In this document: positions 1 to 64,000 of the stretch, one piece after another
Layout: each line of letters opens with the position of its first letter
How positions within the stretch are numbered: position 1 is the stretch's first letter
NCBI RefSeq assembly: GCF_001187555.1
Contig: NZ_LFIJ01000002.1
Span: 1,116,545 to 1,180,544 of the forward strand
Reading direction: 5' to 3'
Length of the DNA: 64,000 nucleotides
Source of the DNA: Gilvimarinus polysaccharolyticus
Lineage (GTDB): Bacteria > Pseudomonadota > Gammaproteobacteria > Pseudomonadales > Cellvibrionaceae
Translations under genes and position numbers: made by a program
Notes under the pieces: model-generated
Database searches by the model: none
Seen by the model: only the letters and a program-made list of their open reading frames with translations
What the model was told of the DNA's origin: nothing

Positions 1-1
1 G

Positions 2-748
2 GGTTTGGTTAAAGACGACGATAAATTCGCTGTTTTGACCGATATTCTGGGTGATGAAGATCACTTGGGCGATATGGACTTTAAAGTTGCCGGTACTTCT
101 AGCGGTATTACCGCTCTGCAAATGGATATCAAAATTGAAGGTATCACTGAGCAGATCATGGAGATCGCACTCGAGCAGGCATTGCACGCACGTTTGCACA
201 TTCTTGGCGAGATGAACAAAGTCTTATCTGTGTCGCGTGATACGGTTAGCGACAACGCACCACGTTTTGAAACCATCAAAGTTAACCCAGATAAAATCCG
301 CGATATTATCGGTAAAGGCGGCGCTACTATCCGCTCTATCACCGAAGAGACCGGTGCGTCGGTAGACATTGACGACGATGGTACTGTTAAGATCTACGCG
401 GTTGATAACACGGCGCTGCAAGCGGCTGTTAACATGATCGGAGGCATTATCGCCGAAGCCGAAATCGGCGCTACCTACGAAGGTATCGTGGTTCGGATCG
501 TCGACTTTGGTGCTTTTGTTAACTTCTTACCTGGTAAAGATGGCCTTGTGCACATCTCGCAAATTGCCGACGAGCGCGTTAATGCCGTTAGCGATTACCT
601 GAAAGAAGGCCAAGTGGTTAAGGTTAAGTGTCTGGATGTGGATCAGCGCGGTCGTATTAAGCTGTCCATTAAAGAGGCTATAGCCGACCAAAAAGCAGAG
701 TCGGGCGAAGAAGTTCCTGCTGCTAGCGAGCAAGGCGAAGAGTCGTAA
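2..748 (+). CDS. pnp: Polyribonucleotide nucleotidyltransferase (PNPase), C-terminal part
   Basis: This is the 3' part of pnp. The reading frame is open to the left window edge, and about 249 of the usual ~700 residues are present. PNPase is a phosphorolytic 3'-5' exoribonuclease of the RNA degradosome. The visible part starts inside the second RNase PH domain ([20 protein letters not shown]). A KH domain follows at about residues 92-131 of the visible part, with the GKGGATIR loop. An S1 RNA-binding domain comes next (about 155-222, from [17 protein letters not shown] to GRIKLSIK), then a short acidic tail ending GEES. A strong terminator follows the stop. The TTG near base 5 is an internal codon, not a start. 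Identification is secure; only the N-terminal part is missing. Confidence 0.97.
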
Positions 749-764
749 GACACTTCCTCTGCCG

Positions 765-797
765 AAAAAGCCGCCTCAATAGAGGCGGCTTTTTTTT
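765..797 (+). terminator. Rho-independent terminator after pnp
   Basis: The stem AAAGCCGCCTC / GAGGCGGCTTT has a short AATA-type loop and runs into an unbroken T tract. It lies 17 bases after the pnp stop codon and ends that transcript. Confidence 0.93.
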
Positions 798-887
798 GCT
801 TAAAATTTAGTGTGATAGGTGTCCGAGGCTAGCTCGGCGCAACGGGTCGGCTTTAAGTAGCGGTTATTGTGCAATCTTTATAAATAT

Positions 888-916
888 TTGACAACGTTGT
901 CTTTAGCGGATATTGT
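888..916 (+). promoter_or_regulatory. Sigma-70 promoter for the sugar transporter
   Basis: A perfect -35 TTGACA (888-893) and a -10 TATTGT (911-916) are separated by exactly 17 bases. Transcription would start near 923, giving a leader of about 110 bases before the ATG at 1035. The -35 box lies inside a 12-bp palindrome, so a repressor bound there would block RNA polymerase. The promoter is read by eye from consensus matches. Confidence 0.7.
890..901 (+). promoter_or_regulatory. LacI/GalR-type operator palindrome
   Basis: GACAACGTTGTC is a perfect palindrome with the central CG typical of LacI/GalR-family operators. It sits on the -35 element of the transporter promoter. In marine gammaproteobacteria, NagR-like and related LacI regulators bind sites of this general form upstream of sugar porters. 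The regulator gene is not in the window, so the effector sugar cannot be named. Confidence 0.6.
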
Positions 917-1034
917 CACTCTAGTAAGGCCGCTAGTCGCTATACTGAAGGGGCTAGTCAGGCTAGGTCATAATTAAAAAAACTAAAGCATCCGGCGTTT
1001 AATACGACGGTAAAGGAAGGCGTAGGTAATCCTT

Positions 1035-2381
1035 ATGAGTAATGAAGCTACCGCAGCTGCTGGCGCAGCCCCCCAAGTAAAGCACAGCGTAATTGTGCCT
1101 ATGGCTATTGTCGCAGGCCTGTTTTTTATCTTTGGTTTTGTTACTTGGCTCAATGGCGCCTTGATTCCATTTTTGCAAACAATTTGTAACTTAAGCGCCT
1201 TTGAGGCGATGTTGGTTACCTCGGCTTTTTATATTGCGTATACGGTTATGGCGCTGCCGATGGCCTACATTATTGAGCGCACCGGCTATAAAAATGGTAT
1301 GGCGATTGGTTTGTTTATTGTTGCCGCGGGTGCTTTGATCTTTATACCCGCCGCTTATGGCCGGCATTTTAGTATTTTCTTGTTGGCGCAGTTCGTTGTC
1401 GGCACCGGCTTAACAATTTTGCAAACCGCCTCTAACCCCTACGTGGTTAAGCTTGGCCCGCCAGAGTCTGCCGCTGTGCGTATCTGTGTGATGGGTTTAC
1501 TTAATAAGGGTGCGGGGGTGGTGGCACCTATTGTGTTTACGGCGTTGGTGCTTTCTGGCATTACTGGTGTTTCGGAAGTTGAGCTTGCGGCATTGACCGA
1601 GGTTGCTCGCGACGCCAAGTTGCATGAATTGGCAGCCCAGCTGGTGAACCCTTATGTGGGTATGGCAATTGTTTTGGCCGTTTTAGGTGTGGCAATGATA
1701 TTTGCCCCCATCCCGAATATTGAAGATGAGGTTTTGGACGGCCAAGAAGATGGCGATATTCGTTTGTCCGGTGTGTTCCAGTTTCCTCATTTAGTGCTGG
1801 GTGCTCTGGCGTTGTTTTTTTACGTCGGTGTCGAGGTGATTGCGGGTGACGCTATTGGCTTACTGGGTAAACAGGCCGGACTCGATGGCTCGATAAGCTC
1901 CATGCTGACTTCCTACACTATGATCTTTATGGTGATTGGATACTTAGTCGGTGTTGTTGTGATCCCACGTTTTATTAGTCAGCAAACGGCATTAATGAGC
2001 TCTGCCATTTTGGGTATTATTTTTACTGTTTGTGTGATGACCGGTTCGTTGCAAAACACAGTGATGTCGGCATCCACCCTCAGCTTGCTGGGTATGCCTG
2101 AGATTCCCAACGCGATTTATTTTGTTGCATTGCTTGGCTTTGCCAACTCTATGTGTTGGCCGGCTATTTGGCCGCTGTCGCTACAGGGCCTTGGCCGATA
2201 CACCAGTAAAGGCGCTGCCTTGCTGATTATGGGTATCGCCGGCGGTGCAATTTTGCCTCCAATTTACGGTCATTTTGCCGATACCGGTGATGGTCAATTA
2301 GCTTATGCTGTTTCTATTCCGGCTTATTTGTTTATTCTGTTTTATGCCGTTAAAGGCCATAAAATCACTCGCTGGAAATAG
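1035..2381 (+). CDS. Sugar MFS transporter, FucP/NagP/GluP (FHS) family
   Basis: A 448-residue inner-membrane protein of the fucose:H+ symporter branch of the major facilitator superfamily. The first helix (VIVPMAIVAGLFFIFGFVTW, about 19-38) and the following NGALIPFLQ are the family hallmark. LQTASNPYVVKLGPPESAAVR, about 131-151, is the conserved helix-5 signature, and about 12 hydrophobic segments can be counted. The family imports glucose, galactose, fucose or N-acetylglucosamine with protons; the substrate cannot be chosen from sequence alone. The gene is monocistronic, with its own operator-bearing promoter and a terminator immediately after the stop. A purine-rich AAGGAAGG lies about 14 bases before the ATG, somewhat farther than ideal. 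Confidence 0.88.
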   Translation: MSNEATAAAGAAPQVKHSVIVPMAIVAGLFFIFGFVTWLNGALIPFLQTICNLSAFEAMLVTSAFYIAYTVMALPMAYIIERTGYKNGMAIGLFIVAAGALIFIPAAYGRHFSIFLLAQFVVGTGLTILQTASNPYVVKLGPPESAAVRICVMGLLNKGAGVVAPIVFTALVLSGITGVSEVELAALTEVARDAKLHELAAQLVNPYVGMAIVLAVLGVAMIFAPIPNIEDEVLDGQEDGDIRLSGVFQFPHLVLGALALFFYVGVEVIAGDAIGLLGKQAGLDGSISSMLTSYTMIFMVIGYLVGVVVIPRFISQQTALMSSAILGIIFTVCVMTGSLQNTVMSASTLSLLGMPEIPNAIYFVALLGFANSMCWPAIWPLSLQGLGRYTSKGAALLIMGIAGGAILPPIYGHFADTGDGQLAYAVSIPAYLFILFYAVKGHKITRWK

Positions 2382-2408
2382 TTTAGAATTCCGTTAAGCT
2401 GACTTTTT

Positions 2409-2433
2409 GCCCAGCATTGCTGGGCTTTTTTTT
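2409..2433 (+). terminator. Rho-independent terminator after the sugar transporter
   Basis: GCCCAGCATTGCTGGGC forms a 7-bp stem with a short loop, followed at once by a T tract. It lies 27 bases after the transporter stop codon. Confidence 0.9.
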
Positions 2434-2635
2434 AATAAAAAGATGTGTTTTTTCTGTAATTTTTCCTTTCTTTTTTACTTTTCTCCTTTCCTCCTTTCCT
2501 CGATTTACACCTATAGGGTCACTTGATGTTGTGAGTGATTTTTGTAGCTCGGTTGGTGCGTACTTAGATTGTTTTAGATTATTAAGGGGCGACTTAGGCC
2601 AGTTGAGTATTTCTGCCTAGGGGGAACGGGTCTTC

Positions 2636-2651
2636 TTAATAACGTTATTAA
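2636..2651. repeat. 16-bp perfect palindrome
   Basis: TTAATAACGTTATTAA is fully self-complementary. Its central AACGTT resembles a regulator site, but it lies about 360 bases from the nearest start codon. Its role is unknown. Confidence 0.4.
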
Positions 2652-2805
2652 TCTGGTGAACGGTATAAAGGGTGGCTGTTGGCAGCTTTGAGCGTCTATT
2701 TCATTGGGCCAGGTGCGTAATGACTTTGTTTGTCCGCCGATGTTGTGCGGCTTTTTTAGTCGATGTTGTGCCCAACTGCACAGAGTGCGAAAAAGTCACC
2801 CCTGA

Positions 2806-2894
2806 CAAAGGTTGTTATATTGGCACGTTGTTGTAGGTTGTAAGTAATGGCAAGAGCGAACTGAGAGTACGAGTTTCGGTTGGAACAACCTTTG
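2806..2894. repeat. 11-bp inverted repeat with 67-bp spacing
   Basis: CAAAGGTTGTT at 2806-2816 is the exact reverse complement of AACAACCTTTG at 2884-2894. The spacing of centres is 78 bp, about seven helical turns, which would suit two copies of one regulator binding on the same face and looping. This is inference only. Confidence 0.4.
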
Positions 2895-2950
2895 CAACAC
2901 AACTACTATGAATATAGCGCTGCAATATCATTTCCCGCCGCCGCGCTTAC

Positions 2951-2968
2951 ACGCACAGATCTGTGCGT
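2951..2968. promoter_or_regulatory. 18-bp perfect palindrome, candidate operator of the doe operon
   Basis: ACGCACAGATCTGTGCGT is perfectly self-complementary and ends 45 bases before the first ATG of the ectoine-degradation operon. Position and symmetry suit a dimeric regulator. Known ectoine regulators include the GntR/MocR-type EnuR and the AsnC/Lrp-type DoeX, but I cannot say which protein binds here, and neither gene is in the window. Confidence 0.5.
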
Positions 2969-3013
2969 TCTATCACTTGGTTATTTTGACTGAGTAGATC
3001 TGCAAGGAGGAGT

Positions 3014-4180
3014 ATGTCGACTTATTGGCAACAGACCCTGGTGTTTGCGCAGCAATTGCGCCATGAGTTACACACCCAGCCTGAGCTTGGCTGGCAAGAG
3101 CACCGCACGGCGCAGCGTATTCGCACCGAGCTTGATCGGCTAGGTATTGCCTGGCGCGAGTGCGCTGGTACCGGTACGGTTGCCTGGTTAAACCTTGGTG
3201 CTAAAGGCAGCGCTGCGCGGTCTGTGGCTCTGCGCGGTGACATAGACGCCTTACCCATTCACGAACAGTCGGCGGTTGCGTGGCAATCGCAAGTGCCCGG
3301 TTGCATGCACGCTTGTGGTCACGACGGACACACCGCGGCACTGATGGCAACGGCGGCTTGGCTTAAGCATGTCGAGTCGCAGCTGTCGGGCCCTGTCACC
3401 TTATTGTTTCAGCCGGCCGAAGAGGGAGGCCACGGCGCCCGTAAAATGATCGATGATGGTGCACTGGAGGGGGTCGATTGCATTTATGGGTGGCACAACT
3501 GGCCTGCCATTGAGTATGGCAAGTTGGTGTGCCCCGACGGTATTGTGATGTGTGGCAACGGTACTTTCCAAATCACGGTTAAGGGCAAGGGTGGGCACGC
3601 CAGCCAACCGGAGCTGTGTCGCGATCCGGTGTTGGCGGCCAGCGCTATTACTTTAGCTTTACAGCAAGTGGTTAGTCGCCGTTTGGCGCCACAGCAAACC
3701 TGCGTGGTGAGTGTCACCTCTATCGACGCTCGCGCTGCGGCCACCGTGATTCCAGAACAGGCTGTGATCGGCGGCAGTATTCGTGTTTCAGATGTTGTCG
3801 CTCGCGATACCGTTAATCAACTTATTACCGAGATCGCACAGCATACGGCGCGGAGTTACGGCGTTGAGTGCGATGTTGAGATTATACCGCGCTATAACCC
3901 GACTATTAATCATCATGCAGAAGCTAGCGCAGTGCGTGACAGTTGGCGGAAGCTGTATGGTGATGCGGCGCTCGACACGTCGACACGCCTCCCGATTATG
4001 GCCTCTGAAGATTTCAGTTATTACCTGCAAGAAATTCCGGGCGCTTTTGCGTTAATCGGCGCCGACGATGGCGCCGGTCATGACTCGCCCTGTCACAGCT
4101 CATATTACGATTTTAATGATCGCTTGTTAGAGCCTGTAGTGCGTTTATACGCCCAGTTGGTGGGTGCGCCGCTGCCCTAA
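3014..4180 (+). CDS. doeB2: N(2)-acetyl-L-2,4-diaminobutanoate deacetylase, M20 type (DoeB2)
   Basis: A 388-residue M20D-family metallo-amidohydrolase. Metal ligands are visible: H99/C101/H103 in CMHACGHDGH, E136-E137 in FQPAEEGG, H161 in GWHNWP, and a C-terminal GHDSPCH. On its own it would be called a hippurate or amino-acid amidohydrolase. Its position directly before DABA aminotransferase, ectoine hydrolase and semialdehyde dehydrogenase genes makes removal of the acetyl group from N-alpha-acetyl-diaminobutyrate the likely reaction. This is the DoeB2 variant, unrelated to the aspartoacylase-like DoeB of Halomonas. The start is supported by GCAAGGAGGAGT just before the ATG. It is the first gene of the operon. 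Confidence 0.82.
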   Translation: MSTYWQQTLVFAQQLRHELHTQPELGWQEHRTAQRIRTELDRLGIAWRECAGTGTVAWLNLGAKGSAARSVALRGDIDALPIHEQSAVAWQSQVPGCMHACGHDGHTAALMATAAWLKHVESQLSGPVTLLFQPAEEGGHGARKMIDDGALEGVDCIYGWHNWPAIEYGKLVCPDGIVMCGNGTFQITVKGKGGHASQPELCRDPVLAASAITLALQQVVSRRLAPQQTCVVSVTSIDARAAATVIPEQAVIGGSIRVSDVVARDTVNQLITEIAQHTARSYGVECDVEIIPRYNPTINHHAEASAVRDSWRKLYGDAALDTSTRLPIMASEDFSYYLQEIPGAFALIGADDGAGHDSPCHSSYYDFNDRLLEPVVRLYAQLVGAPLP

Positions 4181-4242
4181 TTTTTAATATCACAGCCGGC
4201 CCCGCCGGCATGTTGTGCCACGGCACTTTTAAGGAGACGAGT

Positions 4243-5517
4243 ATGAGCATATTTGAACAGCGCGAATCCGAGATAAGAGGCTACTGCCGCGTTTATCCTG
4301 TTGTTTTTGATACGGCGAGTAATGCGCGACAAACAGATGATCAAGGCAATGACTATATTGATTTTTTTGCTGGGGCTGGGGTGCTGAATTTTGGTCATAA
4401 CAATGAGCGTATGAAAAAAGCCGTCATCGATTATATCAATGCCGATGGCGTGACCCACAGTTTGGATATGCACAGTACGGCTAAGCGCCGTTTTATGGAG
4501 CGTTTTACCAAAACGATTTTAGAGCCCCGAGGTATGCCGCATAAAATGCAATTTATGGGCCCCACCGGTACTAACTCGGTAGAGGCTGCGCTAAAAATTG
4601 CACGCCGTGCAACTGGGCGCACAGAAATTGTCGCGTTTACCCACGGCTTTCACGGCATGACTTTGGGGGCGCTGGCCTGTACCGCCAACCAAGCGTTTCG
4701 CGGTGCTGCGGGGGTCCCGCTTAACCACGTTTCGCACTACCCATTTGGTGCCGATAAACATACCGCCGACAATCCATTAAGCGGTGGTGCGGGTGTGGTT
4801 GACGAGCTGCGCGCGTTATACCGAGACGGTTCCAGTGGCGTATTGCCACCGGCGGCTTTTTTGGTTGAGACAATTCAGGCCGAAGGTGGTGTGAACGTCG
4901 CCGATAAAAAGTGGCTGCAAGATTTACAAGCTCTTGCGCAAGAGGTGGGCGCGCTGTTTATTATCGACGATATTCAAGTCGGCTGCGGGCGCACCGGTAG
5001 TTACTTTAGTTTTGATACTTTGGGGTTAGATCCAGATGTCGTGTGTCTGGCCAAAGGTTTGGGCGGCTGGGGTACTCCAATGGCTATGAATTTAGTTAAG
5101 CCCGAGGTCGATAAACATTGGAATCCCGGTGAGCACACTGGCACATTTAGAGGGCAAGGGCTCAGTTTTGTGGCCGGCGCGGAAGCACTTAGTTATTTTG
5201 AGGACGCAAGTTTTATGCAAGAGGTCCTCGTTAAAGGTAAGCAGATGCTCGATGCCATCAGTCCACTTGAAGATAAATTTGATGCAGTACAGGTGCGTGG
5301 AACCGGTATGATCTACGGTATAGATGTAGGTGACGGTGAGCGCGCTAAAGCGATTGTTTCGGCGTGTTTTGCCGATGGTTTGTTGGTGTCGGCTTGCGGC
5401 TCTGGCGGCCGAGTGATTAAGTTAATACCACCGCTGACAATACCAGACGCGGATTTGTTGCAAGGTTTAAAGACGGTAGTCGCACACACGCAAAAAGTGA
5501 TGGAGGTGAAGTTATGA
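4243..5517 (+). CDS. doeD: Diaminobutyrate transaminase of ectoine catabolism (DoeD)
   Basis: A 424-residue class III PLP-dependent aminotransferase, close in type to EctB. It would convert L-2,4-diaminobutyrate and 2-oxoglutarate to aspartate semialdehyde and glutamate. Visible landmarks are GPTGTNSVEAALK (106-118) for phosphate binding, HGFHGMT (134-140), the PLP-ring aspartate in FIIDDIQVGCGRTG (about 239-252), and the Schiff-base lysine K271 in CLAKGLGG. The ATG at 4243 is chosen over an upstream in-frame ATG at 4210 because AAGGAGACGAGT stands just before it and the extra residues do not fit the family. The same enzyme class serves ectoine synthesis, but the absence of ectA/ectC and the presence of hydrolase and dehydrogenase genes indicate catabolism. 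Confidence 0.88.
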   Translation: MSIFEQRESEIRGYCRVYPVVFDTASNARQTDDQGNDYIDFFAGAGVLNFGHNNERMKKAVIDYINADGVTHSLDMHSTAKRRFMERFTKTILEPRGMPHKMQFMGPTGTNSVEAALKIARRATGRTEIVAFTHGFHGMTLGALACTANQAFRGAAGVPLNHVSHYPFGADKHTADNPLSGGAGVVDELRALYRDGSSGVLPPAAFLVETIQAEGGVNVADKKWLQDLQALAQEVGALFIIDDIQVGCGRTGSYFSFDTLGLDPDVVCLAKGLGGWGTPMAMNLVKPEVDKHWNPGEHTGTFRGQGLSFVAGAEALSYFEDASFMQEVLVKGKQMLDAISPLEDKFDAVQVRGTGMIYGIDVGDGERAKAIVSACFADGLLVSACGSGGRVIKLIPPLTIPDADLLQGLKTVVAHTQKVMEVKL

Positions 5518-6818
5518 GACAGCGAGATGATATGACTTTTCCGTTTGCTGAGTACGAGCGCCGCATCAGCGAGCTGCGCACTCGTATTGCGCAACGGCAC
5601 CTAGATGCGGTGGTGATCTCTGATCCAGAAAACATTATGTACCTGACCGATTACCAAACTACCGGTTATTCATTTTTTCAGGCGCTGGTCGTACCGCTAG
5701 ACGATGAGCCTTTTATGATTACTCGGACATTGGAGGAGTCCAATGTTATCGCCCGCACTTGGGTCGAACACACACGGCCCTATCCAGATACAGGGGACGC
5801 GATTCAAATGTTGGTAGATGCGTTGCGCGCCTTTGGTTTGGCTAACAAGCGTATTGGTTACGAGCGCAATAGTTATTTTTTTCCGGCTTATCATCAAGAC
5901 TGTATTCACACCACCTTAACGGGCGGCAAGTTGCTAGATTGTTTTGGTATTGTCGAGCAGGGACGGATCTGCAAATCGCCTGTCGAGATCGATATTATGC
6001 GACGTGCGGCAACGGCGACCGAGGCGGGAATGCAGGCGGGTATTGCCGCGTGTGAGGCCGGCGCCACTGAGAACGAAATTGGCGCGGCTATTAGCGCTGG
6101 AATGTTTCGCGCAGGCGGCGAGCCACCGGCGGTGATGCCGTACGTTACCTCGGGGCCGCGTACCATGATTGGTCACGCCACGTGGGAGGGGCGTACTGTG
6201 CAATCTGGCGAGCATGTGTTTTTAGAGGTGGGTGGCTGTTATCGACGTTATCACACCGCCATGATGCGAACTATCGTGTTGGGTGATTTATCCGACTCTA
6301 TGTATAAAGCTCAAGAGAAAATGAAGCAGGCATTGACTGCCGTGCATAAAAGTTTCCAGCCCGGCATGACAGTATCCGATGCGGATAATCTGGTGCGCAA
6401 TATTATCTCCGATAACGATGTCGGTGCACGCTTGATTACCCGTTCGGGCTACTCCATCGGCATTGCTTTTCCACCCAGTTGGGATGAAGGTTATATAGTG
6501 AGTTTAAAGCAGGGCGAGTCGGCCATTTTGCAAGAGGGTATGACGTTTCATATTATCCCTTGGATGTGGGGGGTTGATGGCGATAAAACCTGCGGTATCT
6601 CCGATACTATTCATATCACGGCAGAAGGCTGTGAATCCTTTTTTAGTATGGAGCAAGACTTTACCGTCAAGCCCGATACCAATGCAGGCTCTATGGCACA
6701 GCTTTCTAACTCACGAAAAAACAAAAAAAACTCGAACAACCAACACGATAAAAATGCTGCTAATGCCACAGCTAAACCCCAGGATACAGTCTCTGATAAT
6801 ACCCAAAGCGCAAGCTAG
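5514..6818 (+). CDS. doeA: Ectoine hydrolase (DoeA, M24 fold)
   Basis: A 434-residue member of the creatinase/Xaa-Pro dipeptidase (M24) family. DoeA/EutD enzymes open the ectoine ring to N-acetyl-diaminobutyrate without a catalytic metal. Here the usual M24 metal ligands are indeed replaced: the first Asp region reads FLEVGGCYRRYHTAMMRT, and the GHGIG-type His segment reads SGYSIGIAFPP. The ATG overlaps the doeD stop (ATGA), indicating translational coupling, and GGAGGTGAAG precedes it. The last ~45 residues (from about 390) are a polar, Asn/Lys/Ser-rich tail (SRKNKKNSNNQHDKN) that looks disordered and is not part of the M24 fold. Family assignment is firm and the function follows from operon context. 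Confidence 0.88.
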   Translation: MRQRDDMTFPFAEYERRISELRTRIAQRHLDAVVISDPENIMYLTDYQTTGYSFFQALVVPLDDEPFMITRTLEESNVIARTWVEHTRPYPDTGDAIQMLVDALRAFGLANKRIGYERNSYFFPAYHQDCIHTTLTGGKLLDCFGIVEQGRICKSPVEIDIMRRAATATEAGMQAGIAACEAGATENEIGAAISAGMFRAGGEPPAVMPYVTSGPRTMIGHATWEGRTVQSGEHVFLEVGGCYRRYHTAMMRTIVLGDLSDSMYKAQEKMKQALTAVHKSFQPGMTVSDADNLVRNIISDNDVGARLITRSGYSIGIAFPPSWDEGYIVSLKQGESAILQEGMTFHIIPWMWGVDGDKTCGISDTIHITAEGCESFFSMEQDFTVKPDTNAGSMAQLSNSRKNKKNSNNQHDKNAANATAKPQDTVSDNTQSAS

Positions 6819-6828
6819 AGAGGAATTT

Positions 6829-8190
6829 ATGCTGACAGCAACGAACCCTTATCTGGGAGAAAAAATTGCCGATTATCCGGCACTAAGCAATGCCGCAATG
6901 AGTGAGCGAATTGGTGATGCCAATAAAGCGTTTGAATCTTGGCAGGCCAAAAGCTTTACTCAACGTGCTGATGTGTTGCGCGCAGTGGCGAAAGAATTGC
7001 GTCACCAGAAGCCGGCTCTTGCAAAATTAATGGCCGATGAAATGGGTAAACCTATTAAGGAGGGTGGCCCCGAGGTAGAAAAAGCGGCAAGTTGCGCCGA
7101 GTTTTATGCCGATAACGCCGAACACTTTTTAACGGCCGATGTGCTGTCCTCTGACGCGAGTCTTAGCTACGTGCGTTATCAACCACTGGGGACGTTGCTG
7201 GGTATTTTGCCGTGGAACGCACCGCTGTGGTTAGCGTTTCGTTATTTGGCTCCAGCGCTGATGGCCGGCAACACTTGCGTGATGAAGCACGACCCGAATG
7301 TGCCTGCTTGCGCCCAGGCTATCGCCGATGCATTTGTCACGGCTGGGGCGCCCGCTAATGTGGTGGTTAATTTAGCGATCGAAACATCGCAGGTAGAGCA
7401 GGCCATTCGCGATCCACGCATTATGGCTGTTTCGTTTACCGGATCGGCCGGCGCCGGCGCCAAAGTGGCGGCGGTGGCCGGCAGCGAGATAAAGCCTGCG
7501 GTATTAGAGCTGGGCGGCTCTGACCCTTTTATTGTTTTGGCAGATGCCGATCTGGAGCGGGCCGCCGATATTGCCGTTTTGTCTCGGATTATCAATGCCG
7601 GACAATCGTGTATTGCTGCTAAGCGCATTCTGGTTGAGCAAAGTATTTACCCTGAGTTTACCGAAATGTTGCGCACGCGATTGGCGGCCTTAACTCTTGG
7701 CGACCCGACGCTTGAGAGTACCGACCTTGGCCCTATTGCGCGGGACGATTTACGTCAAAACCTACACCGGCAGGTGACCGAAACGGTCAACGCCGGCGCA
7801 CGCTGTTTATTAGGGGGGGAGTTGCCTGTTGGTAAAGGGTATTTTTATCCGGTAACGCTACTGGCCGATGTCACCACCGATATGTGTGCGTTTCAGGAGG
7901 AGACCTTTGGCCCGATCATGGCGGTGGCACCTGTGACCGATTTAGAGCAGGCCATCGGTATCGCTAACGACACTGAGTACGGCTTAGGCGCCGCTCTTTG
8001 GATGGCGGATACGGACGCCGCACAGCAGGCTGCGGGGCGACTAAATGCCGGCCAAGTGGCTATTAATGGCATCGTAAAAACTGATCCACGTTTGCCCAGT
8101 GGCGGCATTAAGCGCTCGGGTTATGGTCGCGAACTCGGCCCGCACGGGATTCGTGAATTTGTTAATGCGAAACAGGTATGGATCGCCTAG
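6829..8190 (+). CDS. doeC: Aspartate-semialdehyde dehydrogenase of ectoine catabolism (DoeC)
   Basis: A 453-residue NAD(P)-dependent aldehyde dehydrogenase of the succinate-semialdehyde dehydrogenase type. It probably oxidises aspartate semialdehyde to aspartate, the last step of ectoine breakdown. Catalytic residues are visible: N130 in ILPWNAP, E227 in VLELGGSDP, and the nucleophile C261 in NAGQSCIAAKR. The NAD-binding FTGSAGAGAKV lies around 203. The ATG at 6829 is preceded by AGAGAGGAATTT, and its product begins MLTATNPYLG, the normal family N-terminus. The frame is open upstream to 6574, but that part overlaps doeA and is not protein-like. The gene starts 10 bases after the doeA stop and closes the operon. 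Confidence 0.86.
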   Translation: MLTATNPYLGEKIADYPALSNAAMSERIGDANKAFESWQAKSFTQRADVLRAVAKELRHQKPALAKLMADEMGKPIKEGGPEVEKAASCAEFYADNAEHFLTADVLSSDASLSYVRYQPLGTLLGILPWNAPLWLAFRYLAPALMAGNTCVMKHDPNVPACAQAIADAFVTAGAPANVVVNLAIETSQVEQAIRDPRIMAVSFTGSAGAGAKVAAVAGSEIKPAVLELGGSDPFIVLADADLERAADIAVLSRIINAGQSCIAAKRILVEQSIYPEFTEMLRTRLAALTLGDPTLESTDLGPIARDDLRQNLHRQVTETVNAGARCLLGGELPVGKGYFYPVTLLADVTTDMCAFQEETFGPIMAVAPVTDLEQAIGIANDTEYGLGAALWMADTDAAQQAAGRLNAGQVAINGIVKTDPRLPSGGIKRSGYGRELGPHGIREFVNAKQVWIA

Positions 8191-8279
8191 AGACAAGCGG
8201 GCTTTTGTCCTTGTGATGTTGTGCTATCATGTGTTGTTTTTGACGCCAATGTCGCATTTTTCTACACGAGCCCCGTTTT

Positions 8280-9722
8280 ATGATACAGCGCAAGTTATTT
8301 TTTGTATCAGCACTTTGTTTGCTGTTGCTGGTGGGGTTTCTCGCCACCAGTTTGGTCAGCTACTTTGTCGCTAAAGACTCGGTGGCAGCTCAGCTGCAAG
8401 AGCAAATGTTGCCCTTGACGAGTGATAATATTTATTCCGAAATTCAGCGAGACTTACTGCAGCCGTTACTGATCTCATCGCTGATGGCGCACGACACTTT
8501 TGTTACTGAGTGGGTCATTAGCGGCGAGCAGGAGCCAGCTAGAATCGCAGAGTATCTGACACGTATTCAAAATAAGTACGATACCATCACCGCTTTTTTT
8601 GTCTCTGAGAAAACCCGTAATTACTACCACCCTAGCGGAATTATTAAAAAAGTTGACTCGACGGACCCCGCTGACAGTTGGTACTTTCATGCGCGTCAGT
8701 TGACCGGCGAGCACGAGATTAATGTCGATCATGACACTGCTGATCCGACCCGGTTGAGTATTTTTGTTAATTACCGAGTACTGGATGAGCGCGGTGACTT
8801 AGTCGGCATCACGGGTGTTGGTTTGTCTGTTGCGTCGGTGATGGCATTAATCGAAGACTACCAGAAGCGCTATGGTCGGATAATTTATTTTGTTGACCGC
8901 AACGGTCAGCTCGCCTTACATGGCAGTGGCTTTAACAGTGCCATGTATTTAAAAGATAAAGTTGGCCAGGATCGACTTCTTACTCAAGTGCTCACCAGTC
9001 AGACTGCCTCGCTAACTTACAATAGGGAAGATGGTAATAAGGTTTACCTTAACAGTCGTTTAGTGCCGGAGTTTGACTGGTATTTGGTGGTGGAGCAGAT
9101 CAACGACCCAGCTGCCCAGAGGATCGAGCGCGCTCTGGTGCTTAACATTTTAGTGTCACTCGCGATTACCGTGATTGTTGTACTGCTGGCACACTTAACT
9201 GTGCGAGGTTATCAGCGCCGGCTTGAAAAAATGGCCACCCAAGACAAGCTTACCGGAGCCGCTAATCGGCAAGCATTCGATTGGGTCTTTGCCCGCGCCG
9301 TTAAAAACACCCGACGCCGGAATACTCCGCTGGCTTTGGCGAGTATGGACTTGGATCACTTTAAAGAAATCAACGACAGCTATGGCCATCAGCGTGGTGA
9401 CGAGGTGTTACGCACAGTGTCGGCGGTTATTGCTAGTTGTGTTCGTGATTCAGACACATTGTGCCGCTGGGGCGGCGAAGAGTTTTTACTGTTGTTGGAA
9501 AATTGTGATTTGGCGCAAGCAGAGGCGGCGGCCGAGGCTATTCGCGCCGCGGTCGAGGCTCACGAATTTCGCTTTGGTGACGATTCGATCCATATGACAA
9601 TGAGCTTTGGTGTCACCGTATGTCATCCAGGCGAGCCTTTTAATGCAATACTTGATCGCGTCGATAGCGCCTTGTATCGCGCAAAAGACGAAGGTCGCAA
9701 TCGGGTCTGCGTGCAAGCTTAG
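8280..9722 (+). CDS. Membrane-bound diguanylate cyclase (Cache-GGDEF)
   Basis: A 480-residue protein. It has an N-terminal membrane helix (about 5-30), a periplasmic double-Cache-like sensor region (about 40-280), a second helix (LVLNILVSLAITVIVVLLAH, 286-305) and a C-terminal GGDEF domain (about 315-480). The active-site signature is GGEEF at 398-402. An allosteric I-site RxxD (R389-D392, in VRDSDTLC) stands exactly five residues before it. The protein should therefore make cyclic di-GMP and be product-inhibited. The Cache ligand is unknown. The gene begins 89 bases after doeC on the same strand, so it could be read through from the ectoine operon; no terminator is evident between them. Confidence 0.88.
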   Translation: MIQRKLFFVSALCLLLLVGFLATSLVSYFVAKDSVAAQLQEQMLPLTSDNIYSEIQRDLLQPLLISSLMAHDTFVTEWVISGEQEPARIAEYLTRIQNKYDTITAFFVSEKTRNYYHPSGIIKKVDSTDPADSWYFHARQLTGEHEINVDHDTADPTRLSIFVNYRVLDERGDLVGITGVGLSVASVMALIEDYQKRYGRIIYFVDRNGQLALHGSGFNSAMYLKDKVGQDRLLTQVLTSQTASLTYNREDGNKVYLNSRLVPEFDWYLVVEQINDPAAQRIERALVLNILVSLAITVIVVLLAHLTVRGYQRRLEKMATQDKLTGAANRQAFDWVFARAVKNTRRRNTPLALASMDLDHFKEINDSYGHQRGDEVLRTVSAVIASCVRDSDTLCRWGGEEFLLLLENCDLAQAEAAAEAIRAAVEAHEFRFGDDSIHMTMSFGVTVCHPGEPFNAILDRVDSALYRAKDEGRNRVCVQA

Positions 9723-9817
9723 GCGTTGTTCGTCGACCAAGAAGCAATGCGTGTAACGGGTTACATTTTGCCGTTAAGCTGCTAAGCTTGCGGGAAATAT
9801 CATTTTCCGGAGCAGTC

Positions 9818-11308
9818 ATGGCGATTTCCCCTCGAGCTTTAATGCTTTTTGTTTTATTTATGTCTTTATTGTTGGTCGCTTTGCCGTCCCAGGCTTTGGA
9901 TGAGTTTATTAGTCGCGACGGGCACCGCTTGATGGAGGGGGAGCAAGAGTTTCGCTTTGCCGGCATTCACGCCCCCGAGCTACACCGCATAGAAGATGAT
10001 GCACGCGGCACTTGCGTTGCAGATCCACGTGGCTGGGGGCAGTACTTTCGTTGGCCTACCGCTGATGAACAAGAAAACTGGATTAAAGCGTTGGTAAAAA
10101 GTGGCCACCGTGCAATGCGTGTTTACGTATTGTCTGTGGCGACTCCGGCAGATGTTGAGTGTGGTCGAGAAACGCATATTTTGGCCCCGCTACAAGCCGG
10201 TGATATGCCGCGCTTAAATGAGGCCGCGATGGTGCATTATGATCGCATGATTGCACTGGCAGATCAGTATGGCCTGCGTTTGATTTTACCTTTTATTGAT
10301 CACTGGAAATGGTGGGGTGGACGCGAGCAGCTGGCCGCTTTTTACGGTGAATCAGCCGACGATTTTTACGACACTAATAGTAAAACTTATGCGGCTTATC
10401 AAGCTATTATTCGTCAAGTTATCAATCGCACTAACACTCTGACTAATCGTCGTTACAAAGATGAAAAAGCCATTATGGCTTGGGAGACTGGCAACGAGTT
10501 AAAAGACTCCGGCGAGGCGTTTGTGACCCAGACAGCGGCGCTTATTAAAGAGCTCGATAGCAATCATTTGGTCATAGATGGGACTTATTTAAAAATTAAT
10601 AAGTTTGCTCTTGATGATCCCAATGTGGATATTATTTCTAATCATTTTTACACCACAAATAACAATAATAACCCCGAGCAAATTTTGGCGGATTTGAAAT
10701 CGATAGCGGGTAAAAAGGTTTACTTAATCGGTGAGTTTGGCCTGCGCGATGCCGCAGGGCTGAATGACATTATGCAGGCGGCGGTACACACCGAGTATCA
10801 AGGCGCGCGTGCTGCGGGTGCTTTTATTTGGGGCTTTCGCGGGCATCGTCATAACGGTGGCTTTTATTGGCATAAAGAGTATACCGGTCACTACAGTTAC
10901 CATATTCCAGGTTTCTCTGAGGGCGCTGCGAACGAGGAGTTGCAAGTGGTGAATTTAGTGCGTAAAGCGCAAGCGCAAATGATTGGTTTAAATGCCGCAC
11001 CGCCATTGCCCGCACCCGAGGCTCCTAAGTTGCGGGCCATTGCCGATCCACGCGTGCGAATAGACTTTATGGGCGCACCGCTGGGGCGTACTTATCGTAT
11101 CGAGCGGGCTATTAATGCTGCCGGCCCTTGGCGGGTGATTGGTGACAATATCTCAGATGGCTTGCAAGAGTATCGACCCTATCAACAAGCGTTGTTTCGT
11201 GACCCCGATACCTTAGTGCCGGGCCAGATGTATTACTACCGAGTGATTGCCATTAACGAGAGCGGCGAGTCGGCGCCTTCTAATATGGTGCAGGTAGTGC
11301 TGCCGTAG
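9818..11308 (+). CDS. Secreted glycoside hydrolase family 5 (mannanase-like) with C-terminal Fn3-like domain
   Basis: A 496-residue protein starting at the ATG preceded by CCGGAG. A signal peptide spans about 1-26 (MAISPRALMLFVLFM...PSQA). The catalytic TIM barrel (about 30-370) shows the GH5 pair: acid/base E227 in WETGNEL and nucleophile E306 in LIGEFGLRD, with SNHFYTT (274-280) between them. The layout resembles beta-mannanases of the GH5_7 type. Residues ~395-496 form a separate domain ending VIAINESGESAPSNMVQVV, the pattern of an Fn3-like module. A TTG 30 bases upstream is a possible but weaker start. No other polysaccharide gene is adjacent. The subfamily and substrate are inferred. Confidence 0.82.
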   Translation: MAISPRALMLFVLFMSLLLVALPSQALDEFISRDGHRLMEGEQEFRFAGIHAPELHRIEDDARGTCVADPRGWGQYFRWPTADEQENWIKALVKSGHRAMRVYVLSVATPADVECGRETHILAPLQAGDMPRLNEAAMVHYDRMIALADQYGLRLILPFIDHWKWWGGREQLAAFYGESADDFYDTNSKTYAAYQAIIRQVINRTNTLTNRRYKDEKAIMAWETGNELKDSGEAFVTQTAALIKELDSNHLVIDGTYLKINKFALDDPNVDIISNHFYTTNNNNNPEQILADLKSIAGKKVYLIGEFGLRDAAGLNDIMQAAVHTEYQGARAAGAFIWGFRGHRHNGGFYWHKEYTGHYSYHIPGFSEGAANEELQVVNLVRKAQAQMIGLNAAPPLPAPEAPKLRAIADPRVRIDFMGAPLGRTYRIERAINAAGPWRVIGDNISDGLQEYRPYQQALFRDPDTLVPGQMYYYRVIAINESGESAPSNMVQVVLP

Positions 11309-11337
11309 CTTTGCCGGCGCTCTTGTTGCGACGCAAA

Positions 11338-11381
11338 AAATGGCTTAGGGTAACGTCTGATTTATTCAACCTAAGCCATTT
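11338..11381. other. 12-bp stem-loop abutting the start codon of the next gene
   Basis: AAATGGCTTAGG at 11338-11349 pairs perfectly with CCTAAGCCATTT at 11370-11381, with a 20-base loop. The distal arm ends directly at the ATG of the lipoprotein gene. Read on the minus strand the stem is followed by TTTTTTGCG, as in a terminator; on the plus strand no T tract follows. It may terminate transcription weakly, or mask the translation start. Confidence 0.6.
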
Positions 11382-11840
11382 ATGATCAACTTCTTTTTAA
11401 TCAGTCCAGTTTTAACTGCTCGTTGCCGGTTGGCATTGTTTTGGCCGCTGGGCAGCATTTTATTGCTGGCAGGTTTAGTGGGCTGCTCATCCGTGCCTTC
11501 TTACGGCAATACCCCGCAGTCACTCACGGTTCATATCTCGCCCAATAATAGTAAGCAATTTACCTATTTATTAGGGCGGGCGACCGAGCTGTCCGCACGT
11601 GCACTGGTGCAAGCGCCACGCTACGTTCCGGACCGGCGTGATTACGAAAAACTGCAGCGTCGTACGGCATACGTTGTGGCGGCAACAGGTTATTGCCGAG
11701 ACGGATATATGGAGCTGGATTTTCGTCTTAATATGCAACAGCAATGGTTGCGTGGTGAGTGCAAAGAAAGTGCGACTGAGGTCGACATAAAAACCTTTGG
11801 TGATCAAACGCAGGTGCCATTAAATACACTGACTGAGTAG
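11382..11840 (+). CDS. Small putative lipoprotein of unknown function
   Basis: A 152-residue reading frame that I do not recognise. A hydrophobic segment (LALFWPLGSILLLAGLVGC) ends in a good lipobox, LVGC, so the mature protein would be lipid-anchored at C35. The mature part is about 118 residues, mostly polar, with two further cysteines in TGYCRDGY and LRGECKES that could form a disulfide. The first ATG has no ribosome-binding site and is abutted by a stem-loop, so a later start within the N-terminal 15 residues is possible. It lies 73 bases after the GH5 gene. Coding is supported by the signal sequence and conserved-looking composition; function is unknown. Confidence 0.65.
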   Translation: MINFFLISPVLTARCRLALFWPLGSILLLAGLVGCSSVPSYGNTPQSLTVHISPNNSKQFTYLLGRATELSARALVQAPRYVPDRRDYEKLQRRTAYVVAATGYCRDGYMELDFRLNMQQQWLRGECKESATEVDIKTFGDQTQVPLNTLTE

Positions 11841-11891
11841 TTTTTCAGTATACTGGCGCGGTTTAGCCCCTTTAGATCGCGGAGATCGCCG

Positions 11892-13088
11892 ATGAACCTG
11901 CCCAGCCTTTACCTCAAGCCACAAACTGATCGCCGTTTGCGTCGTGGTCATTTGTGGATCTACAGCAACGAAGTAGACGTTAACCGCAGTCCACTGAAAG
12001 CTTTCAGCCCCGGTCAACAGGTGCGGGTTGTGAATAACCGCGATGAATTACTAGGCGTGGCGCTGATTAATCCCGCCAGCCTTATTTGCGCTCGGCTTAT
12101 CAGTCGCGATGAAGCCCAGCTTGACGCTAAGTTACTGCAGTCGCGAATTACTAATGCTCTTTTTCTGCGTGAACAAGCCTTTAGTCAGCCTTATTATCGT
12201 TTGATTTTTGGCGATAGTGATTTGCTGCCTGGCTTGGTGGTCGACCGGTTTGGTGATTACCTTGTCGTACAGATCGCCTCGGCGGGAATGGAGGCGGTGC
12301 GCGAGCTGGTGGTTGAACAGCTGGTGACGTTATTACAGCCCACAGGAGTGTTGCTTGCTAATGATCACAGCGCCCGCGAGCTGGAGGGCTTGACCCGTTA
12401 TACCGAGGTGGCTTACGGCGAGGTGCCCGACGAGGTCGAGCTGATCGAGAACGATACACGATTTGTCGCGCCGATCGCCTCGGGACAAAAAACGGGCTGG
12501 TTTTACGATCACCGAATGGGTCGGGCACAGCTGCGCCAGTGGGTCAACGGCAAGCGCGTGTTAGATGTTTTTTCCTACATTGGCGGCTGGGGTATTCAGG
12601 CGGCAACCGCGGGTGCCGAGCGGGTGGTATGTGTCGATGCGTCGGCCCGTGCGATTGCCGGAGTGGTGGCTAATGCCGAGTTAAATGGCGTGCAGGATCG
12701 TGTTAGTGGGCGGCAGGGCAAAGCGATCGAAGTGATGAAAGCGCTGTTGGCCGAGGGCGAAAAATTTGATGTAGTCGTACTCGACCCGCCGGCGTTTATT
12801 AAGCGTCGTAAAGATCAAAAAGCGGGTGAGGCGGCGTACCGACATATTAATGAGCTGGGGTTAAAGTTGTTGGCAGAGGGCGGCTTGCTAGTGTCAGCCT
12901 CTTGCTCGATGCATTTGGCCGCCGAGACGTTAACTGACATCGTCCGGGCCAGTGCTCAAAAAGCCGGACGCGATGCGCGCTTGGTTCATTTTAGCGGGCA
13001 GGGACCAGATCACCCAGTACACCCCGCGATTATCGAAACAAATTACTTAAAAGCCGTGTTTACCCGAGTATTTAATCGCGATCATTAA
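11892..13088 (+). CDS. rlmI: 23S rRNA (cytosine-1962-C5)-methyltransferase
   Basis: A 398-residue SAM-dependent methyltransferase of the RlmI (YccW) family, which methylates C1962 of 23S rRNA. It has an N-terminal PUA domain (about 1-80, LRRGHLWIYSNEV), a SAM-binding core with VLDVFSYIGGWGIQAA (about 223-238), the DPPAF motif in VVLDPPAFIKRR, and the catalytic-cysteine segment SASCSMHL. Length matches the family (396 in E. coli). GATCGCGGAGATCGCCG precedes the ATG. The 3' end overlaps the convergent imelysin-like gene by 17 bases. Confidence 0.93.
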   Translation: MNLPSLYLKPQTDRRLRRGHLWIYSNEVDVNRSPLKAFSPGQQVRVVNNRDELLGVALINPASLICARLISRDEAQLDAKLLQSRITNALFLREQAFSQPYYRLIFGDSDLLPGLVVDRFGDYLVVQIASAGMEAVRELVVEQLVTLLQPTGVLLANDHSARELEGLTRYTEVAYGEVPDEVELIENDTRFVAPIASGQKTGWFYDHRMGRAQLRQWVNGKRVLDVFSYIGGWGIQAATAGAERVVCVDASARAIAGVVANAELNGVQDRVSGRQGKAIEVMKALLAEGEKFDVVVLDPPAFIKRRKDQKAGEAAYRHINELGLKLLAEGGLLVSASCSMHLAAETLTDIVRASAQKAGRDARLVHFSGQGPDHPVHPAIIETNYLKAVFTRVFNRDH

Positions 13089-14133
13089 GGGCTTGGGCTA
13101 ATGCTGATACCGCTTGCCGCGCGGCGGCATCGTTGCTCGGCTCGGTGCTGAGTGCGGTGCGCAGAGCTGCCGCAGCGCTTAGCCATTGAGTCTTTTGCTG
13201 TTTTGTCAGAATGGGCAGCAAGTCTTCGGCTTCGATAATAAAGTGGTTTAGCCCTTGCTGGCGCCACCTTACGCTGCAACCGTTTGCGGCAAACTCACAG
13301 TGTTGCGTTGCCTGCGGTGAGCTTAGAGATGCTAATTCATGGCTGAGCATTTGCTGCCACAATTGCAATCGCTCGGCTGGTGTTAAGGCAAAATAGGGTG
13401 CGGCGATGGGCGATTGCGGATCGATCCATTGGCGTGTTAACGCGGCGCTGTCATCGCACAAGAGTGTGCTGGCAACAGTAAGGTAGTCACGCCGCCGATT
13501 GTGCGGGTCAAGCAATGTTGCTGTGCCCGCAGTTGCCTGGACAAAATCTGCGGCGCGGCGCTGTCCGGTTTCACCAAACAATATAAATTCTAACGGGTGT
13601 AAGCCTAGGCTGGCCTCGTTGGCGGCGGTTAAGCCGTGTTGCTGGCGCAAATGGGTGTGGTTGATGTCGAGGCTAATGTCATTGATCAGACCGCTGTGGG
13701 GATAGCCCGTGACGCTGTCTAGGTAGCCGGCGGCAATGGGCTGTTGGTCGATACTGCTGAGCGCCTGTGCCAGCGGCGTAAATAACCCGGGGTTATGCGT
13801 TGCAAGGGCCATGGGTATCGCCAGTTGACGCAACTGGCCGTGGGTTTGACGCCACTGGTGTTGAGCGGCCTGCAGGTGAGAGTCATCGGGGGTTAGCAGC
13901 AGTTGTGCTACCGTTGTCTGTAATGTTTCGCAGCTGGCAGTAAATTGCTGCAATTGCCGGCCGGTATCATCCCACAGCTGCACGCTCTTGCGTTGAATAG
14001 CAGTTTGGTCGGCTCCGGCGGTGCTTGTTGTGCTATTGGCCGTTGGTAATTGGGTTGATGGCTGGGGCGGCGCCGTATTGCGCTCGCAGCTGGTCAGCAG
14101 AGTTAAGGCAAAAACCCCCCAAATAATTTTCAT
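13072..14133 (-). CDS. Imelysin-like (M75 family) lipoprotein
   Basis: A 353-residue lipoprotein. Starting at the ATG at 14133, the signal peptide is MKIIWGVFALTLLTSC with lipid anchor C16. An Ala/Pro/Thr/Gln-rich linker follows, then an imelysin domain with the GxHxxE motif at G177-H179-E182 (GLHPLEF). Imelysin-like proteins occur in iron-regulated loci and may bind metal, though most lack proven peptidase activity. An upstream ATG at 14163 would overlap the HAD gene and spoil the signal peptide. The start lies 5 bases after the HAD stop, so the two genes form an operon. No partner haem or thiol-oxidase gene is present. Confidence 0.82.
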   Translation of the reverse strand: MKIIWGVFALTLLTSCERNTAPPQPSTQLPTANSTTSTAGADQTAIQRKSVQLWDDTGRQLQQFTASCETLQTTVAQLLLTPDDSHLQAAQHQWRQTHGQLRQLAIPMALATHNPGLFTPLAQALSSIDQQPIAAGYLDSVTGYPHSGLINDISLDINHTHLRQQHGLTAANEASLGLHPLEFILFGETGQRRAADFVQATAGTATLLDPHNRRRDYLTVASTLLCDDSAALTRQWIDPQSPIAAPYFALTPAERLQLWQQMLSHELASLSSPQATQHCEFAANGCSVRWRQQGLNHFIIEAEDLLPILTKQQKTQWLSAAAALRTALSTEPSNDAAARQAVSALAQALNDRD

Positions 14134-14138
14134 GATGG

Positions 14139-14792
14139 TTAGTGTAAATCCATAATCGGCCAATGACGCTCGCGGGCAATGGCGGCTAAGCGCTCGTCAG
14201 GGTTGACGGCAACCGGGTGTGATACCTGTTCGAGTAATGGTAAATCGTTAATAGAATCGCTGTAAAAATAGCTGTCTTCTAGGTTTTTATTGTGTTGCTT
14301 AAGCCACACGTTGAGGTTGGTAACTTTACCGGCGCCAAAGCATGGCGTACCTAGGTAGCGGCCGGTGTAGCGGCCGTTTTTAAGTTCGGGGTCGGTGGCT
14401 AGGATTTCATCGACTCCGAGGCGTTTGGCTATTGGGCGGGTAATAAAACCGTTGGTGGCGGTGATAATGAGTAAGTAATCACCTCGTTCACGATGCTTTG
14501 CTAGCAGTTGTTGCGCTTTTGGTAGCATAATCGGCTCTATGCATTCGCGCATAAAGTCTTGCTGCCATTGGGCCAGCTCGGTAGGGCTGTGCTGGGTTAA
14601 AGGCTCTAGAGCAAACCGCAAATAGGCATCAATATCAAGGCAGGCGCGCTGGTAATCTTGATAAAACTGATCGTTTTGGCGGCGATACTGCTGTTCGTCC
14701 ACCAGTTTACGCGCCAGTAAAAATTCGCCCCAGCTATGGTCGCTGTCACCGTTAATCAGGGTGTTGTCTAGGTCAAAAATGGCCAGTGCCAC
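14139..14792 (-). CDS. HAD-superfamily IB hydrolase (phosphoserine-phosphatase-like)
   Basis: A 217-residue soluble phosphatase of the HAD subfamily IB. Motif I is FDLDNTL (6-12) with the nucleophilic Asp. Motif II is the Thr in LLIITATNGF. The motif III/IV region is AGKVTNL and YSDSINDLPLL. The type is the CicA/SerB-like group often found divergently oriented to rppH-ptsP in Pseudomonas, and the same arrangement holds here. The substrate is not known. It is the first gene of a two-gene minus-strand operon with the imelysin-like lipoprotein. Confidence 0.88.
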   Translation of the reverse strand: MALAIFDLDNTLINGDSDHSWGEFLLARKLVDEQQYRRQNDQFYQDYQRACLDIDAYLRFALEPLTQHSPTELAQWQQDFMRECIEPIMLPKAQQLLAKHRERGDYLLIITATNGFITRPIAKRLGVDEILATDPELKNGRYTGRYLGTPCFGAGKVTNLNVWLKQHNKNLEDSYFYSDSINDLPLLEQVSHPVAVNPDERLAAIARERHWPIMDLH

Positions 14793-14987
14793 ATGATTTC
14801 CTTAAATTCTGTGTGATAAGCGCGCTAGCATAGCGCCGGCGGCATTAGCTCTCAAGCCTTGCGAGTTATTGACTTGGTGTTCGCGCCCGGGTTGTGTAAC
14901 CTCAATTGCTGCAGCAGGCCTTTTTGTGGAACAATACAAGAGTTTCACCGCCACGTAATAAAAAGACGGACACAACGGGAATTTAAT

Positions 14988-15485
14988 GTGATAGACGCCG
15001 ATGGCTTTCGCCCCAATGTTGGGATTATTTTAAGCAACGATCAGGGGCAGGTTCTCTGGGCGCGGCGCGTGGGCGGCCAAGATGCTTGGCAGTTTCCTCA
15101 AGGTGGTATCCACCAGGATGAAACCCCAGAGCAGGCGCTGTTTCGAGAACTGGGAGAAGAGGTGGGACTCACCGAGGCCGATGTCGAGGTGCTCGCTTGC
15201 ACCCGAGGCTGGCTGCGTTACCGCTTGCCACACCGCTTAATTCGCCAAAATACGCAGCCGTTGTGTATTGGTCAAAAGCAAAAGTGGTTTTTATTAAAAA
15301 TTAAAGCGGGTGATGCCCGTATCTGCTTAGAAAATGGCGGTCGTGCCGAGTTTGATGACTGGCGCTGGGTAAGTTATTGGTACCCGCTGGGCGAAGTAGT
15401 TGCGTTTAAGCGCGACGTCTATCGTCGAGCCTTAAAAGAATTGTCGCCAGTGCTCTGTCAGCTTGAGCGTACCGCTGCCGGCTGA
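14988..15485 (+). CDS. rppH: RNA 5'-pyrophosphohydrolase
   Basis: A 165-residue Nudix hydrolase that removes pyrophosphate from the 5' end of mRNAs and so triggers decay. The Nudix box spans residues 39-61 (GG...[17 protein letters not shown]), matching GX5EX7REUXEEXGU. The product begins (M)[14 protein letters not shown] from a GTG at 14988, which is the normal RppH N-terminus, with CGGGAA just upstream. The frame is open 43 codons further upstream, but that stretch is not RppH-like. It is followed 37 bases later by ptsP, a pairing conserved in gammaproteobacteria. Confidence 0.95.
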
Positions 15486-15522
15486 GTGCAGTTTAAATGA
15501 GTGATTAAGAACTGAGAAATTA

Positions 15523-17796
15523 ATGGAATCCATGCTCAACTCATTGCGTAGTATTGTTCAGGAGGTGAATGCCGCTCGCGATTTGCCCAAAGCGCTGGCG
15601 ATTATCGTCACGCGTGTCAAACGAGCTATGCAAACCCAGGTGTGCTCGGTGTATTTACGCGGCCCGAGCAACGACTATGTGTTAATGGCCACTGACGGTC
15701 TGCAGCAACAAGCGGTAGGGCGGGTGCGGATGATGCTCGGCCAGGGCTTGGTGGGGCGAGTGGCAACGCGCGAAGAGCCGGTTAATTTAGAAGATGCCGA
15801 AGCTCACCCTGCTTATCAATACTTTCCAGAGACGGGTGAAGAGCACTTTAGCTCGTTTTTGGGTGTGCCTATTATTCATCATCGCCAGGTGCTGGGGGTG
15901 TTGGTCGTACAGCAATCCGAACGTCGCCGTTTTGACGAAGGCGATGAGGCCTTCTTGGTGACTATGTCGGCTCAGTTGGCCGGTGTTATTGCCCATGCCG
16001 AGGCGACTGGCACTATGGTGGCCGTGGGTGCTGCGGCCGCACAGACACGCTTTGTCGGTGTCTCGGGCGCGCCTGGCATCGCTATTGGCGAGTCGGTGGT
16101 AGTGGCTCCGCTGGCCGATTTAAAAGGCGTGCCATACCAGCGATGCGAGGATATTGATGCAGAGCTGGCATTCTTTAAGCGCTGCCTCAATGCTGTGCGG
16201 GACGATATTAAAGCGCTGGGAGAGCAGTTGGAGGGGCGCTTGAATCGCGAAGAGCGAGCGCTGTTTGATGCTTACTTGGCGATGCTCGATGATGCTGCTC
16301 TGGGCGGCGAGGTGACCAACAGGATTCGCGAGGGCACCTGTGCCCCCTATGCCTGGAGTGAGGTGATCCTCGAGCACGAAAATAATTTTGCCGATATGGA
16401 TGACGCGTATCTACGCGAACGCGCCACCGATGTACGCGATCTCGGGCGTCGAGTGCTGGCTTACCTGCAAGAGTCCAATCAAAGCTGTAAAATCTACCCT
16501 GAAAACACTATTTTAATTGGCGATGAGCTAACCGCTTCAATGTTGGGCGAAGTGCCCGAGAGTAAATTGGCGGGTTTGGTGTCGGTGCAGGGCTCGGGTA
16601 ACTCGCACGTCGCTATTTTGGCTCGCGCCATGGGGATTCCTACAGTGATGGGGGCGATTGATTTGCCCTATACCCGAATGGATGGTCGGCCGGTTATTGT
16701 CGACGGTTACAAGGGAGTGGTCTACAGCGATCCGGGCAAGCAATTACGTAAACATTACCAAGCTATCGCCAAAGAAGAGCTAGAGCTGGTAAAGGGGCTG
16801 GAGGCGCTTAAAGATCTTCCTTGTGAGACATTAGATCACTACCGTTTACCTCTGTGGGTAAACACCGGTTTGATGGCCGATGTGGTGCGTTCGCTCGAGC
16901 GTGGTGCCGAAGGCGTGGGCCTGTATCGGACTGAGGTGCCGTTTTTGTTGCGTGATCGTTTTCCTTCGGAAGAAGAGCAGCGAGTTATTTACCGTGAACA
17001 ATTAGAGGCTTTTGCACCTCACACAGTTACCATGCGTACCTTGGATATTGGCGGCGACAAAGCCTTGCCGTATTTCCCCATCCAGGAAGACAATCCGTTC
17101 TTGGGGTGGCGCGGCATCCGGGTAACCCTTGATCATCCCGAAATCTTTCTTGCCCAAATTCGGGCAATGATAAAGGCGAGTAGCGGACTGGATAACTTGC
17201 GCATTTTGCTGCCCATGATTTCTAGTGTGTCGGAGCTGGAGCAATCTAAGGCGCTTATTTATCGCGCTTACAATGAATTGCTAGAAGAGGGCTATGAGGT
17301 TAATTTGCCGCCGCTTGGGGTGATGATTGAGGTGCCCGCAGCGGTTTATCAGGCTCGCGAATTGGCCGCAAGGGTGGACTTTTTGTCGGTCGGCAGTAAC
17401 GATTTAACCCAGTACTTGCTGGCGGTCGATCGCAATAACGCCCGAGTTGCCGATCAGTATCAAGCCTTTCACCCGGCCGTGCTTCGCGCCTTGCAGCAGG
17501 TGGTAAGCGACGGCCACACTCAAGGTGTTAGCGTGGGTATTTGTGGCGAGTTGGCGGGCGATCCTGGCGCGGCGATTTTGCTTATGGCGATGGGCTACGA
17601 TGTACTGTCAATGAACGCCACTAACCTGCCTAAAGTTAAGTCGGTGATTCGCGCCATCAATCTGGCTCAAGCTGAGGCGTTATTAGAGGATGTTATGCAC
17701 TTGGTCGAGGCCGAGCAGGTGCGCGCGCGAATCGACCAAATGTTGCAAGATATCGGTGTTAACCGTGTGGTGCGACCGCTAGAGCTTGACGCCTAG
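15523..17796 (+). CDS. ptsP: Phosphoenolpyruvate-protein phosphotransferase PtsP (EI-Ntr)
   Basis: A 757-residue enzyme I of the nitrogen phosphotransferase system, passing phosphate from PEP to NPr and IIA-Ntr. It has an N-terminal GAF domain (about 20-160), the EI N-terminal and phosphohistidine domains with active-site H362 in GSGNSHVAILARAMG, and a PEP-binding barrel with the Cys in SVGICGELAGD near 676. The GAF domain separates PtsP from PtsI and is thought to sense nitrogen signals. Either the ATG at 15523 or the one at 15532 (MLNSLRS, the common family N-terminus) could be used. Confidence 0.95.
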   Translation: MESMLNSLRSIVQEVNAARDLPKALAIIVTRVKRAMQTQVCSVYLRGPSNDYVLMATDGLQQQAVGRVRMMLGQGLVGRVATREEPVNLEDAEAHPAYQYFPETGEEHFSSFLGVPIIHHRQVLGVLVVQQSERRRFDEGDEAFLVTMSAQLAGVIAHAEATGTMVAVGAAAAQTRFVGVSGAPGIAIGESVVVAPLADLKGVPYQRCEDIDAELAFFKRCLNAVRDDIKALGEQLEGRLNREERALFDAYLAMLDDAALGGEVTNRIREGTCAPYAWSEVILEHENNFADMDDAYLRERATDVRDLGRRVLAYLQESNQSCKIYPENTILIGDELTASMLGEVPESKLAGLVSVQGSGNSHVAILARAMGIPTVMGAIDLPYTRMDGRPVIVDGYKGVVYSDPGKQLRKHYQAIAKEELELVKGLEALKDLPCETLDHYRLPLWVNTGLMADVVRSLERGAEGVGLYRTEVPFLLRDRFPSEEEQRVIYREQLEAFAPHTVTMRTLDIGGDKALPYFPIQEDNPFLGWRGIRVTLDHPEIFLAQIRAMIKASSGLDNLRILLPMISSVSELEQSKALIYRAYNELLEEGYEVNLPPLGVMIEVPAAVYQARELAARVDFLSVGSNDLTQYLLAVDRNNARVADQYQAFHPAVLRALQQVVSDGHTQGVSVGICGELAGDPGAAILLMAMGYDVLSMNATNLPKVKSVIRAINLAQAEALLEDVMHLVEAEQVRARIDQMLQDIGVNRVVRPLELDA

Positions 17797-17915
17797 CGGT
17801 TTGGTTTGGATGTTTTATCGGATTTTTTAAATTGCGCGCTTAAGCGGTGTCGTGGTTTTAACTGACTCATTTGCGGTGTTATGATTGCCGCTCTTTTTAT
17901 TGCTGGCGCTGTTTT

Positions 17916-18737
17916 ATGCTCACCCATCCCAATATCGATCCCATCGCTGTATCTATTGGTCCTCTGGATGTTCACTGGTATGGCCTTATGTACCTGCTGG
18001 CGTTTGCATCGGCTTGGTACATTGCAATGCGTCGCGCCAAGTTGCCGGGTTCTCCAGTAACGCCTGCACAGGTCGAAAACCTCATCACCTACGGCGCGTT
18101 TGGTGTCGTGCTGGGGGGGCGTGTTGGCTATGTCGTGTTTTACAATTTTGATGCCTGGATGCGCGATCCGCTTTGGTTGTTCCGTATATGGGAAGGCGGT
18201 ATGTCGTTTCATGGCGGGCTTATCGGCGTAACACTGGCCATGCTGTTTTATGCTCACCGTATTCATATCCCTTTTTTGCGTCTGACAGATTTCGTCGCGC
18301 CTATTGTGCCGTTAGGGCTTGGCTTTGGTCGGCTGGGCAACTTTATCGGCCAAGAGTTGTGGGGGCGCCCTACCGATTTGCCTTGGGCGATGGTGTTTCC
18401 CAAAGATCCCGAGTTGCTGCCGCGCCATCCATCGCAGTTATACCAGTTGGTTCTTGAGGGGCTGCTGCTGTTTGTTTTAGTGTATTGGATTTCACGTAAG
18501 CCACGCCCCACGGCGGCGGTAAGTGGTGTGTTTTTAATTGGCTATGCTTGCTTTCGCAGTTTGGCCGAGTTTGCCCGTGAGCCGGATCAGCACATTCAGT
18601 TTGATTTGCTCGGCTGGGTTACTCGTGGCCAGTTGCTGTGCTTACCTATGGCTATCTTGGGTGTCGGTTTGTTAATTTACGCCTACAAGTTTAGCGGCCG
18701 CACTAAACCACAAGCCGTCACTAAGGATGTCTCGTGA
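17916..18737 (+). CDS. lgt: Prolipoprotein diacylglyceryl transferase
   Basis: A 273-residue inner-membrane enzyme that transfers diacylglycerol from phosphatidylglycerol to the lipobox cysteine of prolipoproteins. The family signature [17 protein letters not shown] (about 142-158) and the [10 protein letters not shown] segment with its essential His are visible, along with about seven hydrophobic helices. The ATG at 17916 ([17 protein letters not shown]) matches the family; the Cys-rich upstream extension does not. The last bases overlap the thyA start (GTGA). Lipoproteins encoded here (pilP, the imelysin-like protein, the 11382 gene) are substrates of such an enzyme. Confidence 0.95.
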
Positions 18738-19573
18738 AACAATATTTAAATTTGATGCGCGATGTGGTCGACTCCGGCACAGATCGCGGCGATCGCACCG
18801 GCACTGGCACCCGCTCGGTGTTTGGTCGTCAGTTACGTTTTGATTTAAGCCAAGGGTTTCCGTTGGTCACCACCAAGGCAGTGCATTTAAAAAGCATTAT
18901 TGTCGAGCTGCTGTGGTTTTTGCAGGGCCGAACCGATGTTACCTGGCTGCAAGAGCGTGGCTGTAATATTTGGAACGAGTGGGCCAGCGATGCGGGGGAC
19001 CTGGGTCCCGTGTATGGTAAGCAATGGCGCAGCTGGGCCTGCCCCGACGGCAGCACAATTGACCAAATCAGTGATGTTATAGAGCAAATTAAAACTAAGC
19101 CCAGCTCGCGTCGCTTAATTGTCAGCGCTTGGAATCCGGCCGACCTTCCCGACGAATCGATGGCGCCGCAAGCCAATGTGGCAGCGGGTCGAATGGCGTT
19201 GGCGGCCTGCCATACGCTGTTTCAGTTTTATGTCGCCGATGGCAAGTTGTCGTGCCAGCTGTACCAGCGCAGTGCCGATTTGTTTTTGGGGGTGCCGTTT
19301 AATATTGCCAGCTATGCGCTATTAACTCATATGATCGCCCAGCAGTGTGATCTAGAGGTGGGCGATTTTGTGCATACCTTTGGTGATTGCCATCTGTATC
19401 ATAACCATCTGACCGATGACATTGTTTATCAGCAGTTGGCGCGCACGCCTAAAGCTTTGCCGCGCTTGGTTATTGCGCGCCGGCCGGCATCGGTATTTGA
19501 TTATCAGCTAGAAGATTTTAGCTTTGAGGGCTATAACCCCGATCCGCGGATCAGGGCTCCTATTGCCGTTTAA
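18734..19573 (+). CDS. thyA: Thymidylate synthase
   Basis: A 279-residue enzyme that converts dUMP to dTMP with methylene-tetrahydrofolate. Conserved parts include [10 protein letters not shown] (17-26), the catalytic C159-H160 in [12 protein letters not shown], and [18 protein letters not shown]. Compared with the 264-residue E. coli enzyme it carries a short insertion before the catalytic Cys (around 140-153), seen in many gammaproteobacterial homologues. It starts with GTG overlapping the lgt stop, so its translation is probably coupled. folA follows 29 bases later, giving a folate/dTMP gene pair. Confidence 0.96.
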
Positions 19574-19602
19574 TTGCGGGCATATAAAAAGCCGAGAATA
19601 TT

Positions 19603-20112
19603 ATGAAGGTAGCAATGATTGTCGCCTGCGGGCAGGACAATGCGATTGGTAAAGGCAATGCAATGCCTTGGCACTTGCCGGCCGATTTACAATACTTTAA
19701 GTGCGTGACCTTAGGTAAGCCTATTATGATGGGCCGCAAAACTTACGAGTCAATTGGTCGGCCGCTACCGGGCCGGTTAAATATCGTTATTAGTCGTGAT
19801 CGAGAGTGGCCCGCCCCCGAGGGTGTGCGGTGTGTTGCCAGTGTGCCAGAGGCAATTGCGCTGGCACGAGCTGAGGCCGAAGGTGACGAGGTGGTAATTA
19901 TTGGTGGCGAGCAGATATATCGTGCCGCCCTGCCTTACGTCGATCGAATTTACAAAACGGAAATAGCGGTAACAGTGGAAGGGGCGGATGCATTTTTCCC
20001 TGAGCTGTCGAGCGAGATTTGGCGGGAAGTATCTCGCCAAGAGGGTGATGCAGAGGCTCCGCTGCGTCATCAGTTTTTGATACTGGAGTCGTGCAGAGTC
20101 GCCGAGTCTTAA
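19603..20112 (+). CDS. folA: Dihydrofolate reductase
   Basis: A 169-residue enzyme that regenerates tetrahydrofolate after the ThyA reaction. Characteristic segments are NAIGKGNAMPWHLPADL with the active-site acid D28, MMGRKTYESIGRPLPGR, and VVIIGGEQIYRAALP. The length fits the 159-170 residue bacterial chromosomal type. It lies downstream of thyA in the same orientation. No clear terminator follows; the next 280 bases hold the promoter region of the TonB operon. Confidence 0.96.
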   Translation: MKVAMIVACGQDNAIGKGNAMPWHLPADLQYFKCVTLGKPIMMGRKTYESIGRPLPGRLNIVISRDREWPAPEGVRCVASVPEAIALARAEAEGDEVVIIGGEQIYRAALPYVDRIYKTEIAVTVEGADAFFPELSSEIWREVSRQEGDAEAPLRHQFLILESCRVAES

Positions 20113-20258
20113 TAATTAAACCGTATAAGGCAGGCCGATTTAGCAACAATGTGCAGGTTAATGATTGACCAAGTGTTACTCGTGTTCGGGTGTGACGCCA
20201 AAAAGTGTTACCTTTCTGATACCGATGTACACATGCGCAATACCATTTGGATAAAGCA

Positions 20259-20288
20259 TTGAATGTAGAGGAACCCTCTTATTACAAT
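20259..20288 (+). promoter_or_regulatory. Candidate sigma-70 promoter of the TonB operon
   Basis: TTGAAT (20259-20264) and TACAAT (20283-20288) are separated by 18 bases, about 100 bases before the first ATG of the operon at 20393. I searched the 20113-20392 gap for a Fur box and did not find one with good symmetry. The match is by eye and unproven. Confidence 0.4.
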
Positions 20289-20392
20289 GCTGCGTTCTTA
20301 AGCAGCCTCGAAAGAGGTATTCGTGGATTATGTGTCTGTGGCAGAATTCTGTCGCATATAACCTGATTGCAAGCACCCGAGTTGGGGGAATT

Positions 20393-21175
20393 ATGAAAAA
20401 ACAGCGATTGAAAGCCGTGGCTCTGACCACTGTGCTTTCTGCCAGCGCACTAGTAGGTAGTGTGGCTTTGGCAGATCAAACCCTGGACGAAATTCTTCAG
20501 GTAAGTCAGGCCAAAACTACTTTGGCGCGAGACTCTCAAAAACGTATTGACCGTTTATCTCAGGAGACTGAGGATCTGCTAGTGCAATTTAAGCAGGTTA
20601 ATAAGCAGGTCGAAGATATGCGCGTTTACAACAGTCAGCTTGAAAAGCAAATCGCTGCTCAGTTGGCCGTAATCAAAGATCTGGACGAATCCATCGAAAA
20701 CGTTACCGTTATCGAACGTCGCATCCAGCCGTTGGTTATGCGTATGCTCGACGGGCTGGAACAGTTCGTGAAGTTAGACAAGCCATTTAAAATAGATGAT
20801 CGTCTGGCTCGTATCGAGATGCTGCGTAACAACCAAGATCGCGCCGATATCTCAGTTGCTGAAAAATTCCGTCAAGTGTTGGAAGCCTACAAAATCGAGA
20901 GCGATTACGGTCGTTTCATCGAGGCGTACCGCGACACATTAGAAGTGGGTGGACAAGAGCGCGAAGTTAACATTCTGCGTATCGGCCGCGTTTCTCTGAT
21001 GTACCAAACAACCGACACCGAATCTTCAGGTGCCTGGGATCCTACTCAGGGTGCATGGGTTGAGTTAGATGACTCATACCGCAGCACTATCCTGAAAGGC
21101 TTGCGCATTGCGCGTAACGAAGCCTCTAAAGACATTATGTTTGTACCTGTCCAAGCGCCGGAGGCAGCAAAATGA
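20393..21175 (+). CDS. DUF3450 periplasmic coiled-coil protein of the TtpC-TonB locus
   Basis: A 260-residue exported protein with a signal peptide (MKKQRLKAVALTTVLSASALVGSVALA) and a long coiled coil (about 30-110, SQKRIDRLSQETEDLLVQFK). It belongs to the DUF3450 family, which is found almost always upstream of ttpC-exbB2-exbD2-tonB2. Its role is not established; it probably works with TtpC in the periplasm. The ATG at 20393, preceded by TTGGGGGAATT, is chosen because it gives a clean signal peptide, unlike the frame start at 20330. It overlaps ttpC by four bases (ATGA). Confidence 0.85.
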   Translation: MKKQRLKAVALTTVLSASALVGSVALADQTLDEILQVSQAKTTLARDSQKRIDRLSQETEDLLVQFKQVNKQVEDMRVYNSQLEKQIAAQLAVIKDLDESIENVTVIERRIQPLVMRMLDGLEQFVKLDKPFKIDDRLARIEMLRNNQDRADISVAEKFRQVLEAYKIESDYGRFIEAYRDTLEVGGQEREVNILRIGRVSLMYQTTDTESSGAWDPTQGAWVELDDSYRSTILKGLRIARNEASKDIMFVPVQAPEAAK

Positions 21176-22557
21176 AAATGAAGTTTGCAAAACGCTGTCT
21201 GGTAGTTGTGGCTGCCGGCTTACTGAGCACCAGTGCTGTAATGGCACAAGAAAGCGACAAGGCTGCAAGCCTTGATGAGCTGTTAAACATGGTAAAAGAC
21301 TCACGCATCTCTGAAACTGCAGAGCATCGTAAGCGTGAGCAACAATTTACCCGCCAAAAAGGCAATCAGGCGAGCTTGTTAAAGCAGTCCCAAGATACTT
21401 TGGCTGCTGAAGAGCGTCGTTCTGAGCGTTTAGAAGATACCCATGCCAAGCAAGAGCTTGATGTGGATGCCAAGCGTCAGCAGTTTAATGAGCGTCTCGG
21501 TTCACTGCGTGAACTGTTCGGTCATTTAACTTCTACTGCCGGTGACTTACGTTCAACCTTGAACACCTCTCTAATCTCGGCGCAGTATCCAAACCGCGGT
21601 GAGTTCTTGGTAGAGCTGATCGATAAAATGAACTCAAGCACTCGCTTGCCTAGCCTCGATGAAATCGAGCGTCTGTGGTACGAGCAGCAGCGTCAAATGG
21701 TTGAGAGCGGTCGCGTTGTTACCTTTACCGGTACTGTGATCAAGCCTAATGGCGAAAATGCTGAGCAACAAGTTGTGCGTATCGGTTCTTACAACTTAGT
21801 GTCTGAAGGCAAATACTTAAACTACGTGCAAGACGGTTACAAAATGGAAGAGCTGATTCGTCAGCCTGACAGTAACTACTTGAACTCGGCGTCTGAGTTG
21901 CAATCGGCCACCTCTGGTTTGGTTGGTGTTGGTCTTGACCCCACCGGTCCCGCTGGCGGCACTTTGCTAGGTGCGCTGATTAACAGCCCAACCTGGAAAG
22001 AGCGCTTGTTGACTCAAGGTGGTGTGGTTGGTTATGCCATTATGGCTGTGGGTGCACTGGGTCTGTTGATTGGTCTGTGGCGCATCGTTTACCTGTTTAC
22101 TGTAAGCGCGAAGGTTAGCAGTCAGTTGAAGTCTAAGAAGGCCAATACTAACAACCCTCTGGGTCGTGTATTGAAAGCGGCTGAAGAAAATTCAAGCGCC
22201 GATACCGAAACTTTGGAGCTAAAACTCGAAGAAGCGGTATTGAAAGAGCGTCCGGCTATCGAAAGTGGCTTGGCGATTCTAAAAATTATCGCCGCTGTTG
22301 CACCGCTGATGGGTCTGTTGGGTACCGTTACCGGTATGATCTTGACCTTCCAAGCGATTACAATTTTCGGTGCAGGTGATCCGAAAAACATGGCAGGCGG
22401 TATCTCCTCTGCATTGATCACAACGGTTTGGGGTCTGTTAGTAGCGATTCCTGTGGTATTGATCCACACCGTGGTTAATGGCCGAGCCAAGCGTGTTATT
22501 CATGTTCTTGAAGAACAGTCGGCTGGTATCATCGCCGAAAACGCAGAACGCAAGTAG
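21172..22557 (+). CDS. ttpC: TtpC: MotA/TolQ/ExbB-type proton channel with periplasmic coiled coil
   Basis: A 461-residue inner-membrane protein. It has a signal sequence (MKMKFAKRCLVVVAAGLLSTSAVMA), a charged coiled-coil periplasmic region (about 35-120, RRSERLEDTHAKQELD), a globular part, a first membrane helix (about 283-305, GVVGYAIMAVGALGLLIGLW), and a C-terminal ExbB/TolQ domain with LKIIAAVAPLMGLLGTVTGMILTF and ITTVWGLLVAIPVVLIHTVV. In Vibrio the TonB2 system needs TtpC in addition to ExbB2/ExbD2. The start overlaps the preceding stop. Confidence 0.88.
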   Translation: MKMKFAKRCLVVVAAGLLSTSAVMAQESDKAASLDELLNMVKDSRISETAEHRKREQQFTRQKGNQASLLKQSQDTLAAEERRSERLEDTHAKQELDVDAKRQQFNERLGSLRELFGHLTSTAGDLRSTLNTSLISAQYPNRGEFLVELIDKMNSSTRLPSLDEIERLWYEQQRQMVESGRVVTFTGTVIKPNGENAEQQVVRIGSYNLVSEGKYLNYVQDGYKMEELIRQPDSNYLNSASELQSATSGLVGVGLDPTGPAGGTLLGALINSPTWKERLLTQGGVVGYAIMAVGALGLLIGLWRIVYLFTVSAKVSSQLKSKKANTNNPLGRVLKAAEENSSADTETLELKLEEAVLKERPAIESGLAILKIIAAVAPLMGLLGTVTGMILTFQAITIFGAGDPKNMAGGISSALITTVWGLLVAIPVVLIHTVVNGRAKRVIHVLEEQSAGIIAENAERK

Positions 22558-22568
22558 GAGATAGAAGC

Positions 22569-23096
22569 ATGCTGGCATTAATGGAAGCTATCGCAGCCAT
22601 TAGAGCCTTTTTGGATCAGGGCGGTATGGTATTGTTATTCATTGCCGCCCTTACCTTTGTCATGTGGACCCTGATTTTTGAGCGGGTGTGGTATTTCAAA
22701 GGCGGTCTAAAAGGTGATCTTCAACAGTCTTTGGATATGTGGGAAGCGCGCAGTGAGCGCAAATCTTGGAACGCCCGCCAGATCCGTACGGCACTGATTT
22801 CTAAGATTGAGCAGAAGGTGAATACCAATATGGACATGATCGCCACTATGGTGAGCTTATGTCCTCTGCTTGGTCTACTGGGTACGGTTACCGGTATGAT
22901 TGAAGTGTTTAACGTTCTCGCGATGACCGGTGGTGGTGATGCCAAGGAAATGGCAGGCGGTGTATCTAAAGCGACAATCCCGACAATGGCGGGCATGGTT
23001 GCTGCGCTGTCTGGCTTGTTTGCCAACACCTACCTCAATCGTATTGCCGAGCGTGAAAATCAGTTGTTTGCCGATCACCTGACAATGGATCACTAA
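22569..23096 (+). CDS. exbB: ExbB-like proton channel subunit of the TonB2-type system
   Basis: A 175-residue inner-membrane protein with three hydrophobic helices and the MotA/TolQ/ExbB signature MVSLCPLLGLLGTVTGMIEVF (about 98-118) followed by ATIPTMAGMVAALSGLFANT. With ExbD it would form the proton channel that energises TonB. It lacks a periplasmic coiled coil, so it is the canonical ExbB partner, whereas TtpC is the extended one. It begins 11 bases after ttpC, preceded by GTAGGAGATAG. Confidence 0.9.
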   Translation: MLALMEAIAAIRAFLDQGGMVLLFIAALTFVMWTLIFERVWYFKGGLKGDLQQSLDMWEARSERKSWNARQIRTALISKIEQKVNTNMDMIATMVSLCPLLGLLGTVTGMIEVFNVLAMTGGGDAKEMAGGVSKATIPTMAGMVAALSGLFANTYLNRIAERENQLFADHLTMDH

Positions 23097-23135
23097 GGCT
23101 GGCACGTCGTATCAACCAGTAATAAGAGATTTGTC

Positions 23136-23540
23136 ATGAGCAGGAAAAACGAATCTGAAGACGATCAGACCGGGGCGATCGATTTAACCCCTATGCTCGA
23201 TGTGGTTTTCATCATGTTGATCTTCTTCATTGTGACTGCCACATTTATTAAAGAGGCCGGGGTCGAAGTGACTCGTCCTGAAGCAACCATGGCTGACGAA
23301 AAGAAAAACGCCAGTATCCTGATTGCTATCACAGACGAGGATGAAATCTGGATTGATAAAAACCAGATCGATCCCCGTGGGGTGCGAGCGCAAATAGAGC
23401 GCTTGCTTGCCGACAACCCAAGAGGCTCCGTTGTTATTCAGGCTGATGCTGAATCTAGCGTTGAACTGCTAGCCGAAGTTGCCGATACTGCTCGTCAGTT
23501 GAATGTGAGTAACGTCGCTGTCTCTACAGCTAAGAAATAG
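23136..23540 (+). CDS. exbD: ExbD-type energy-transducing protein
   Basis: A 134-residue protein of the ExbD/TolR family. It has one N-terminal membrane helix (about 20-42) carrying the proton-path aspartate in LTPMLDVVFIMLIFFIV, then a small periplasmic domain ending in VEVADTARQLNVSNVAVSTAKK-like sequence. It lies between exbB and tonB in the operon. Confidence 0.93.
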   Translation: MSRKNESEDDQTGAIDLTPMLDVVFIMLIFFIVTATFIKEAGVEVTRPEATMADEKKNASILIAITDEDEIWIDKNQIDPRGVRAQIERLLADNPRGSVVIQADAESSVELLAEVADTARQLNVSNVAVSTAKK

Positions 23541-23546
23541 GCCGCT

Positions 23547-24167
23547 ATGAATCTTGTAAGAGTAATTATTGCTGCCGTTTTGGCGGTGGTCGTGACCCTC
23601 GGCCTTCTTTTTCTGATGCACTCACTGATCAACTCTGATCTGAAGGCTGATGAGCAAGAAGAGCAGGTACGTATCGAAGATATTCGCATGCCGGATACCG
23701 AGATCGAAGTCCGTTACGAGACGGCTAAGCCTGATAAGCCTGAAACGCCTGAAACTCCGCCGCCGGATATTCCAGAGCCTGATTTCGATACGCCTGATAT
23801 TAACCCTGAAGGGTTAAATATGACGGCACCGACGTTAAGCTCTGATATCAATATTAGTGCCGGTGGCATTGGTGGTGATGGTGAATATCTGCCTATCGTT
23901 AAAGTGGCGCCTCAGTACCCGCGTCGTGCGGCGCAACGTGGTATCGAAGGTTTTGTGACAGTAGAGTTTACGGTAACCATTAATGGTTCTACCAAAGATG
24001 TAGTTGTTATCGAAGGTATCGATAAAGCCGGTAAGGAAACCAGCATCTTTGACCGTGCAGCCATTAAAGCAGCCGAGAAGTTCAAGTATAAGCCACGAGT
24101 TGTTGACGGTACGCCTATGGAAGTAGTGGGTGTTCGTAACCGCTTTGTCTTTGAGCTTGCGCAATAA
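23547..24167 (+). CDS. tonB: TonB-family energy transducer (TonB2-like)
   Basis: A 206-residue protein with a short N-terminal anchor helix (VIIAAVLAVVVTLGLLFLMH, about 6-25). A periplasmic linker rich in Pro, Glu and Asp follows (about 58-95, DKPETPETPPPDIPEPDFDT), then a C-terminal TonB domain (about 112-206) with YPRRAAQRGIEGFVTVEF and FKYKPRVVDGTPMEV. The short linker is typical of TonB2-type proteins. It would contact TonB boxes of outer-membrane receptors; none is encoded in the window. Confidence 0.92.
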   Translation: MNLVRVIIAAVLAVVVTLGLLFLMHSLINSDLKADEQEEQVRIEDIRMPDTEIEVRYETAKPDKPETPETPPPDIPEPDFDTPDINPEGLNMTAPTLSSDINISAGGIGGDGEYLPIVKVAPQYPRRAAQRGIEGFVTVEFTVTINGSTKDVVVIEGIDKAGKETSIFDRAAIKAAEKFKYKPRVVDGTPMEVVGVRNRFVFELAQ

Positions 24168-24172
24168 GGGTG

Positions 24173-25579
24173 ATGAAAATGAAGAATGTAAAATCGATAA
24201 TTTCAGGCACCTTTAAAAAGTCATTATTAGCATCGGCGCTGCTTGCAGCGCCAGCACTTACTGGCTTTGCTGCGTATCAACTGGTGCCCGAGCAATCGCT
24301 ATTTGTTGCCGGTAGTGTACAGGCTCAAAGTTCAGAAATTATGCGTCCGGCGGAGGAAAAGCTGAGTCCGCGTCGCTTGCCTGGTTTGTCGCAGAACTTC
24401 ATTAAAGATCTGCAAGAGGTCAGCGAAGCGTTAGACCCGACAGAAGAAGCTATTGCCGAGGGTGCTAAGTCTGACCCGCGTAAAGCGTTGCAGATCGTAA
24501 ACGAAATGGCCAAAGATATGGGTGATTACAACCCGTATGAAAAGGTTATGGTTTACACCTACTTTGGTTCTATTTATTACAATCTCGAAAATACCGAAAA
24601 AACAATCGAAAGTTTTGAGAACGTAGTAAAGCAAACTCCGAACCTTCCAGTGGGTACTGAAGCTCAGTATCTGTATACCTTGGCGCAGCTGTATAGCCAA
24701 GAAGATCAGCCGAAAAAAGCACTAGATTATCTAAAGCGTTGGAGCAAGATGGTAACCAACATCTCGGCCGATCAGTATGCTGTGATCGCTCAGGTGTTTT
24801 ATGCCAACGAAAATTCAGATGCGGCACTGGCAAACATGCTGGAAGCTATTCGTCAGTATGAAGACGCAGGCAAAATCCCTAAAGAAGAGTGGTTAGGCTT
24901 CGCTCGCGCAGTTTATTACACGCGTGAAGACTATCCGGCTACTTTGAAAGTGGTCGAGCAGTTGGTGCGTCAATACCCTAAGATGAGTTACTGGCGTCAG
25001 CTGGTGGGCTTGTATTACGAGTTGGGTCGTACTGATGACTACTATCGTGCGTTAGACTCTATGTACGTAATGGGTGGTTTAAATAAAGATGGTCAGTTGC
25101 GTACTCTAGCTGGCGGTTTTATTGATCAGGATGCGCCTTACAAGGCGGCTAAAGTTTTAGATAAAGGCATCAATGTAGATAAAATTATTGAGCCTACGTC
25201 TAAAAACTTAGAGTTGCTGGCTAACTCTTGGCGTTTAGCGCAAGAGACGGACAAAGCTTTGGTCGAAATGAAACGAGCAGCCGCTAAAGCTGAAGATGGC
25301 GACTTGTATTTTAATTTGGCGCGTTTGTTGTTTTCGTTAGATCAATTTAACGAAGCTGTTGCCGCTGGTAAAAATGCTCTGAAAAAAGGCGGTTTAAGTC
25401 GCCCAGATTCAGTTCATTTGACCATTGGTCAAGCAGAGCTATCGCGTAATAACTTTGACGCTGCTGTAGCTTCTTTTAAGCAAGCTGCAAAAGATGATCG
25501 CAGTCGTAAGTTTGCCACTCAGTGGACAAAATACGCTGAAAGCGAGAAAAAACGTCAAGAAGCATTGAAAGACGGCTAA
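24173..25579 (+). CDS. TPR-repeat protein of the TtpC-TonB operon
   Basis: A protein of about 468 residues. After an N-terminal membrane or signal segment (SLLASALLAAPALTGFAAYQL) it consists of tetratricopeptide-like helices throughout (for example TIESFENVVKQTPNLPVGTEA, AVASFKQAAKDDRSRKFA). Such a gene closes the equivalent operon in Vibrio and related bacteria. It may scaffold the energising complex, but its role is not proven. Start choice is uncertain between GTG 24170, ATG 24173 and ATG 24179; AAGGG at 24166-24170 suits the last by spacing. A strong terminator follows. Confidence 0.85.
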   Translation: MKMKNVKSIISGTFKKSLLASALLAAPALTGFAAYQLVPEQSLFVAGSVQAQSSEIMRPAEEKLSPRRLPGLSQNFIKDLQEVSEALDPTEEAIAEGAKSDPRKALQIVNEMAKDMGDYNPYEKVMVYTYFGSIYYNLENTEKTIESFENVVKQTPNLPVGTEAQYLYTLAQLYSQEDQPKKALDYLKRWSKMVTNISADQYAVIAQVFYANENSDAALANMLEAIRQYEDAGKIPKEEWLGFARAVYYTREDYPATLKVVEQLVRQYPKMSYWRQLVGLYYELGRTDDYYRALDSMYVMGGLNKDGQLRTLAGGFIDQDAPYKAAKVLDKGINVDKIIEPTSKNLELLANSWRLAQETDKALVEMKRAAAKAEDGDLYFNLARLLFSLDQFNEAVAAGKNALKKGGLSRPDSVHLTIGQAELSRNNFDAAVASFKQAAKDDRSRKFATQWTKYAESEKKRQEALKDG

Positions 25580-25597
25580 GTAATTAGTTGTTGATCA

Positions 25598-25633
25598 GCA
25601 CAAAAAAACCGGCTTATGCCGGTTTTTTTGTGC
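25598..25633 (+). terminator. Bidirectional-looking terminator after the TonB operon
   Basis: GCACAAAAAAACCGGC / GCCGGTTTTTTTGTGC forms a long stem around a TTAT loop, with T tracts in both directions. It ends the TonB operon on the plus strand. Confidence 0.93.
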
Positions 25634-25702
25634 TTGGTGTTTGAGTGGCATAACCGCTTTAGTTAAATCAAGACATATCTAATAAGGTTTGTTATTTGAT
25701 AC

Positions 25703-25742
25703 AAAAAAAGCCTGTGACACAAATGAATGGCACAGGCTTTTT
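25703..25742 (-). terminator. Terminator of ilvD (convergent)
   Basis: AAAAGCCTGTG (25706-25716) pairs with CACAGGCTTTT (25731-25741) around a 14-base loop. On the minus strand a T tract follows the stem. It stands 22 bases after the ilvD stop and could also act on the plus strand. Confidence 0.88.
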
Positions 25743-25764
25743 AGATTGCTTTGGCTGCCGGTGT

Positions 25765-27606
25765 TTAATCGAGCAGGCTTAAATCTCGTACAGCGCCTTT
25801 ATCGGCGCTGGTGACCAGCATGGCATAAGCCTTAAGCGATGCGCTTACTTTACGCGGGCGCGGTTGCTCAGGCTTCCAGGGTTTTTCCCGTTGCTCCATG
25901 CGTTCGCGGCGTTCATTTAGCTCTTGGGCGCTGATTTGTACATTGATGGTCCGCGCAGGAATATCGATACGAATAATGTCGCCATGTTCGACCAAACCAA
26001 TAGCACCGCCAGCAGCGGCTTCGGGTGAGGCGTGGCCGATGGACAAGCCAGAGGTGCCGCCAGAAAAGCGCCCATCTGTTAGCAGGGCACACGCTTTACC
26101 TAAACCTTTTGATTTAAGGTAGCTGGTTGGGTAGAGCATTTCTTGCATGCCCGGTCCGCCGCGAGGGCCTTCGTAGCGAATAATCACCACTTCGCCAGCT
26201 AATACTTTATCGTTTAGTACATGTTCGACTGCTTGCTCTTGGCTTTCCACTACGTGCGCAGGGCCTTCAAACACCAAGATAGAGTCATCTACGCCTGCAG
26301 TTTTTACCACGCAGCCATCTTCGGCAATGTTACCGTATAGAACGGCTAAACCGCCTTCGGTGGAGAATGCGTGTTCGAGTGAGCGAATACAGCCAGTGGC
26401 GCGGTCGCCGTCAAGGCTGGGCCAGCGCGCCGCTTGCGAGAATGCAACTTGAGTGGGTATACCGCCGGGGCCGGCTTTAAAAAACTCGACTACCTCAGCA
26501 GATGGGTTACGCATAATATCCCATTCATCCAACGCTTCTTTTAAGGTGTCGCCGTAAACGGTTGGTACGCTGGTATCCAGTACGCCAGCGCGATCCAGCT
26601 CACCTAAGATGGCCATTACACCGCCGGCGCGGTGAACATCTTCGACATGATATTGCGGGCTGTTGGGCGCGACTTTACACAGCTGGGGTACTTCGCGCGA
26701 TATACGATCGATATCGCTCATACTAAAATCTAACTCGGCTTCTTGCGCTGCAGCTAACAAGTGCAAAATAGTATTGGTGGAGCCGCCCATGGCGATGTCT
26801 AGCGCCATGGCATTGGCAAAAGCGGCCTTCGAGGCAATTGCGCGAGGCAGCAAGTGTTTCTCGTTACCTTCGTAGTAACGTTTGGCTAATTCGACAATCC
26901 GATGTCCGGCATTTTTAAACAGTTTTTCACGGTCGGCATGGGTCGCGACGATGGTGCCGTTACCGGGTAGAGACAAACCCAGTGCTTCAGTTAAGCAGTT
27001 CATCGAATTCGCGGTAAACATACCCGAACAAGAGCCACAGGTAGGGCAGGCGCTACGCTCAACTTCGGTGAGAGTCTCATCGTCGACGCTGTCGTCAGCG
27101 GCCATCACCATGGCATCGATCAAGTCGAGGCCATGATCGAGCAATTTTGTTTTGCCGGCCTCCATAGGGCCGCCCGAGACAAAAATAACGGGCACGTTAA
27201 GGCGCATGGCGGCCATTAACATTCCTGGAGTGATTTTGTCGCAGTTAGAGATGCAGACGATTGCGTCGGCACAGTGGGCGTTAACCATGTACTCGACGGA
27301 GTCGGCAATAATATCGCGTGAAGGCAGCGAATAAAGCATACCGTCATGGCCCATGGCAATGCCGTCATCCACCGCGATGGTGTTGAATTCTTTGGCTACA
27401 CCGCCGGCTTTTTCAACTTCGCGAGCAACCAGTTGACCCATGTCTTTTAAGTGCACATGACCTGGCACAAATTGCGTAAACGAGTTGGCGATGGCAATTA
27501 TCGGCTTTTGAAAGTCATCGTCTTTCATACCGGTGGCGCGCCACAAGGCGCGGGCGCCGGCCATGTTACGGCCGGCGGTGGTGGTTCTGGAGCGATAGGT
27601 TGGCAT
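25765..27606 (-). CDS. ilvD: Dihydroxy-acid dehydratase
   Basis: A 613-residue Fe-S enzyme of valine and isoleucine synthesis, turning 2,3-dihydroxy acids into 2-oxo acids. Cluster-ligand cysteines are visible in [11 protein letters not shown] and in [17 protein letters not shown]. The C-terminal catalytic region has [16 protein letters not shown]. The start [15 protein letters not shown] at 27606 with ACGGGGTATTT upstream fits the family length of 611-616; an in-frame start at 27645 adds unrelated residues. The gene is transcribed alone, with its own terminator. Confidence 0.97.
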
Positions 27607-27677
27607 AAATACCCCGTTGGCACTATCAAATAAAACATTCAGCACAAAAGCTAAACGTCGGAAAATTTTAACCGCCG

Positions 27678-27706
27678 ATAATATCAGATCGGCGCGGCAA
27701 GGTCAG
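27678..27706 (-). promoter_or_regulatory. Candidate promoter of ilvD
   Basis: On the minus strand CTGACC (27706-27701) and TATTAT (27683-27678) are separated by 17 bases, about 70 bases before the ilvD ATG. The -10 box is good and the -35 box is moderate. Confidence 0.4.
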
Positions 27707-27735
27707 GCGGCGTAGCTGGACACTGGTGGGTGGGT

Positions 27736-29055
27736 TTAGCGAATATCTTTAATAAATACCTTAGAGCCGCGTTGGTAGTTGTACAGCGACTGGCGCTCTA
27801 ATGGTAAATCGCTGATGGCGCCGGGAACAAAGCCGTGCTCTAAAAACCAATGAGCAGTCTGGGTAGTGAGTACAAATAACGTGTTGATACCGGTATCTTG
27901 AGCGCGCCGCTCCAGTTGTTCTAACAGCTGGCTGGCGCGCCCGCCTTTACGGTATTCAGGGTGTGTGGCAACACATGCTAACTCTGCTACTTGGCCGTAC
28001 GGGTAGACGGCGGCGCAGGCGATAATGGTGCCGTCTTTCTCCAATACATTAAATTTTGAAATCTCGGTTTCGAGTAGTTCGCGGGAGCGACGAACCAGTA
28101 TGCCCTCTGACTCTAGCGGCTCTATTAGGCTTAAAATTCCACCCACATCGTCGATCGTGGCGCCGCGTAATTGCTCGTAGTGGCCAGAGTAAACCATCGT
28201 CCCTTGGCCGTCGCGAGTGAACAATTCGGCCAGTAGGGCGCCGTCTGTGGTGTAGTTAATTAGCTGGGCACGTTGTACGCCTTGTAAGCAGCTGAGGTAG
28301 GCGCTTTCTAGGGCGAGCTGTGCCAGCTCACTGGCTTGGTCGATATTCTCATTTAAATGCTGTTTGCATTGAGCGAGGGTAAATTGCCGTACCAGCCGGC
28401 CCGAGGCATCGGTTACGCCGTCGGTGTCACAATAGGCCAAGAGTTTGTCGGCTTTAAGCGCGATGGCCGTTTGAGTGGCAACATCGGCGTACGTGAGGTT
28501 AAACACCTCGCCGGTGGCGGAGTATCCCAGTGGAGATAGAAGCACCATCGCGCCAGCATCTAGGGCGCGGGTGAGTTGGGTGGCATTAATGCGGCGCACT
28601 TTGCCTGTGTGCTGTAAATCGACACCATCGATGACCCCATGAGGCATGGCTGCGACATAGTTGCCGCTGGCCACCTCGATGCGTGCGCCGTGCATGGGCG
28701 AGTTGGGCAACCCGGTAGACAGCGCCGCCTCTAAGGTGATGCGTGCTTCCCCAATAGCCTGTACGACTCCTTGCAGTGATTCGCTGTCAGTGATGCGTAA
28801 GTTGCCATGAAACACCGGTGTACGTTGATCGGTATGTAAGCGCAAATCGATTTGCGGGCGTGCGCCATGCACCAGTACCAGCTTGACTCCTAAGCTTGCC
28901 AGTAGCGCCAAGTCGTGAATGATATGGCTAAAGTTGGTGTGCGTGAGTGCTTCTCCGGGCAGCATAACCACAAAGGTTTTACCGCGGTGGGCATTAATAT
29001 AGGGCGATGAATGGCGAAACCATTTTGCGTAATCTTGGATATTGCTCACACTCAT
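27736..29055 (-). CDS. argA: Amino-acid N-acetyltransferase (N-acetylglutamate synthase)
   Basis: A 439-residue protein combining an amino-acid-kinase-like N-terminal domain (about 20-290, with LVLVHGARPQIDLRL) and a C-terminal GNAT acetyltransferase domain (about 295-439, ACVATHPEYRKGGRASQLL as the acetyl-CoA loop). It makes N-acetylglutamate, the first arginine intermediate, and the kinase-like domain usually mediates arginine feedback. The ATG at 29055 overlaps the argE stop (ATGA) and is preceded by AAGGG, so the pair is translationally coupled. Confidence 0.95.
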   Translation of the reverse strand: MSVSNIQDYAKWFRHSSPYINAHRGKTFVVMLPGEALTHTNFSHIIHDLALLASLGVKLVLVHGARPQIDLRLHTDQRTPVFHGNLRITDSESLQGVVQAIGEARITLEAALSTGLPNSPMHGARIEVASGNYVAAMPHGVIDGVDLQHTGKVRRINATQLTRALDAGAMVLLSPLGYSATGEVFNLTYADVATQTAIALKADKLLAYCDTDGVTDASGRLVRQFTLAQCKQHLNENIDQASELAQLALESAYLSCLQGVQRAQLINYTTDGALLAELFTRDGQGTMVYSGHYEQLRGATIDDVGGILSLIEPLESEGILVRRSRELLETEISKFNVLEKDGTIIACAAVYPYGQVAELACVATHPEYRKGGRASQLLEQLERRAQDTGINTLFVLTTQTAHWFLEHGFVPGAISDLPLERQSLYNYQRGSKVFIKDIR

Positions 29056-30242
29056 GCTTGGCCCTTGTGGTGTGGAGGCGCAGATGTTTGGCGCTGACAA
29101 AAATGATGAATAAGCGATTTTAATACCTTAATTGCCGGTGCCAGTTGGTCGATAGCGATAAACTCATCGGGTTGGTGAGCTTGATCAATGGAGCCAGGCC
29201 CCATGACAACCGCTTGCATGTCTAGCTGCCGATAAAAAGGAGCCTCGGTGGCAAAGCCGACGGCCTCCGCCGTGACTCCCGTTAGCATTTCACAGGCGCG
29301 AATAAGATCGCTGTCGCGTGGTTGCAGTAACGGGTCAACACCTTCAAATAGGGTCGAAAAAACAATATCAATCTGACGCCGCTCGGCAATTGGCGCAAGC
29401 CTGTGATTAATCTCGGCGCGCAGCTCATCGTTGTGCATGCCGGGCACAGAGCGTAAATCAAAGTGTAGCTCGCACTCGCCGCAAATACGATTGGCGCCAT
29501 CGCCGCCATGAATACAGCCTAAATTAAGCGTGGGTACAGCTACCGTAAAGCCTGGGTTGTGAAAACGTGTCTGTAGCTCTTGGCGATAGTGTATAAGCTC
29601 GCCTGTGACTTCGTGCATAGCCTCTAACGCGCTATTGCCTAAAGCGGGGTTGGATGAGTGCCCACTTTTACCCAGCACCCGGATAGACTCCATCAAAATG
29701 CCTTTATGCATATTGATCGGGCGCATACCGGTGGGCTCGCCCACTACGGCATAGCGGCCGGGGGCGATGCCAGTGTTTAATAGTGCTCGAGCACCGCTCA
29801 TGCTGCTCTCTTCATCGGCGGTGGCAAGCACAATAATCGGCGCCTGTAGTTTGGTGGGGTCAATATCGCGCACCGCCTCCATAACCGCAGGGAAAAACCC
29901 TTTCATGTCGGTGGCTCCTAAGCCATACAGTTTGCCGTCGCGCTCGGTGAGGGTGAACGGGTCGGAGCTCCAGTGTTTAGCGTCAAACGGTACGGTATCG
30001 CTGTGTCCAGCAAACACTAAACCGCCTTCGCCACGGCCGAGTGTGGCGAGTAAATTGTACTTGCCAGGATGCTCCGGCACGGCGATAACCTCAACCTGAA
30101 ACCCCAACTCGCTGAAGTCTTCCGCGAGTTGATCAATGACACCTTTATTGCTGGTGTCCCACTCGGGCAGCGCACAGCTGACCGAACGCTGGGCGACCAA
30201 GCGGCTTAAGTGGTGGGTGTAGCGCTTTAGGTTGAGGGTCAT
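29052..30242 (-). CDS. argE: Acetylornithine deacetylase
   Basis: A 396-residue M20 metallopeptidase-family enzyme that releases ornithine and acetate from N-acetylornithine. Metal-binding parts are VFAGHSDTVPF (His and Asp), YGLGATDMKGFFPA, and the catalytic glutamates in ATADEESSMSGA. The start MTLNLKRYTHHL fits the family length; an earlier in-frame ATG at 30299 adds 19 unrelated residues. It is first in a two-gene arginine operon with argA, a combination I recall from Pseudomonas. Confidence 0.94.
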   Translation of the reverse strand: MTLNLKRYTHHLSRLVAQRSVSCALPEWDTSNKGVIDQLAEDFSELGFQVEVIAVPEHPGKYNLLATLGRGEGGLVFAGHSDTVPFDAKHWSSDPFTLTERDGKLYGLGATDMKGFFPAVMEAVRDIDPTKLQAPIIVLATADEESSMSGARALLNTGIAPGRYAVVGEPTGMRPINMHKGILMESIRVLGKSGHSSNPALGNSALEAMHEVTGELIHYRQELQTRFHNPGFTVAVPTLNLGCIHGGDGANRICGECELHFDLRSVPGMHNDELRAEINHRLAPIAERRQIDIVFSTLFEGVDPLLQPRDSDLIRACEMLTGVTAEAVGFATEAPFYRQLDMQAVVMGPGSIDQAHQPDEFIAIDQLAPAIKVLKSLIHHFCQRQTSAPPHHKGQA

Positions 30243-30335
30243 AACAGCTTGTCTCAGAAATCGTTTTGAGAGTGTAATACAGCTAATATTGCTTGGCACT
30301 ATTTGTGGATTACTTTAACTCTGCCGCTAAAAGTA

Positions 30336-30361
30336 AAAAGCCCGCGTATGCGGGCTTTTTA
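30336..30361 (-). terminator. Terminator after the phosphate transporter gene
   Basis: AAAAAGCCCGC / GCGGGCTTTTT flanks a short ATAC-type loop. It lies 26 bases beyond the PiT gene stop on the minus strand, with T tracts on both strands, separating it from argE. Confidence 0.92.
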
Positions 30362-30386
30362 CAGATGTTTACGTGGAGTTGAGGTG

Positions 30387-31661
30387 TTAGCCAAAAATCC
30401 CTTTAAACATAAAGAAGAATAAAATGGCGAGTCCGGCACCGGCTGGTAAGGTGACGATCCAGGACATGAAGATAGAGCCGACAACTCGCAGGTTAAGTGC
30501 GCCAATACCGCGCGCCAGACCAACCCCAAGAACGGCGCCTACCAAGGTGTGAGTGGTGGAGATCGGCAGGCCGGTACCCGAGGCAAATACTACTGTGGCG
30601 GCGGCGGCTAGTTCGGCGGCAAAGCCGCGACTGGGGGTAAGCTCGGTGATTTTTTTACCGATGGTTGCCATGACTTTAAAGCCGTAGGTAGCAAGGCCAA
30701 TAACAATACCCGCGCCACCAATGAGTAGCACCCAGCTGGGCATAGCCGATGTGGTTGTGACACTGCCGGTTTTGATGACACTGATAATGGCGGCCAGTGG
30801 GCCAACAGCATTGGCAACATCGTTTGAGCCGTGAGCAAATGCCATGGCACATGCGGTAAATACCATAAGGATGGCAAACAGACGTTCAACATTAGCAAAG
30901 CGGTTGCCAGAGTCATTCGCTTCATCACGTTTGATGTTACGTAAAAAATACACCCCGATGATAGCGACTACCAAACCCAAAATGGTGGAGACTCCGGCGC
31001 TTTGGAGAAAGCTCAAGGAAAAACCAGAATCTTTAAAGACATGTTTGAGGCCTTTAAGGATGGTTACCATGGCTATTAAAAAGCCCACGGCGAACATGTA
31101 AAAAGGAATGTAGCGTTGGGCGGAAGAGAACGGATCTTCGGTATTTAAGATCAGCCGCTGGACAGAGCGAAATATCCAAAACGCCATGGTTCCCGCTAAC
31201 ATGGGCGACACTACCCAGCTGGCGACGATGGACAGCACTTTGCTCCAGGCGACGGCTTCTACCGAAATACCCACGGCGGCAAACCCGACGATGGCGCCGA
31301 CGATGGAGTGGGTGGTGGATACCGGCCAGCCGAGGATGCTGGCGATCATCAGCCAAGTGCCAGCGGCCAGTAGCGCCGAGAGCATCCCGTACACCAGTAG
31401 CTCGGGAGTTCCGGCCATAATGGCGGGGTCGATAATCCCTTTGCGGATGGTCGCGGTAACGGCGCCGCCGGCGAGATAGGCACCTAAGAATTCAAAAATC
31501 ATGGCGATGATTATCGCCTGTTTAATAGTTAGCGCTTTAGAGCCAACAGATGTGCCCATGGCATTGGCAACATCGTTGGCACCAACCCCCCAGGCCATAA
31601 AAAGCCCAAATACGCAGGCGAGTATTAAAAGAATCTGGCCGTATTCTGCGATAACGGTCAT
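30387..31661 (-). CDS. PiT-family inorganic phosphate transporter
   Basis: A 424-residue inner-membrane phosphate:cation symporter. The duplicated PiT signatures are both present: GVGANDVANAMGTSVGSKAL near the N-terminus and FAHGSNDVANAVGPLAAII in the second half, together with GWPVSTTHSIVGAIVG and GLPISTTHTLVGAVLG. About ten hydrophobic helices are seen. It is downstream of and co-transcribed with a DUF47 protein, the normal partner. It gives constitutive low-affinity phosphate uptake in most bacteria; no Pho box was recognised upstream. Confidence 0.94.
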   Translation of the reverse strand: MTVIAEYGQILLILACVFGLFMAWGVGANDVANAMGTSVGSKALTIKQAIIIAMIFEFLGAYLAGGAVTATIRKGIIDPAIMAGTPELLVYGMLSALLAAGTWLMIASILGWPVSTTHSIVGAIVGFAAVGISVEAVAWSKVLSIVASWVVSPMLAGTMAFWIFRSVQRLILNTEDPFSSAQRYIPFYMFAVGFLIAMVTILKGLKHVFKDSGFSLSFLQSAGVSTILGLVVAIIGVYFLRNIKRDEANDSGNRFANVERLFAILMVFTACAMAFAHGSNDVANAVGPLAAIISVIKTGSVTTTSAMPSWVLLIGGAGIVIGLATYGFKVMATIGKKITELTPSRGFAAELAAAATVVFASGTGLPISTTHTLVGAVLGVGLARGIGALNLRVVGSIFMSWIVTLPAGAGLAILFFFMFKGIFG

Positions 31662-31715
31662 GTAGGTATCCCCAGTAATATTGTTGGTGCAAATCAGGCA
31701 GTGTTCTGCCGTGTA

Positions 31716-32396
31716 TCAGCGAGCAAGTAAAAGCTGTAGGCGACTGCCAACGGCCTGAGATCGGTCGGCCAAATCCCCCACCCAGTCGATAACCTTGTAA
31801 AGAAAAATAACATCTACAGGCGGCCATTCGGACTCGAGCTTATACAGCTCTGAACGAATCTCGACTTGTAGGTCGTCATTTTTACGCTCGTATTGATCGA
31901 GCTTTTCAATCATGTCTTCTACCAGAGTAAGCTCGCGGCCACTAAACCCGGTTTCGAGTAATTCATCGAGCTCGTTAATGGCGGTGAGGGCTTGCTCTGC
32001 GGTGCGCTGGCCCGATTGCACAAACTCGATAAACAGCTGCTGCAGTGACGCGGGAATACGCATTTTACGACCCAGCATAATACCGGCAATATCTTGCGCT
32101 TTATTGGCAATCTTGTCCTGCATGCTTAATAGTTCGAGTAAATCGGTGCGCGGTACGGGTAAAAATAAGCTTTTTGGTAGGTGCAAGCGCAGTTGTTTCT
32201 TCATGTCATCGGCTTGGTGCTCAAGCTCAACAATGGCTTGTTGGGTGGCATGAGCCTGTTCCCAGTCATCGTTGATGACAGCCTCGAAGAAGCTCACCAG
32301 CTTGCTTGAGGCGTTAACGACCACGGCCATATGCTCTTGCATAGGCTTAATGGGCGAGCGTCCAAACATGTTGGAAAAAGGGTTACCAAGGGCCAT
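31716..32396 (-). CDS. DUF47 / TIGR00153 PhoU-like protein, partner of PiT
   Basis: A 226-residue helical protein of the DUF47 (PhoU-like) family, beginning MALGNPFSNMFGRSPIKPMQ. It contains acidic helices such as IVELEHQADDMKKQLRLHLP and LLSMQDKIANKAQDIAGIML, typical of the family's metal-binding bundles. DUF47 genes sit next to pit genes and are thought to regulate the transporter. Here it is first in the operon, 54 bases ahead of the PiT gene, and divergent from the PulE-type ATPase gene. Confidence 0.9.
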   Translation of the reverse strand: MALGNPFSNMFGRSPIKPMQEHMAVVVNASSKLVSFFEAVINDDWEQAHATQQAIVELEHQADDMKKQLRLHLPKSLFLPVPRTDLLELLSMQDKIANKAQDIAGIMLGRKMRIPASLQQLFIEFVQSGQRTAEQALTAINELDELLETGFSGRELTLVEDMIEKLDQYERKNDDLQVEIRSELYKLESEWPPVDVIFLYKVIDWVGDLADRSQAVGSRLQLLLAR

Positions 32397-32560
32397 AAAA
32401 TGTATTCCTTACGTAAAATGAGCGGGCAGTATAAAAATATCTGTGCGTCAGGTCACCCGTTAAGGCATATTTGTTTGCAGTAGATGGCAATCGGCGCCGT
32501 GACGGCTGCCGTCGATGCGCGCTACAATCGCAGCTGACATAAAGCTTGACGGAGTATGGT

Positions 32561-34324
32561 ATGACGCAAAAGGTTGCGACGGATCGAGTGTTGGATTTAC
32601 GCTCACTGTTGAATGAGTTGGTGGCCGATGGGCGCATGAGTCAGGCAGACGCCAACTTGCTGCAGGGCGCTAACCGTAATCGCCAGCAAACAGCCATGCA
32701 CCCTTTGGCGTATATCGCCAGCCAAGCGGTTGATGACTTAACTCGGCCCGGCAAACTACTGGATGCCGAAACTCTAACCCATTGGTTGGCCGAGCGCGCT
32801 GGATTGGACGTAGTGCATATCGATCCGCTCAAAATTAACGTCTCCCAAGTTACCGCTGTGGTCTCTTACGCATTTGCCAGGCGCCACAGTATATTGTGTG
32901 TTGAGGTGACCCCTGACGAAGTAGTTATCGCTTGCGCCCAGCCGTTTATGGCCGGTTGGGAACCGCAGGTAGAGCATGTGGCACGCCGCCGGGTGCGGCG
33001 GGTGTTTGCCAATCCGGCCGATATAGATCGCTTCAGTATAGAGTTTTATACCCTCGCGCGCTCGGTTTCTGGTGCCAGCGGTGGATCGGCTGGATCGGGG
33101 GCTACTAATTTTGAGCAGCTGGTTGAGTTAAAGACCCTGGGCGATCCAGATGCCGATGATAAGCACGTTATTAATATTGTCGATTGGTTGCTGCAATATG
33201 CCTACGATCAGCGCGCCAGCGATATTCATATCGAACCGCGCCGCGAGGTGGCGCGCATCCGATTTCGCATAGATGGCGTGCTGCACGATGTTTACGAGCT
33301 GCCCGCCTCGGTGGCAATGGCGGTTGTCAGCCGTTTTAAAGTGTTGGGGCGCATGAATATCGCCGAAAAACGCAAGCCGCAAGACGGCCGGATCAAGACC
33401 CGCCGCAGTGATGAAAGCGAAGTGGAGCTACGGCTTTCCACGTTGCCCACCGCCTTTGGTGAAAAATTAGTGATGCGTATTTTTGACCCCGAGGTGTTGC
33501 TCAGAAGCTTTCACGACTTGGGGTTGGTCGGCGAAGATTTTGCTCGCTGGGAAGGCATGACCAGCAAGCCCAACGGTATCGTGTTGGTGACCGGCCCTAC
33601 CGGCTCGGGTAAAACCACTACTTTGTATTCTTCGTTGCGTAAGCTGGCCACCAGTGAGGTGAACGTCAGCACCGTTGAAGACCCTATCGAAATGGTAGAA
33701 GAGAGTTTCAATCAGACTCAGGTTCATCACAAAATTGAGTTGGACTTTGCCGCTGGCATTCGCACACTTATGCGCCAAGACCCAGACATTATTATGGTGG
33801 GCGAAATGCGTGACTTAGAGACCTCTCAAATGGCGGTGCAGGCGGCGCTTACCGGCCACTTGGTATTGTCTACGCTGCACACTAACGATGCCCCCGCGAC
33901 CATTGCGCGATTGTTAGATTTGGGTATTCCTGCGTACCTTATTAATGCCACCTTGCTGGGTGTTATGGCGCAGCGATTGGTGCGAACTTTGTGTCCGCAT
34001 TGTAAAGAGGCTGGTAGCTTACCGCGTGAAGAGTGGGGTGCGCTGGTGAAGCCTTGGAAAGTTACCATGCCCGAGACCGTGTATCGCCCAGTAGGTTGCT
34101 TAGAGTGCCGCAACACGGGCTATTTAGGGCGCCAAGGTATTTTTGAAATTTTAGTGTTGTCCGATAGTTTGAAACAGTTGATTACCGAAGGCTGCGACTT
34201 ACAGGCATTGCGCAAACAGGCCATGCGTGAAGGAATGCGTACGCTGCGGTTATCGGGTGCGCAAAAAATTGCCGCCGGCCTTACCACCCTAGAAGAAGTG
34301 CTGCGCGTCGCACCGCCGCAGTAA
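32561..34324 (+). CDS. GspE/PulE/PilB-type secretion ATPase, orphan
   Basis: A 587-residue hexameric ATPase of the type II secretion / type IV pilus family. The N-terminal part (about 10-150) resembles the MshEN/T2SSE-N region, with LLNELVADGRMSQADANLL and a second HPLAYIAS...LLDAETLTHWL segment. The core has Walker A GPTGSGKT (345-352), an Asp box (ASDIHIEPRREVARIRFRIDG), Walker B RQDPDIIMVGEMRD, and paired Cys motifs LCPHC and CLECRNTGYLGRQG, a zinc site. No pilC, gsp or msh genes are beside it. A homologue in a similar place near PiT/DUF47 genes is recalled from Pseudomonas. The ATG at 32561 has GACGGAG six bases before it. Its partner machine is unknown. Confidence 0.87.
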   Translation: MTQKVATDRVLDLRSLLNELVADGRMSQADANLLQGANRNRQQTAMHPLAYIASQAVDDLTRPGKLLDAETLTHWLAERAGLDVVHIDPLKINVSQVTAVVSYAFARRHSILCVEVTPDEVVIACAQPFMAGWEPQVEHVARRRVRRVFANPADIDRFSIEFYTLARSVSGASGGSAGSGATNFEQLVELKTLGDPDADDKHVINIVDWLLQYAYDQRASDIHIEPRREVARIRFRIDGVLHDVYELPASVAMAVVSRFKVLGRMNIAEKRKPQDGRIKTRRSDESEVELRLSTLPTAFGEKLVMRIFDPEVLLRSFHDLGLVGEDFARWEGMTSKPNGIVLVTGPTGSGKTTTLYSSLRKLATSEVNVSTVEDPIEMVEESFNQTQVHHKIELDFAAGIRTLMRQDPDIIMVGEMRDLETSQMAVQAALTGHLVLSTLHTNDAPATIARLLDLGIPAYLINATLLGVMAQRLVRTLCPHCKEAGSLPREEWGALVKPWKVTMPETVYRPVGCLECRNTGYLGRQGIFEILVLSDSLKQLITEGCDLQALRKQAMREGMRTLRLSGAQKIAAGLTTLEEVLRVAPPQ

Positions 34325-34345
34325 CTTGTAAGCCTTGGAGCTACC

Positions 34346-37294
34346 ATGACCGACCGCTGGAACCTGCCCGCGCCGTTAGCCGATACCGCCGATAAATGGT
34401 TAAAAGCCCTGCAGCAAGCGCTTGCTGACGAAGGTGTAGGCGACCCTGCGGCATTGGTTGATGAGGTGCCGGAGGCACCGGCGGCGGACGAGTTTTTGGC
34501 GCAGCTACGTTATGTGTTGGCTGCCAGTGAATTTGTGGCAAAAACACTAAGTGTTAACCCTGCACATTTGGTGACTTTGGCTCGTGATAGCTTGTTTCGC
34601 GCACAAACTCCTCGCGACTTACAAGCGCTGACCGAGCAACTTGCTGCCTGCCCCGATCAGCCCGCGCTGGACCGTGCCTTACGGCTTGAGCGCAACCGCG
34701 CCATGGTGCGTATTATTTGGCGCGACTTTACCCGCGCCACGAGTATGGTTGAGACCACCGCCGAGCTATCGGCACTGGCTGACACCATTATTAATGCGAC
34801 GCTTAACTGGCACTATGCCGCGCTGATTAAGCGTTTCGGTGAGCCTGTAGGACACGCCTCGGGCTTAGTGCAGCCGTTAGTTGTATTGGGGATGGGCAAA
34901 CTGGGTGCCTGCGAGCTAAATGTTTCCTCCGATATTGATTTGATTTTTGTTTACCCCGAGGCGGGCGAGACGAACGGTGAGCGCAAAACCTTAAGCAATC
35001 AAGAATTTTTTGTGCGGCTCGGACAAAAGTTGATTCAGAGTCTCGACACTAATAGTGCCGACGGTTTTGTGTTTCGGGTTGATATGCGCTTGCGGCCCCA
35101 TGGGCAAAGCGGCGCGTTGGTACAAAATTTTGATGCGATGGAGCGTTATTATCAATCGCAAGGGCGTGACTGGGAACGCTACGCCATGATCAAGGCGCGC
35201 CCAGTGGCCTGGGTGACGGGAGGCGAGGCTGCCGGTGATGACTTAATGCAGCTGTTGGCGCCGTTTACGTACCGTCAGTACGTCGACTTTGGCGTGATCG
35301 ACTCTTTGCGCTCCATGAAGGGGTTGATCAACCGTCAGGTGCAGCGCAAAGGCATGGATCTAGACGTTAAGCTTGGCGTGGGTGGCATTCGCGAAGTTGA
35401 GTTTGTGGTGCAATTGTTTCAGTTGATTCGCGGTGGCCGAGAGACGGCTTTGCGCGAGCGCCAAGTGTGTAAATTATTGCCGTTGCTAGAACAACAAAAA
35501 TACTTGCCCGAGGGCTCGGGGGCCGAGTTGCTTGAGGCCTATATATTTTTGCGTAACACCGAACACGCGATCCAAGGCTATCAAGATCGTCAGACGCAAT
35601 CGTTGCCCATTGATGAGCTTGACTGCTTGCGCTTGGCGATGGTGATGGGTTACCCCGATTGGGCAACATTTTTAGCGGCGCTCGAGACACGTCGTACGCT
35701 TGTTGATCGTGAGTTTCAGCAAGTGATCGCCGATCCCGACGCCGAGCACGAGGTAGCTGCCGAAGCGCTGGACGCTTGGTTTAGTGTGTGGGAGGTGGCG
35801 GACTCTGACGCTCAAGCGCTTGAAGTGCTCACCGAGGCCAATTGGGTAAATGCCGAGCGCGTGCTTGCTCTGCTAGAGGACTTGCGCCAAAGCCGGCCAG
35901 TGTTGTCGATGCAGGCGTCGAGTCGCACCCGTTTAGATATGTTTATGCCCCGCTTGTTGCACGCCCTAGATCAGGCCCCTGAGATCGAGGCATCGGAGGG
36001 GCTAAAGCGAGTGTTGCCCTTTATTCAGGCGGTGGCTCGGCGCAGTGCTTACTTGGTGCTGCTGGTCGAAAACCCCACAGCTATGCAGCAACTGGTGCGC
36101 TTGAGTGCGGCGAGTCCCTGGATTGCCGATCAGCTTGCCAACCATCCGATTTTGCTGGATGAGCTGCTCACTCCCGAGAGCTTGTACGCGCCGCCGGGCA
36201 AGGATGAGCTGCGTGACGAGTTGCGCCGTGAAGTGCTGCGTATGGGGTGGGATGATCTAGAAGGGCACATGGAGTCGCTGCGCTATTTTCGCTCGGCGCA
36301 CGCACTGCGTGTTGCCGCCAGTGAGGTAACCGGCGCGTTACCACTGATGAAGGTCAGTGATTACCTCACCTATATTGCGGAGGTGATCTTAGAGCATGTG
36401 TTGGCGTTGGCTTGGGAGAATATGGTCGCGCGCAATGGTTATCCCCGTCGCCAAGATGGCTCGGTGGAGCGCGAGCCAAACCTTATTATCGTCGGCTACG
36501 GCAAGCTCGGTGGTATCGAGTTGGGGCACGGCTCGGATTTAGATCTCGTATTTATTCACGACATCGATACCCAGTGCAGCACCGATGGCGAAAAATCGGT
36601 CGATAATCAAACATTTTACACGCGTCTATGTCAGCGCATGATTCATATTATCACCACGCAAATGGCGTCTGGACAATTGTACGAAGTCGATATGCGGCTG
36701 CGGCCGTCGGGTAATTCTGGGATGTTGGTTGCTTCGCTGGCCGCGTACCAAAAATATCAATCCACAGAGGCGTGGACTTGGGAGCATCAGGCAGCGGTGC
36801 GGGCGCGACCGGTGGCCGGCGATCAATTATTAGCCGAGCGATTTGAAAAGGTGCGCGAAGCGACGTTAAGGCAAAAACGTGATACTGCGGCTCTGCGTCA
36901 CGATGTGATCGAAATGCGCGAGAAAATGCGTGCACACCTAGGGCAGGCGGATAAAAACTCGCAATTATTTCACCTTAAGCAGGATGCTGGAGGTATCGTC
37001 GATATTGAATTTATGGTTCAATATGGCGTTTTAGCATGGGCCCAAAAAGCGCCTGCGCTAACCCAGTACACGGATAACATCCGGATACTGGAGACGCTGG
37101 AGCAAGTTGGTCTGATGACCGCAGAAACAGTAGCCCAACTGATTGCAGCCTACAAGGCTTATCGGTCCACCGGACACCGCCTAGCGTTACAGCGCCAGGA
37201 GGCGGTACTGCAAGGTGAGGATGTGTTTACCACCGAGCGTCAGCAAGTGAACGAGCTGTGGCAGCAGTTAATGTTAAGCCCAGATCAAACATAA
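34346..37294 (+). CDS. glnE: Bifunctional glutamine synthetase adenylyltransferase/deadenylase
   Basis: A 982-residue protein with two nucleotidyltransferase domains that add and remove AMP on glutamine synthetase in response to PII. The N-terminal domain has LGMGKLGACELNVSSDIDLI and the C-terminal one has GYGKLGGIELGHGSDLDLVF, both with the DxD metal pair. Length fits the family (946-985). It follows the PulE-type ATPase gene by 21 bases and could share its transcript. The next gene is ilvE, after 207 bases. Confidence 0.97.
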   Translation: MTDRWNLPAPLADTADKWLKALQQALADEGVGDPAALVDEVPEAPAADEFLAQLRYVLAASEFVAKTLSVNPAHLVTLARDSLFRAQTPRDLQALTEQLAACPDQPALDRALRLERNRAMVRIIWRDFTRATSMVETTAELSALADTIINATLNWHYAALIKRFGEPVGHASGLVQPLVVLGMGKLGACELNVSSDIDLIFVYPEAGETNGERKTLSNQEFFVRLGQKLIQSLDTNSADGFVFRVDMRLRPHGQSGALVQNFDAMERYYQSQGRDWERYAMIKARPVAWVTGGEAAGDDLMQLLAPFTYRQYVDFGVIDSLRSMKGLINRQVQRKGMDLDVKLGVGGIREVEFVVQLFQLIRGGRETALRERQVCKLLPLLEQQKYLPEGSGAELLEAYIFLRNTEHAIQGYQDRQTQSLPIDELDCLRLAMVMGYPDWATFLAALETRRTLVDREFQQVIADPDAEHEVAAEALDAWFSVWEVADSDAQALEVLTEANWVNAERVLALLEDLRQSRPVLSMQASSRTRLDMFMPRLLHALDQAPEIEASEGLKRVLPFIQAVARRSAYLVLLVENPTAMQQLVRLSAASPWIADQLANHPILLDELLTPESLYAPPGKDELRDELRREVLRMGWDDLEGHMESLRYFRSAHALRVAASEVTGALPLMKVSDYLTYIAEVILEHVLALAWENMVARNGYPRRQDGSVEREPNLIIVGYGKLGGIELGHGSDLDLVFIHDIDTQCSTDGEKSVDNQTFYTRLCQRMIHIITTQMASGQLYEVDMRLRPSGNSGMLVASLAAYQKYQSTEAWTWEHQAAVRARPVAGDQLLAERFEKVREATLRQKRDTAALRHDVIEMREKMRAHLGQADKNSQLFHLKQDAGGIVDIEFMVQYGVLAWAQKAPALTQYTDNIRILETLEQVGLMTAETVAQLIAAYKAYRSTGHRLALQRQEAVLQGEDVFTTERQQVNELWQQLMLSPDQT

Positions 37295-37501
37295 CGCTCG
37301 GCAGCTTAAGTTCACAGCCTAAATCGAGCAGTGCATCGTTTAAAAATGATTATTTACACGCGTAAACTCATATTTTTTGCCTTGCTCGGTGCAATTTTTA
37401 ATGCAATCTGAACAGTTACAGGCAGTGCTGAATAATTGCACTGTTCGTTGGGGGCATTGCGCCCCTCCCTTACTTTTATTTTAATTTTTTAGGAGTTGGC
37501 T

Positions 37502-38431
37502 ATGTCATTTGCCGATCGCGACGGCGTAATTTGGCTGGACGGCGAACTGGTGCCTTGGCGCGATGCGCGGGTACATGTACTGACACACACATTGCATTAC
37601 GGTATGGGTGTGTTTGAAGGGGTTCGTGCGTACCAAACTGCCGAAGACGGCACCTGTATTTTTCGCCTGCAAGAGCACACTGATCGGTTGTTCCGTTCGG
37701 CTCATATTATGCGCATGAAGCTGCCCTTTGAAAAAGAGCAGCTTAACGAGGCGCAAAAATTAGTGGTGCGTGAAAACAACCTAGACGAGAGCTACCTGCG
37801 GCCGATGGCTTTTTACGGCTCAGAGGGTATGGGTTTACGGGCCGATAATCTAAAAGTGCATGTGATGGTGGCCGCCTGGAATTGGCCTTCATACATGTCA
37901 CCTGAGGCGCGCGATGTCGGCATTAAAGTTCGCACCTCAAGCTACACGCGTCACCACGTAAACATCACTATGTGTAAAGCAAAAGCCAACGGTAACTACA
38001 TTAACTCGTTACTGGCTTTGCAAGAGGCGCTCGATAGCGGCTGTGAAGAAGCTTTGTTGCTGGATAACGAAGGTTACGTGGCAGAGGGCAGTGGCGAAAA
38101 CGTTTTTGTGATTCGTGACAACATCATCTACACGCCCGAGCTCACCTCATGTTTAGATGGTATTACCCGTAATACTATTTTTGCTTTGGCAGCAGAGTGC
38201 GGTTATGAAGTGCGTGAAAAACGTATTACCCGCGACGAAGTTTACATTGCCGATGAGGTGTTCTTTACCGGTACGGCTGCCGAGGTTTTACCTATTCGTG
38301 AACTCGATGGTCGGGTGATCGGCGAAGGTAAGCGCGGACCTATCACCACCCAGCTGCAAGGCTTGTATTTTGATGCCGTTAAAGGCCGCTTGCCGCAACA
38401 CAAAGGCTGGTTGGCTCCAGTTGCCGGTTAA
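37502..38431 (+). CDS. ilvE: Branched-chain amino-acid aminotransferase
   Basis: A 309-residue class IV PLP aminotransferase performing the last step of valine, leucine and isoleucine synthesis. The PLP lysine is in TMCKAKANGNYINS, and the C-terminal phosphate-binding part contains VFFTGTAAEVLPIREL. The ATG at 37502 has AGGAG six bases upstream; the TTG two codons earlier lies too close to that site. The 207-base gap before it contains a small GGGGC/GCCCC hairpin (37451-37465) and a CAGTGC/GCACTG pair, with no branched-chain leader peptide that I could find. waaF follows eight bases after the stop. Confidence 0.95.
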   Translation: MSFADRDGVIWLDGELVPWRDARVHVLTHTLHYGMGVFEGVRAYQTAEDGTCIFRLQEHTDRLFRSAHIMRMKLPFEKEQLNEAQKLVVRENNLDESYLRPMAFYGSEGMGLRADNLKVHVMVAAWNWPSYMSPEARDVGIKVRTSSYTRHHVNITMCKAKANGNYINSLLALQEALDSGCEEALLLDNEGYVAEGSGENVFVIRDNIIYTPELTSCLDGITRNTIFALAAECGYEVREKRITRDEVYIADEVFFTGTAAEVLPIRELDGRVIGEGKRGPITTQLQGLYFDAVKGRLPQHKGWLAPVAG

Positions 38432-38439
38432 TTGTCTTT

Positions 38440-39495
38440 GTGAGTAAGCCCAACTCGTCTCGACGTACCTTGATTGTCGGCCCCTCGTGGGTCGGCGATA
38501 TGGTCATGGCGCAAAGTTTATTTAAGCTGTTGCGTCAGCTGTACCCTAATAGCGAGATCGATGTGTTGGCGCCGGCTTGGAGTCGGCCGTTGACTGAGCG
38601 CATGCCCGAGGTAGCAGATAGCATCGATATGCCTTTGGGGCATGGTCAAGTGTTGTTGGCTGAGCGCTATCGCTTGGGGCGCGCACTGGCCAAGCGCGAT
38701 TACAGTCGTGCCTACGTTTTACCTAATTCTCTTAAGTCGGCTTTAGTGCCTGTTTTTGCCGGTATCGAAACGCGTATTGGTTGGCGGGGTGAGATGCGTT
38801 TTGGCTTGCTGAATGACATTCGTAAGCTCGATCCTAAACGCTATCCATTAATGGTTGAACGTTTTGCCGCGCTGGCTTTTGAGCCGGGGGCATCATTGCC
38901 GGATGTTTTGCCGCGCCCTGAATTACACGTTCAAAGTGAGACGCTGCCAGCATTATGCGTGCAATACGGCTTAACGTTACAGCAGTCGGTTCTGGCTTTG
39001 TGTCCCGGTGCCGAGTTTGGTCCGGCTAAACAGTGGCCTGCCGAGCACTATGCGGCGGTAGCGGCAAGCGCTATTGCCGCAGGTTGGCAGGTGTGGCTGT
39101 TTGGCTCTGAAAAAGATCGCGCGGTAGCCGACAGTATTATTACCGCGCTTGCCAAGAGTGATCGAGCTTACTGTGTCTCGTTGGCCGGGCGTACCAGCTT
39201 GGCAGACGCGATTGATCTTATGTCTGTAACTGCGGCTGTCGTGAGTAACGATTCGGGTTTGATGCATATCGCAGCCGCATTAGGGCGTCCACTAGTGGCG
39301 GTTTACGGATCGACCTCTCCCGGTTTCACGCCGCCATTGAGTGATCGTGTTGCCGTTGTGTCGCAGGCGCTGGATTGTCAGCCATGCTTTAAGCGCGAGT
39401 GTCCGCTTGAGCACCTACGGTGTTTGCGCGAGCTTGAGCCCGCTCGCGTAGTGGCGGCGTTGGCGAGTTTAACCGATGGCGCCATTAGCGGTTGA
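38440..39495 (+). CDS. waaF: ADP-heptose:LPS heptosyltransferase II
   Basis: A 351-residue GT9-family enzyme that adds the second heptose to the inner core of lipopolysaccharide. It begins RTLIVGPSWVGDMVMAQSLFK, the WaaF N-terminal signature, and contains CPGAEFGPAKQWPAEHYA and VSNDSGLMHIAAALGRPLVAVYGSTSPGFTPP-type sugar-nucleotide-binding segments. Four cysteines near the C-terminus (LDCQPCFKRECPLEHLRC) are typical of WaaF. Translation starts at GTG 38440. waaC is not next to it in this window. Confidence 0.93.
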   Translation: MSKPNSSRRTLIVGPSWVGDMVMAQSLFKLLRQLYPNSEIDVLAPAWSRPLTERMPEVADSIDMPLGHGQVLLAERYRLGRALAKRDYSRAYVLPNSLKSALVPVFAGIETRIGWRGEMRFGLLNDIRKLDPKRYPLMVERFAALAFEPGASLPDVLPRPELHVQSETLPALCVQYGLTLQQSVLALCPGAEFGPAKQWPAEHYAAVAASAIAAGWQVWLFGSEKDRAVADSIITALAKSDRAYCVSLAGRTSLADAIDLMSVTAAVVSNDSGLMHIAAALGRPLVAVYGSTSPGFTPPLSDRVAVVSQALDCQPCFKRECPLEHLRCLRELEPARVVAALASLTDGAISG

Positions 39496-39684
39496 TGTTA
39501 CAGTTTTTCACAGCTTGGTAGAGCCACTCGGTATCGGGCTGTAGAGTTTTATGCTTCAATACGCCGGCGCTTGCAGCACTAGAGTAATGCGCTGAGACCG
39601 GTAACCATCATTGTTATATGTACAGGCGTTGATGAATTGAACGCAGTAACAAGCATGAGCGCGAAGGCGTAGGTGAGTGTATTA

Positions 39685-41007
39685 ATGAAACCGACAGCCA
39701 TCGCTGACTCTTTAACCCCGTTAACCCCATTGCGTCGCTATGCCTCGTATACTGTTGCGGCGGCGGTGGCCTTGTGCCTGGCTATTCCCTCTGGCTATTC
39801 TTATGCGCCAGCTTTGCTGATCTTGTGCAGCCTACCTATTTTATTTATTAAGCGTCCTCGCCTGTGTTTAGGGCGCTCGGATTGGGTGCTTATTGGCACT
39901 TTGTTATTTTATTTTATGATATCTGCGGCGATTAGCCTTTATCACCAATTGCCTAGCAGCTCATATGAAGAGCCTAGCCGTTTTTTATTGACGATTCCGG
40001 TACTGTTACTTTTGCTGGCTTACCCTCCACGTCAGAGCTACTGGTGGAGTGCGTTAATTATTGGCACATTAGCCGGCGGCATTTTAGCGTTGTGGCAAAT
40101 ACTGGTCGAGAATCGTGTTCGCGCGGGTGGTTTTATGAACCCGATTCAATTTGGTAATTTATCGTTGTTGATGGGCGTATTGTGTTTGACCGGTATTGGT
40201 TGGGCGCGCGAACAACGTCACGCAACATTGTGGTGGGCTGCGCTTTGTGTGGCCGCATTAGCGGGGGCCACTGCGTCTTTATTGTCCGGTGCTCGCGGCG
40301 GTTGGTTGGCGTTACCGGTGATGCTGGCGTTGCTTTATTGGGCCTACCGGCGCTATTTACCAAAACGCACGTTGGCACTGACATTGGCGGTGTTCGCTAG
40401 CGGGTTGATCGCACTGTATATCATTCCCCAGACTGGGGTTCAGGCACGTATTGATCGCGCAATCAGTGATTATCAAGAATACAGTAGTGGCGTGCACATG
40501 AGCAGTTCGGTAGGAATGCGGCTTGAGATGTGGAGCGCAGGCATTGCCCTGGCAACCAAGCAACCTCTGTTAGGTTGGGGGGAATCAGCTTATGGTGAAA
40601 AGCTCACCGGCATGATTGAAGATGATCGCTCGCGGGTTATTATTAATCAGTACGATCATGTGCACAGCGATTCACTGGATGCTTTTTTACGGCGTGGGCT
40701 GTTGGGGTTGTTTGCACTGCTGCTAGTGTATGCGGTGCCTTTTGCGCTGTTTGCACGTAAATTTGTGCGTGGTGGCGCGGGCGATCCTTACGCCATCGCA
40801 GGTCTGATTTTGGTGGCCTCAATAGCGACCTTTGGTTTGACCCAAGCTTTTTTTCGTCATAACAGCGGCGTCACCGTGTACCTATTTTATATGGTGGTGT
40901 TATGGGCGTATGTCCGGGCTGCGGAGCGAGGCAGGTTCAAATCTGATAATGACGAGACGATCGCCGATGTTGTGGTACAAGAAATAGAGGAGCATCGTGT
41001 TGAGTGA
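39685..41007 (+). CDS. waaL: O-antigen ligase-family membrane protein (WaaL/Wzy_C)
   Basis: A 440-residue inner-membrane protein with about ten to twelve hydrophobic helices and a periplasmic loop between about 285 and 350. That loop holds the conserved Arg and His of the family (MRLEMWSAGIALA, GWGESAYGEK and QYDHVHSDSLDAFLRRG). Such proteins join O-antigen or other polysaccharide to lipid A-core, but sequence cannot separate a ligase from a polymerase. The position between waaF and msbA supports a core-oligosaccharide role. ATG 39685 is preferred for AGGTGAG eight bases before it; GTG 39673 is possible. It overlaps the next gene by 11 bases. Confidence 0.8.
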   Translation: MKPTAIADSLTPLTPLRRYASYTVAAAVALCLAIPSGYSYAPALLILCSLPILFIKRPRLCLGRSDWVLIGTLLFYFMISAAISLYHQLPSSSYEEPSRFLLTIPVLLLLLAYPPRQSYWWSALIIGTLAGGILALWQILVENRVRAGGFMNPIQFGNLSLLMGVLCLTGIGWAREQRHATLWWAALCVAALAGATASLLSGARGGWLALPVMLALLYWAYRRYLPKRTLALTLAVFASGLIALYIIPQTGVQARIDRAISDYQEYSSGVHMSSSVGMRLEMWSAGIALATKQPLLGWGESAYGEKLTGMIEDDRSRVIINQYDHVHSDSLDAFLRRGLLGLFALLLVYAVPFALFARKFVRGGAGDPYAIAGLILVASIATFGLTQAFFRHNSGVTVYLFYMVVLWAYVRAAERGRFKSDNDETIADVVVQEIEEHRVE

Positions 41008-41791
41008 GGTTGATCAGCAGACTCCCGCTGTGCGTTTGTCGGCTGTTTTAATTGTAAAAGATGAGGCTGCTAAGCTGGCCGATTGTTTGGCGAGCTTACA
41101 ATTTGTCGATGAAATTGTGGTGCTTGATTCAGGCAGTTGTGATCGCACCACCGAGATCGCGCATGAGTATGGCGCGCGGGTCGAGAGCAATAGTGATTGG
41201 CAGGGTTTTGGGGTACAGCGCCAGCGAGCACAAGCATTGGCGACTGGCGACTGGGTGTTAATGATTGACGCCGATGAGCGTGTTACCCCTGAGTTGCGCG
41301 CGAGTATCGAATTGGCTATTTGTAATTCACCCACAATTTATTATGTGAACCGTTTAAGTTGGTGCTTTGGCCGCTTTATGCGGCACACAGCGATGTACCC
41401 CGATTGGATTCCGCGTCTATATCCGCGCACTCAGGCGGGTTTTGATGATACCCGTGTACATGAGCGTTTGAGTAACCCCCAGAGTTTACCGCAACAACGT
41501 CTTAGCGGCGATTTACTGCATTTTGTGTATGATGATGTTCGCCATTTAGTGAATAAGTCGGCACTTTACGCCGAGCAGTGGGCGATTGCTCGCGCCGAAG
41601 CCGGGAAACGTTGCTCGTTACTGTCAGCTGTCACTCATGGTTTATCTTGTTTTATTCGGATGTATATTTTACGTCGTGGATTTCTCGATGGCGGGCAGGG
41701 TTTTTTGATTGCGGTAGTCATGTCTCATTCGACTTTTGTAAAATATGCCGATCTTTGGGTGCGCACACGTCCCAATACTAATTCACCCTGA
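40997..41791 (+). CDS. Family 2 glycosyltransferase (WaaE/KdtX-like)
   Basis: A 264-residue glycosyltransferase of the GT-A fold. It opens with LSAVLIVKDEAAKLADCLAS and has the metal-binding DADER motif in VLMIDADERVTPELRA. The remainder (GRFMRHTAMYPDWIPRLYPR, DTRVHERL) matches the WaaE/KdtX-type core glucosyltransferases. It probably adds a hexose to the inner-core heptose. Translation starts at GTG 40997, with AGAGGAG before it, inside the end of waaL, which suggests coupling. msbA begins 13 bases after its stop. Confidence 0.85.
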   Translation: MLSEVDQQTPAVRLSAVLIVKDEAAKLADCLASLQFVDEIVVLDSGSCDRTTEIAHEYGARVESNSDWQGFGVQRQRAQALATGDWVLMIDADERVTPELRASIELAICNSPTIYYVNRLSWCFGRFMRHTAMYPDWIPRLYPRTQAGFDDTRVHERLSNPQSLPQQRLSGDLLHFVYDDVRHLVNKSALYAEQWAIARAEAGKRCSLLSAVTHGLSCFIRMYILRRGFLDGGQGFLIAVVMSHSTFVKYADLWVRTRPNTNSP

Positions 41792-41804
41792 ACCTGAAGG
41801 GCTT

Positions 41805-43577
41805 ATGATTCGCAATAAAGTTAACACCTCAAACCCTGCATCCGAGACGGCCTCCTTGGCTGTTTATTTAAGATTGCTGGCGTACCTTAAGCCGCACAGA
41901 ATGTTATTTGTCTTTAGTATTTTAGGCTTTTTGGTGTATTCCTCTGCACAGCCGGCGATGGCTCAGTTTTTGGATTACTTGCTGACATTTATTGAAGCCG
42001 AAGAGCGCGGGCCGGCGTGGGTGCCCTCGTTAATTATTCTTGGCATTATTGTGGTGCGTGGTTTTTTTGGTTTTGTCGGTAATTATTTAATCGCTAAGGT
42101 GTCGTTCCGAATAGTCGATACGCTGCGGGTACAGTTGTTTAGTCATATGGTCTATTTGCCCGGCGAATACTTTGATCGCAACGACTCGGGTCAGCTGATG
42201 TCGGTTATTACTTTTAACGTTAATAATGTTACGACTGCATCGACAGAAGCCTTAAAAACATTGATAAGAGAGGGTACGACAGTAATTGCTCTGCTGGCGT
42301 ATTTGTTTTACAAAAATTGGGCGTTAACTTTATTAATGATGACCGTAGTGCCGGTCATTGCGGCATTAGTGGGATTTGTCGGAAAGCGTTTGCGTCGCCT
42401 AAGTACCAAAGTACAACACAGCATGGGAGAGATTACACAAGTCAGCTCGGAGATGATCAATGGCTATCGTGTGATGCGCAGTTTTGGCGGAGAAGATTAC
42501 GAAGTCCGTCGCTTTGCCGCCGCCAGCTGGCGCAACTATCTACAGAATTTAAAAATCGTTATGACCACCACGATTAATACGCCCTTGATTCAGACGTTAG
42601 TAGCGCTGTCGATGGGAGCGCTGTTGTGGGTAGCCCTAGGTTATATCGAAATTCACGACGCCAGTGCTTTTATTGCCTACTTTGTCGCTGTCGGCATGGT
42701 GTTAAAGCCTATGCGCCAGTTGAGCGAGATTGTGCCGATTATTCAAAAAGGCGTGGCAGCGGCCGACAGTGTGTTTCAGGTGTTGGATGAACAGCCTGAA
42801 CAAGATGCCGGTACTTATAGTGTTGATCGCGTAAGTGGCAAAGTATCGATTCGGGATTTAAGTTTTGCCTACGATGATAATAAACCCGTGCTTAAAGGCC
42901 TGTCGCTGGAGGTTAACCCTGGTGAGACGGTGGCATTAGTAGGGCGTTCGGGTAGCGGAAAATCTACTTTAGTGAGCGTGCTGTCCCGCTTCTATCATCA
43001 GTTTGATGGTGCGCTTGATATCGACGGCGTTAATATCCGCGATTACCGCTTGGCTAATTTGCGCGCACAAATATCGTTAGTGACACAGAACGTGGTGTTA
43101 TTTAACGATACGGTTGCCAATAATATTGCCTACGGTGCGCTACAAAATATTGGCGAAGAAAAAATCCGTAAAGCGGCAGAGTTAGCTTATGCGCTGGAGT
43201 TTATCGAAGAGTTACCCGATGGCTTTAATACCATTATTGGCGAAGGTGGCACCCGACTTTCGGGAGGGCAGCGCCAGCGTTTGGCTATTGCCCGAGCGAT
43301 CTTAAAAGACGCCCCTATTTTAATGCTCGATGAGGCCACCTCGGCGCTTGATAATGAATCGGAGCGTTATATTCAGCAGGCCTTAGAGACAGTTTCTAAA
43401 GGGCGCACCACGTTTGTGATTGCGCACCGGCTATCGACGATTGAGCAGGCCGATAAGATTGTGGTCATGGATGCCGGTGAAATTGTTGAGCAGGGTAATC
43501 ATCACGAATTAATGGCATTGAATGGTCATTATGCGCGCTTGCACAATGCATCATCGAGTGATGTGCTTGCCCACTAA
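41805..43577 (+). CDS. msbA: Lipid A/core flippase ABC transporter MsbA
   Basis: A 590-residue half transporter with six membrane helices (about 25-310) fused to an ATPase domain. Walker A is GRSGSGKST, the signature is LSGGQRQRLAIARA, and Walker B is ILMLDEATSALD with AHRLSTI as the switch region. It flips lipid A-core across the inner membrane. ATG 41805 follows GAAGGGCTT; an upstream in-frame start at 41745 overlaps the previous gene and is rejected. Placement between core glycosyltransferases and hldE supports MsbA rather than another exporter. Confidence 0.93.
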   Translation: MIRNKVNTSNPASETASLAVYLRLLAYLKPHRMLFVFSILGFLVYSSAQPAMAQFLDYLLTFIEAEERGPAWVPSLIILGIIVVRGFFGFVGNYLIAKVSFRIVDTLRVQLFSHMVYLPGEYFDRNDSGQLMSVITFNVNNVTTASTEALKTLIREGTTVIALLAYLFYKNWALTLLMMTVVPVIAALVGFVGKRLRRLSTKVQHSMGEITQVSSEMINGYRVMRSFGGEDYEVRRFAAASWRNYLQNLKIVMTTTINTPLIQTLVALSMGALLWVALGYIEIHDASAFIAYFVAVGMVLKPMRQLSEIVPIIQKGVAAADSVFQVLDEQPEQDAGTYSVDRVSGKVSIRDLSFAYDDNKPVLKGLSLEVNPGETVALVGRSGSGKSTLVSVLSRFYHQFDGALDIDGVNIRDYRLANLRAQISLVTQNVVLFNDTVANNIAYGALQNIGEEKIRKAAELAYALEFIEELPDGFNTIIGEGGTRLSGGQRQRLAIARAILKDAPILMLDEATSALDNESERYIQQALETVSKGRTTFVIAHRLSTIEQADKIVVMDAGEIVEQGNHHELMALNGHYARLHNASSSDVLAH

Positions 43578-43610
43578 GATTTATTGTTTAAGTTATAAAG
43601 GTTTCAAACT

Positions 43611-45041
43611 ATGCAACTTCCTGCAGCGCGTTTTGATCGGGCGCAAATTTTAGTGGTTGGCGATGTGATGCTCGACCGCTATTGGCATGGTGACACTTCG
43701 AGAATTTCACCCGAGGCGCCAGTGCCCGTTGTTCGCGTTGATGAGACAGATGACCGCGCAGGTGGTGCTGGCAATGTCGCGCTTAATATTGCGGCACTGG
43801 GGGCCGGCGCTGCGTTAATTAGTGTGGTGGGCGCCGATGAGGCGGCTGAGGTGTTACGTGGTCAGTTAGCAGCGGCTAATATCCGCACGGACTTTCAGGT
43901 GGCTAACGGTAAGCCGACCATTACTAAGCTACGAGTAATGAGTCGCCACCAGCAGTTATTACGAATGGATTTTGAACAGGCATTTAGCGCTGATGATGCT
44001 GCCCAGTTACCCAGTAAAACTGAAGCTATGTTGTCGAGTGTCGGTGCTCTGGTGCTATCGGATTACGCCAAAGGTACATTGGCCGATTGCCAAACCTTGA
44101 TTCGTTTAGCACGAGCGCAGCAAGTGCCGGTGCTGGTAGACCCTAAAGGTACCGATTTTAGTCGTTATCGCGGCGCAACCTTACTAACGCCAAACTTACA
44201 CGAGCTGGAAGCTGTTGTAGGGGCGTGTCCCACCGAGCAAGTGCTAATTGATAAGGCTTCGGCGCTAATGGCCGAGCTGGATTTACAGGCATTGCTGGTA
44301 ACGCGAGGAGAGCAGGGGATGACGCTCCTGCGCCCCGGAATGGGCGAGCTGCATTTACCGGCGCGTGCGCGCGAAGTGTTTGATGTAACAGGTGCTGGCG
44401 ATACCGTGATTGCAGTGTTGTCGGCATCGATTGCCTCAGGCTATTCACTTGCCGAGGCCACAGGGCTTGCCAATTTGGCGGCTAGTTTGGTGGTGGCAAA
44501 GTTAGGTACGGCGACTATTAGCGGCCCCGAGTTACGCCGAGCTGTGGGTGCAGAGCAAGGCGTTGAGCGTGGCGTCGTCAGTGCCGAGCAGTTGTCTTTG
44601 GCGTTGGTTGAAGCGCGCGCTCAGGGCGAGAAGATTGTTTTTACTAATGGCTGTTTCGATATTATCCATGCCGGTCACGTAGGTTACCTTGAGCAAGCCC
44701 GCACTTTGGGTGATCGGTTAGTGGTGGCGATTAATGCCGATGAGTCGGTGACGCGACTGAAAGGCCCTTCGCGTCCTATTAATCCAGTTGATCGGCGGAT
44801 GGCGGTACTTGCCGGGCTTGAGTCCGTGGATTGGGTGGTTAGTTTCAGTGAAGATACGCCTGAGAATTTGCTGCGTCAGCTGCGCCCTGATGTATTAGTT
44901 AAAGGCGGCGATTACGGAGAGGATGATGTGGTCGGCTGGCCAATTGTTAAAGAGTATGGCGGTGAGGTGGCTGTGTTGCGCTTCTATGACGACTGTTCCA
45001 CCACAAATATTATTGAGACGATCACTAAAAAACAGCGGTAG
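43611..45041 (+). CDS. hldE: Bifunctional D-glycero-beta-D-manno-heptose kinase / ADP-heptose synthase
   Basis: A 476-residue fusion of a PfkB-type kinase (1 to about 320; GDVMLDRYWHGD at 17-28, GAGDT at 261-265) and a nucleotidyltransferase (about 340-476; TNGCFDIIHAGHVGYLEQA with the HxGH motif). It phosphorylates and adenylylates heptose to supply ADP-heptose for WaaF. Length equals that of the E. coli enzyme (477). The order msbA-hldE is known from Pseudomonas. A terminator begins inside its last codons. Confidence 0.96.
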   Translation: MQLPAARFDRAQILVVGDVMLDRYWHGDTSRISPEAPVPVVRVDETDDRAGGAGNVALNIAALGAGAALISVVGADEAAEVLRGQLAAANIRTDFQVANGKPTITKLRVMSRHQQLLRMDFEQAFSADDAAQLPSKTEAMLSSVGALVLSDYAKGTLADCQTLIRLARAQQVPVLVDPKGTDFSRYRGATLLTPNLHELEAVVGACPTEQVLIDKASALMAELDLQALLVTRGEQGMTLLRPGMGELHLPARAREVFDVTGAGDTVIAVLSASIASGYSLAEATGLANLAASLVVAKLGTATISGPELRRAVGAEQGVERGVVSAEQLSLALVEARAQGEKIVFTNGCFDIIHAGHVGYLEQARTLGDRLVVAINADESVTRLKGPSRPINPVDRRMAVLAGLESVDWVVSFSEDTPENLLRQLRPDVLVKGGDYGEDDVVGWPIVKEYGGEVAVLRFYDDCSTTNIIETITKKQR

Positions 45042-45070
45042 GCTCAGTTTCGGCTTAGCGCTGTTTTTTT
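45026..45070 (+). terminator. Terminator overlapping the hldE stop
   Basis: The A-rich AAAAACAGCG at the end of hldE pairs with CGCTGTTTTT downstream, around a loop of about 20 bases that contains the stop codon, and ends in a T tract. Confidence 0.75.
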
Positions 45071-45105
45071 AAAGTGCTGTGATGTTTATAGGTAGGTCGT
45101 GCAAA

Positions 45106-45771
45106 TCAGCGGGTGCGGCGATACACGTGGAGATAACAAAACAGCGCAATAATCAGTGAGTAAGGCGCACCTAGTTCAAACACCTCCTCAATAATTGTGG
45201 TGTGAATGCCGGTGTGCAGGCTGATATTGATGTCAAAAGTTGCCAATTTACGTGCGATACCGTCTAGGGTTCGGGCTACGACCAATAAGCCGCCGGCACA
45301 AGCAATACTCAATGCGAGCATATTAAACTCTAAAGCACGTGCCAGCAGTGGTCGTAAATATTTGGTGATGAGGATGATGACAAGCCAAATCACCATTAGA
45401 ATAATACCAAGAGTTACCACTTTTTCTAGTATTGATACATCCTGTGAGCGGAAGGTCGCTGACTTGAATAGCCCGAGACTAGAGTAGCGTTTGTCAAAGT
45501 CCAGTTCGCGCAATCCAAGTAATACCACCGAGATAATCAGCGGGTAGTGGTGTTTGACCATGTACTTGCCGCCCAGTACCACCATTAAACCCGAGCACAA
45601 AAAGTATCCGAGTGCCGAGGTTAAATCAATCAATCCGCCTTCGCGTGCCGCGTGCTCGGTAATAACGTCGTCGACTTGCCAGTAATAGGCAATGATTGCC
45701 AGCAACGAAAGTAATAATAAGCTTTGCAGCCAAAAGTAACGTTGCGGATAAAAGGCGGGAACGGTGGTCAT
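45106..45771 (-). CDS. Uncharacterised six-helix membrane protein
   Basis: A 221-residue protein that I do not recognise. Six hydrophobic segments are visible at about 12-31, 47-67, 74-88, 115-137, 148-166 and 197-216. Acidic and basic residues lie at helix ends in patterns that look conserved: EHAAREGGLIDLTSA, LLGLRELDFDKRYSS, RTLDGIARKL and HTTIIEEVFELGAPY. Several are His/Glu/Asp groups at the membrane surface, which could be an active or metal site. It follows the DUF971 gene on the same strand after 70 bases, and ends 35 bases from the convergent hldE terminator. A true gene is likely; function is unknown. Confidence 0.75.
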   Translation of the reverse strand: MTTVPAFYPQRYFWLQSLLLLSLLAIIAYYWQVDDVITEHAAREGGLIDLTSALGYFLCSGLMVVLGGKYMVKHHYPLIISVVLLGLRELDFDKRYSSLGLFKSATFRSQDVSILEKVVTLGIILMVIWLVIILITKYLRPLLARALEFNMLALSIACAGGLLVVARTLDGIARKLATFDINISLHTGIHTTIIEEVFELGAPYSLIIALFCYLHVYRRTR

Positions 45772-45841
45772 GGTAAAAGGCCGGTTAAGTAAAGGCTGGC
45801 TATTGTAGCGATAATCTAAAAAAAACGCGAAAGTTGCGCCA

Positions 45842-46222
45842 CTACATCAGTTTAATTACCTGAATATCATCGGGCAGCCGACTTGCCCCTGCGCTTTGTA
45901 TTGCGTCTAGATAGCTTTGCCAGAAGTGTTCGCGATTTTGACAAAACTCGTGCAGTTGCTCCCAAGTGTAAATACCCGTGTCGTGGCCGTCGTCAAACAC
46001 CAGCTTAATAGCATAGTTGCCAACGGCCTCTATGCGTTTGATATTGACCTCTTGTTTGCCCGTTTGCAGTACCGCTTGTCCTGGCCCATGGCCTTTCACC
46101 TCGGCACTGGGTGAGTGTACCCGTAAAAACTCGGCGGTTAGCCGGTAGTGGTCGGCGCCGAACTGGAGCTCCAGTTCGGCGCTTTTGCGGTGCAAGGTGA
46201 TGCGGTCTGGGGCTTTACTCAT
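45842..46222 (-). CDS. DUF971 (GBBH-like N-terminal domain) protein
   Basis: A 126-residue protein of the DUF971 family, the small domain also found at the N-terminus of gamma-butyrobetaine hydroxylases. The family pattern shows in FLRVHSPSAEVKGHG, VNIKRIEAVGNYAIKLVFDDGHDTGIYTW and LHEFCQNR. Stand-alone copies often follow hslU in gammaproteobacteria, as here, 25 bases downstream. No function is established; a role in Fe-S or metal handling has been suggested for related domains. Confidence 0.88.
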   Translation of the reverse strand: MSKAPDRITLHRKSAELELQFGADHYRLTAEFLRVHSPSAEVKGHGPGQAVLQTGKQEVNIKRIEAVGNYAIKLVFDDGHDTGIYTWEQLHEFCQNREHFWQSYLDAIQSAGASRLPDDIQVIKLM

Positions 46223-46247
46223 TAACGGTGTCCATGACAGCTTGCTA

Positions 46248-47564
46248 TTAAAGAATGTATCGGCTCAAGTCTTCGTTTTGCGCCAGCTCGCCCAACTGTT
46301 TGTCGACATAAGCCGCATCAATTGATATTTCGGTATCACCACTGCCAGAGTCGAACGAGATACTTTCTAGTAATCGCTCAAGGAGAGTGTGCAGGCGTCG
46401 AGCCCCAATATTTTCGGTGCGCTCGTTAACATCATAGGCCATTTCTGCAATGCGACGAATACCGCCGGCGGCAAATTGAATGTTAACGCCTTCGGTTTGC
46501 AATAGCGCTTGATGCTGTTCTGTTAATGACGCTGAGGGCTCAGTAAGAATGCGCTCAAAATCATCGGGGGTCAGCGCTTGCAGCTCAACCCGAATAGGCA
46601 GGCGTCCCTGTAGTTCTGGAATCAAGTCCGAAGGCTTGCTTAAATGAAACGCACCGGAGGTGATAAATAGAATATGGTCGGTTTTAACCATGCCGTGTTT
46701 GGTGCTCACGGTGCAGCCTTCAATCAATGGCAGTAAGTCGCGTTGTACACCTTCACGTGATACATCGGTGCCACTGGTTTCGCCGCGTTTGGCGACTTTG
46801 TCGATTTCGTCAATAAAGACGATACCATTTTGCTCCACAGATTCAATGGCTTGTGCCTTTAGGTCTTCGTTGTTGACGAGCTTAGCGGCCTCTTCTTCTT
46901 GCAGGGTTTTAAGCGCCTGCTTAACGGTCATCTTGCTGTTTTGTTTTTTGTCGTTCGACATAGATGAGAACATGTTTTGCAGCTGGCTGGTCATTTCTTC
47001 CATGCCGGGCGGTGCCATAATTTCTACACCTACGGGTGTGGCCGAGACTTCGATTTCAATCTCGCGCTCATCTAACTCACCTTCGCGTAATTTTTTACGA
47101 AAGATTTGGCGAGTATTTTCACCGCTGTCAGTGTTGCTCTCGCCGCGCGCTTTGGGTAGTAGTACATCGAGTACTCGATCTTCGGCGGCTTCGGCCGCGC
47201 GCAGTTCGACACGCTTCATGGCCTGTTCGCGCTGCATTTTAATGGCGCTTTCAACGAGGTCGCGAATGATCGATTCCACGTCGCGGCCGACGTAACCAAC
47301 CTCGGTAAATTTAGTCGCTTCAACTTTGATAAATGGCGCGTTGGCCAGCTTGGCTAGGCGCCGAGCGATCTCGGTTTTACCTACGCCGGTAGGGCCAATC
47401 ATTAAAATATTCTTAGGGGTGATCTCAGCTCTTAAGTCGGCATCGACTTGCATGCGGCGCCAGCGGTTACGCAGGGCAATGGCCACTGAACGCTTGGCTT
47501 GGTGTTGGCCGACAATAAAACGGTCGAGCTCGTGAACAATTTCACGGGGAGTCATGCTAGACAT
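46248..47564 (-). CDS. hslU: ATP-dependent protease ATPase subunit HslU
   Basis: A 438-residue AAA+ unfoldase that feeds proteins to the HslV peptidase. It opens [20 protein letters not shown], with Walker A GPTGVGKT at 57-64, Walker B in [15 protein letters not shown], and the I-domain between (about 110-240). The C-terminus [12 protein letters not shown] is the tail that docks into HslV. It starts 18 bases after hslV and shares its heat-shock promoter. Confidence 0.97.
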
Positions 47565-47582
47565 ATCGCTATTACTCGCGGG

Positions 47583-48122
47583 TTAGTATTCCAGTGTTTC
47601 GATGGTCTGGTTGTGATTGGTGTAGATACAAATGTCACCAGCAATGTTGAGGCTTTTGTTGACGATGCTGCCGGGGTCTAAATCGGTGTTGTCGAGTAGA
47701 GCGCGGGCGGCCGATTGCGCAAAAGCCCCGCCGGAACCGATGGCAATCAAATCATCTTCGGGCTGAATGACATCGCCATTACCGGTAATGATTAACGATG
47801 CTTCTTTATCGGCAACCGCTAATAACGCTTCTAGCTTGCGCAGCGAGCGCTCGGTGCGCCAGTCTTTGGCCAGCTCTACGGCGGCGCGGGTCAGTTGGCC
47901 ATTATAGGCTTCAAGTTTTGCCTCAAAGCGCTCAAACAAGGTGAAGGCGTCGGCGGTGCCGCCGGCAAATCCGGCTAGTACTTGGTCTTTATACAAACGC
48001 CGAACTTTGCGGGCGTTGCCTTTCATAATGGTGTTGCCCAGTGATACTTGGCCGTCGCCGCCGATGACGACGGTGTTGCCACGGCGCACGGAGAGTATGG
48101 TGGTGCCTCGATACTGTTCCAC
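47583..48122 (-). CDS. hslV: ATP-dependent protease peptidase subunit HslV
   Basis: A 179-residue threonine peptidase forming the proteolytic double ring of HslUV. The mature N-terminal threonine lies in [20 protein letters not shown]; a seven-residue leader MEQYRGT must be removed to expose the catalytic Thr. [20 protein letters not shown] and [15 protein letters not shown] are family hallmarks. Translation begins with GTG at 48122, preceded by ACAAGGACTTTCT. A sigma-32 promoter and a perfect stem-loop lie upstream. Confidence 0.96.
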
Positions 48123-48176
48123 AGAAAGTCCTTGTGTTGTTAAGGGTGCAGTTAAGCACGCACTAAAATGCTAGGC

Positions 48177-48202
48177 GCCGCCGCAAATATATTTGCGGCG
48201 GC
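48177..48202 (-). promoter_or_regulatory. 26-bp perfect palindrome at the 5' end of the hslVU mRNA
   Basis: A fully self-complementary stretch with 13-bp arms (GCCGCCGCAAATA / TATTTGCGGCGGC). It begins about 13 bases after the -10 box of the heat-shock promoter, so it would fold at or near the very 5' end of the hslVU transcript, about 55 bases before the GTG. There is no T tract after it, so it is not a normal terminator. A conserved inverted repeat in the E. coli hslVU leader that stabilises the mRNA is recalled; this one has a different sequence but the same position. Confidence 0.75.
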
Positions 48203-48214
48203 CTTGAACAGGTT

Positions 48215-48242
48215 AAATGGGGGCGCGCCTGATGATTTCAAG
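48215..48242 (-). promoter_or_regulatory. Sigma-32 heat-shock promoter of hslVU
   Basis: On the minus strand CTTGAA (48242-48237) is followed after 14 bases by CCCCATTT (48222-48215). These are exact matches to the sigma-32 consensus CTTGAA and CCCCATnT with the required 13-17 base spacing. It lies after the stop of the SPOR gene and about 93 bases before the hslV GTG. Heat induction of hslVU is established in E. coli. Confidence 0.85.
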
Positions 48243-48259
48243 CGTGGCGCCGAGTGTTG

Positions 48260-48847
48260 TTAGCCGCCTGGCTTACGTTGTAATACCAACGCATTGTACT
48301 GATTGGTGACCAGCGTAGAGCGAGCTTTGGATAGCTTACGTTGATTGTCGAACGGGCCCACCACGACTCGATGCCAGCGTTCATTATTATTAATGGTTAC
48401 GCTTTCGGTGCGAGCACCTAAGTTGAGCAGGATCAATTGTGCACGTAATTTGTCAGCATCGTCCGGGTTGCGAAACGAGCCCACCTGTAATAAATATTTA
48501 ACTGGCGTGGCCGGCGGCGTATCGTTATCACGCCGGTTTGGCTCGGTTGCCGGGACGATGACTTCCTCTTCTTGCAGTAGCTTATAAAAATCAAAGCGCG
48601 GCTTGGGTAGTTCTGCTTGGGCATCGGGCTCTTTTTCGGCTTTGGGTTTTGGCTCTGTTGGGGTTTGTGTTGTAGCGGCGGCCTTTGGCGGCTGTTGGTT
48701 AGGGGCTACATTCCACAAATACACCAAAAACATGATAAAAGCGCCCAGCATCGAGCCGATAAACAACCAGACCCACCAGGGTATTTGGCTGCGCGGCGCT
48801 TGGCGCTTAGGAGTAGGACGTTTTTTGCGGGCGTAATCGCGGGTCAT
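48260..48847 (-). CDS. SPOR-domain (FtsN-like) cell-division protein
   Basis: A 195-residue bitopic membrane protein. It has a basic cytoplasmic tail (TRDYARKKRPTPKRQAPR), one membrane helix (about 26-48, WWVWLFIGSMLGAFIMFLVYLW), a Pro/Lys/Glu-rich periplasmic linker, and a C-terminal SPOR domain (about 120-195, YLLQVGSFRNPDDADKLRAQ...RWHRVVVGPFDNQRK) that binds denuded septal peptidoglycan. In Pseudomonas-type genomes the same gene precedes hslV. The frame is open upstream to 49006, but those residues are Cys/Arg-rich nonsense; the ATG at 48847 gives the proper N-terminus, although its ribosome site is weak. Confidence 0.88.
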   Translation of the reverse strand: MTRDYARKKRPTPKRQAPRSQIPWWVWLFIGSMLGAFIMFLVYLWNVAPNQQPPKAAATTQTPTEPKPKAEKEPDAQAELPKPRFDFYKLLQEEEVIVPATEPNRRDNDTPPATPVKYLLQVGSFRNPDDADKLRAQLILLNLGARTESVTINNNERWHRVVVGPFDNQRKLSKARSTLVTNQYNALVLQRKPGG

Positions 48848-48938
48848 GGCTGTTTGTTTACCGATAAAAACCGCTATTTTACGGGGGCAAGTGCCACCGC
48901 TGCAATTGCTTGTACGTAATAAGCGCGAATGAGTTGTG

Positions 48939-51131
48939 TTAGCCCATCTCTTGCGGGTCAATATCGATCGACCAGCGAATCGTGCGAGCAGTTTTTTGAG
49001 CGTCAATAAGAGTGATCAGTTTGCCTGCATAGGCATTAAGTGTACGGCGATTGAGGGCTTTAAATTGCAATAAATAACGAAACCGCTGTCCACGTTTTTC
49101 CATCAGTGCGGGCATGGGGCCTAGTATTTGAACTTGTTGGTCGGTTTGAATTGACTCGGCGAGTAGCCGTGCTTGTTGTAAGAACTGCATGGCGGCAGCG
49201 GGGTTGGGGGCATCGGCACGCAGTAACACTAAAAACGCTGATGGCGGCATTAACGTGAGTGCGCGCTCATCGAGCAAGGCTTGGGCAAATTGGCCGTAAC
49301 CTTGGTTTAGCAGTAATTGCAGCAGCGGGTGATCGCCGTGTTGGCTTTGTAGTAATACTTGTCCGGGTTGGTCGGCGCGCCCAGCGCGTCCGGCTACTTG
49401 GGTGATGAGTTGACCCATGCGTTCGGGGCCTCGAAAATCAGCACTAAACAAGCCGCTATCGACATCCAAAATAATAACCAGTGTTACTTTGGGAAAGTGG
49501 TGCCCTTTGGCGAGCATTTGCGTGCCCACCAAAATACACGGTTCGCCCTCGTGGACTTTATTGATCAGAGCGTCCAGTGCACCTTTGTTGCGGGTTGAAT
49601 CGCGGTCGATGCGAATTACCGGGGTGTCGGGAAATACTTGATTTAAATACTCCTCGCTGCGCTCTGTGCCGGCACCCAAGGGCTCAAGCCGGTGGCCTTG
49701 GCAAGACTCACAATGCTTGGCCGGCGGGCGCTGGTAATCACAGTGGTGGCAGTGCAGATGATAAGGGCTGCGGTGCAGAGTAAGGCGTGCATCACAATGA
49801 GGGCAGCTTAGCTGATGACCGCAATCACGGCATTGCAGAACTGGCGCAAAGCCTCGGCGGTTTAAAAAAACCAGTGCTTGGTTGCCCGCGCCGGTATGTT
49901 GCGCCAGTGCGGTGAGCGCTTCACTGGTAATGCCGTGCTGCTCTGCGGCCGGTTGGCTGTTGATAACTTCGATAGGTGTGGCTTGGTTGGCCGTGGCGCG
50001 CTGCGTTAAGCGCAGGTGTCGATAGCGTCCATCATGGGCGTTTTGCAGCACTTCCAGAGAGGGTGTTGCTGACCCCAAAATTAGAGGGATATTAAGCATG
50101 CGTGCGCGCACTGCGGCTAAATCGCGCGCCGAGTAGCGAAAGCCATCTTGTTGCTTAAATGAGCCATCGTGTTCTTCATCGATGATGATCAGCGCAGGGT
50201 TTGCCATTGGGGTAAAAATAGCTGAGCGGGTGCCGATGATAATACGCGCATCGCCCTCTGCGGCACGCACCCAACTATTAAGGCGCTCGGTATCGTTTAG
50301 GCCTGAATGTACAGCACACACGCTGGGGCCAAAACGGTGTCGAAAGCGCGCTAAGGTTTGCGGGGTTAAGCCAATTTCGGGCACTAAAACCAGCGCCTGA
50401 GCTTGTGGGTTGGCGGCCAGCGCTTGGGCAATCGCCTGTAGGTATACTTCGGTTTTGCCACTGCCAGTGGTGCCGTCCAGCAGGTAGACGCCAAACCCGT
50501 GAGGGGCAATGGCACCCAGTGCAGCCTGTTGCTCGGGATTTAAGTTTAGCGGTGATTGCGCGTTAAAGGGGGCGGCTAAATTACTTGTGGGGCGGATAAG
50601 TTTTTTCTCGCTTAAGGCGCGTAAGGCCTCGCGGCTGCAACCTGCGTTTTTTAGCTCGGCCCAGCGGCAGGCGCCGTGTTGCTGTAACTGTTTAATAATG
50701 CTCGCTTGTTGACGTGCGCGGCCAAGGGCGCCGGCTGGCAGGCCGCGGCCCTCCTCGGTAAGCTCCCACAGTTGCGTGCCGGTGTCGGCTTTATATTGCG
50801 CAGCATCACCTTGGCGCAGCGCTGCAGGCAACGCCGCTTGTAGGGCCTCGCCCAGAGGGGCGTGATAATAATTGGCCGCCCAGCGAATAAATTTTAAGAG
50901 CTGGCCGCTAATGAGTGGTTGGGAATCGATGACGTTATCGAGAGGTTTAATCTTATTGGTGTCAAAGTCGCACTGGTCCGTGCCGGCAATCACGATCCCC
51001 ACCAGTTGGCGGCCACCAAATGTGACACTAACCCGAGTGCCTGGTGCGGGCAGTGGCACGGGCGCTAGGTAGTGAAACAGTGTGCGCAGCGGCACGGGTA
51101 GCGCAACAAGTACAAAGGGTACGGTGGTCAT
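48939..51131 (-). CDS. priA: Primosomal protein N' (replication restart helicase PriA)
   Basis: A 730-residue DEAH-box 3'-5' helicase that reloads the replisome at stalled forks. It has Walker A in DGTTGSGKTEVYL, the Walker B variant IIIDEEHDGSFKQQDG, and eight zinc-binding cysteines between the helicase lobes (LQCRDCGHQLSCPHCDAR ... CHHCDYQ ... HCESCQG). Start MTTVPFVLVALPVPL at 51131 fits the 732-residue E. coli protein; an earlier frame start at 51173 adds 14 residues. No purine-rich ribosome site precedes it. argS, often the next gene, is absent here. Confidence 0.94.
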   Translation of the reverse strand: MTTVPFVLVALPVPLRTLFHYLAPVPLPAPGTRVSVTFGGRQLVGIVIAGTDQCDFDTNKIKPLDNVIDSQPLISGQLLKFIRWAANYYHAPLGEALQAALPAALRQGDAAQYKADTGTQLWELTEEGRGLPAGALGRARQQASIIKQLQQHGACRWAELKNAGCSREALRALSEKKLIRPTSNLAAPFNAQSPLNLNPEQQAALGAIAPHGFGVYLLDGTTGSGKTEVYLQAIAQALAANPQAQALVLVPEIGLTPQTLARFRHRFGPSVCAVHSGLNDTERLNSWVRAAEGDARIIIGTRSAIFTPMANPALIIIDEEHDGSFKQQDGFRYSARDLAAVRARMLNIPLILGSATPSLEVLQNAHDGRYRHLRLTQRATANQATPIEVINSQPAAEQHGITSEALTALAQHTGAGNQALVFLNRRGFAPVLQCRDCGHQLSCPHCDARLTLHRSPYHLHCHHCDYQRPPAKHCESCQGHRLEPLGAGTERSEEYLNQVFPDTPVIRIDRDSTRNKGALDALINKVHEGEPCILVGTQMLAKGHHFPKVTLVIILDVDSGLFSADFRGPERMGQLITQVAGRAGRADQPGQVLLQSQHGDHPLLQLLLNQGYGQFAQALLDERALTLMPPSAFLVLLRADAPNPAAAMQFLQQARLLAESIQTDQQVQILGPMPALMEKRGQRFRYLLQFKALNRRTLNAYAGKLITLIDAQKTARTIRWSIDIDPQEMG

Positions 51132-51261
51132 GTGGGGGAAAGCGAGCCTGCGTATGAAAATTAATATCCCCATAGCTTACTGGATTTACGCTTTGTTGTG
51201 GGCGCTTGTGATGAGCGTATAGTGTTAAGTCTGTGGCGCAGAGCAAATTGCACTTTTTTAC

Positions 51262-51289
51262 TTGCTTTCGTTATTTGTTCTGTTAGTAT
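51262..51289 (+). promoter_or_regulatory. Candidate promoter of rpmE
   Basis: TTGCTT (51262-51267) and TAGTAT (51284-51289) are separated by 16 bases in the divergent priA-rpmE region, giving a leader of about 83 bases. It is a consensus match by eye; no Zur-like palindrome was noticed. Confidence 0.5.
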
Positions 51290-51378
51290 CGCCGCTCTTA
51301 AAAATTAGTTGCTTTAACCCTGAGGTTCCGTGCTCGGCAAGTGATCGGGTGGCGGTACACACAACATAGGCGAATACC

Positions 51379-51597
51379 ATGCAAGCAGAAATCCATCCCC
51401 AGTATAACGACGTAACTGCAACTTGCAGCTGCGGCAACAGCATTAAAACCCGGTCTACTTTGAGCGAAGATTTCCATATCGACGTCTGCTCTGAGTGTCA
51501 CCCATTTTATACCGGCAAGCAGAAAACTGTTGATACCGGTGGTCGTATCGATCGCTTCAACAAGCGTTTTGGCGGCCGTATCAGCCCTAAAAAGTAA
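51379..51597 (+). CDS. rpmE: 50S ribosomal protein L31, zinc-binding type
   Basis: A 72-residue ribosomal protein. C16, C18, C37 and C40 form the zinc site of the C+ type of L31 ([20 protein letters not shown]), and [12 protein letters not shown] near the C-terminus is the family signature. It is divergent from priA, an arrangement conserved in gammaproteobacteria, and is followed by a strong terminator. Confidence 0.97.
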
Positions 51598-51635
51598 ATT
51601 TTTGCTGCCCTGCAGAGGGCTAGCCCTCTAGCACT

Positions 51636-51667
51636 AAAAGCCCGCCAGCAAGCTGAGCGGGCTTTTT
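51636..51667 (+). terminator. Bidirectional terminator between rpmE and PBP1A
   Basis: AAAAGCCCGC pairs with GCGGGCTTTT around a CAGCAAGCTGA loop that can itself pair. T tracts on both strands let it serve the convergent rpmE and PBP1A genes. A small GAGGGCTAGCCCTC palindrome lies just before it (51615-51628). Confidence 0.92.
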
Positions 51668-51715
51668 TGTGTCTGGTAAGTCGCTCTCTGGGGAGGGCGC
51701 GCCGAGTTTAGCTGA

Positions 51716-54154
51716 TTAAAATAACTCTTCTGGCAGCACGTTGGGTGCGCCTTGGCTGCCGTTTCCGCTATCACCGCCCTCGGCTTGTTCGGGTACGTCC
51801 TCGACACGGAATATTTCAAAAATAGCGTCAGGGTCTTGGGGGCCGGCACGTTTACCTGTTTCTGGGTCGATCCGCACAGTGACGATACCGTTTGGACGTT
51901 GTGCCGGGTGTTCGGGCTTACCCTCAAGCGCTGCTCGCATGTAGTTAATCCAGATTGGCAGCGCGGCAGAGCCGCCGTATTCACGATTGCCGAGCGGGGT
52001 GTTGTTGTCAAACCCGAGCCAAGTGATGGTGACAATGTCGGGGTTGTAGCCGGCGAACCAGGCGTCTCGAGGGCCGTTGGTGGTGCCGGTTTTGCCTGCA
52101 ATATCGTCGCGCTCTAAGACGCGGGCGCGCTTGCCGGTGCCGCGAGCAATAACATCACGCAGCATAGAGTCAGCGATAAAAGCTGTTTGCGCATCGACAA
52201 TACGTTTGGCCTGTGGCAAGGCATCGGTCGCTTGAGGTGGGCTTTGCTCTGCCATAAGCTCCTCGAGGGTGCGAGCTTCGGTGGCGACGACGGCGGGTTT
52301 GTTGTCGCAATTGCGGCATACAGTGTCAGGGGTGGCCGTAAATACGGCGCTGCCGTCTACCGCTTCGATTCGTTTAACAAGGTACGGTTGTACGGCAAAG
52401 CCACCGTTGGCAAAAGTGGTATAGCCGCGAGCTAAATCGAGAGGCGTTACGTCGTGGCTGCCAAGTGCTAAAGATAAGTCGCGCGGCAAAGCGTTTTTAT
52501 CAAAGCCAAAGCGCGCCAAGCTTTGATGGGCGGTGTCCATCCCTAGCGAACGTAAAATCCGAATCGAGACTAAGTTGCGAGAGCGGTATAAGGCGGTGCG
52601 CATGCGCATGGGGCCTAAAAAACTGCCGCCGTCGTTTTCTGGGCGCCAAGTGCCTTCTAGGCTGGCGTCTTCGATTACGATGGGGGCGTCATTGATTATC
52701 GTGGCCGGAGTGTAGCCGTGCTCAAGGGCGGTGGTATAGATAAACGGTTTGAATGACGAGCCGGGTTGGCGCGTGGCTTGAGTTACTCGATTAAAGTGGC
52801 TTTGCTCAAAATCAAATCCGCCCGCCAGCGAGATAATCGCGCCGTCTAGTGGGTCAAGTGATACCAGTGCGGCCTCGGCGCTAGGCAGTTGTGCCAAGAC
52901 GATGCCGTCGGAGGTGTGACGCAATCGAATGACGTCGCCGGGGGTGAGTATATCGGCGGCTTGGGTGGGTTTGTCACCGCGATAGTTTTCGCTTAAGTAG
53001 GGGCGGGCGTCAGAGAGGCCTTGCTCCCAGTCTAGCTGGGCTTCTGAGCCATCGGGCAGCAAGAGTGTGGCCGATTGCACGTCTACCTGGCTGACCACTG
53101 CTGGGGTTAGGCCGCCATAGGTGGGAATATGCTTGAGCGTATCGAGCCATTGTTCGGTGTTCGCATCTGGAGCGAGTTGCTGCTCGGGGCCGCGATACCC
53201 ATGACGGCTGTCGTAAGTAATTAGGCCGTCTATCACGGCGTTTTGCGCGACTTCTTGAAGGTGAGCGTTTACGGTTGTGTAGACGCTGTAACCGTCGGTG
53301 TAAGCTGCGGACCCAAAGCGAGATATGGCCTCTTGACGGGCCATCTCAGCCACATAAGGCGCGTATAGCTCGGGCGTTAAACCGTGGTATTTTGCGGTTG
53401 CGGGAGCTTCGGTTGCTGTTTTCCAGGTGGCCTGGTCTATATGCCCAAGCTCCAGCATGCGGCCTAAAATCCAGTTGCGGCGAATCATGGCGCGCTCGGG
53501 GTTGGCGAGCGGATTGTAAGCCGAAGGGGCTTTGGGCAGGCCGGCGATCATTGCCCACTGCGCTAATGTGAGCTCGTCCATGTTTTTGCCGTAATAAACG
53601 TTAGCGGCCGCTTGAATTCCGTAAGCACGGTTACCGAAGTAAATTTTATTGTTGTAAAGTGCCAGAATCTCCTCTTTACTAAGTTCACGTTCTATTTGAA
53701 GTGCCAGCAGGATCTCATTGAATTTACGGGCAAAAGTCTGCTGGAAGGTAAGGAAGAAATTACGTGCAAGTTGCATCGTAATGGTGCTGCCGCCCGACTG
53801 AATCTGACCTGTTTTTAATAATTGTGATGCGGCTCGCAAAAGTCCTCTAATGGAGACGCCGTTATGATCGTAGAATTGAGCATCTTCTGCTGATAATAAC
53901 GCTTGGACATATAGCGGCGGAATTTGATCGAAATTAATGGGGGTGCGGCGTTGTTCACCAAACTCACCAATCAATCGATTATCGCTTGAATAAATCCGCA
54001 GCGGAGTCTGCAATTTTACCTGCCGCAAGCTCTGTACATCGGGCAGCTTTGGGTTTAAATACAAGTAGAGTCCGGCAAAGGTAACGCAGGTAGCGCCACC
54101 ACCTGCGATGAGCAACCAGAAAAGTACTATAATATAAGAATATTTTTTAGGCAT
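51716..54154 (-). CDS. mrcA: Penicillin-binding protein 1A, bifunctional
   Basis: An 812-residue class A PBP. After an N-terminal anchor (about 8-30), the glycosyltransferase domain (about 55-230) has the catalytic Glu in LLSAEDAQFYDHNGVS and GGSTITMQLARNFFL. The transpeptidase domain has SSFK in RQPGSSFKPFIY, the SRN triad and KTGTTNGPRDAWF. Both polymerisation and cross-linking of peptidoglycan are expected. It is divergent from pilM, the same order as ponA-pilM in Pseudomonas. Confidence 0.95.
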   Translation of the reverse strand: MPKKYSYIIVLFWLLIAGGGATCVTFAGLYLYLNPKLPDVQSLRQVKLQTPLRIYSSDNRLIGEFGEQRRTPINFDQIPPLYVQALLSAEDAQFYDHNGVSIRGLLRAASQLLKTGQIQSGGSTITMQLARNFFLTFQQTFARKFNEILLALQIERELSKEEILALYNNKIYFGNRAYGIQAAANVYYGKNMDELTLAQWAMIAGLPKAPSAYNPLANPERAMIRRNWILGRMLELGHIDQATWKTATEAPATAKYHGLTPELYAPYVAEMARQEAISRFGSAAYTDGYSVYTTVNAHLQEVAQNAVIDGLITYDSRHGYRGPEQQLAPDANTEQWLDTLKHIPTYGGLTPAVVSQVDVQSATLLLPDGSEAQLDWEQGLSDARPYLSENYRGDKPTQAADILTPGDVIRLRHTSDGIVLAQLPSAEAALVSLDPLDGAIISLAGGFDFEQSHFNRVTQATRQPGSSFKPFIYTTALEHGYTPATIINDAPIVIEDASLEGTWRPENDGGSFLGPMRMRTALYRSRNLVSIRILRSLGMDTAHQSLARFGFDKNALPRDLSLALGSHDVTPLDLARGYTTFANGGFAVQPYLVKRIEAVDGSAVFTATPDTVCRNCDNKPAVVATEARTLEELMAEQSPPQATDALPQAKRIVDAQTAFIADSMLRDVIARGTGKRARVLERDDIAGKTGTTNGPRDAWFAGYNPDIVTITWLGFDNNTPLGNREYGGSAALPIWINYMRAALEGKPEHPAQRPNGIVTVRIDPETGKRAGPQDPDAIFEIFRVEDVPEQAEGGDSGNGSQGAPNVLPEELF

Positions 54155-54204
54155 TTTTTCTAAGCGAATTAGGTAGTTAGCGGCTTTGGCCGTTAGGATC
54201 TTGT

Positions 54205-54210
54205 ATTATA
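54205..54210 (-). promoter_or_regulatory. Candidate -10 box of the PBP1A gene
   Basis: A perfect TATAAT on the minus strand lies 50 bases before the PBP1A ATG. The -35 region at 17 bases is poor, so the promoter is uncertain. Confidence 0.4.
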
Positions 54211-54245
54211 CGGGGTTTTTACCTATTTACATATGCATGATCTTG

Positions 54246-54273
54246 TTGCAGGCTTAAGTTAAAGTGCTATAAC
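54246..54273 (+). promoter_or_regulatory. Candidate promoter of pilMNOPQ
   Basis: TTGCAG (54246-54251) and TATAAC (54268-54273) are separated by 16 bases, about 36 bases before the pilM ATG. It is a moderate consensus match, divergent from the PBP1A promoter region. Confidence 0.45.
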
Positions 54274-54288
54274 ATAAACAACGTCTAA

Positions 54289-55376
<1,088 letters not shown>

Positions 55377-55377
<1 letters not shown>

Positions 55378-55955
55378 TGGCGCATATCAACTTACTTCCT
55401 TGGCGCGTTAAAGACCGAGAGAAGAAAAAGAAAGATTTTATTACGATTATGGTGGGTGTGGCGATAGTTACTGCGGTTGTCGCTTATCTTTGGATCTCTC
55501 ATGCTCAGGGTAAGGTAGATCACCAGACCCAGCGCAATCAAATACTTAAGACAGAAATCGCCTCACTTGAAAGCAAAGTGTCCGAGTTAAACGATTTACA
55601 GCAGCGTCGGGATGACTTACTAGCTTTGATGAAGCTGATTCGTGATCTAGAGGGAACACGCTCGGTAATTGTGCATCACTTTGATGAGCTGGTGCGGGCT
55701 TTGCCTGATGGCGTATATCTCGTGTCGGTTAAGCGAGAAGGTGCAGTGATGAGCATCGAAGGCTTCGCTGAATCAAACAACAGGGTGTCGAGCTTTATGC
55801 GTAATTTAGATGCTTCTGAGTGGTACGCGGAGCCAAATTTAGCATCGGTGGACGCGGCACCTAGTCAGGGTGGTCAGGCAAATGCATTCTCCATGACTGT
55901 AAAAACAGTTGTATCTAAGGCGCAACAAGCCTTACAAGATCAGGAGGAGCAATAA
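55377..55955 (+). CDS. pilN: Type IV pilus assembly protein PilN
   Basis: A 192-residue bitopic inner-membrane protein. Its N-terminal INLLPWR motif (AHINLLPWRVKDREKKK) is the conserved PilM-binding site. One membrane helix (about 22-40) and a periplasmic coiled coil plus ferredoxin-like domain follow. It pairs with PilO. The ATG overlaps the pilM stop by one base and the stop overlaps pilO likewise. Confidence 0.95.
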
Positions 55956-56572
55956 TGTCTTTGCAGGAATACTTCGAGCAGGCTCGAGACTTCGACTACA
56001 GTGACTCTTCCAAGATAGGCATTTGGCCATTGCCTACCAAAATTTTGGTATGTGTCTTAATTGTGGCGGCGCTACTGGCTGCTGCTTACTATGTCAAAAT
56101 TAAAGATATTGAAAGCGACTTGGTGCGGGTAAAAGCCGAAGAGCAAACACTAAGAAAATCGTTTCAAACTAAAAGTGCTCAAGCAGCAAATTTAGAGGCT
56201 TATCGCGCCCAGATGGAAGAGATGCAGCGCTCCTTTGAATCGTTGCTTGCGCGCCTCCCTACCGATACACAGGTGCCAGGATTACTAGAAGACATTGATG
56301 CCCGCAGCGTCGAGAGTGGCTCTAGCATCCAAAGTATTGAACTTGAGGCTCAGCGCGCGGCTGAGTATTACACCGAACTACCGATCAAGATCAATGTCAC
56401 TGGCAGCTATCATGACTTTGGTAATTTTGTCAGCGGTGTGGCAGGTATGCCTCGGATTGTTACGCTGCATGATTTCTCAATCGAAAATATAGAAGAAAGT
56501 GGCGACTTGGTGATGCAGATTGACGCTAAGACCTATCACTATCAGCCGGAGGGGGAAGCCAATGAACAGTAA
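55955..56572 (+). CDS. pilO: Type IV pilus assembly protein PilO
   Basis: A 205-residue bitopic inner-membrane protein with a helix at about 27-48 (ILVCVLIVAALLAAAYYV), a coiled coil (DLVRVKAEEQTLRKSFQTKS), and a periplasmic domain with LLARLPTDTQVPGLLEDID and ITGSYHDFGNF-like segments typical of PilO. It forms the heterodimer with PilN that links PilM to PilP. Its end overlaps the pilP start by 11 bases. Confidence 0.95.
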   Translation: MSLQEYFEQARDFDYSDSSKIGIWPLPTKILVCVLIVAALLAAAYYVKIKDIESDLVRVKAEEQTLRKSFQTKSAQAANLEAYRAQMEEMQRSFESLLARLPTDTQVPGLLEDIDARSVESGSSIQSIELEAQRAAEYYTELPIKINVTGSYHDFGNFVSGVAGMPRIVTLHDFSIENIEESGDLVMQIDAKTYHYQPEGEANEQ

Positions 56573-57113
56573 TAAGTTAATATTGGGTGGACTTCTGGGT
56601 GTAATGATTGGTTTGACCGGTTGTGGTGGCGGTGATCTGAGCAGTTTGAGAGACTACATCGAAAAAACGAAAGCTCAAACTGGCCAGCAGATAGAGCCTT
56701 TGCCGGTGTTTCGTCCATTGCCGCCTTTTAGTTATGCGGCGATGACGTTGCGCAGTCCGTTTGAAAAACCTATTGAAGAGATGGCCCGAGCTCAAGGTGG
56801 TAAATCAGTTAAGCCTGACATGACTCGAGCAAAAGAATATCTTGAAGGTTTCAATATCGCCAATATGACGATGGTGGGAACCTTTACGGTAGGCTCAGAC
56901 ACTGGCAATACTACCATGTGGGCACTTATTGATACTGGCCCCGGCGCTCAGCGAAGCGTCGAGCCGGTAAAAGTTGGCAACTATATGGGTCGCAATCACG
57001 GCAAAATTATGTCTGCTACACCCAATCAGCTTGAACTGATGGAAATCGTCTCTGATGGTGACGATGGCTGGGTTGAGCGTCCACGTATTATTAAATTAGA
57101 AGAAAAGGAATAG
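56562..57113 (+). CDS. pilP: Type IV pilus lipoprotein PilP
   Basis: A 183-residue lipoprotein with signal peptide MNSNKLILGGLLGVMIGLTGC and a good lipobox. It has an unstructured linker and a beta-rich C-terminal domain (MTMVGTFTVGSDTGNTTMWALID onward) that contacts PilQ. The ATG at 56562, preceded by GGAGGGGGAAGCC, is chosen over a frame start at 56520 because it yields the signal peptide. Confidence 0.94.
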   Translation: MNSNKLILGGLLGVMIGLTGCGGGDLSSLRDYIEKTKAQTGQQIEPLPVFRPLPPFSYAAMTLRSPFEKPIEEMARAQGGKSVKPDMTRAKEYLEGFNIANMTMVGTFTVGSDTGNTTMWALIDTGPGAQRSVEPVKVGNYMGRNHGKIMSATPNQLELMEIVSDGDDGWVERPRIIKLEEKE

Positions 57114-57119
57114 GCAGTC

Positions 57120-59264
57120 ATGCGTGCTTTGTTCTTAATGGGGTTTAAAATGAGAAAAACAGTCGCGTTACTCTTGGTTTGTTTGCTGTCTCCACTCGTG
57201 GGGGCGGCAAGCCTAGATGACATCCGGTTTGCGGAGCTGCCTAATCAGCGTTTTGAGGTGCGTTTAAATTTTGACGATGTGCCTCCGGAGCCTCAAGGCT
57301 ACACGATTGAAGAGCCTGCTCGAATTGTACTGGACTTTCCTGGAGTCGAGAGCAGCCTTAAAGAGCGACATTTTCCGTTAGCGTTTGATAACGGCGAGAG
57401 CGCTATGGTGCTAAGTTCGGACGGGCGTACTCGTCTGATTTTGCATCTCGCGAGCCTGACTGATTATAGTTCGCGTATCGATGGTAAATCTTACGTTATT
57501 GAGGTGGGAGGTACTGGCGGCCGGCAAGTGGCGGTCAGTAATCCCGCATCGATTGCCAGCTCTGAGTCTCACTCGCGTGCCAAGGCTAATCGTGAGATCA
57601 GCGGTATTGATTTTCGTCGTGGAGATGCCGGTGAAGGCCGTATAGTTGTCGATCTATCCACTGATCGTATTAGCGCTGATATGCGTGATACTTCAGATGG
57701 TTTACGTATAACTTTTGCCAATACTAGCTTGCCAAGCGAGCTGCGTCGCCGTTTAGATGTGCTTGATTTTGCCACCCCTGTTGCAGTTATCTCAGCTGGC
57801 AATGACGGTGATGACGTAGTGTTAGACGTATCGGCTAATGGCGATTACGATTACTTGGCTTATCAGACCGACACTCAATACGTTATTAGTGTTAAGCCGC
57901 TAACGCCATCTGAAAAAGCCGAGCAAGAGCGTCTGTTTGAGTATACCGGTTCGCGTTTATCTTTTAACTTTCAAGACATTGAAGTGCGTGCGGTGCTGCA
58001 AATCATCGCCGATTTTACCGATTTAAACTTGGTTGCCTCCGACACGGTGCAAGGCCGTATAACTCTACGGCTGGACAATGTTCCTTGGGATCAAGCGTTA
58101 GAAATGGTGTTAAAAACCAAAGGTCTTGATAAGCGTCAAGTGGGCAATGTGCTGATGGTGGCCCCTGCTGCTGAAATCGCTGAGCGTGAACGTCAAGAGC
58201 TGTCGACTAAGCGTCAATTGGAAGAGCTTGCGCCGTTGCGCACTGAATACCTGCGTATACGTTACGCCAGCGCTAAAGAGATCTTTGAGTTGTTTAGCGG
58301 TGAGGCTGGTGGGGCTTCGGGTGCCGATGATGGCCCGGCTAGTCGCTCGACCGGTAGTGTCTTGTCCGGTCGTGGTCAGGCTGTTGTCGATGAGCGTACT
58401 AACTCTATTATTGTCACCGATACAGCGGATCGTATTGATGCCTTTAAGCGTTTGATTGAAGAAATTGATATACCTATTCGTCAGGTAATGATTGAAGCGC
58501 GTCTGGTCATTGCTAACAAAGATTTCCGTGAGGAGTTGGGCATACGATGGGGTGGTGCTGGCGCCAATCTATCATCCAATTCATTGTTAGAGGTGGGGGG
58601 GTCGACTAGCGCATTAGACTCATCCCCAGGGTCACCTGCTGACTTTATCTATGGTGGCGGTAGTGCAGACCTTAATGAAAACATGATGGTGGACTTGGGG
58701 GTTACTAACCCGGTTGGAAGCATCGCTTTTGGTCTGCTGACTGATAACGCCTTTTTGGATCTTGAGCTGTCAGCATTGGAATATAACGGTTACGCCGAGA
58801 TTGTTTCGCAACCTAAAGTGATCACTGGCGATAAACAGCGCGCGATGATTTCGACCGGTAGTGAGATTCCATATCAAGAAGCTTCTGCCAGTGGTGCGAC
58901 AGCGGCTTCGTTTAAAGAGGTTGTGTTGGAGTTGGACGTAACGCCACAAATCACGCCCGATAACAATATCATTATGGAATTATCGATCAAGAAGGACTTG
59001 CTGGCCGAGTTTAACCAAGAGTTTGGTGTACCTATTATTGATATCACTCGGTTAAACACTAAGGTGCTGGTGTCCGATGGGCAGACCATTGTTCTAGGTG
59101 GTATATTCGAGATGCAGCAACTTAACGGGGTGGATAAGGTCCCGTTCTTGGGCGATATACCTTTCTTGGGGCGCCTATTCCGTCGTGATGTTAAAAGCTC
59201 AGAGAAAAGTGAATTGCTGATCTTTATTACCCCGCGCATCATGGCTGAGAGCTTGACCGAATAA
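57120..59264 (+). CDS. pilQ: Type IV pilus secretin PilQ
   Basis: A 714-residue outer-membrane secretin. After the signal sequence (MRKTVALLLVCLLSPLVGA) come two AMIN peptidoglycan-binding domains (about 40-250), a secretin/STN domain (LSFNFQDIEVRAVLQIIADF, about 280-350), an N1-type domain, and the C-terminal secretin pore (about 470-710) with EIVSQPKVITGDKQRAMISTG and VPFLGDIPFLGRLFR. The start may be ATG 57120 or ATG 57150 (GGGGTTTAAA upstream). It forms the gate through which the pilus passes. Confidence 0.95.
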   Translation: MRALFLMGFKMRKTVALLLVCLLSPLVGAASLDDIRFAELPNQRFEVRLNFDDVPPEPQGYTIEEPARIVLDFPGVESSLKERHFPLAFDNGESAMVLSSDGRTRLILHLASLTDYSSRIDGKSYVIEVGGTGGRQVAVSNPASIASSESHSRAKANREISGIDFRRGDAGEGRIVVDLSTDRISADMRDTSDGLRITFANTSLPSELRRRLDVLDFATPVAVISAGNDGDDVVLDVSANGDYDYLAYQTDTQYVISVKPLTPSEKAEQERLFEYTGSRLSFNFQDIEVRAVLQIIADFTDLNLVASDTVQGRITLRLDNVPWDQALEMVLKTKGLDKRQVGNVLMVAPAAEIAERERQELSTKRQLEELAPLRTEYLRIRYASAKEIFELFSGEAGGASGADDGPASRSTGSVLSGRGQAVVDERTNSIIVTDTADRIDAFKRLIEEIDIPIRQVMIEARLVIANKDFREELGIRWGGAGANLSSNSLLEVGGSTSALDSSPGSPADFIYGGGSADLNENMMVDLGVTNPVGSIAFGLLTDNAFLDLELSALEYNGYAEIVSQPKVITGDKQRAMISTGSEIPYQEASASGATAASFKEVVLELDVTPQITPDNNIIMELSIKKDLLAEFNQEFGVPIIDITRLNTKVLVSDGQTIVLGGIFEMQQLNGVDKVPFLGDIPFLGRLFRRDVKSSEKSELLIFITPRIMAESLTE

Positions 59265-59268
59265 TACT

Positions 59269-59775
59269 ATGCTAGATCGGCACGTATTTCTTGTCGGCCC
59301 CATGGGGGTCGGCAAGTCGACCATCGGTAGAGTTCTCGCCTCCGAGTTGAATGTCCCTTTTTATGATACCGACCGTGTGATTGAAAACCGCACCGGTGCG
59401 GATATTCCTTGGATATTCGATATGGAAGGTGAGGCAGGGTTCCGGTTGCGTGAGACAGGTGTACTGCAAGATTTAATAGCCGAGCCTCCTTGCGTGATCG
59501 CAACCGGTGGCGGTATTGTGACTCAGCCGAAAAATTGTGAACTAATGGCGCAAGGATTAGTGTGCTATCTGACCGCCTCGGTCGAGCAGTTGGTGGAGCG
59601 AACTTCGCGCGATAAAAAACGTCCACTGCTGCAGGTTGAGAATCCTCGTGAAAAAATCATAGAAATTCTTGCCGCACGCGACGAATTGTATCGTGGTGTG
59701 GCCGACGTCAGCCTTAATACCGATCGCTTTTCTCCTAAGGCGGCCGTTGCCGAGATCTTGGCGCAACTGCCTTAG
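59269..59775 (+). CDS. aroK: Shikimate kinase
   Basis: A 168-residue P-loop kinase phosphorylating shikimate in chorismate synthesis. Walker A is GPMGVGKST (10-18), shikimate-binding parts are FYDTDRVIENRTG and RLRETGVL, and the ATGGGIV motif is present. It lies four bases after pilQ, an arrangement conserved among type-IV-piliated gammaproteobacteria. aroB follows after 205 AT-rich bases with no clear element. Confidence 0.96.
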   Translation: MLDRHVFLVGPMGVGKSTIGRVLASELNVPFYDTDRVIENRTGADIPWIFDMEGEAGFRLRETGVLQDLIAEPPCVIATGGGIVTQPKNCELMAQGLVCYLTASVEQLVERTSRDKKRPLLQVENPREKIIEILAARDELYRGVADVSLNTDRFSPKAAVAEILAQLP

Positions 59776-59980
59776 CTAGGCCGCTGTATTTGGTTGCGCA
59801 GTTCGTTCGTTAAAATTATTACCTACAAGCTTATTCCTCTTACTTTAATTACTGATTTTAATTCTCTTAAGCCCACCTTTTGGTAGATTTAGGTTGCGGC
59901 CAAACTCCTGCCAGCTCAACATCTGTGTGCTAAAGTACGCTCTTATTAGATCATTCACCGGATTATCAAAGACGCCAATT

Positions 59981-61063
59981 ATGAAGACCTTAACCGTTAA
60001 TCTTGGGGAGCGCAGCTACCCTATTTTTGTTGCTGCAGGGCTAATAGATCGCGCCGAATTGCTGGCGGAGTATATCGTCGGCAAGCAGGTTTGCATCGTA
60101 ACCAACACCACCGTGGCTAAGATTTACTTGCCAAAGCTTAAGCAGGCGCTAAGTGATAGTAAGCTTGAGATTGAGTCGGTGGTGCTACCTGATGGTGAGC
60201 AATATAAAAGCCTAGAGACGCTCAATCAAATTTTTGATGCCTTGCTGCAAAAGCATTTTAGCCGAACCGTTACCATCATTGCTTTAGGTGGTGGGGTCGT
60301 GGGTGATATGGCTGGGTTTGCTGCCGCCTGTTATCAGCGAGGGGTTAATTTTATCCAGATACCAACCACGCTGTTGTCGATGGTTGATTCATCGGTGGGG
60401 GGGAAAACGGGAGTTAATCACCCGTTAGGTAAAAACATGATAGGCGCGTTTTATCAGCCACAGGCCGTATTAGCCGATGTCGCCGCGCTGCAAACGTTGC
60501 CGCCGCGTGAGGTATCGGCGGGTTTGGCCGAGGTTATAAAGTACGGCATTATTTGTGATTACGATTTCTTTGTGTGGTTAGAGACTAATATCGATCGTCT
60601 AGTGGCAGGTGATGCCGAAGCGCTAACGTATTGTATTGAGCGCTCTTGTGATAACAAAGCCCGAGTCGTAGCCCAAGATGAGCGCGAAGGTGGCGTTAGG
60701 GCCATCTTGAATCTTGGTCATACTTTTGGTCACGCTATTGAAACCGCACAAGGTTATGGGAATTGGTTGCATGGCGAAGCGGTAGGTGCGGGTATGGTAA
60801 TGGCGCTGGATTTATCCTGGCGTATGGGACTGATTGATAAGTCCGATTTAACCCGGGCGGTTGATCTTATTAAGCGTGCTAACTTGCCGGTAGCGGCGCC
60901 TAAAGATATGACTGAGGCGCAATTTATTGAGCTAATGTCAGTGGATAAAAAAGTACAAGACGGACGCTTGCGGCTGGTGCTTGTACAGCAGTTAGGGCAG
61001 GCGTTTGTCACCTCTGAGATAGATAAAAGTCTACTCAGTCAGACCATTAGTGCCTGCCGTTAG
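59981..61063 (+). CDS. aroB: 3-Dehydroquinate synthase
   Basis: A 360-residue NAD- and zinc-dependent enzyme of the shikimate pathway. NAD-binding [19 protein letters not shown], the substrate segment [19 protein letters not shown], and metal ligands in GLAEVIKYG and [13 protein letters not shown] are visible. ATG 59981 ([15 protein letters not shown]) matches the family start, although its ribosome site is weak; the longer upstream frame is not family-like. Confidence 0.96.
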
Positions 61064-61081
61064 GCGGGCAGGAGAACCCGC

Positions 61082-62599
61082 ATGATATCGGATTATTGTG
61101 AACGCTTTGGCCTTAATGAAGACCCGTTTGCCAGCCAGGCTTTTTACATAACCGCAGAGCTTGAGCAGTTGGCCGACCAGATTACCCACGCGAGCCAATT
61201 TAGTGCGGGCTTTGTGGTTGTCTGTGGCCCGCGCGGGACGGGGAAAACAGCTTTTGCCAAATTCTTTTATAGTCAGTTAATTGCCACTCAAGAATGTATT
61301 TTATTGGATGTGGCGGTTGCCAGTTCGGCCCAAACGCTGTTGTTGCAGTTGGCCGACTTTTTAGCGTTGCCAGTGTCTGCCGAATCGACCATGGGTGAGC
61401 TGTTAGCGCAATTGCGCACCATTATTAATAACGTTAATGAAGCTTTTGCCGTTACTGTAGTGCTAGATAATGCACAACTGTTGGCTGACGATACTTTGGC
61501 GGCGTTAGTCAGTTTGTTGCAGGTGCCGAATGGTCATCATCGGCCTTTCAGTTTTGTGTTGTTTTCAGAGTTAGAATTGGCGACGCGGTTAGATCAGTTT
61601 CAGATGCCCGATGTTGCAGTGCAAGATATGGCGTTTCCGGTTATGTCCGCCACTGATGCCGCGACCATGTTAAATTACCGAATGGAGTCGGCAGGCTTTT
61701 TAGGTCAGCCGTTGTTCAGCCAGCGGCAAGTTAAGCCCCTGTGGCAAGAGGCCGATGGCCACGTAGATAAAATGCTTAATTTGGCGCGTATAGATATTCA
61801 AGATCGGGCTGAAGATGCGGATACCGCTAGCGCACCTGTGCACAAAGGCGGCTTGCCGGTTATTCATATTACTGCTGTGGCGGGGCTATTGGCGGCGTTG
61901 GGGTTGGTGTTTTTGTATCAAGGTGATGATTCGGATACTCCGGCGATAGTGACAAAACGGCTCGTTACGCCTGCGCAAAGGCCGGCATCTGTTGCTTCGC
62001 CTACAGTTAATCCCCAGCCCGTGACAGCAGCGCTTGCCCCCCGCGACAATGAGGTGCTTGTGCCGCCAGAGAGGCTTGAGACAGTCCGCAGTAGTGCCGC
62101 AGTAAAACCGCCTGCCGCCAGTGTACCCCAGATATTGTCTGTCGAAACTAAGCCAGTTGTTGAGCGGCAGGCGGACGCGGTGGCGCAAGCTCCTGTCTTA
62201 ACGCCACTTGCAAGCGCTAAAAATACGGATAGCAGCGGTTTGGGTGCAAGCTCAGCCACACGGGCAGCTTCAAGCAGTAAAGCCCCTGTGGCGCCAGTTT
62301 GGGCCAATGATGAGGCAGAAATTTTATCGTGGCCATCATCGGCTTACTCATTGCAAATACTGGGTGTGTCTAACCGAGATGCCGCTAAAGCTTATGTGCA
62401 GCGGCAAGAAAACAAAGCGTATTTACGTATTATGGCAACGCAGCGCTCGGGCAAGCCTTGGTACATTGTGCTAGCAGGGCGATACGATTCAATAGCTAAA
62501 GCAAAGCAGGCTGTATTAAATTTACCTGCTGCGCAAATACAAGCTGGGCCATGGCCAAGAAAGGTGGAGTCGTTGCAGCAAGAGATTCGAGCTAATTAA
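61082..62599 (+). CDS. damX: DamX-like protein: AAA ATPase domain, membrane helix and SPOR domain
   Basis: A 505-residue protein. The N-terminal ExeA-type AAA domain (about 1-240) starts YCERFGLNEDPFASQAFYIT and has Walker A GPRGTGKTAFAK. A membrane helix follows (about 262-280, ITAVAGLLAALGLVFLYQ), then a long Ala/Pro/Val-rich linker and a C-terminal SPOR domain (about 420-495, YSLQILGVSNRDAAKAYVQR). DamX-type proteins act at the division septum. The order aroK-aroB-damX is conserved. It begins 18 bases after aroB. Confidence 0.87.
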   Translation: MISDYCERFGLNEDPFASQAFYITAELEQLADQITHASQFSAGFVVVCGPRGTGKTAFAKFFYSQLIATQECILLDVAVASSAQTLLLQLADFLALPVSAESTMGELLAQLRTIINNVNEAFAVTVVLDNAQLLADDTLAALVSLLQVPNGHHRPFSFVLFSELELATRLDQFQMPDVAVQDMAFPVMSATDAATMLNYRMESAGFLGQPLFSQRQVKPLWQEADGHVDKMLNLARIDIQDRAEDADTASAPVHKGGLPVIHITAVAGLLAALGLVFLYQGDDSDTPAIVTKRLVTPAQRPASVASPTVNPQPVTAALAPRDNEVLVPPERLETVRSSAAVKPPAASVPQILSVETKPVVERQADAVAQAPVLTPLASAKNTDSSGLGASSATRAASSSKAPVAPVWANDEAEILSWPSSAYSLQILGVSNRDAAKAYVQRQENKAYLRIMATQRSGKPWYIVLAGRYDSIAKAKQAVLNLPAAQIQAGPWPRKVESLQQEIRAN

Positions 62600-62638
62600 T
62601 AAAGGTGAGCTAGAAGAGAGTGCATGACGAGTGAGGTA

Positions 62639-62676
62639 AAAAAGGCACCAAAGAATTACTCTTTGGTGCCTTTTTA
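62639..62676. terminator. Bidirectional terminator between the DamX-like and Ig-like genes
   Basis: AAAAGGCACCAAAG pairs with CTTTGGTGCCTTTT around a short AATTACT loop and is flanked by A and T tracts. It serves the two convergent genes. Confidence 0.92.
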
Positions 62677-62679
62677 GGT

Positions 62680-64000
62680 TTAAGGGATGTAAACGAAAGA
62701 CTCTACTTCTACTGCTCCCACGGTATATGTGGCAGTGGCCGTCGCGTCAGAGTTAGGTATTTCTACGTTGAGCCAAGCTGAGCCAAAAGTTGATTTTGTG
62801 TCGCTTACCGTAATGGTTAGCGTTACTGTGGTACCTTCATTTGTGCCACCAGCTGCTTCAGGGGTAACGCTGGCGGTAATTAGGTCATTATTTGTCCCTG
62901 TGCTAATTTTGGTGCCGCTAGGAAGGCCATTACCATTGGTGTCTGCCAGCATCATGGTAAAGGACTGTGTTTTGATATTTGTCATGCTGACTTTGCCGCT
63001 GGGTTGGCCTGGTAGGCGTCCGTCTGGCATGGTGAAGGGCGATTGTGCATAGCTTGTCATAATCAACCGCATGTCGGTTCTGATAAGCACGCTGTCGCGG
63101 CTGCAAAGGCCCGCCTGGGCGTCTACTTCACGGCATAAGCTGCCATCATAGATACCATTGCCGGGCTCGTAGTTGCCAGTGCCGGTATTGTTGATCGAGA
63201 TAACCTCTTCGGTAACGTCGCGCTGTCCGTCAAAGTTTCGATCAAAATAGGCTGAGCCTAGATCGTCACAGCCGAACGTTCTACTTGCTGCCCCAGAGAG
63301 GGGGGTGGCCCATTGACAGACTGCTTCACGATTTGGGCTATCGGCGGTGTAGAAAAGGTCGGTGTCGTGGTCGTACAGGCCGTTTTGGTTTAAGTCGACA
63401 AATGATTCGTTACCTAGGGTGGAGGCCATAATGATTACACGGCCATTGCGGCAGTCGCTGTCGTCGCCTGCGATATCGCCATTGGGGCATACAAACGCCC
63501 AAAGGTCCTCATCAAATGTCACTTGATCCTCGGCGTAGATTTGGCCAGAGCTTCTCCAAGTAACTGAGCACATGCCTGGGGTACCAAAAGCCTCTTCACC
63601 TTCGTTATTTATCACAATGCCGGTAAAGCAAACGGGTGCTATTGTGCCTCCCTTAGAGGTGAAGTAAACGGGGGTTCTATTGGGTACGGGATTGCTAAAC
63701 GCATCGGATAAATCGACCGTAATTTCTGATTCGATATTATTGGTGTTCCAAGCGACAGGGTAAAGATCGGTTGCTGCGATGCTTATTCCCTTTTGCTCAG
63801 GAAGGCCTGTTGACACCACAAGTTCGTTAGATTGGCTGCTTACCCCAGTGTCCGTAGTGGCAGTAATCCGTACGCTGGTGGGGGCGGTGCCCGATTGTAC
63901 CGTGGCGCTTACGTAGCCATCACTGCCGGAGATATCGCTGTCGTTTACTAGTTTTAAGCCGCCGGCGGTAGTGTTGAGCTGAAAGTTTACTCCAACGCCT
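62680..64000 (-). CDS. Large Ig-like (Big_1 / invasin-type) surface protein, C-terminal part
   Basis: The reading frame is open to the right window edge: reading back from the GTG at 63819 gives uninterrupted sequence, so about 440 C-terminal residues are seen. The sequence is Ser/Thr/Gly/Val-rich with bacterial Ig-like repeats, for example GSDGYVSATVQSGTAPTSVR and a second unit from KGISIAATDLYPVAW. Between repeats are Asp/Asn-rich motifs such as FVDLNQNGLYDHDTD and YFDRNFDGQRD that resemble calcium-binding loops, and several cysteines. No anchor is visible at the C-terminus. Such proteins are usually long outer-surface adhesins or lipoproteins. gltB is expected at this place by synteny but is not present. 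Confidence 0.8.
   Translation of the reverse strand, partial: GVGVNFQLNTTAGGLKLVNDSDISGSDGYVSATVQSGTAPTSVRITATTDTGVSSQSNELVVSTGLPEQKGISIAATDLYPVAWNTNNIESEITVDLSDAFSNPVPNRTPVYFTSKGGTIAPVCFTGIVINNEGEEAFGTPGMCSVTWRSSGQIYAEDQVTFDEDLWAFVCPNGDIAGDDSDCRNGRVIIMASTLGNESFVDLNQNGLYDHDTDLFYTADSPNREAVCQWATPLSGAASRTFGCDDLGSAYFDRNFDGQRDVTEEVISINNTGTGNYEPGNGIYDGSLCREVDAQAGLCSRDSVLIRTDMRLIMTSYAQSPFTMPDGRLPGQPSGKVSMTNIKTQSFTMMLADTNGNGLPSGTKISTGTNNDLITASVTPEAAGGTNEGTTVTLTITVSDTKSTFGSAWLNVEIPNSDATATATYTVGAVEVESFVYIP

Follow-up and report, generated by a model that had tools for sequence, protein, structure and literature searches.

The hslVU operon of Gilvimarinus polysaccharolyticus stands behind a promoter of the heat-shock type, and a perfect palindrome lies between this promoter and the first gene. 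The question raised by this locus is whether the hairpin that the palindrome would form at the head of the hslVU mRNA has a function, and which one. The locus was read within a 64,000-nt stretch of DNA, here called the window, and its features are collected in Table 1. Other neighbours were recognized by their PriA and GBBH-like_N domains (Pfam). In E. coli, hslVU is also preceded by ftsN, which occupies the same place as the SPOR open frame here. As judged by HslV, the nearest named genome is that of Gilvimarinus algae (L088, 94% identity), and another locus of the genus, L003, has exactly the same upstream sequence.

Table 1. Positions in the window of the hslVU genes and of the elements read in and around their leader
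Feature	Position	Strand	Basis
-35 element CTTGAA (next base A, giving CTTGAAA)	48237..48242	-	sequence reading; exact match to the sigma-32 consensus; position kept in relatives
-10 element CCCCATTT, 14 nt past the -35 hexamer	48215..48222	-	sequence reading and comparison with relatives
12-nt stretch, probable transcription start region (predicted)	48203..48214	-	spacing after the -10 box
26-bp perfect palindrome GCCGCCGCAAATATATTTGCGGCGGC; as RNA an 11-bp stem with UAUA loop, -20.0 kcal/mol	48177..48202	-	inverted-repeat scan, folding
Shine-Dalgarno-like AAGGA, outside the hairpin	48129..48133	-	sequence reading
hslV, peptidase subunit, GTG start (48122-48120), 179 aa	47583..48122	-	Pfam Proteasome PF00227
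hslU, ATPase subunit, 438 aa	46248..47564	-	Pfam AAA_2, AAA
Upstream open frame with SPOR domain, FtsN-like	48260..49006	-	Pfam on the 3' part, 48260-48862; start putative

Upstream of a heat-shock gene, the sigma-32 (RpoH) consensus pairs CTTGAA with CCCCATnT at a spacing of about 13-17 nt. The match that had been claimed, CTTGAA-N14-CCCCATTT (48242-48215), was present on the minus strand with both boxes, the right spacing and a heat-shock gene downstream, and it was conserved at the orthologous places of other genomes. In the 3.74-Mb genome the exact pattern CTTGAA-N12..16-CCCCAT occurred three times, compared with once for the reversed control. These occurrences lay ahead of hslVU, ahead of a GrpE gene (Pfam GrpE) and within the coding sequence of a transporter (L347), the last of which was set aside as chance. 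The grpE promoter (L349:1501-1560) is followed by a short leader, which has no stem starting 10-16 nt past the -10 box.

The sigma-32 site ahead of hslVU is widely conserved. At a promoter score of at least 11 of 14, it was found in 9/9 loci of the genus (shuffles 0/45; L088 counted along with L003), 60/85 other loci of the family (6/425), 19/25 other loci of the order (0/125), 57/79 named loci from genome contigs (1/395) and 18/55 other loci of the class (2/275), identical sequences being kept in these counts (25 sets of identical upstream sequence) and some loci recurring between groups. The E. coli-order sample gave 82/90, with the duplicate of the window (L348) left out, compared with 6/455 in shuffles that include it. 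Several class loci (for example L065, L075, L077, L078, L084 and L086) share a motif that resembles GTGTACAAT or GTGTAGAAT and stands some 25-60 nt ahead of hslV. Most of the class loci with this motif have no good sigma-32 match, and the motif is perhaps a different promoter.

Transcription usually starts some 5-8 nt downstream of the -10 box. The 26-bp perfect palindrome reported downstream of the promoter was recovered at 48202-48177 of the minus strand. It begins 12 nt after CCCCATTT, 54 nt separate it from the GTG of hslV, and its arms GCCGCCGCAAATA and TATTTGCGGCGGC (13 nt each) match at 100% with a spacer of 0. The earlier note had given the mRNA a 13-bp stem, which needs correction: a palindrome with zero spacer cannot form a 13-bp hairpin, and folding gave 11 bp closed by a 4-nt loop. 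Two perfect palindromes with zero spacer and arms of at least 10 nt were present in the window, compared with 0.15 on average over 60 dinucleotide shuffles. A 95-nt piece of the hslVU leader folded at z=-4.0, and the stability of the window hairpin, for a start 10-16 nt past the -10 box, was reached by 0/400 shuffles (p=0.0025). The palindrome was present as a single copy in its own genome at up to 3 mismatches, which ruled out its reading as a repeat element. A longer perfect palindrome of 28 bp (GCGCCGAACTGGAG/CTCCAGTTCGGCGC) lies at 46155-46182 of the window, within the GBBH-like_N coding sequence downstream of hslU.

A structured leader ahead of a heat-shock gene might suggest an RNA thermometer, which opens on heating and frees the ribosome site. 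The Shine-Dalgarno sequence lies outside the stem, however, and its mean predicted unpaired probability was 0.44 at 30 °C and no more than 0.55 at 50 °C, assuming a transcript start 7 nt past the -10 box. A thermometer, which would hold the ribosome site in a heat-labile stem, was therefore ruled out, and we give it next to no credence.

The stem was then compared with intrinsic terminators, which share its G+C-rich character. It could act as a terminator, or descend from one, that serves the upstream SPOR gene or attenuates hslVU within its own leader. Arms with the identical 11 nt, GCCGCCGCAAA and TTTGCGGCGGC, make up an apparent intrinsic terminator with a T tail in a genome of the same genus (G007), where a nearly identical palindrome followed by a T run lies between fliE and the gene of a sigma-54 activator (L169:1501-1526). 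Moreover, a leader hairpin 18-23 nt past the -10 box and then a T run occur in two sampled families, labelled f227 (5/5 leaders) and f250 (1/1) in the genome collection. Against this, a terminator scan of 47900-48500 found 0 on either strand, the window stem has no T run, the stem of the sister species (L002) likewise lacks one, and the stem is placed after the heat-shock promoter and not before it. The empty scan ruled out the window stem as a terminator in its present form. A terminator-derived stem is a serious rival, and we judge the terminator reading as a whole to be unlikely. In the f227 and f250 loci (L251, L253, L254, L256, L265 and L206) the hairpin lies between the sigma-32 promoter and hslV and is followed by a T run, and it could attenuate hslVU there.

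The stem was variable within the genus. With d as the number of nucleotides between the -10 box and the stem, d was 12 in the window (L001) and also in the sister L002, whose stem has different letters and again gave p=0.0025 with 400 shuffles. L004 and L005 carried 5-bp stems at d=11. At d=12, L003 had a weak stem (-5.4, p=0.21), with a stronger one at d=28, while L006 had 4 bp only (p=0.10), and the leaders of L007 and L008 had no stem at this position. The stem is therefore dispensable, being absent from two leaders, weak at this spot in a third and almost absent from a fourth. A significant anchored hairpin was found in 4/8 genus leaders at p<0.05 and in 3/8 at p<0.01, compared with 0/8 for both controls described below. 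In the hslVU tree, L001 paired with L002 and L007 with L008, and L003-L006 were joined. A single stem in the ancestor of the genus, with loss in L007 and L008 and weakening in L006, would fit this tree, in which the node joining the two pairs has a support of 0.38.

Among the 9 outer pairs of L001 and L002, 3 differed in both bases, 1 in a single base and 5 in none, and all were still paired. This count is partly circular because both leaders were chosen as hairpins. MAFFT alignments of the hairpins left the arms out of register, so that no pair statistic was drawn from them. The kept pairing also bears on the palindrome as a DNA operator, at which a dimeric regulator would sit over the transcription start. 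Perfect symmetry over 26 bp, directly past the promoter, would suit such a site, but the sister species changes the letters and keeps the pairing. Beyond the one copy in its own genome, the other 7 genomes of the genus contain the palindrome, at up to 3 mismatches, only as the G007 terminator. We regard an operator as very improbable.

The survey beyond the genus rested on hairpins at d=10-16, a range picked after the E. coli and window hairpins had been seen. These were compared with 400 dinucleotide shuffles in 217 non-identical sigma-32-type leaders, and windows upstream of the -35 element and windows 25 nt downstream served as controls. The family sample had a match in 99/100 genomes (93 leaders read, 6 left out) and the E. 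coli-order sample in 92/99 (89 read, 3 left out; genomes of 0.2-0.3 Mb). From the order (132 matches) and the class (326 matches) mainly the loci nearest in HslV were read, so these groups are biased to the window's relatives. At least 150 nt upstream were available for 344 leaders (of which L168 duplicates the window). Of these, 235 were usable, with a score of at least 11, a length of 28-135 nt and at least 200 nt upstream, the score cut excluding leaders without a sigma-32 match; 217 were left after repeats were dropped.

At p<0.01, an anchored hairpin was found in 23/217 leaders, compared with 9/217 for the upstream and 1/217 for the downstream control, in p-values that ignore phylogeny and over related, non-independent rows. 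The windows upstream of the -35 element thus also carry hairpins above chance. In the E. coli order, with E. coli itself included, the count was 16/79 compared with 5/79 upstream and 1/79 downstream, and the cases came from 8/23 families. The 130 remaining leaders gave 4 compared with 4 upstream and 0 downstream at p<0.01, and 14 compared with 8 and 3 at p<0.05. Among them, the 54 leaders from the rest of the family were not above the upstream control (6 compared with 5 at p<0.05, and 2 compared with 3 at p<0.01). When the best hairpin at d 0-40 was taken, -8 kcal/mol was reached in 33/217 leaders, with d below 11 in none and d of 11-14 in 14. These counts by group place the hairpin signal in the E. 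coli order and the genus Gilvimarinus, and a leader conserved across the family or the class was ruled out by comparison with the upstream control. Relatives lacking any stem, which the earlier note had named as grounds for rejecting its proposal, were found in part: 2/8 genus leaders had none, and the rest of the family stood at the control level.

The same counts bear on a hairpin fixed by chance, which would have no function and would have been noticed because long leaders give room for it. In half of the genus the stem is weak or missing, the rest of the family shows no enrichment, and the leaders of the genus are long (median 72 nt compared with 44 nt in the rest of the family). The shuffle result in the window and its recurrence in the sister with other letters argue against chance, as does the enrichment of the E. 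coli-order sample over both controls. We find chance fixation rather unlikely. The hairpin is real, probably functional, and a form, restricted to certain lineages, of a kind already known.

In E. coli DSM 30083, GCCCCGTACTTTTGTACGGGGT begins 13 nt past its CCCCATCT (d=13), which bears out the claim that the E. coli leader has an inverted repeat with different bases. The significant cases in its order had d=11-16 (10-16 being tested) and include GCGCTATGCT/AGTATAGCGT (L203), GCCCTGA/TCAGGGC (L214) and AGCTAAC/GTTAGCT (L219), while L225, from the E. coli family, had no such stem. Stems at the same place with different sequence therefore hold for E. coli and for several further families of its order.

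The E. coli hairpin is already curated in Rfam as RF02401 (ClpQY_promoter), so that the idea of a structured leader is not new in E. coli. Among eight loci given to this model, E. coli, L200 (95% HslV identity to E. coli), L201 and L202 matched with 52.9-70.7 bits, and L203, L214, L215 and L225 did not. Genome searches under strict filters, by which weak matches are lost, found RF02401 in 3/99 E. coli-order genomes and in 0/100 genomes of the window's family; in the control, E. coli alone of 14 matched. Window positions 48050-48300 gave no match even at E<=10 (the membership cut-off is 42 bits), and membership of the window leader was ruled out. As in RF02401, a stem-loop directly follows the hslVU promoter in the window. 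Both share the operon, a sigma-32-type promoter, a strong stem-loop 12-14 nt past the -10 box and a Shine-Dalgarno sequence downstream outside the stem, whereas the letters of the stem, the loop and the spacer to the start codon differ. The proposed class of structured leaders thus exists in E. coli and is wider than the Rfam family, but it is patchy and does not extend across the class.

Lien and others are said to have treated the E. coli clpQY leader inverted repeat and mRNA stability in 2009. The E. coli stem-loop is stated to be required for expression and mRNA stability, with no test cited, in the accessible part of one paper (PMC7786107). The accessible part of another describes a transposon insertion in a clpQY promoter and gives no structure (PMC13393419), and that of a third contains nothing on an hslVU leader hairpin (PMC10743992). 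A text search of a fourth gave no hit (PMC12061854). At the level of titles and the beginnings of abstracts, no paper on hslVU leader hairpins was found, a weak negative, as the subscription literature lies mostly outside the reach of such a search.

Our preferred reading, to which we give about an even chance, is a 5'-proximal stem-loop that slows the decay of a heat-induced hslVU mRNA, with the start site, the protection and the heat-shock role all predicted. A sigma-32 (RpoH) promoter would drive hslVU, and the transcript would start a few bases ahead of the strong stem-loop. The stem-loop would hinder attack that depends on the 5' end (RppH, RNase E) and so lengthen the life of the heat-induced mRNA, while the ribosome site about 43 nt downstream would stay free. 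Strong 5' protection classically needs few unpaired 5' bases. The stem probably starts some nucleotides downstream of the predicted +1, which counts against protection. The lack of a stem in close relatives and at grpE and the recurrence of its arms in the G007 terminator count against it as well. In the accessible parts of published work, bla mRNA gains stability from a hairpin added at its 5' end, and hairpins of this kind hinder RppH, while sequestering the 5' end fails to stabilise the rpsO and T7-made lacZ mRNAs (PMC3997798); stem-loops in the 5'-UTR stabilise Acinetobacter recA and Helicobacter vacA (PMC7509114). The stem-loops of ompA, papA, recA and vacA, so far as these sources cover them, lie near the 5' end, as is predicted for the Gilvimarinus stem, and likewise outside the Shine-Dalgarno sequence; stabilisation was measured there, whereas it is only predicted for Gilvimarinus hslVU.

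Read in this way, the hairpin is probably a structure that protects RNA and is gained and lost from lineage to lineage, and not one conserved RNA family. We propose that position and stability count and the letters do not, so that lineages may keep, rewrite, weaken or lose the stem. A broader reading, possible though we lean somewhat against it, is an element defined by position without a fixed sequence: selection would act only for a stable stem about 11-14 nt past the -10 box, such stems would be made, rewritten and lost repeatedly, and RF02401 would be one local version of a much wider class that includes Gilvimarinus. If this is true, the curated RF02401 covers a small part of the hairpins at its position, and annotation would need to look for such elements by position and structure instead of sequence. 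One genus would then offer a natural series of strong, rewritten, weakened and absent stems, in which the tuning of heat-shock mRNA life by a 5' stem-loop could be followed.
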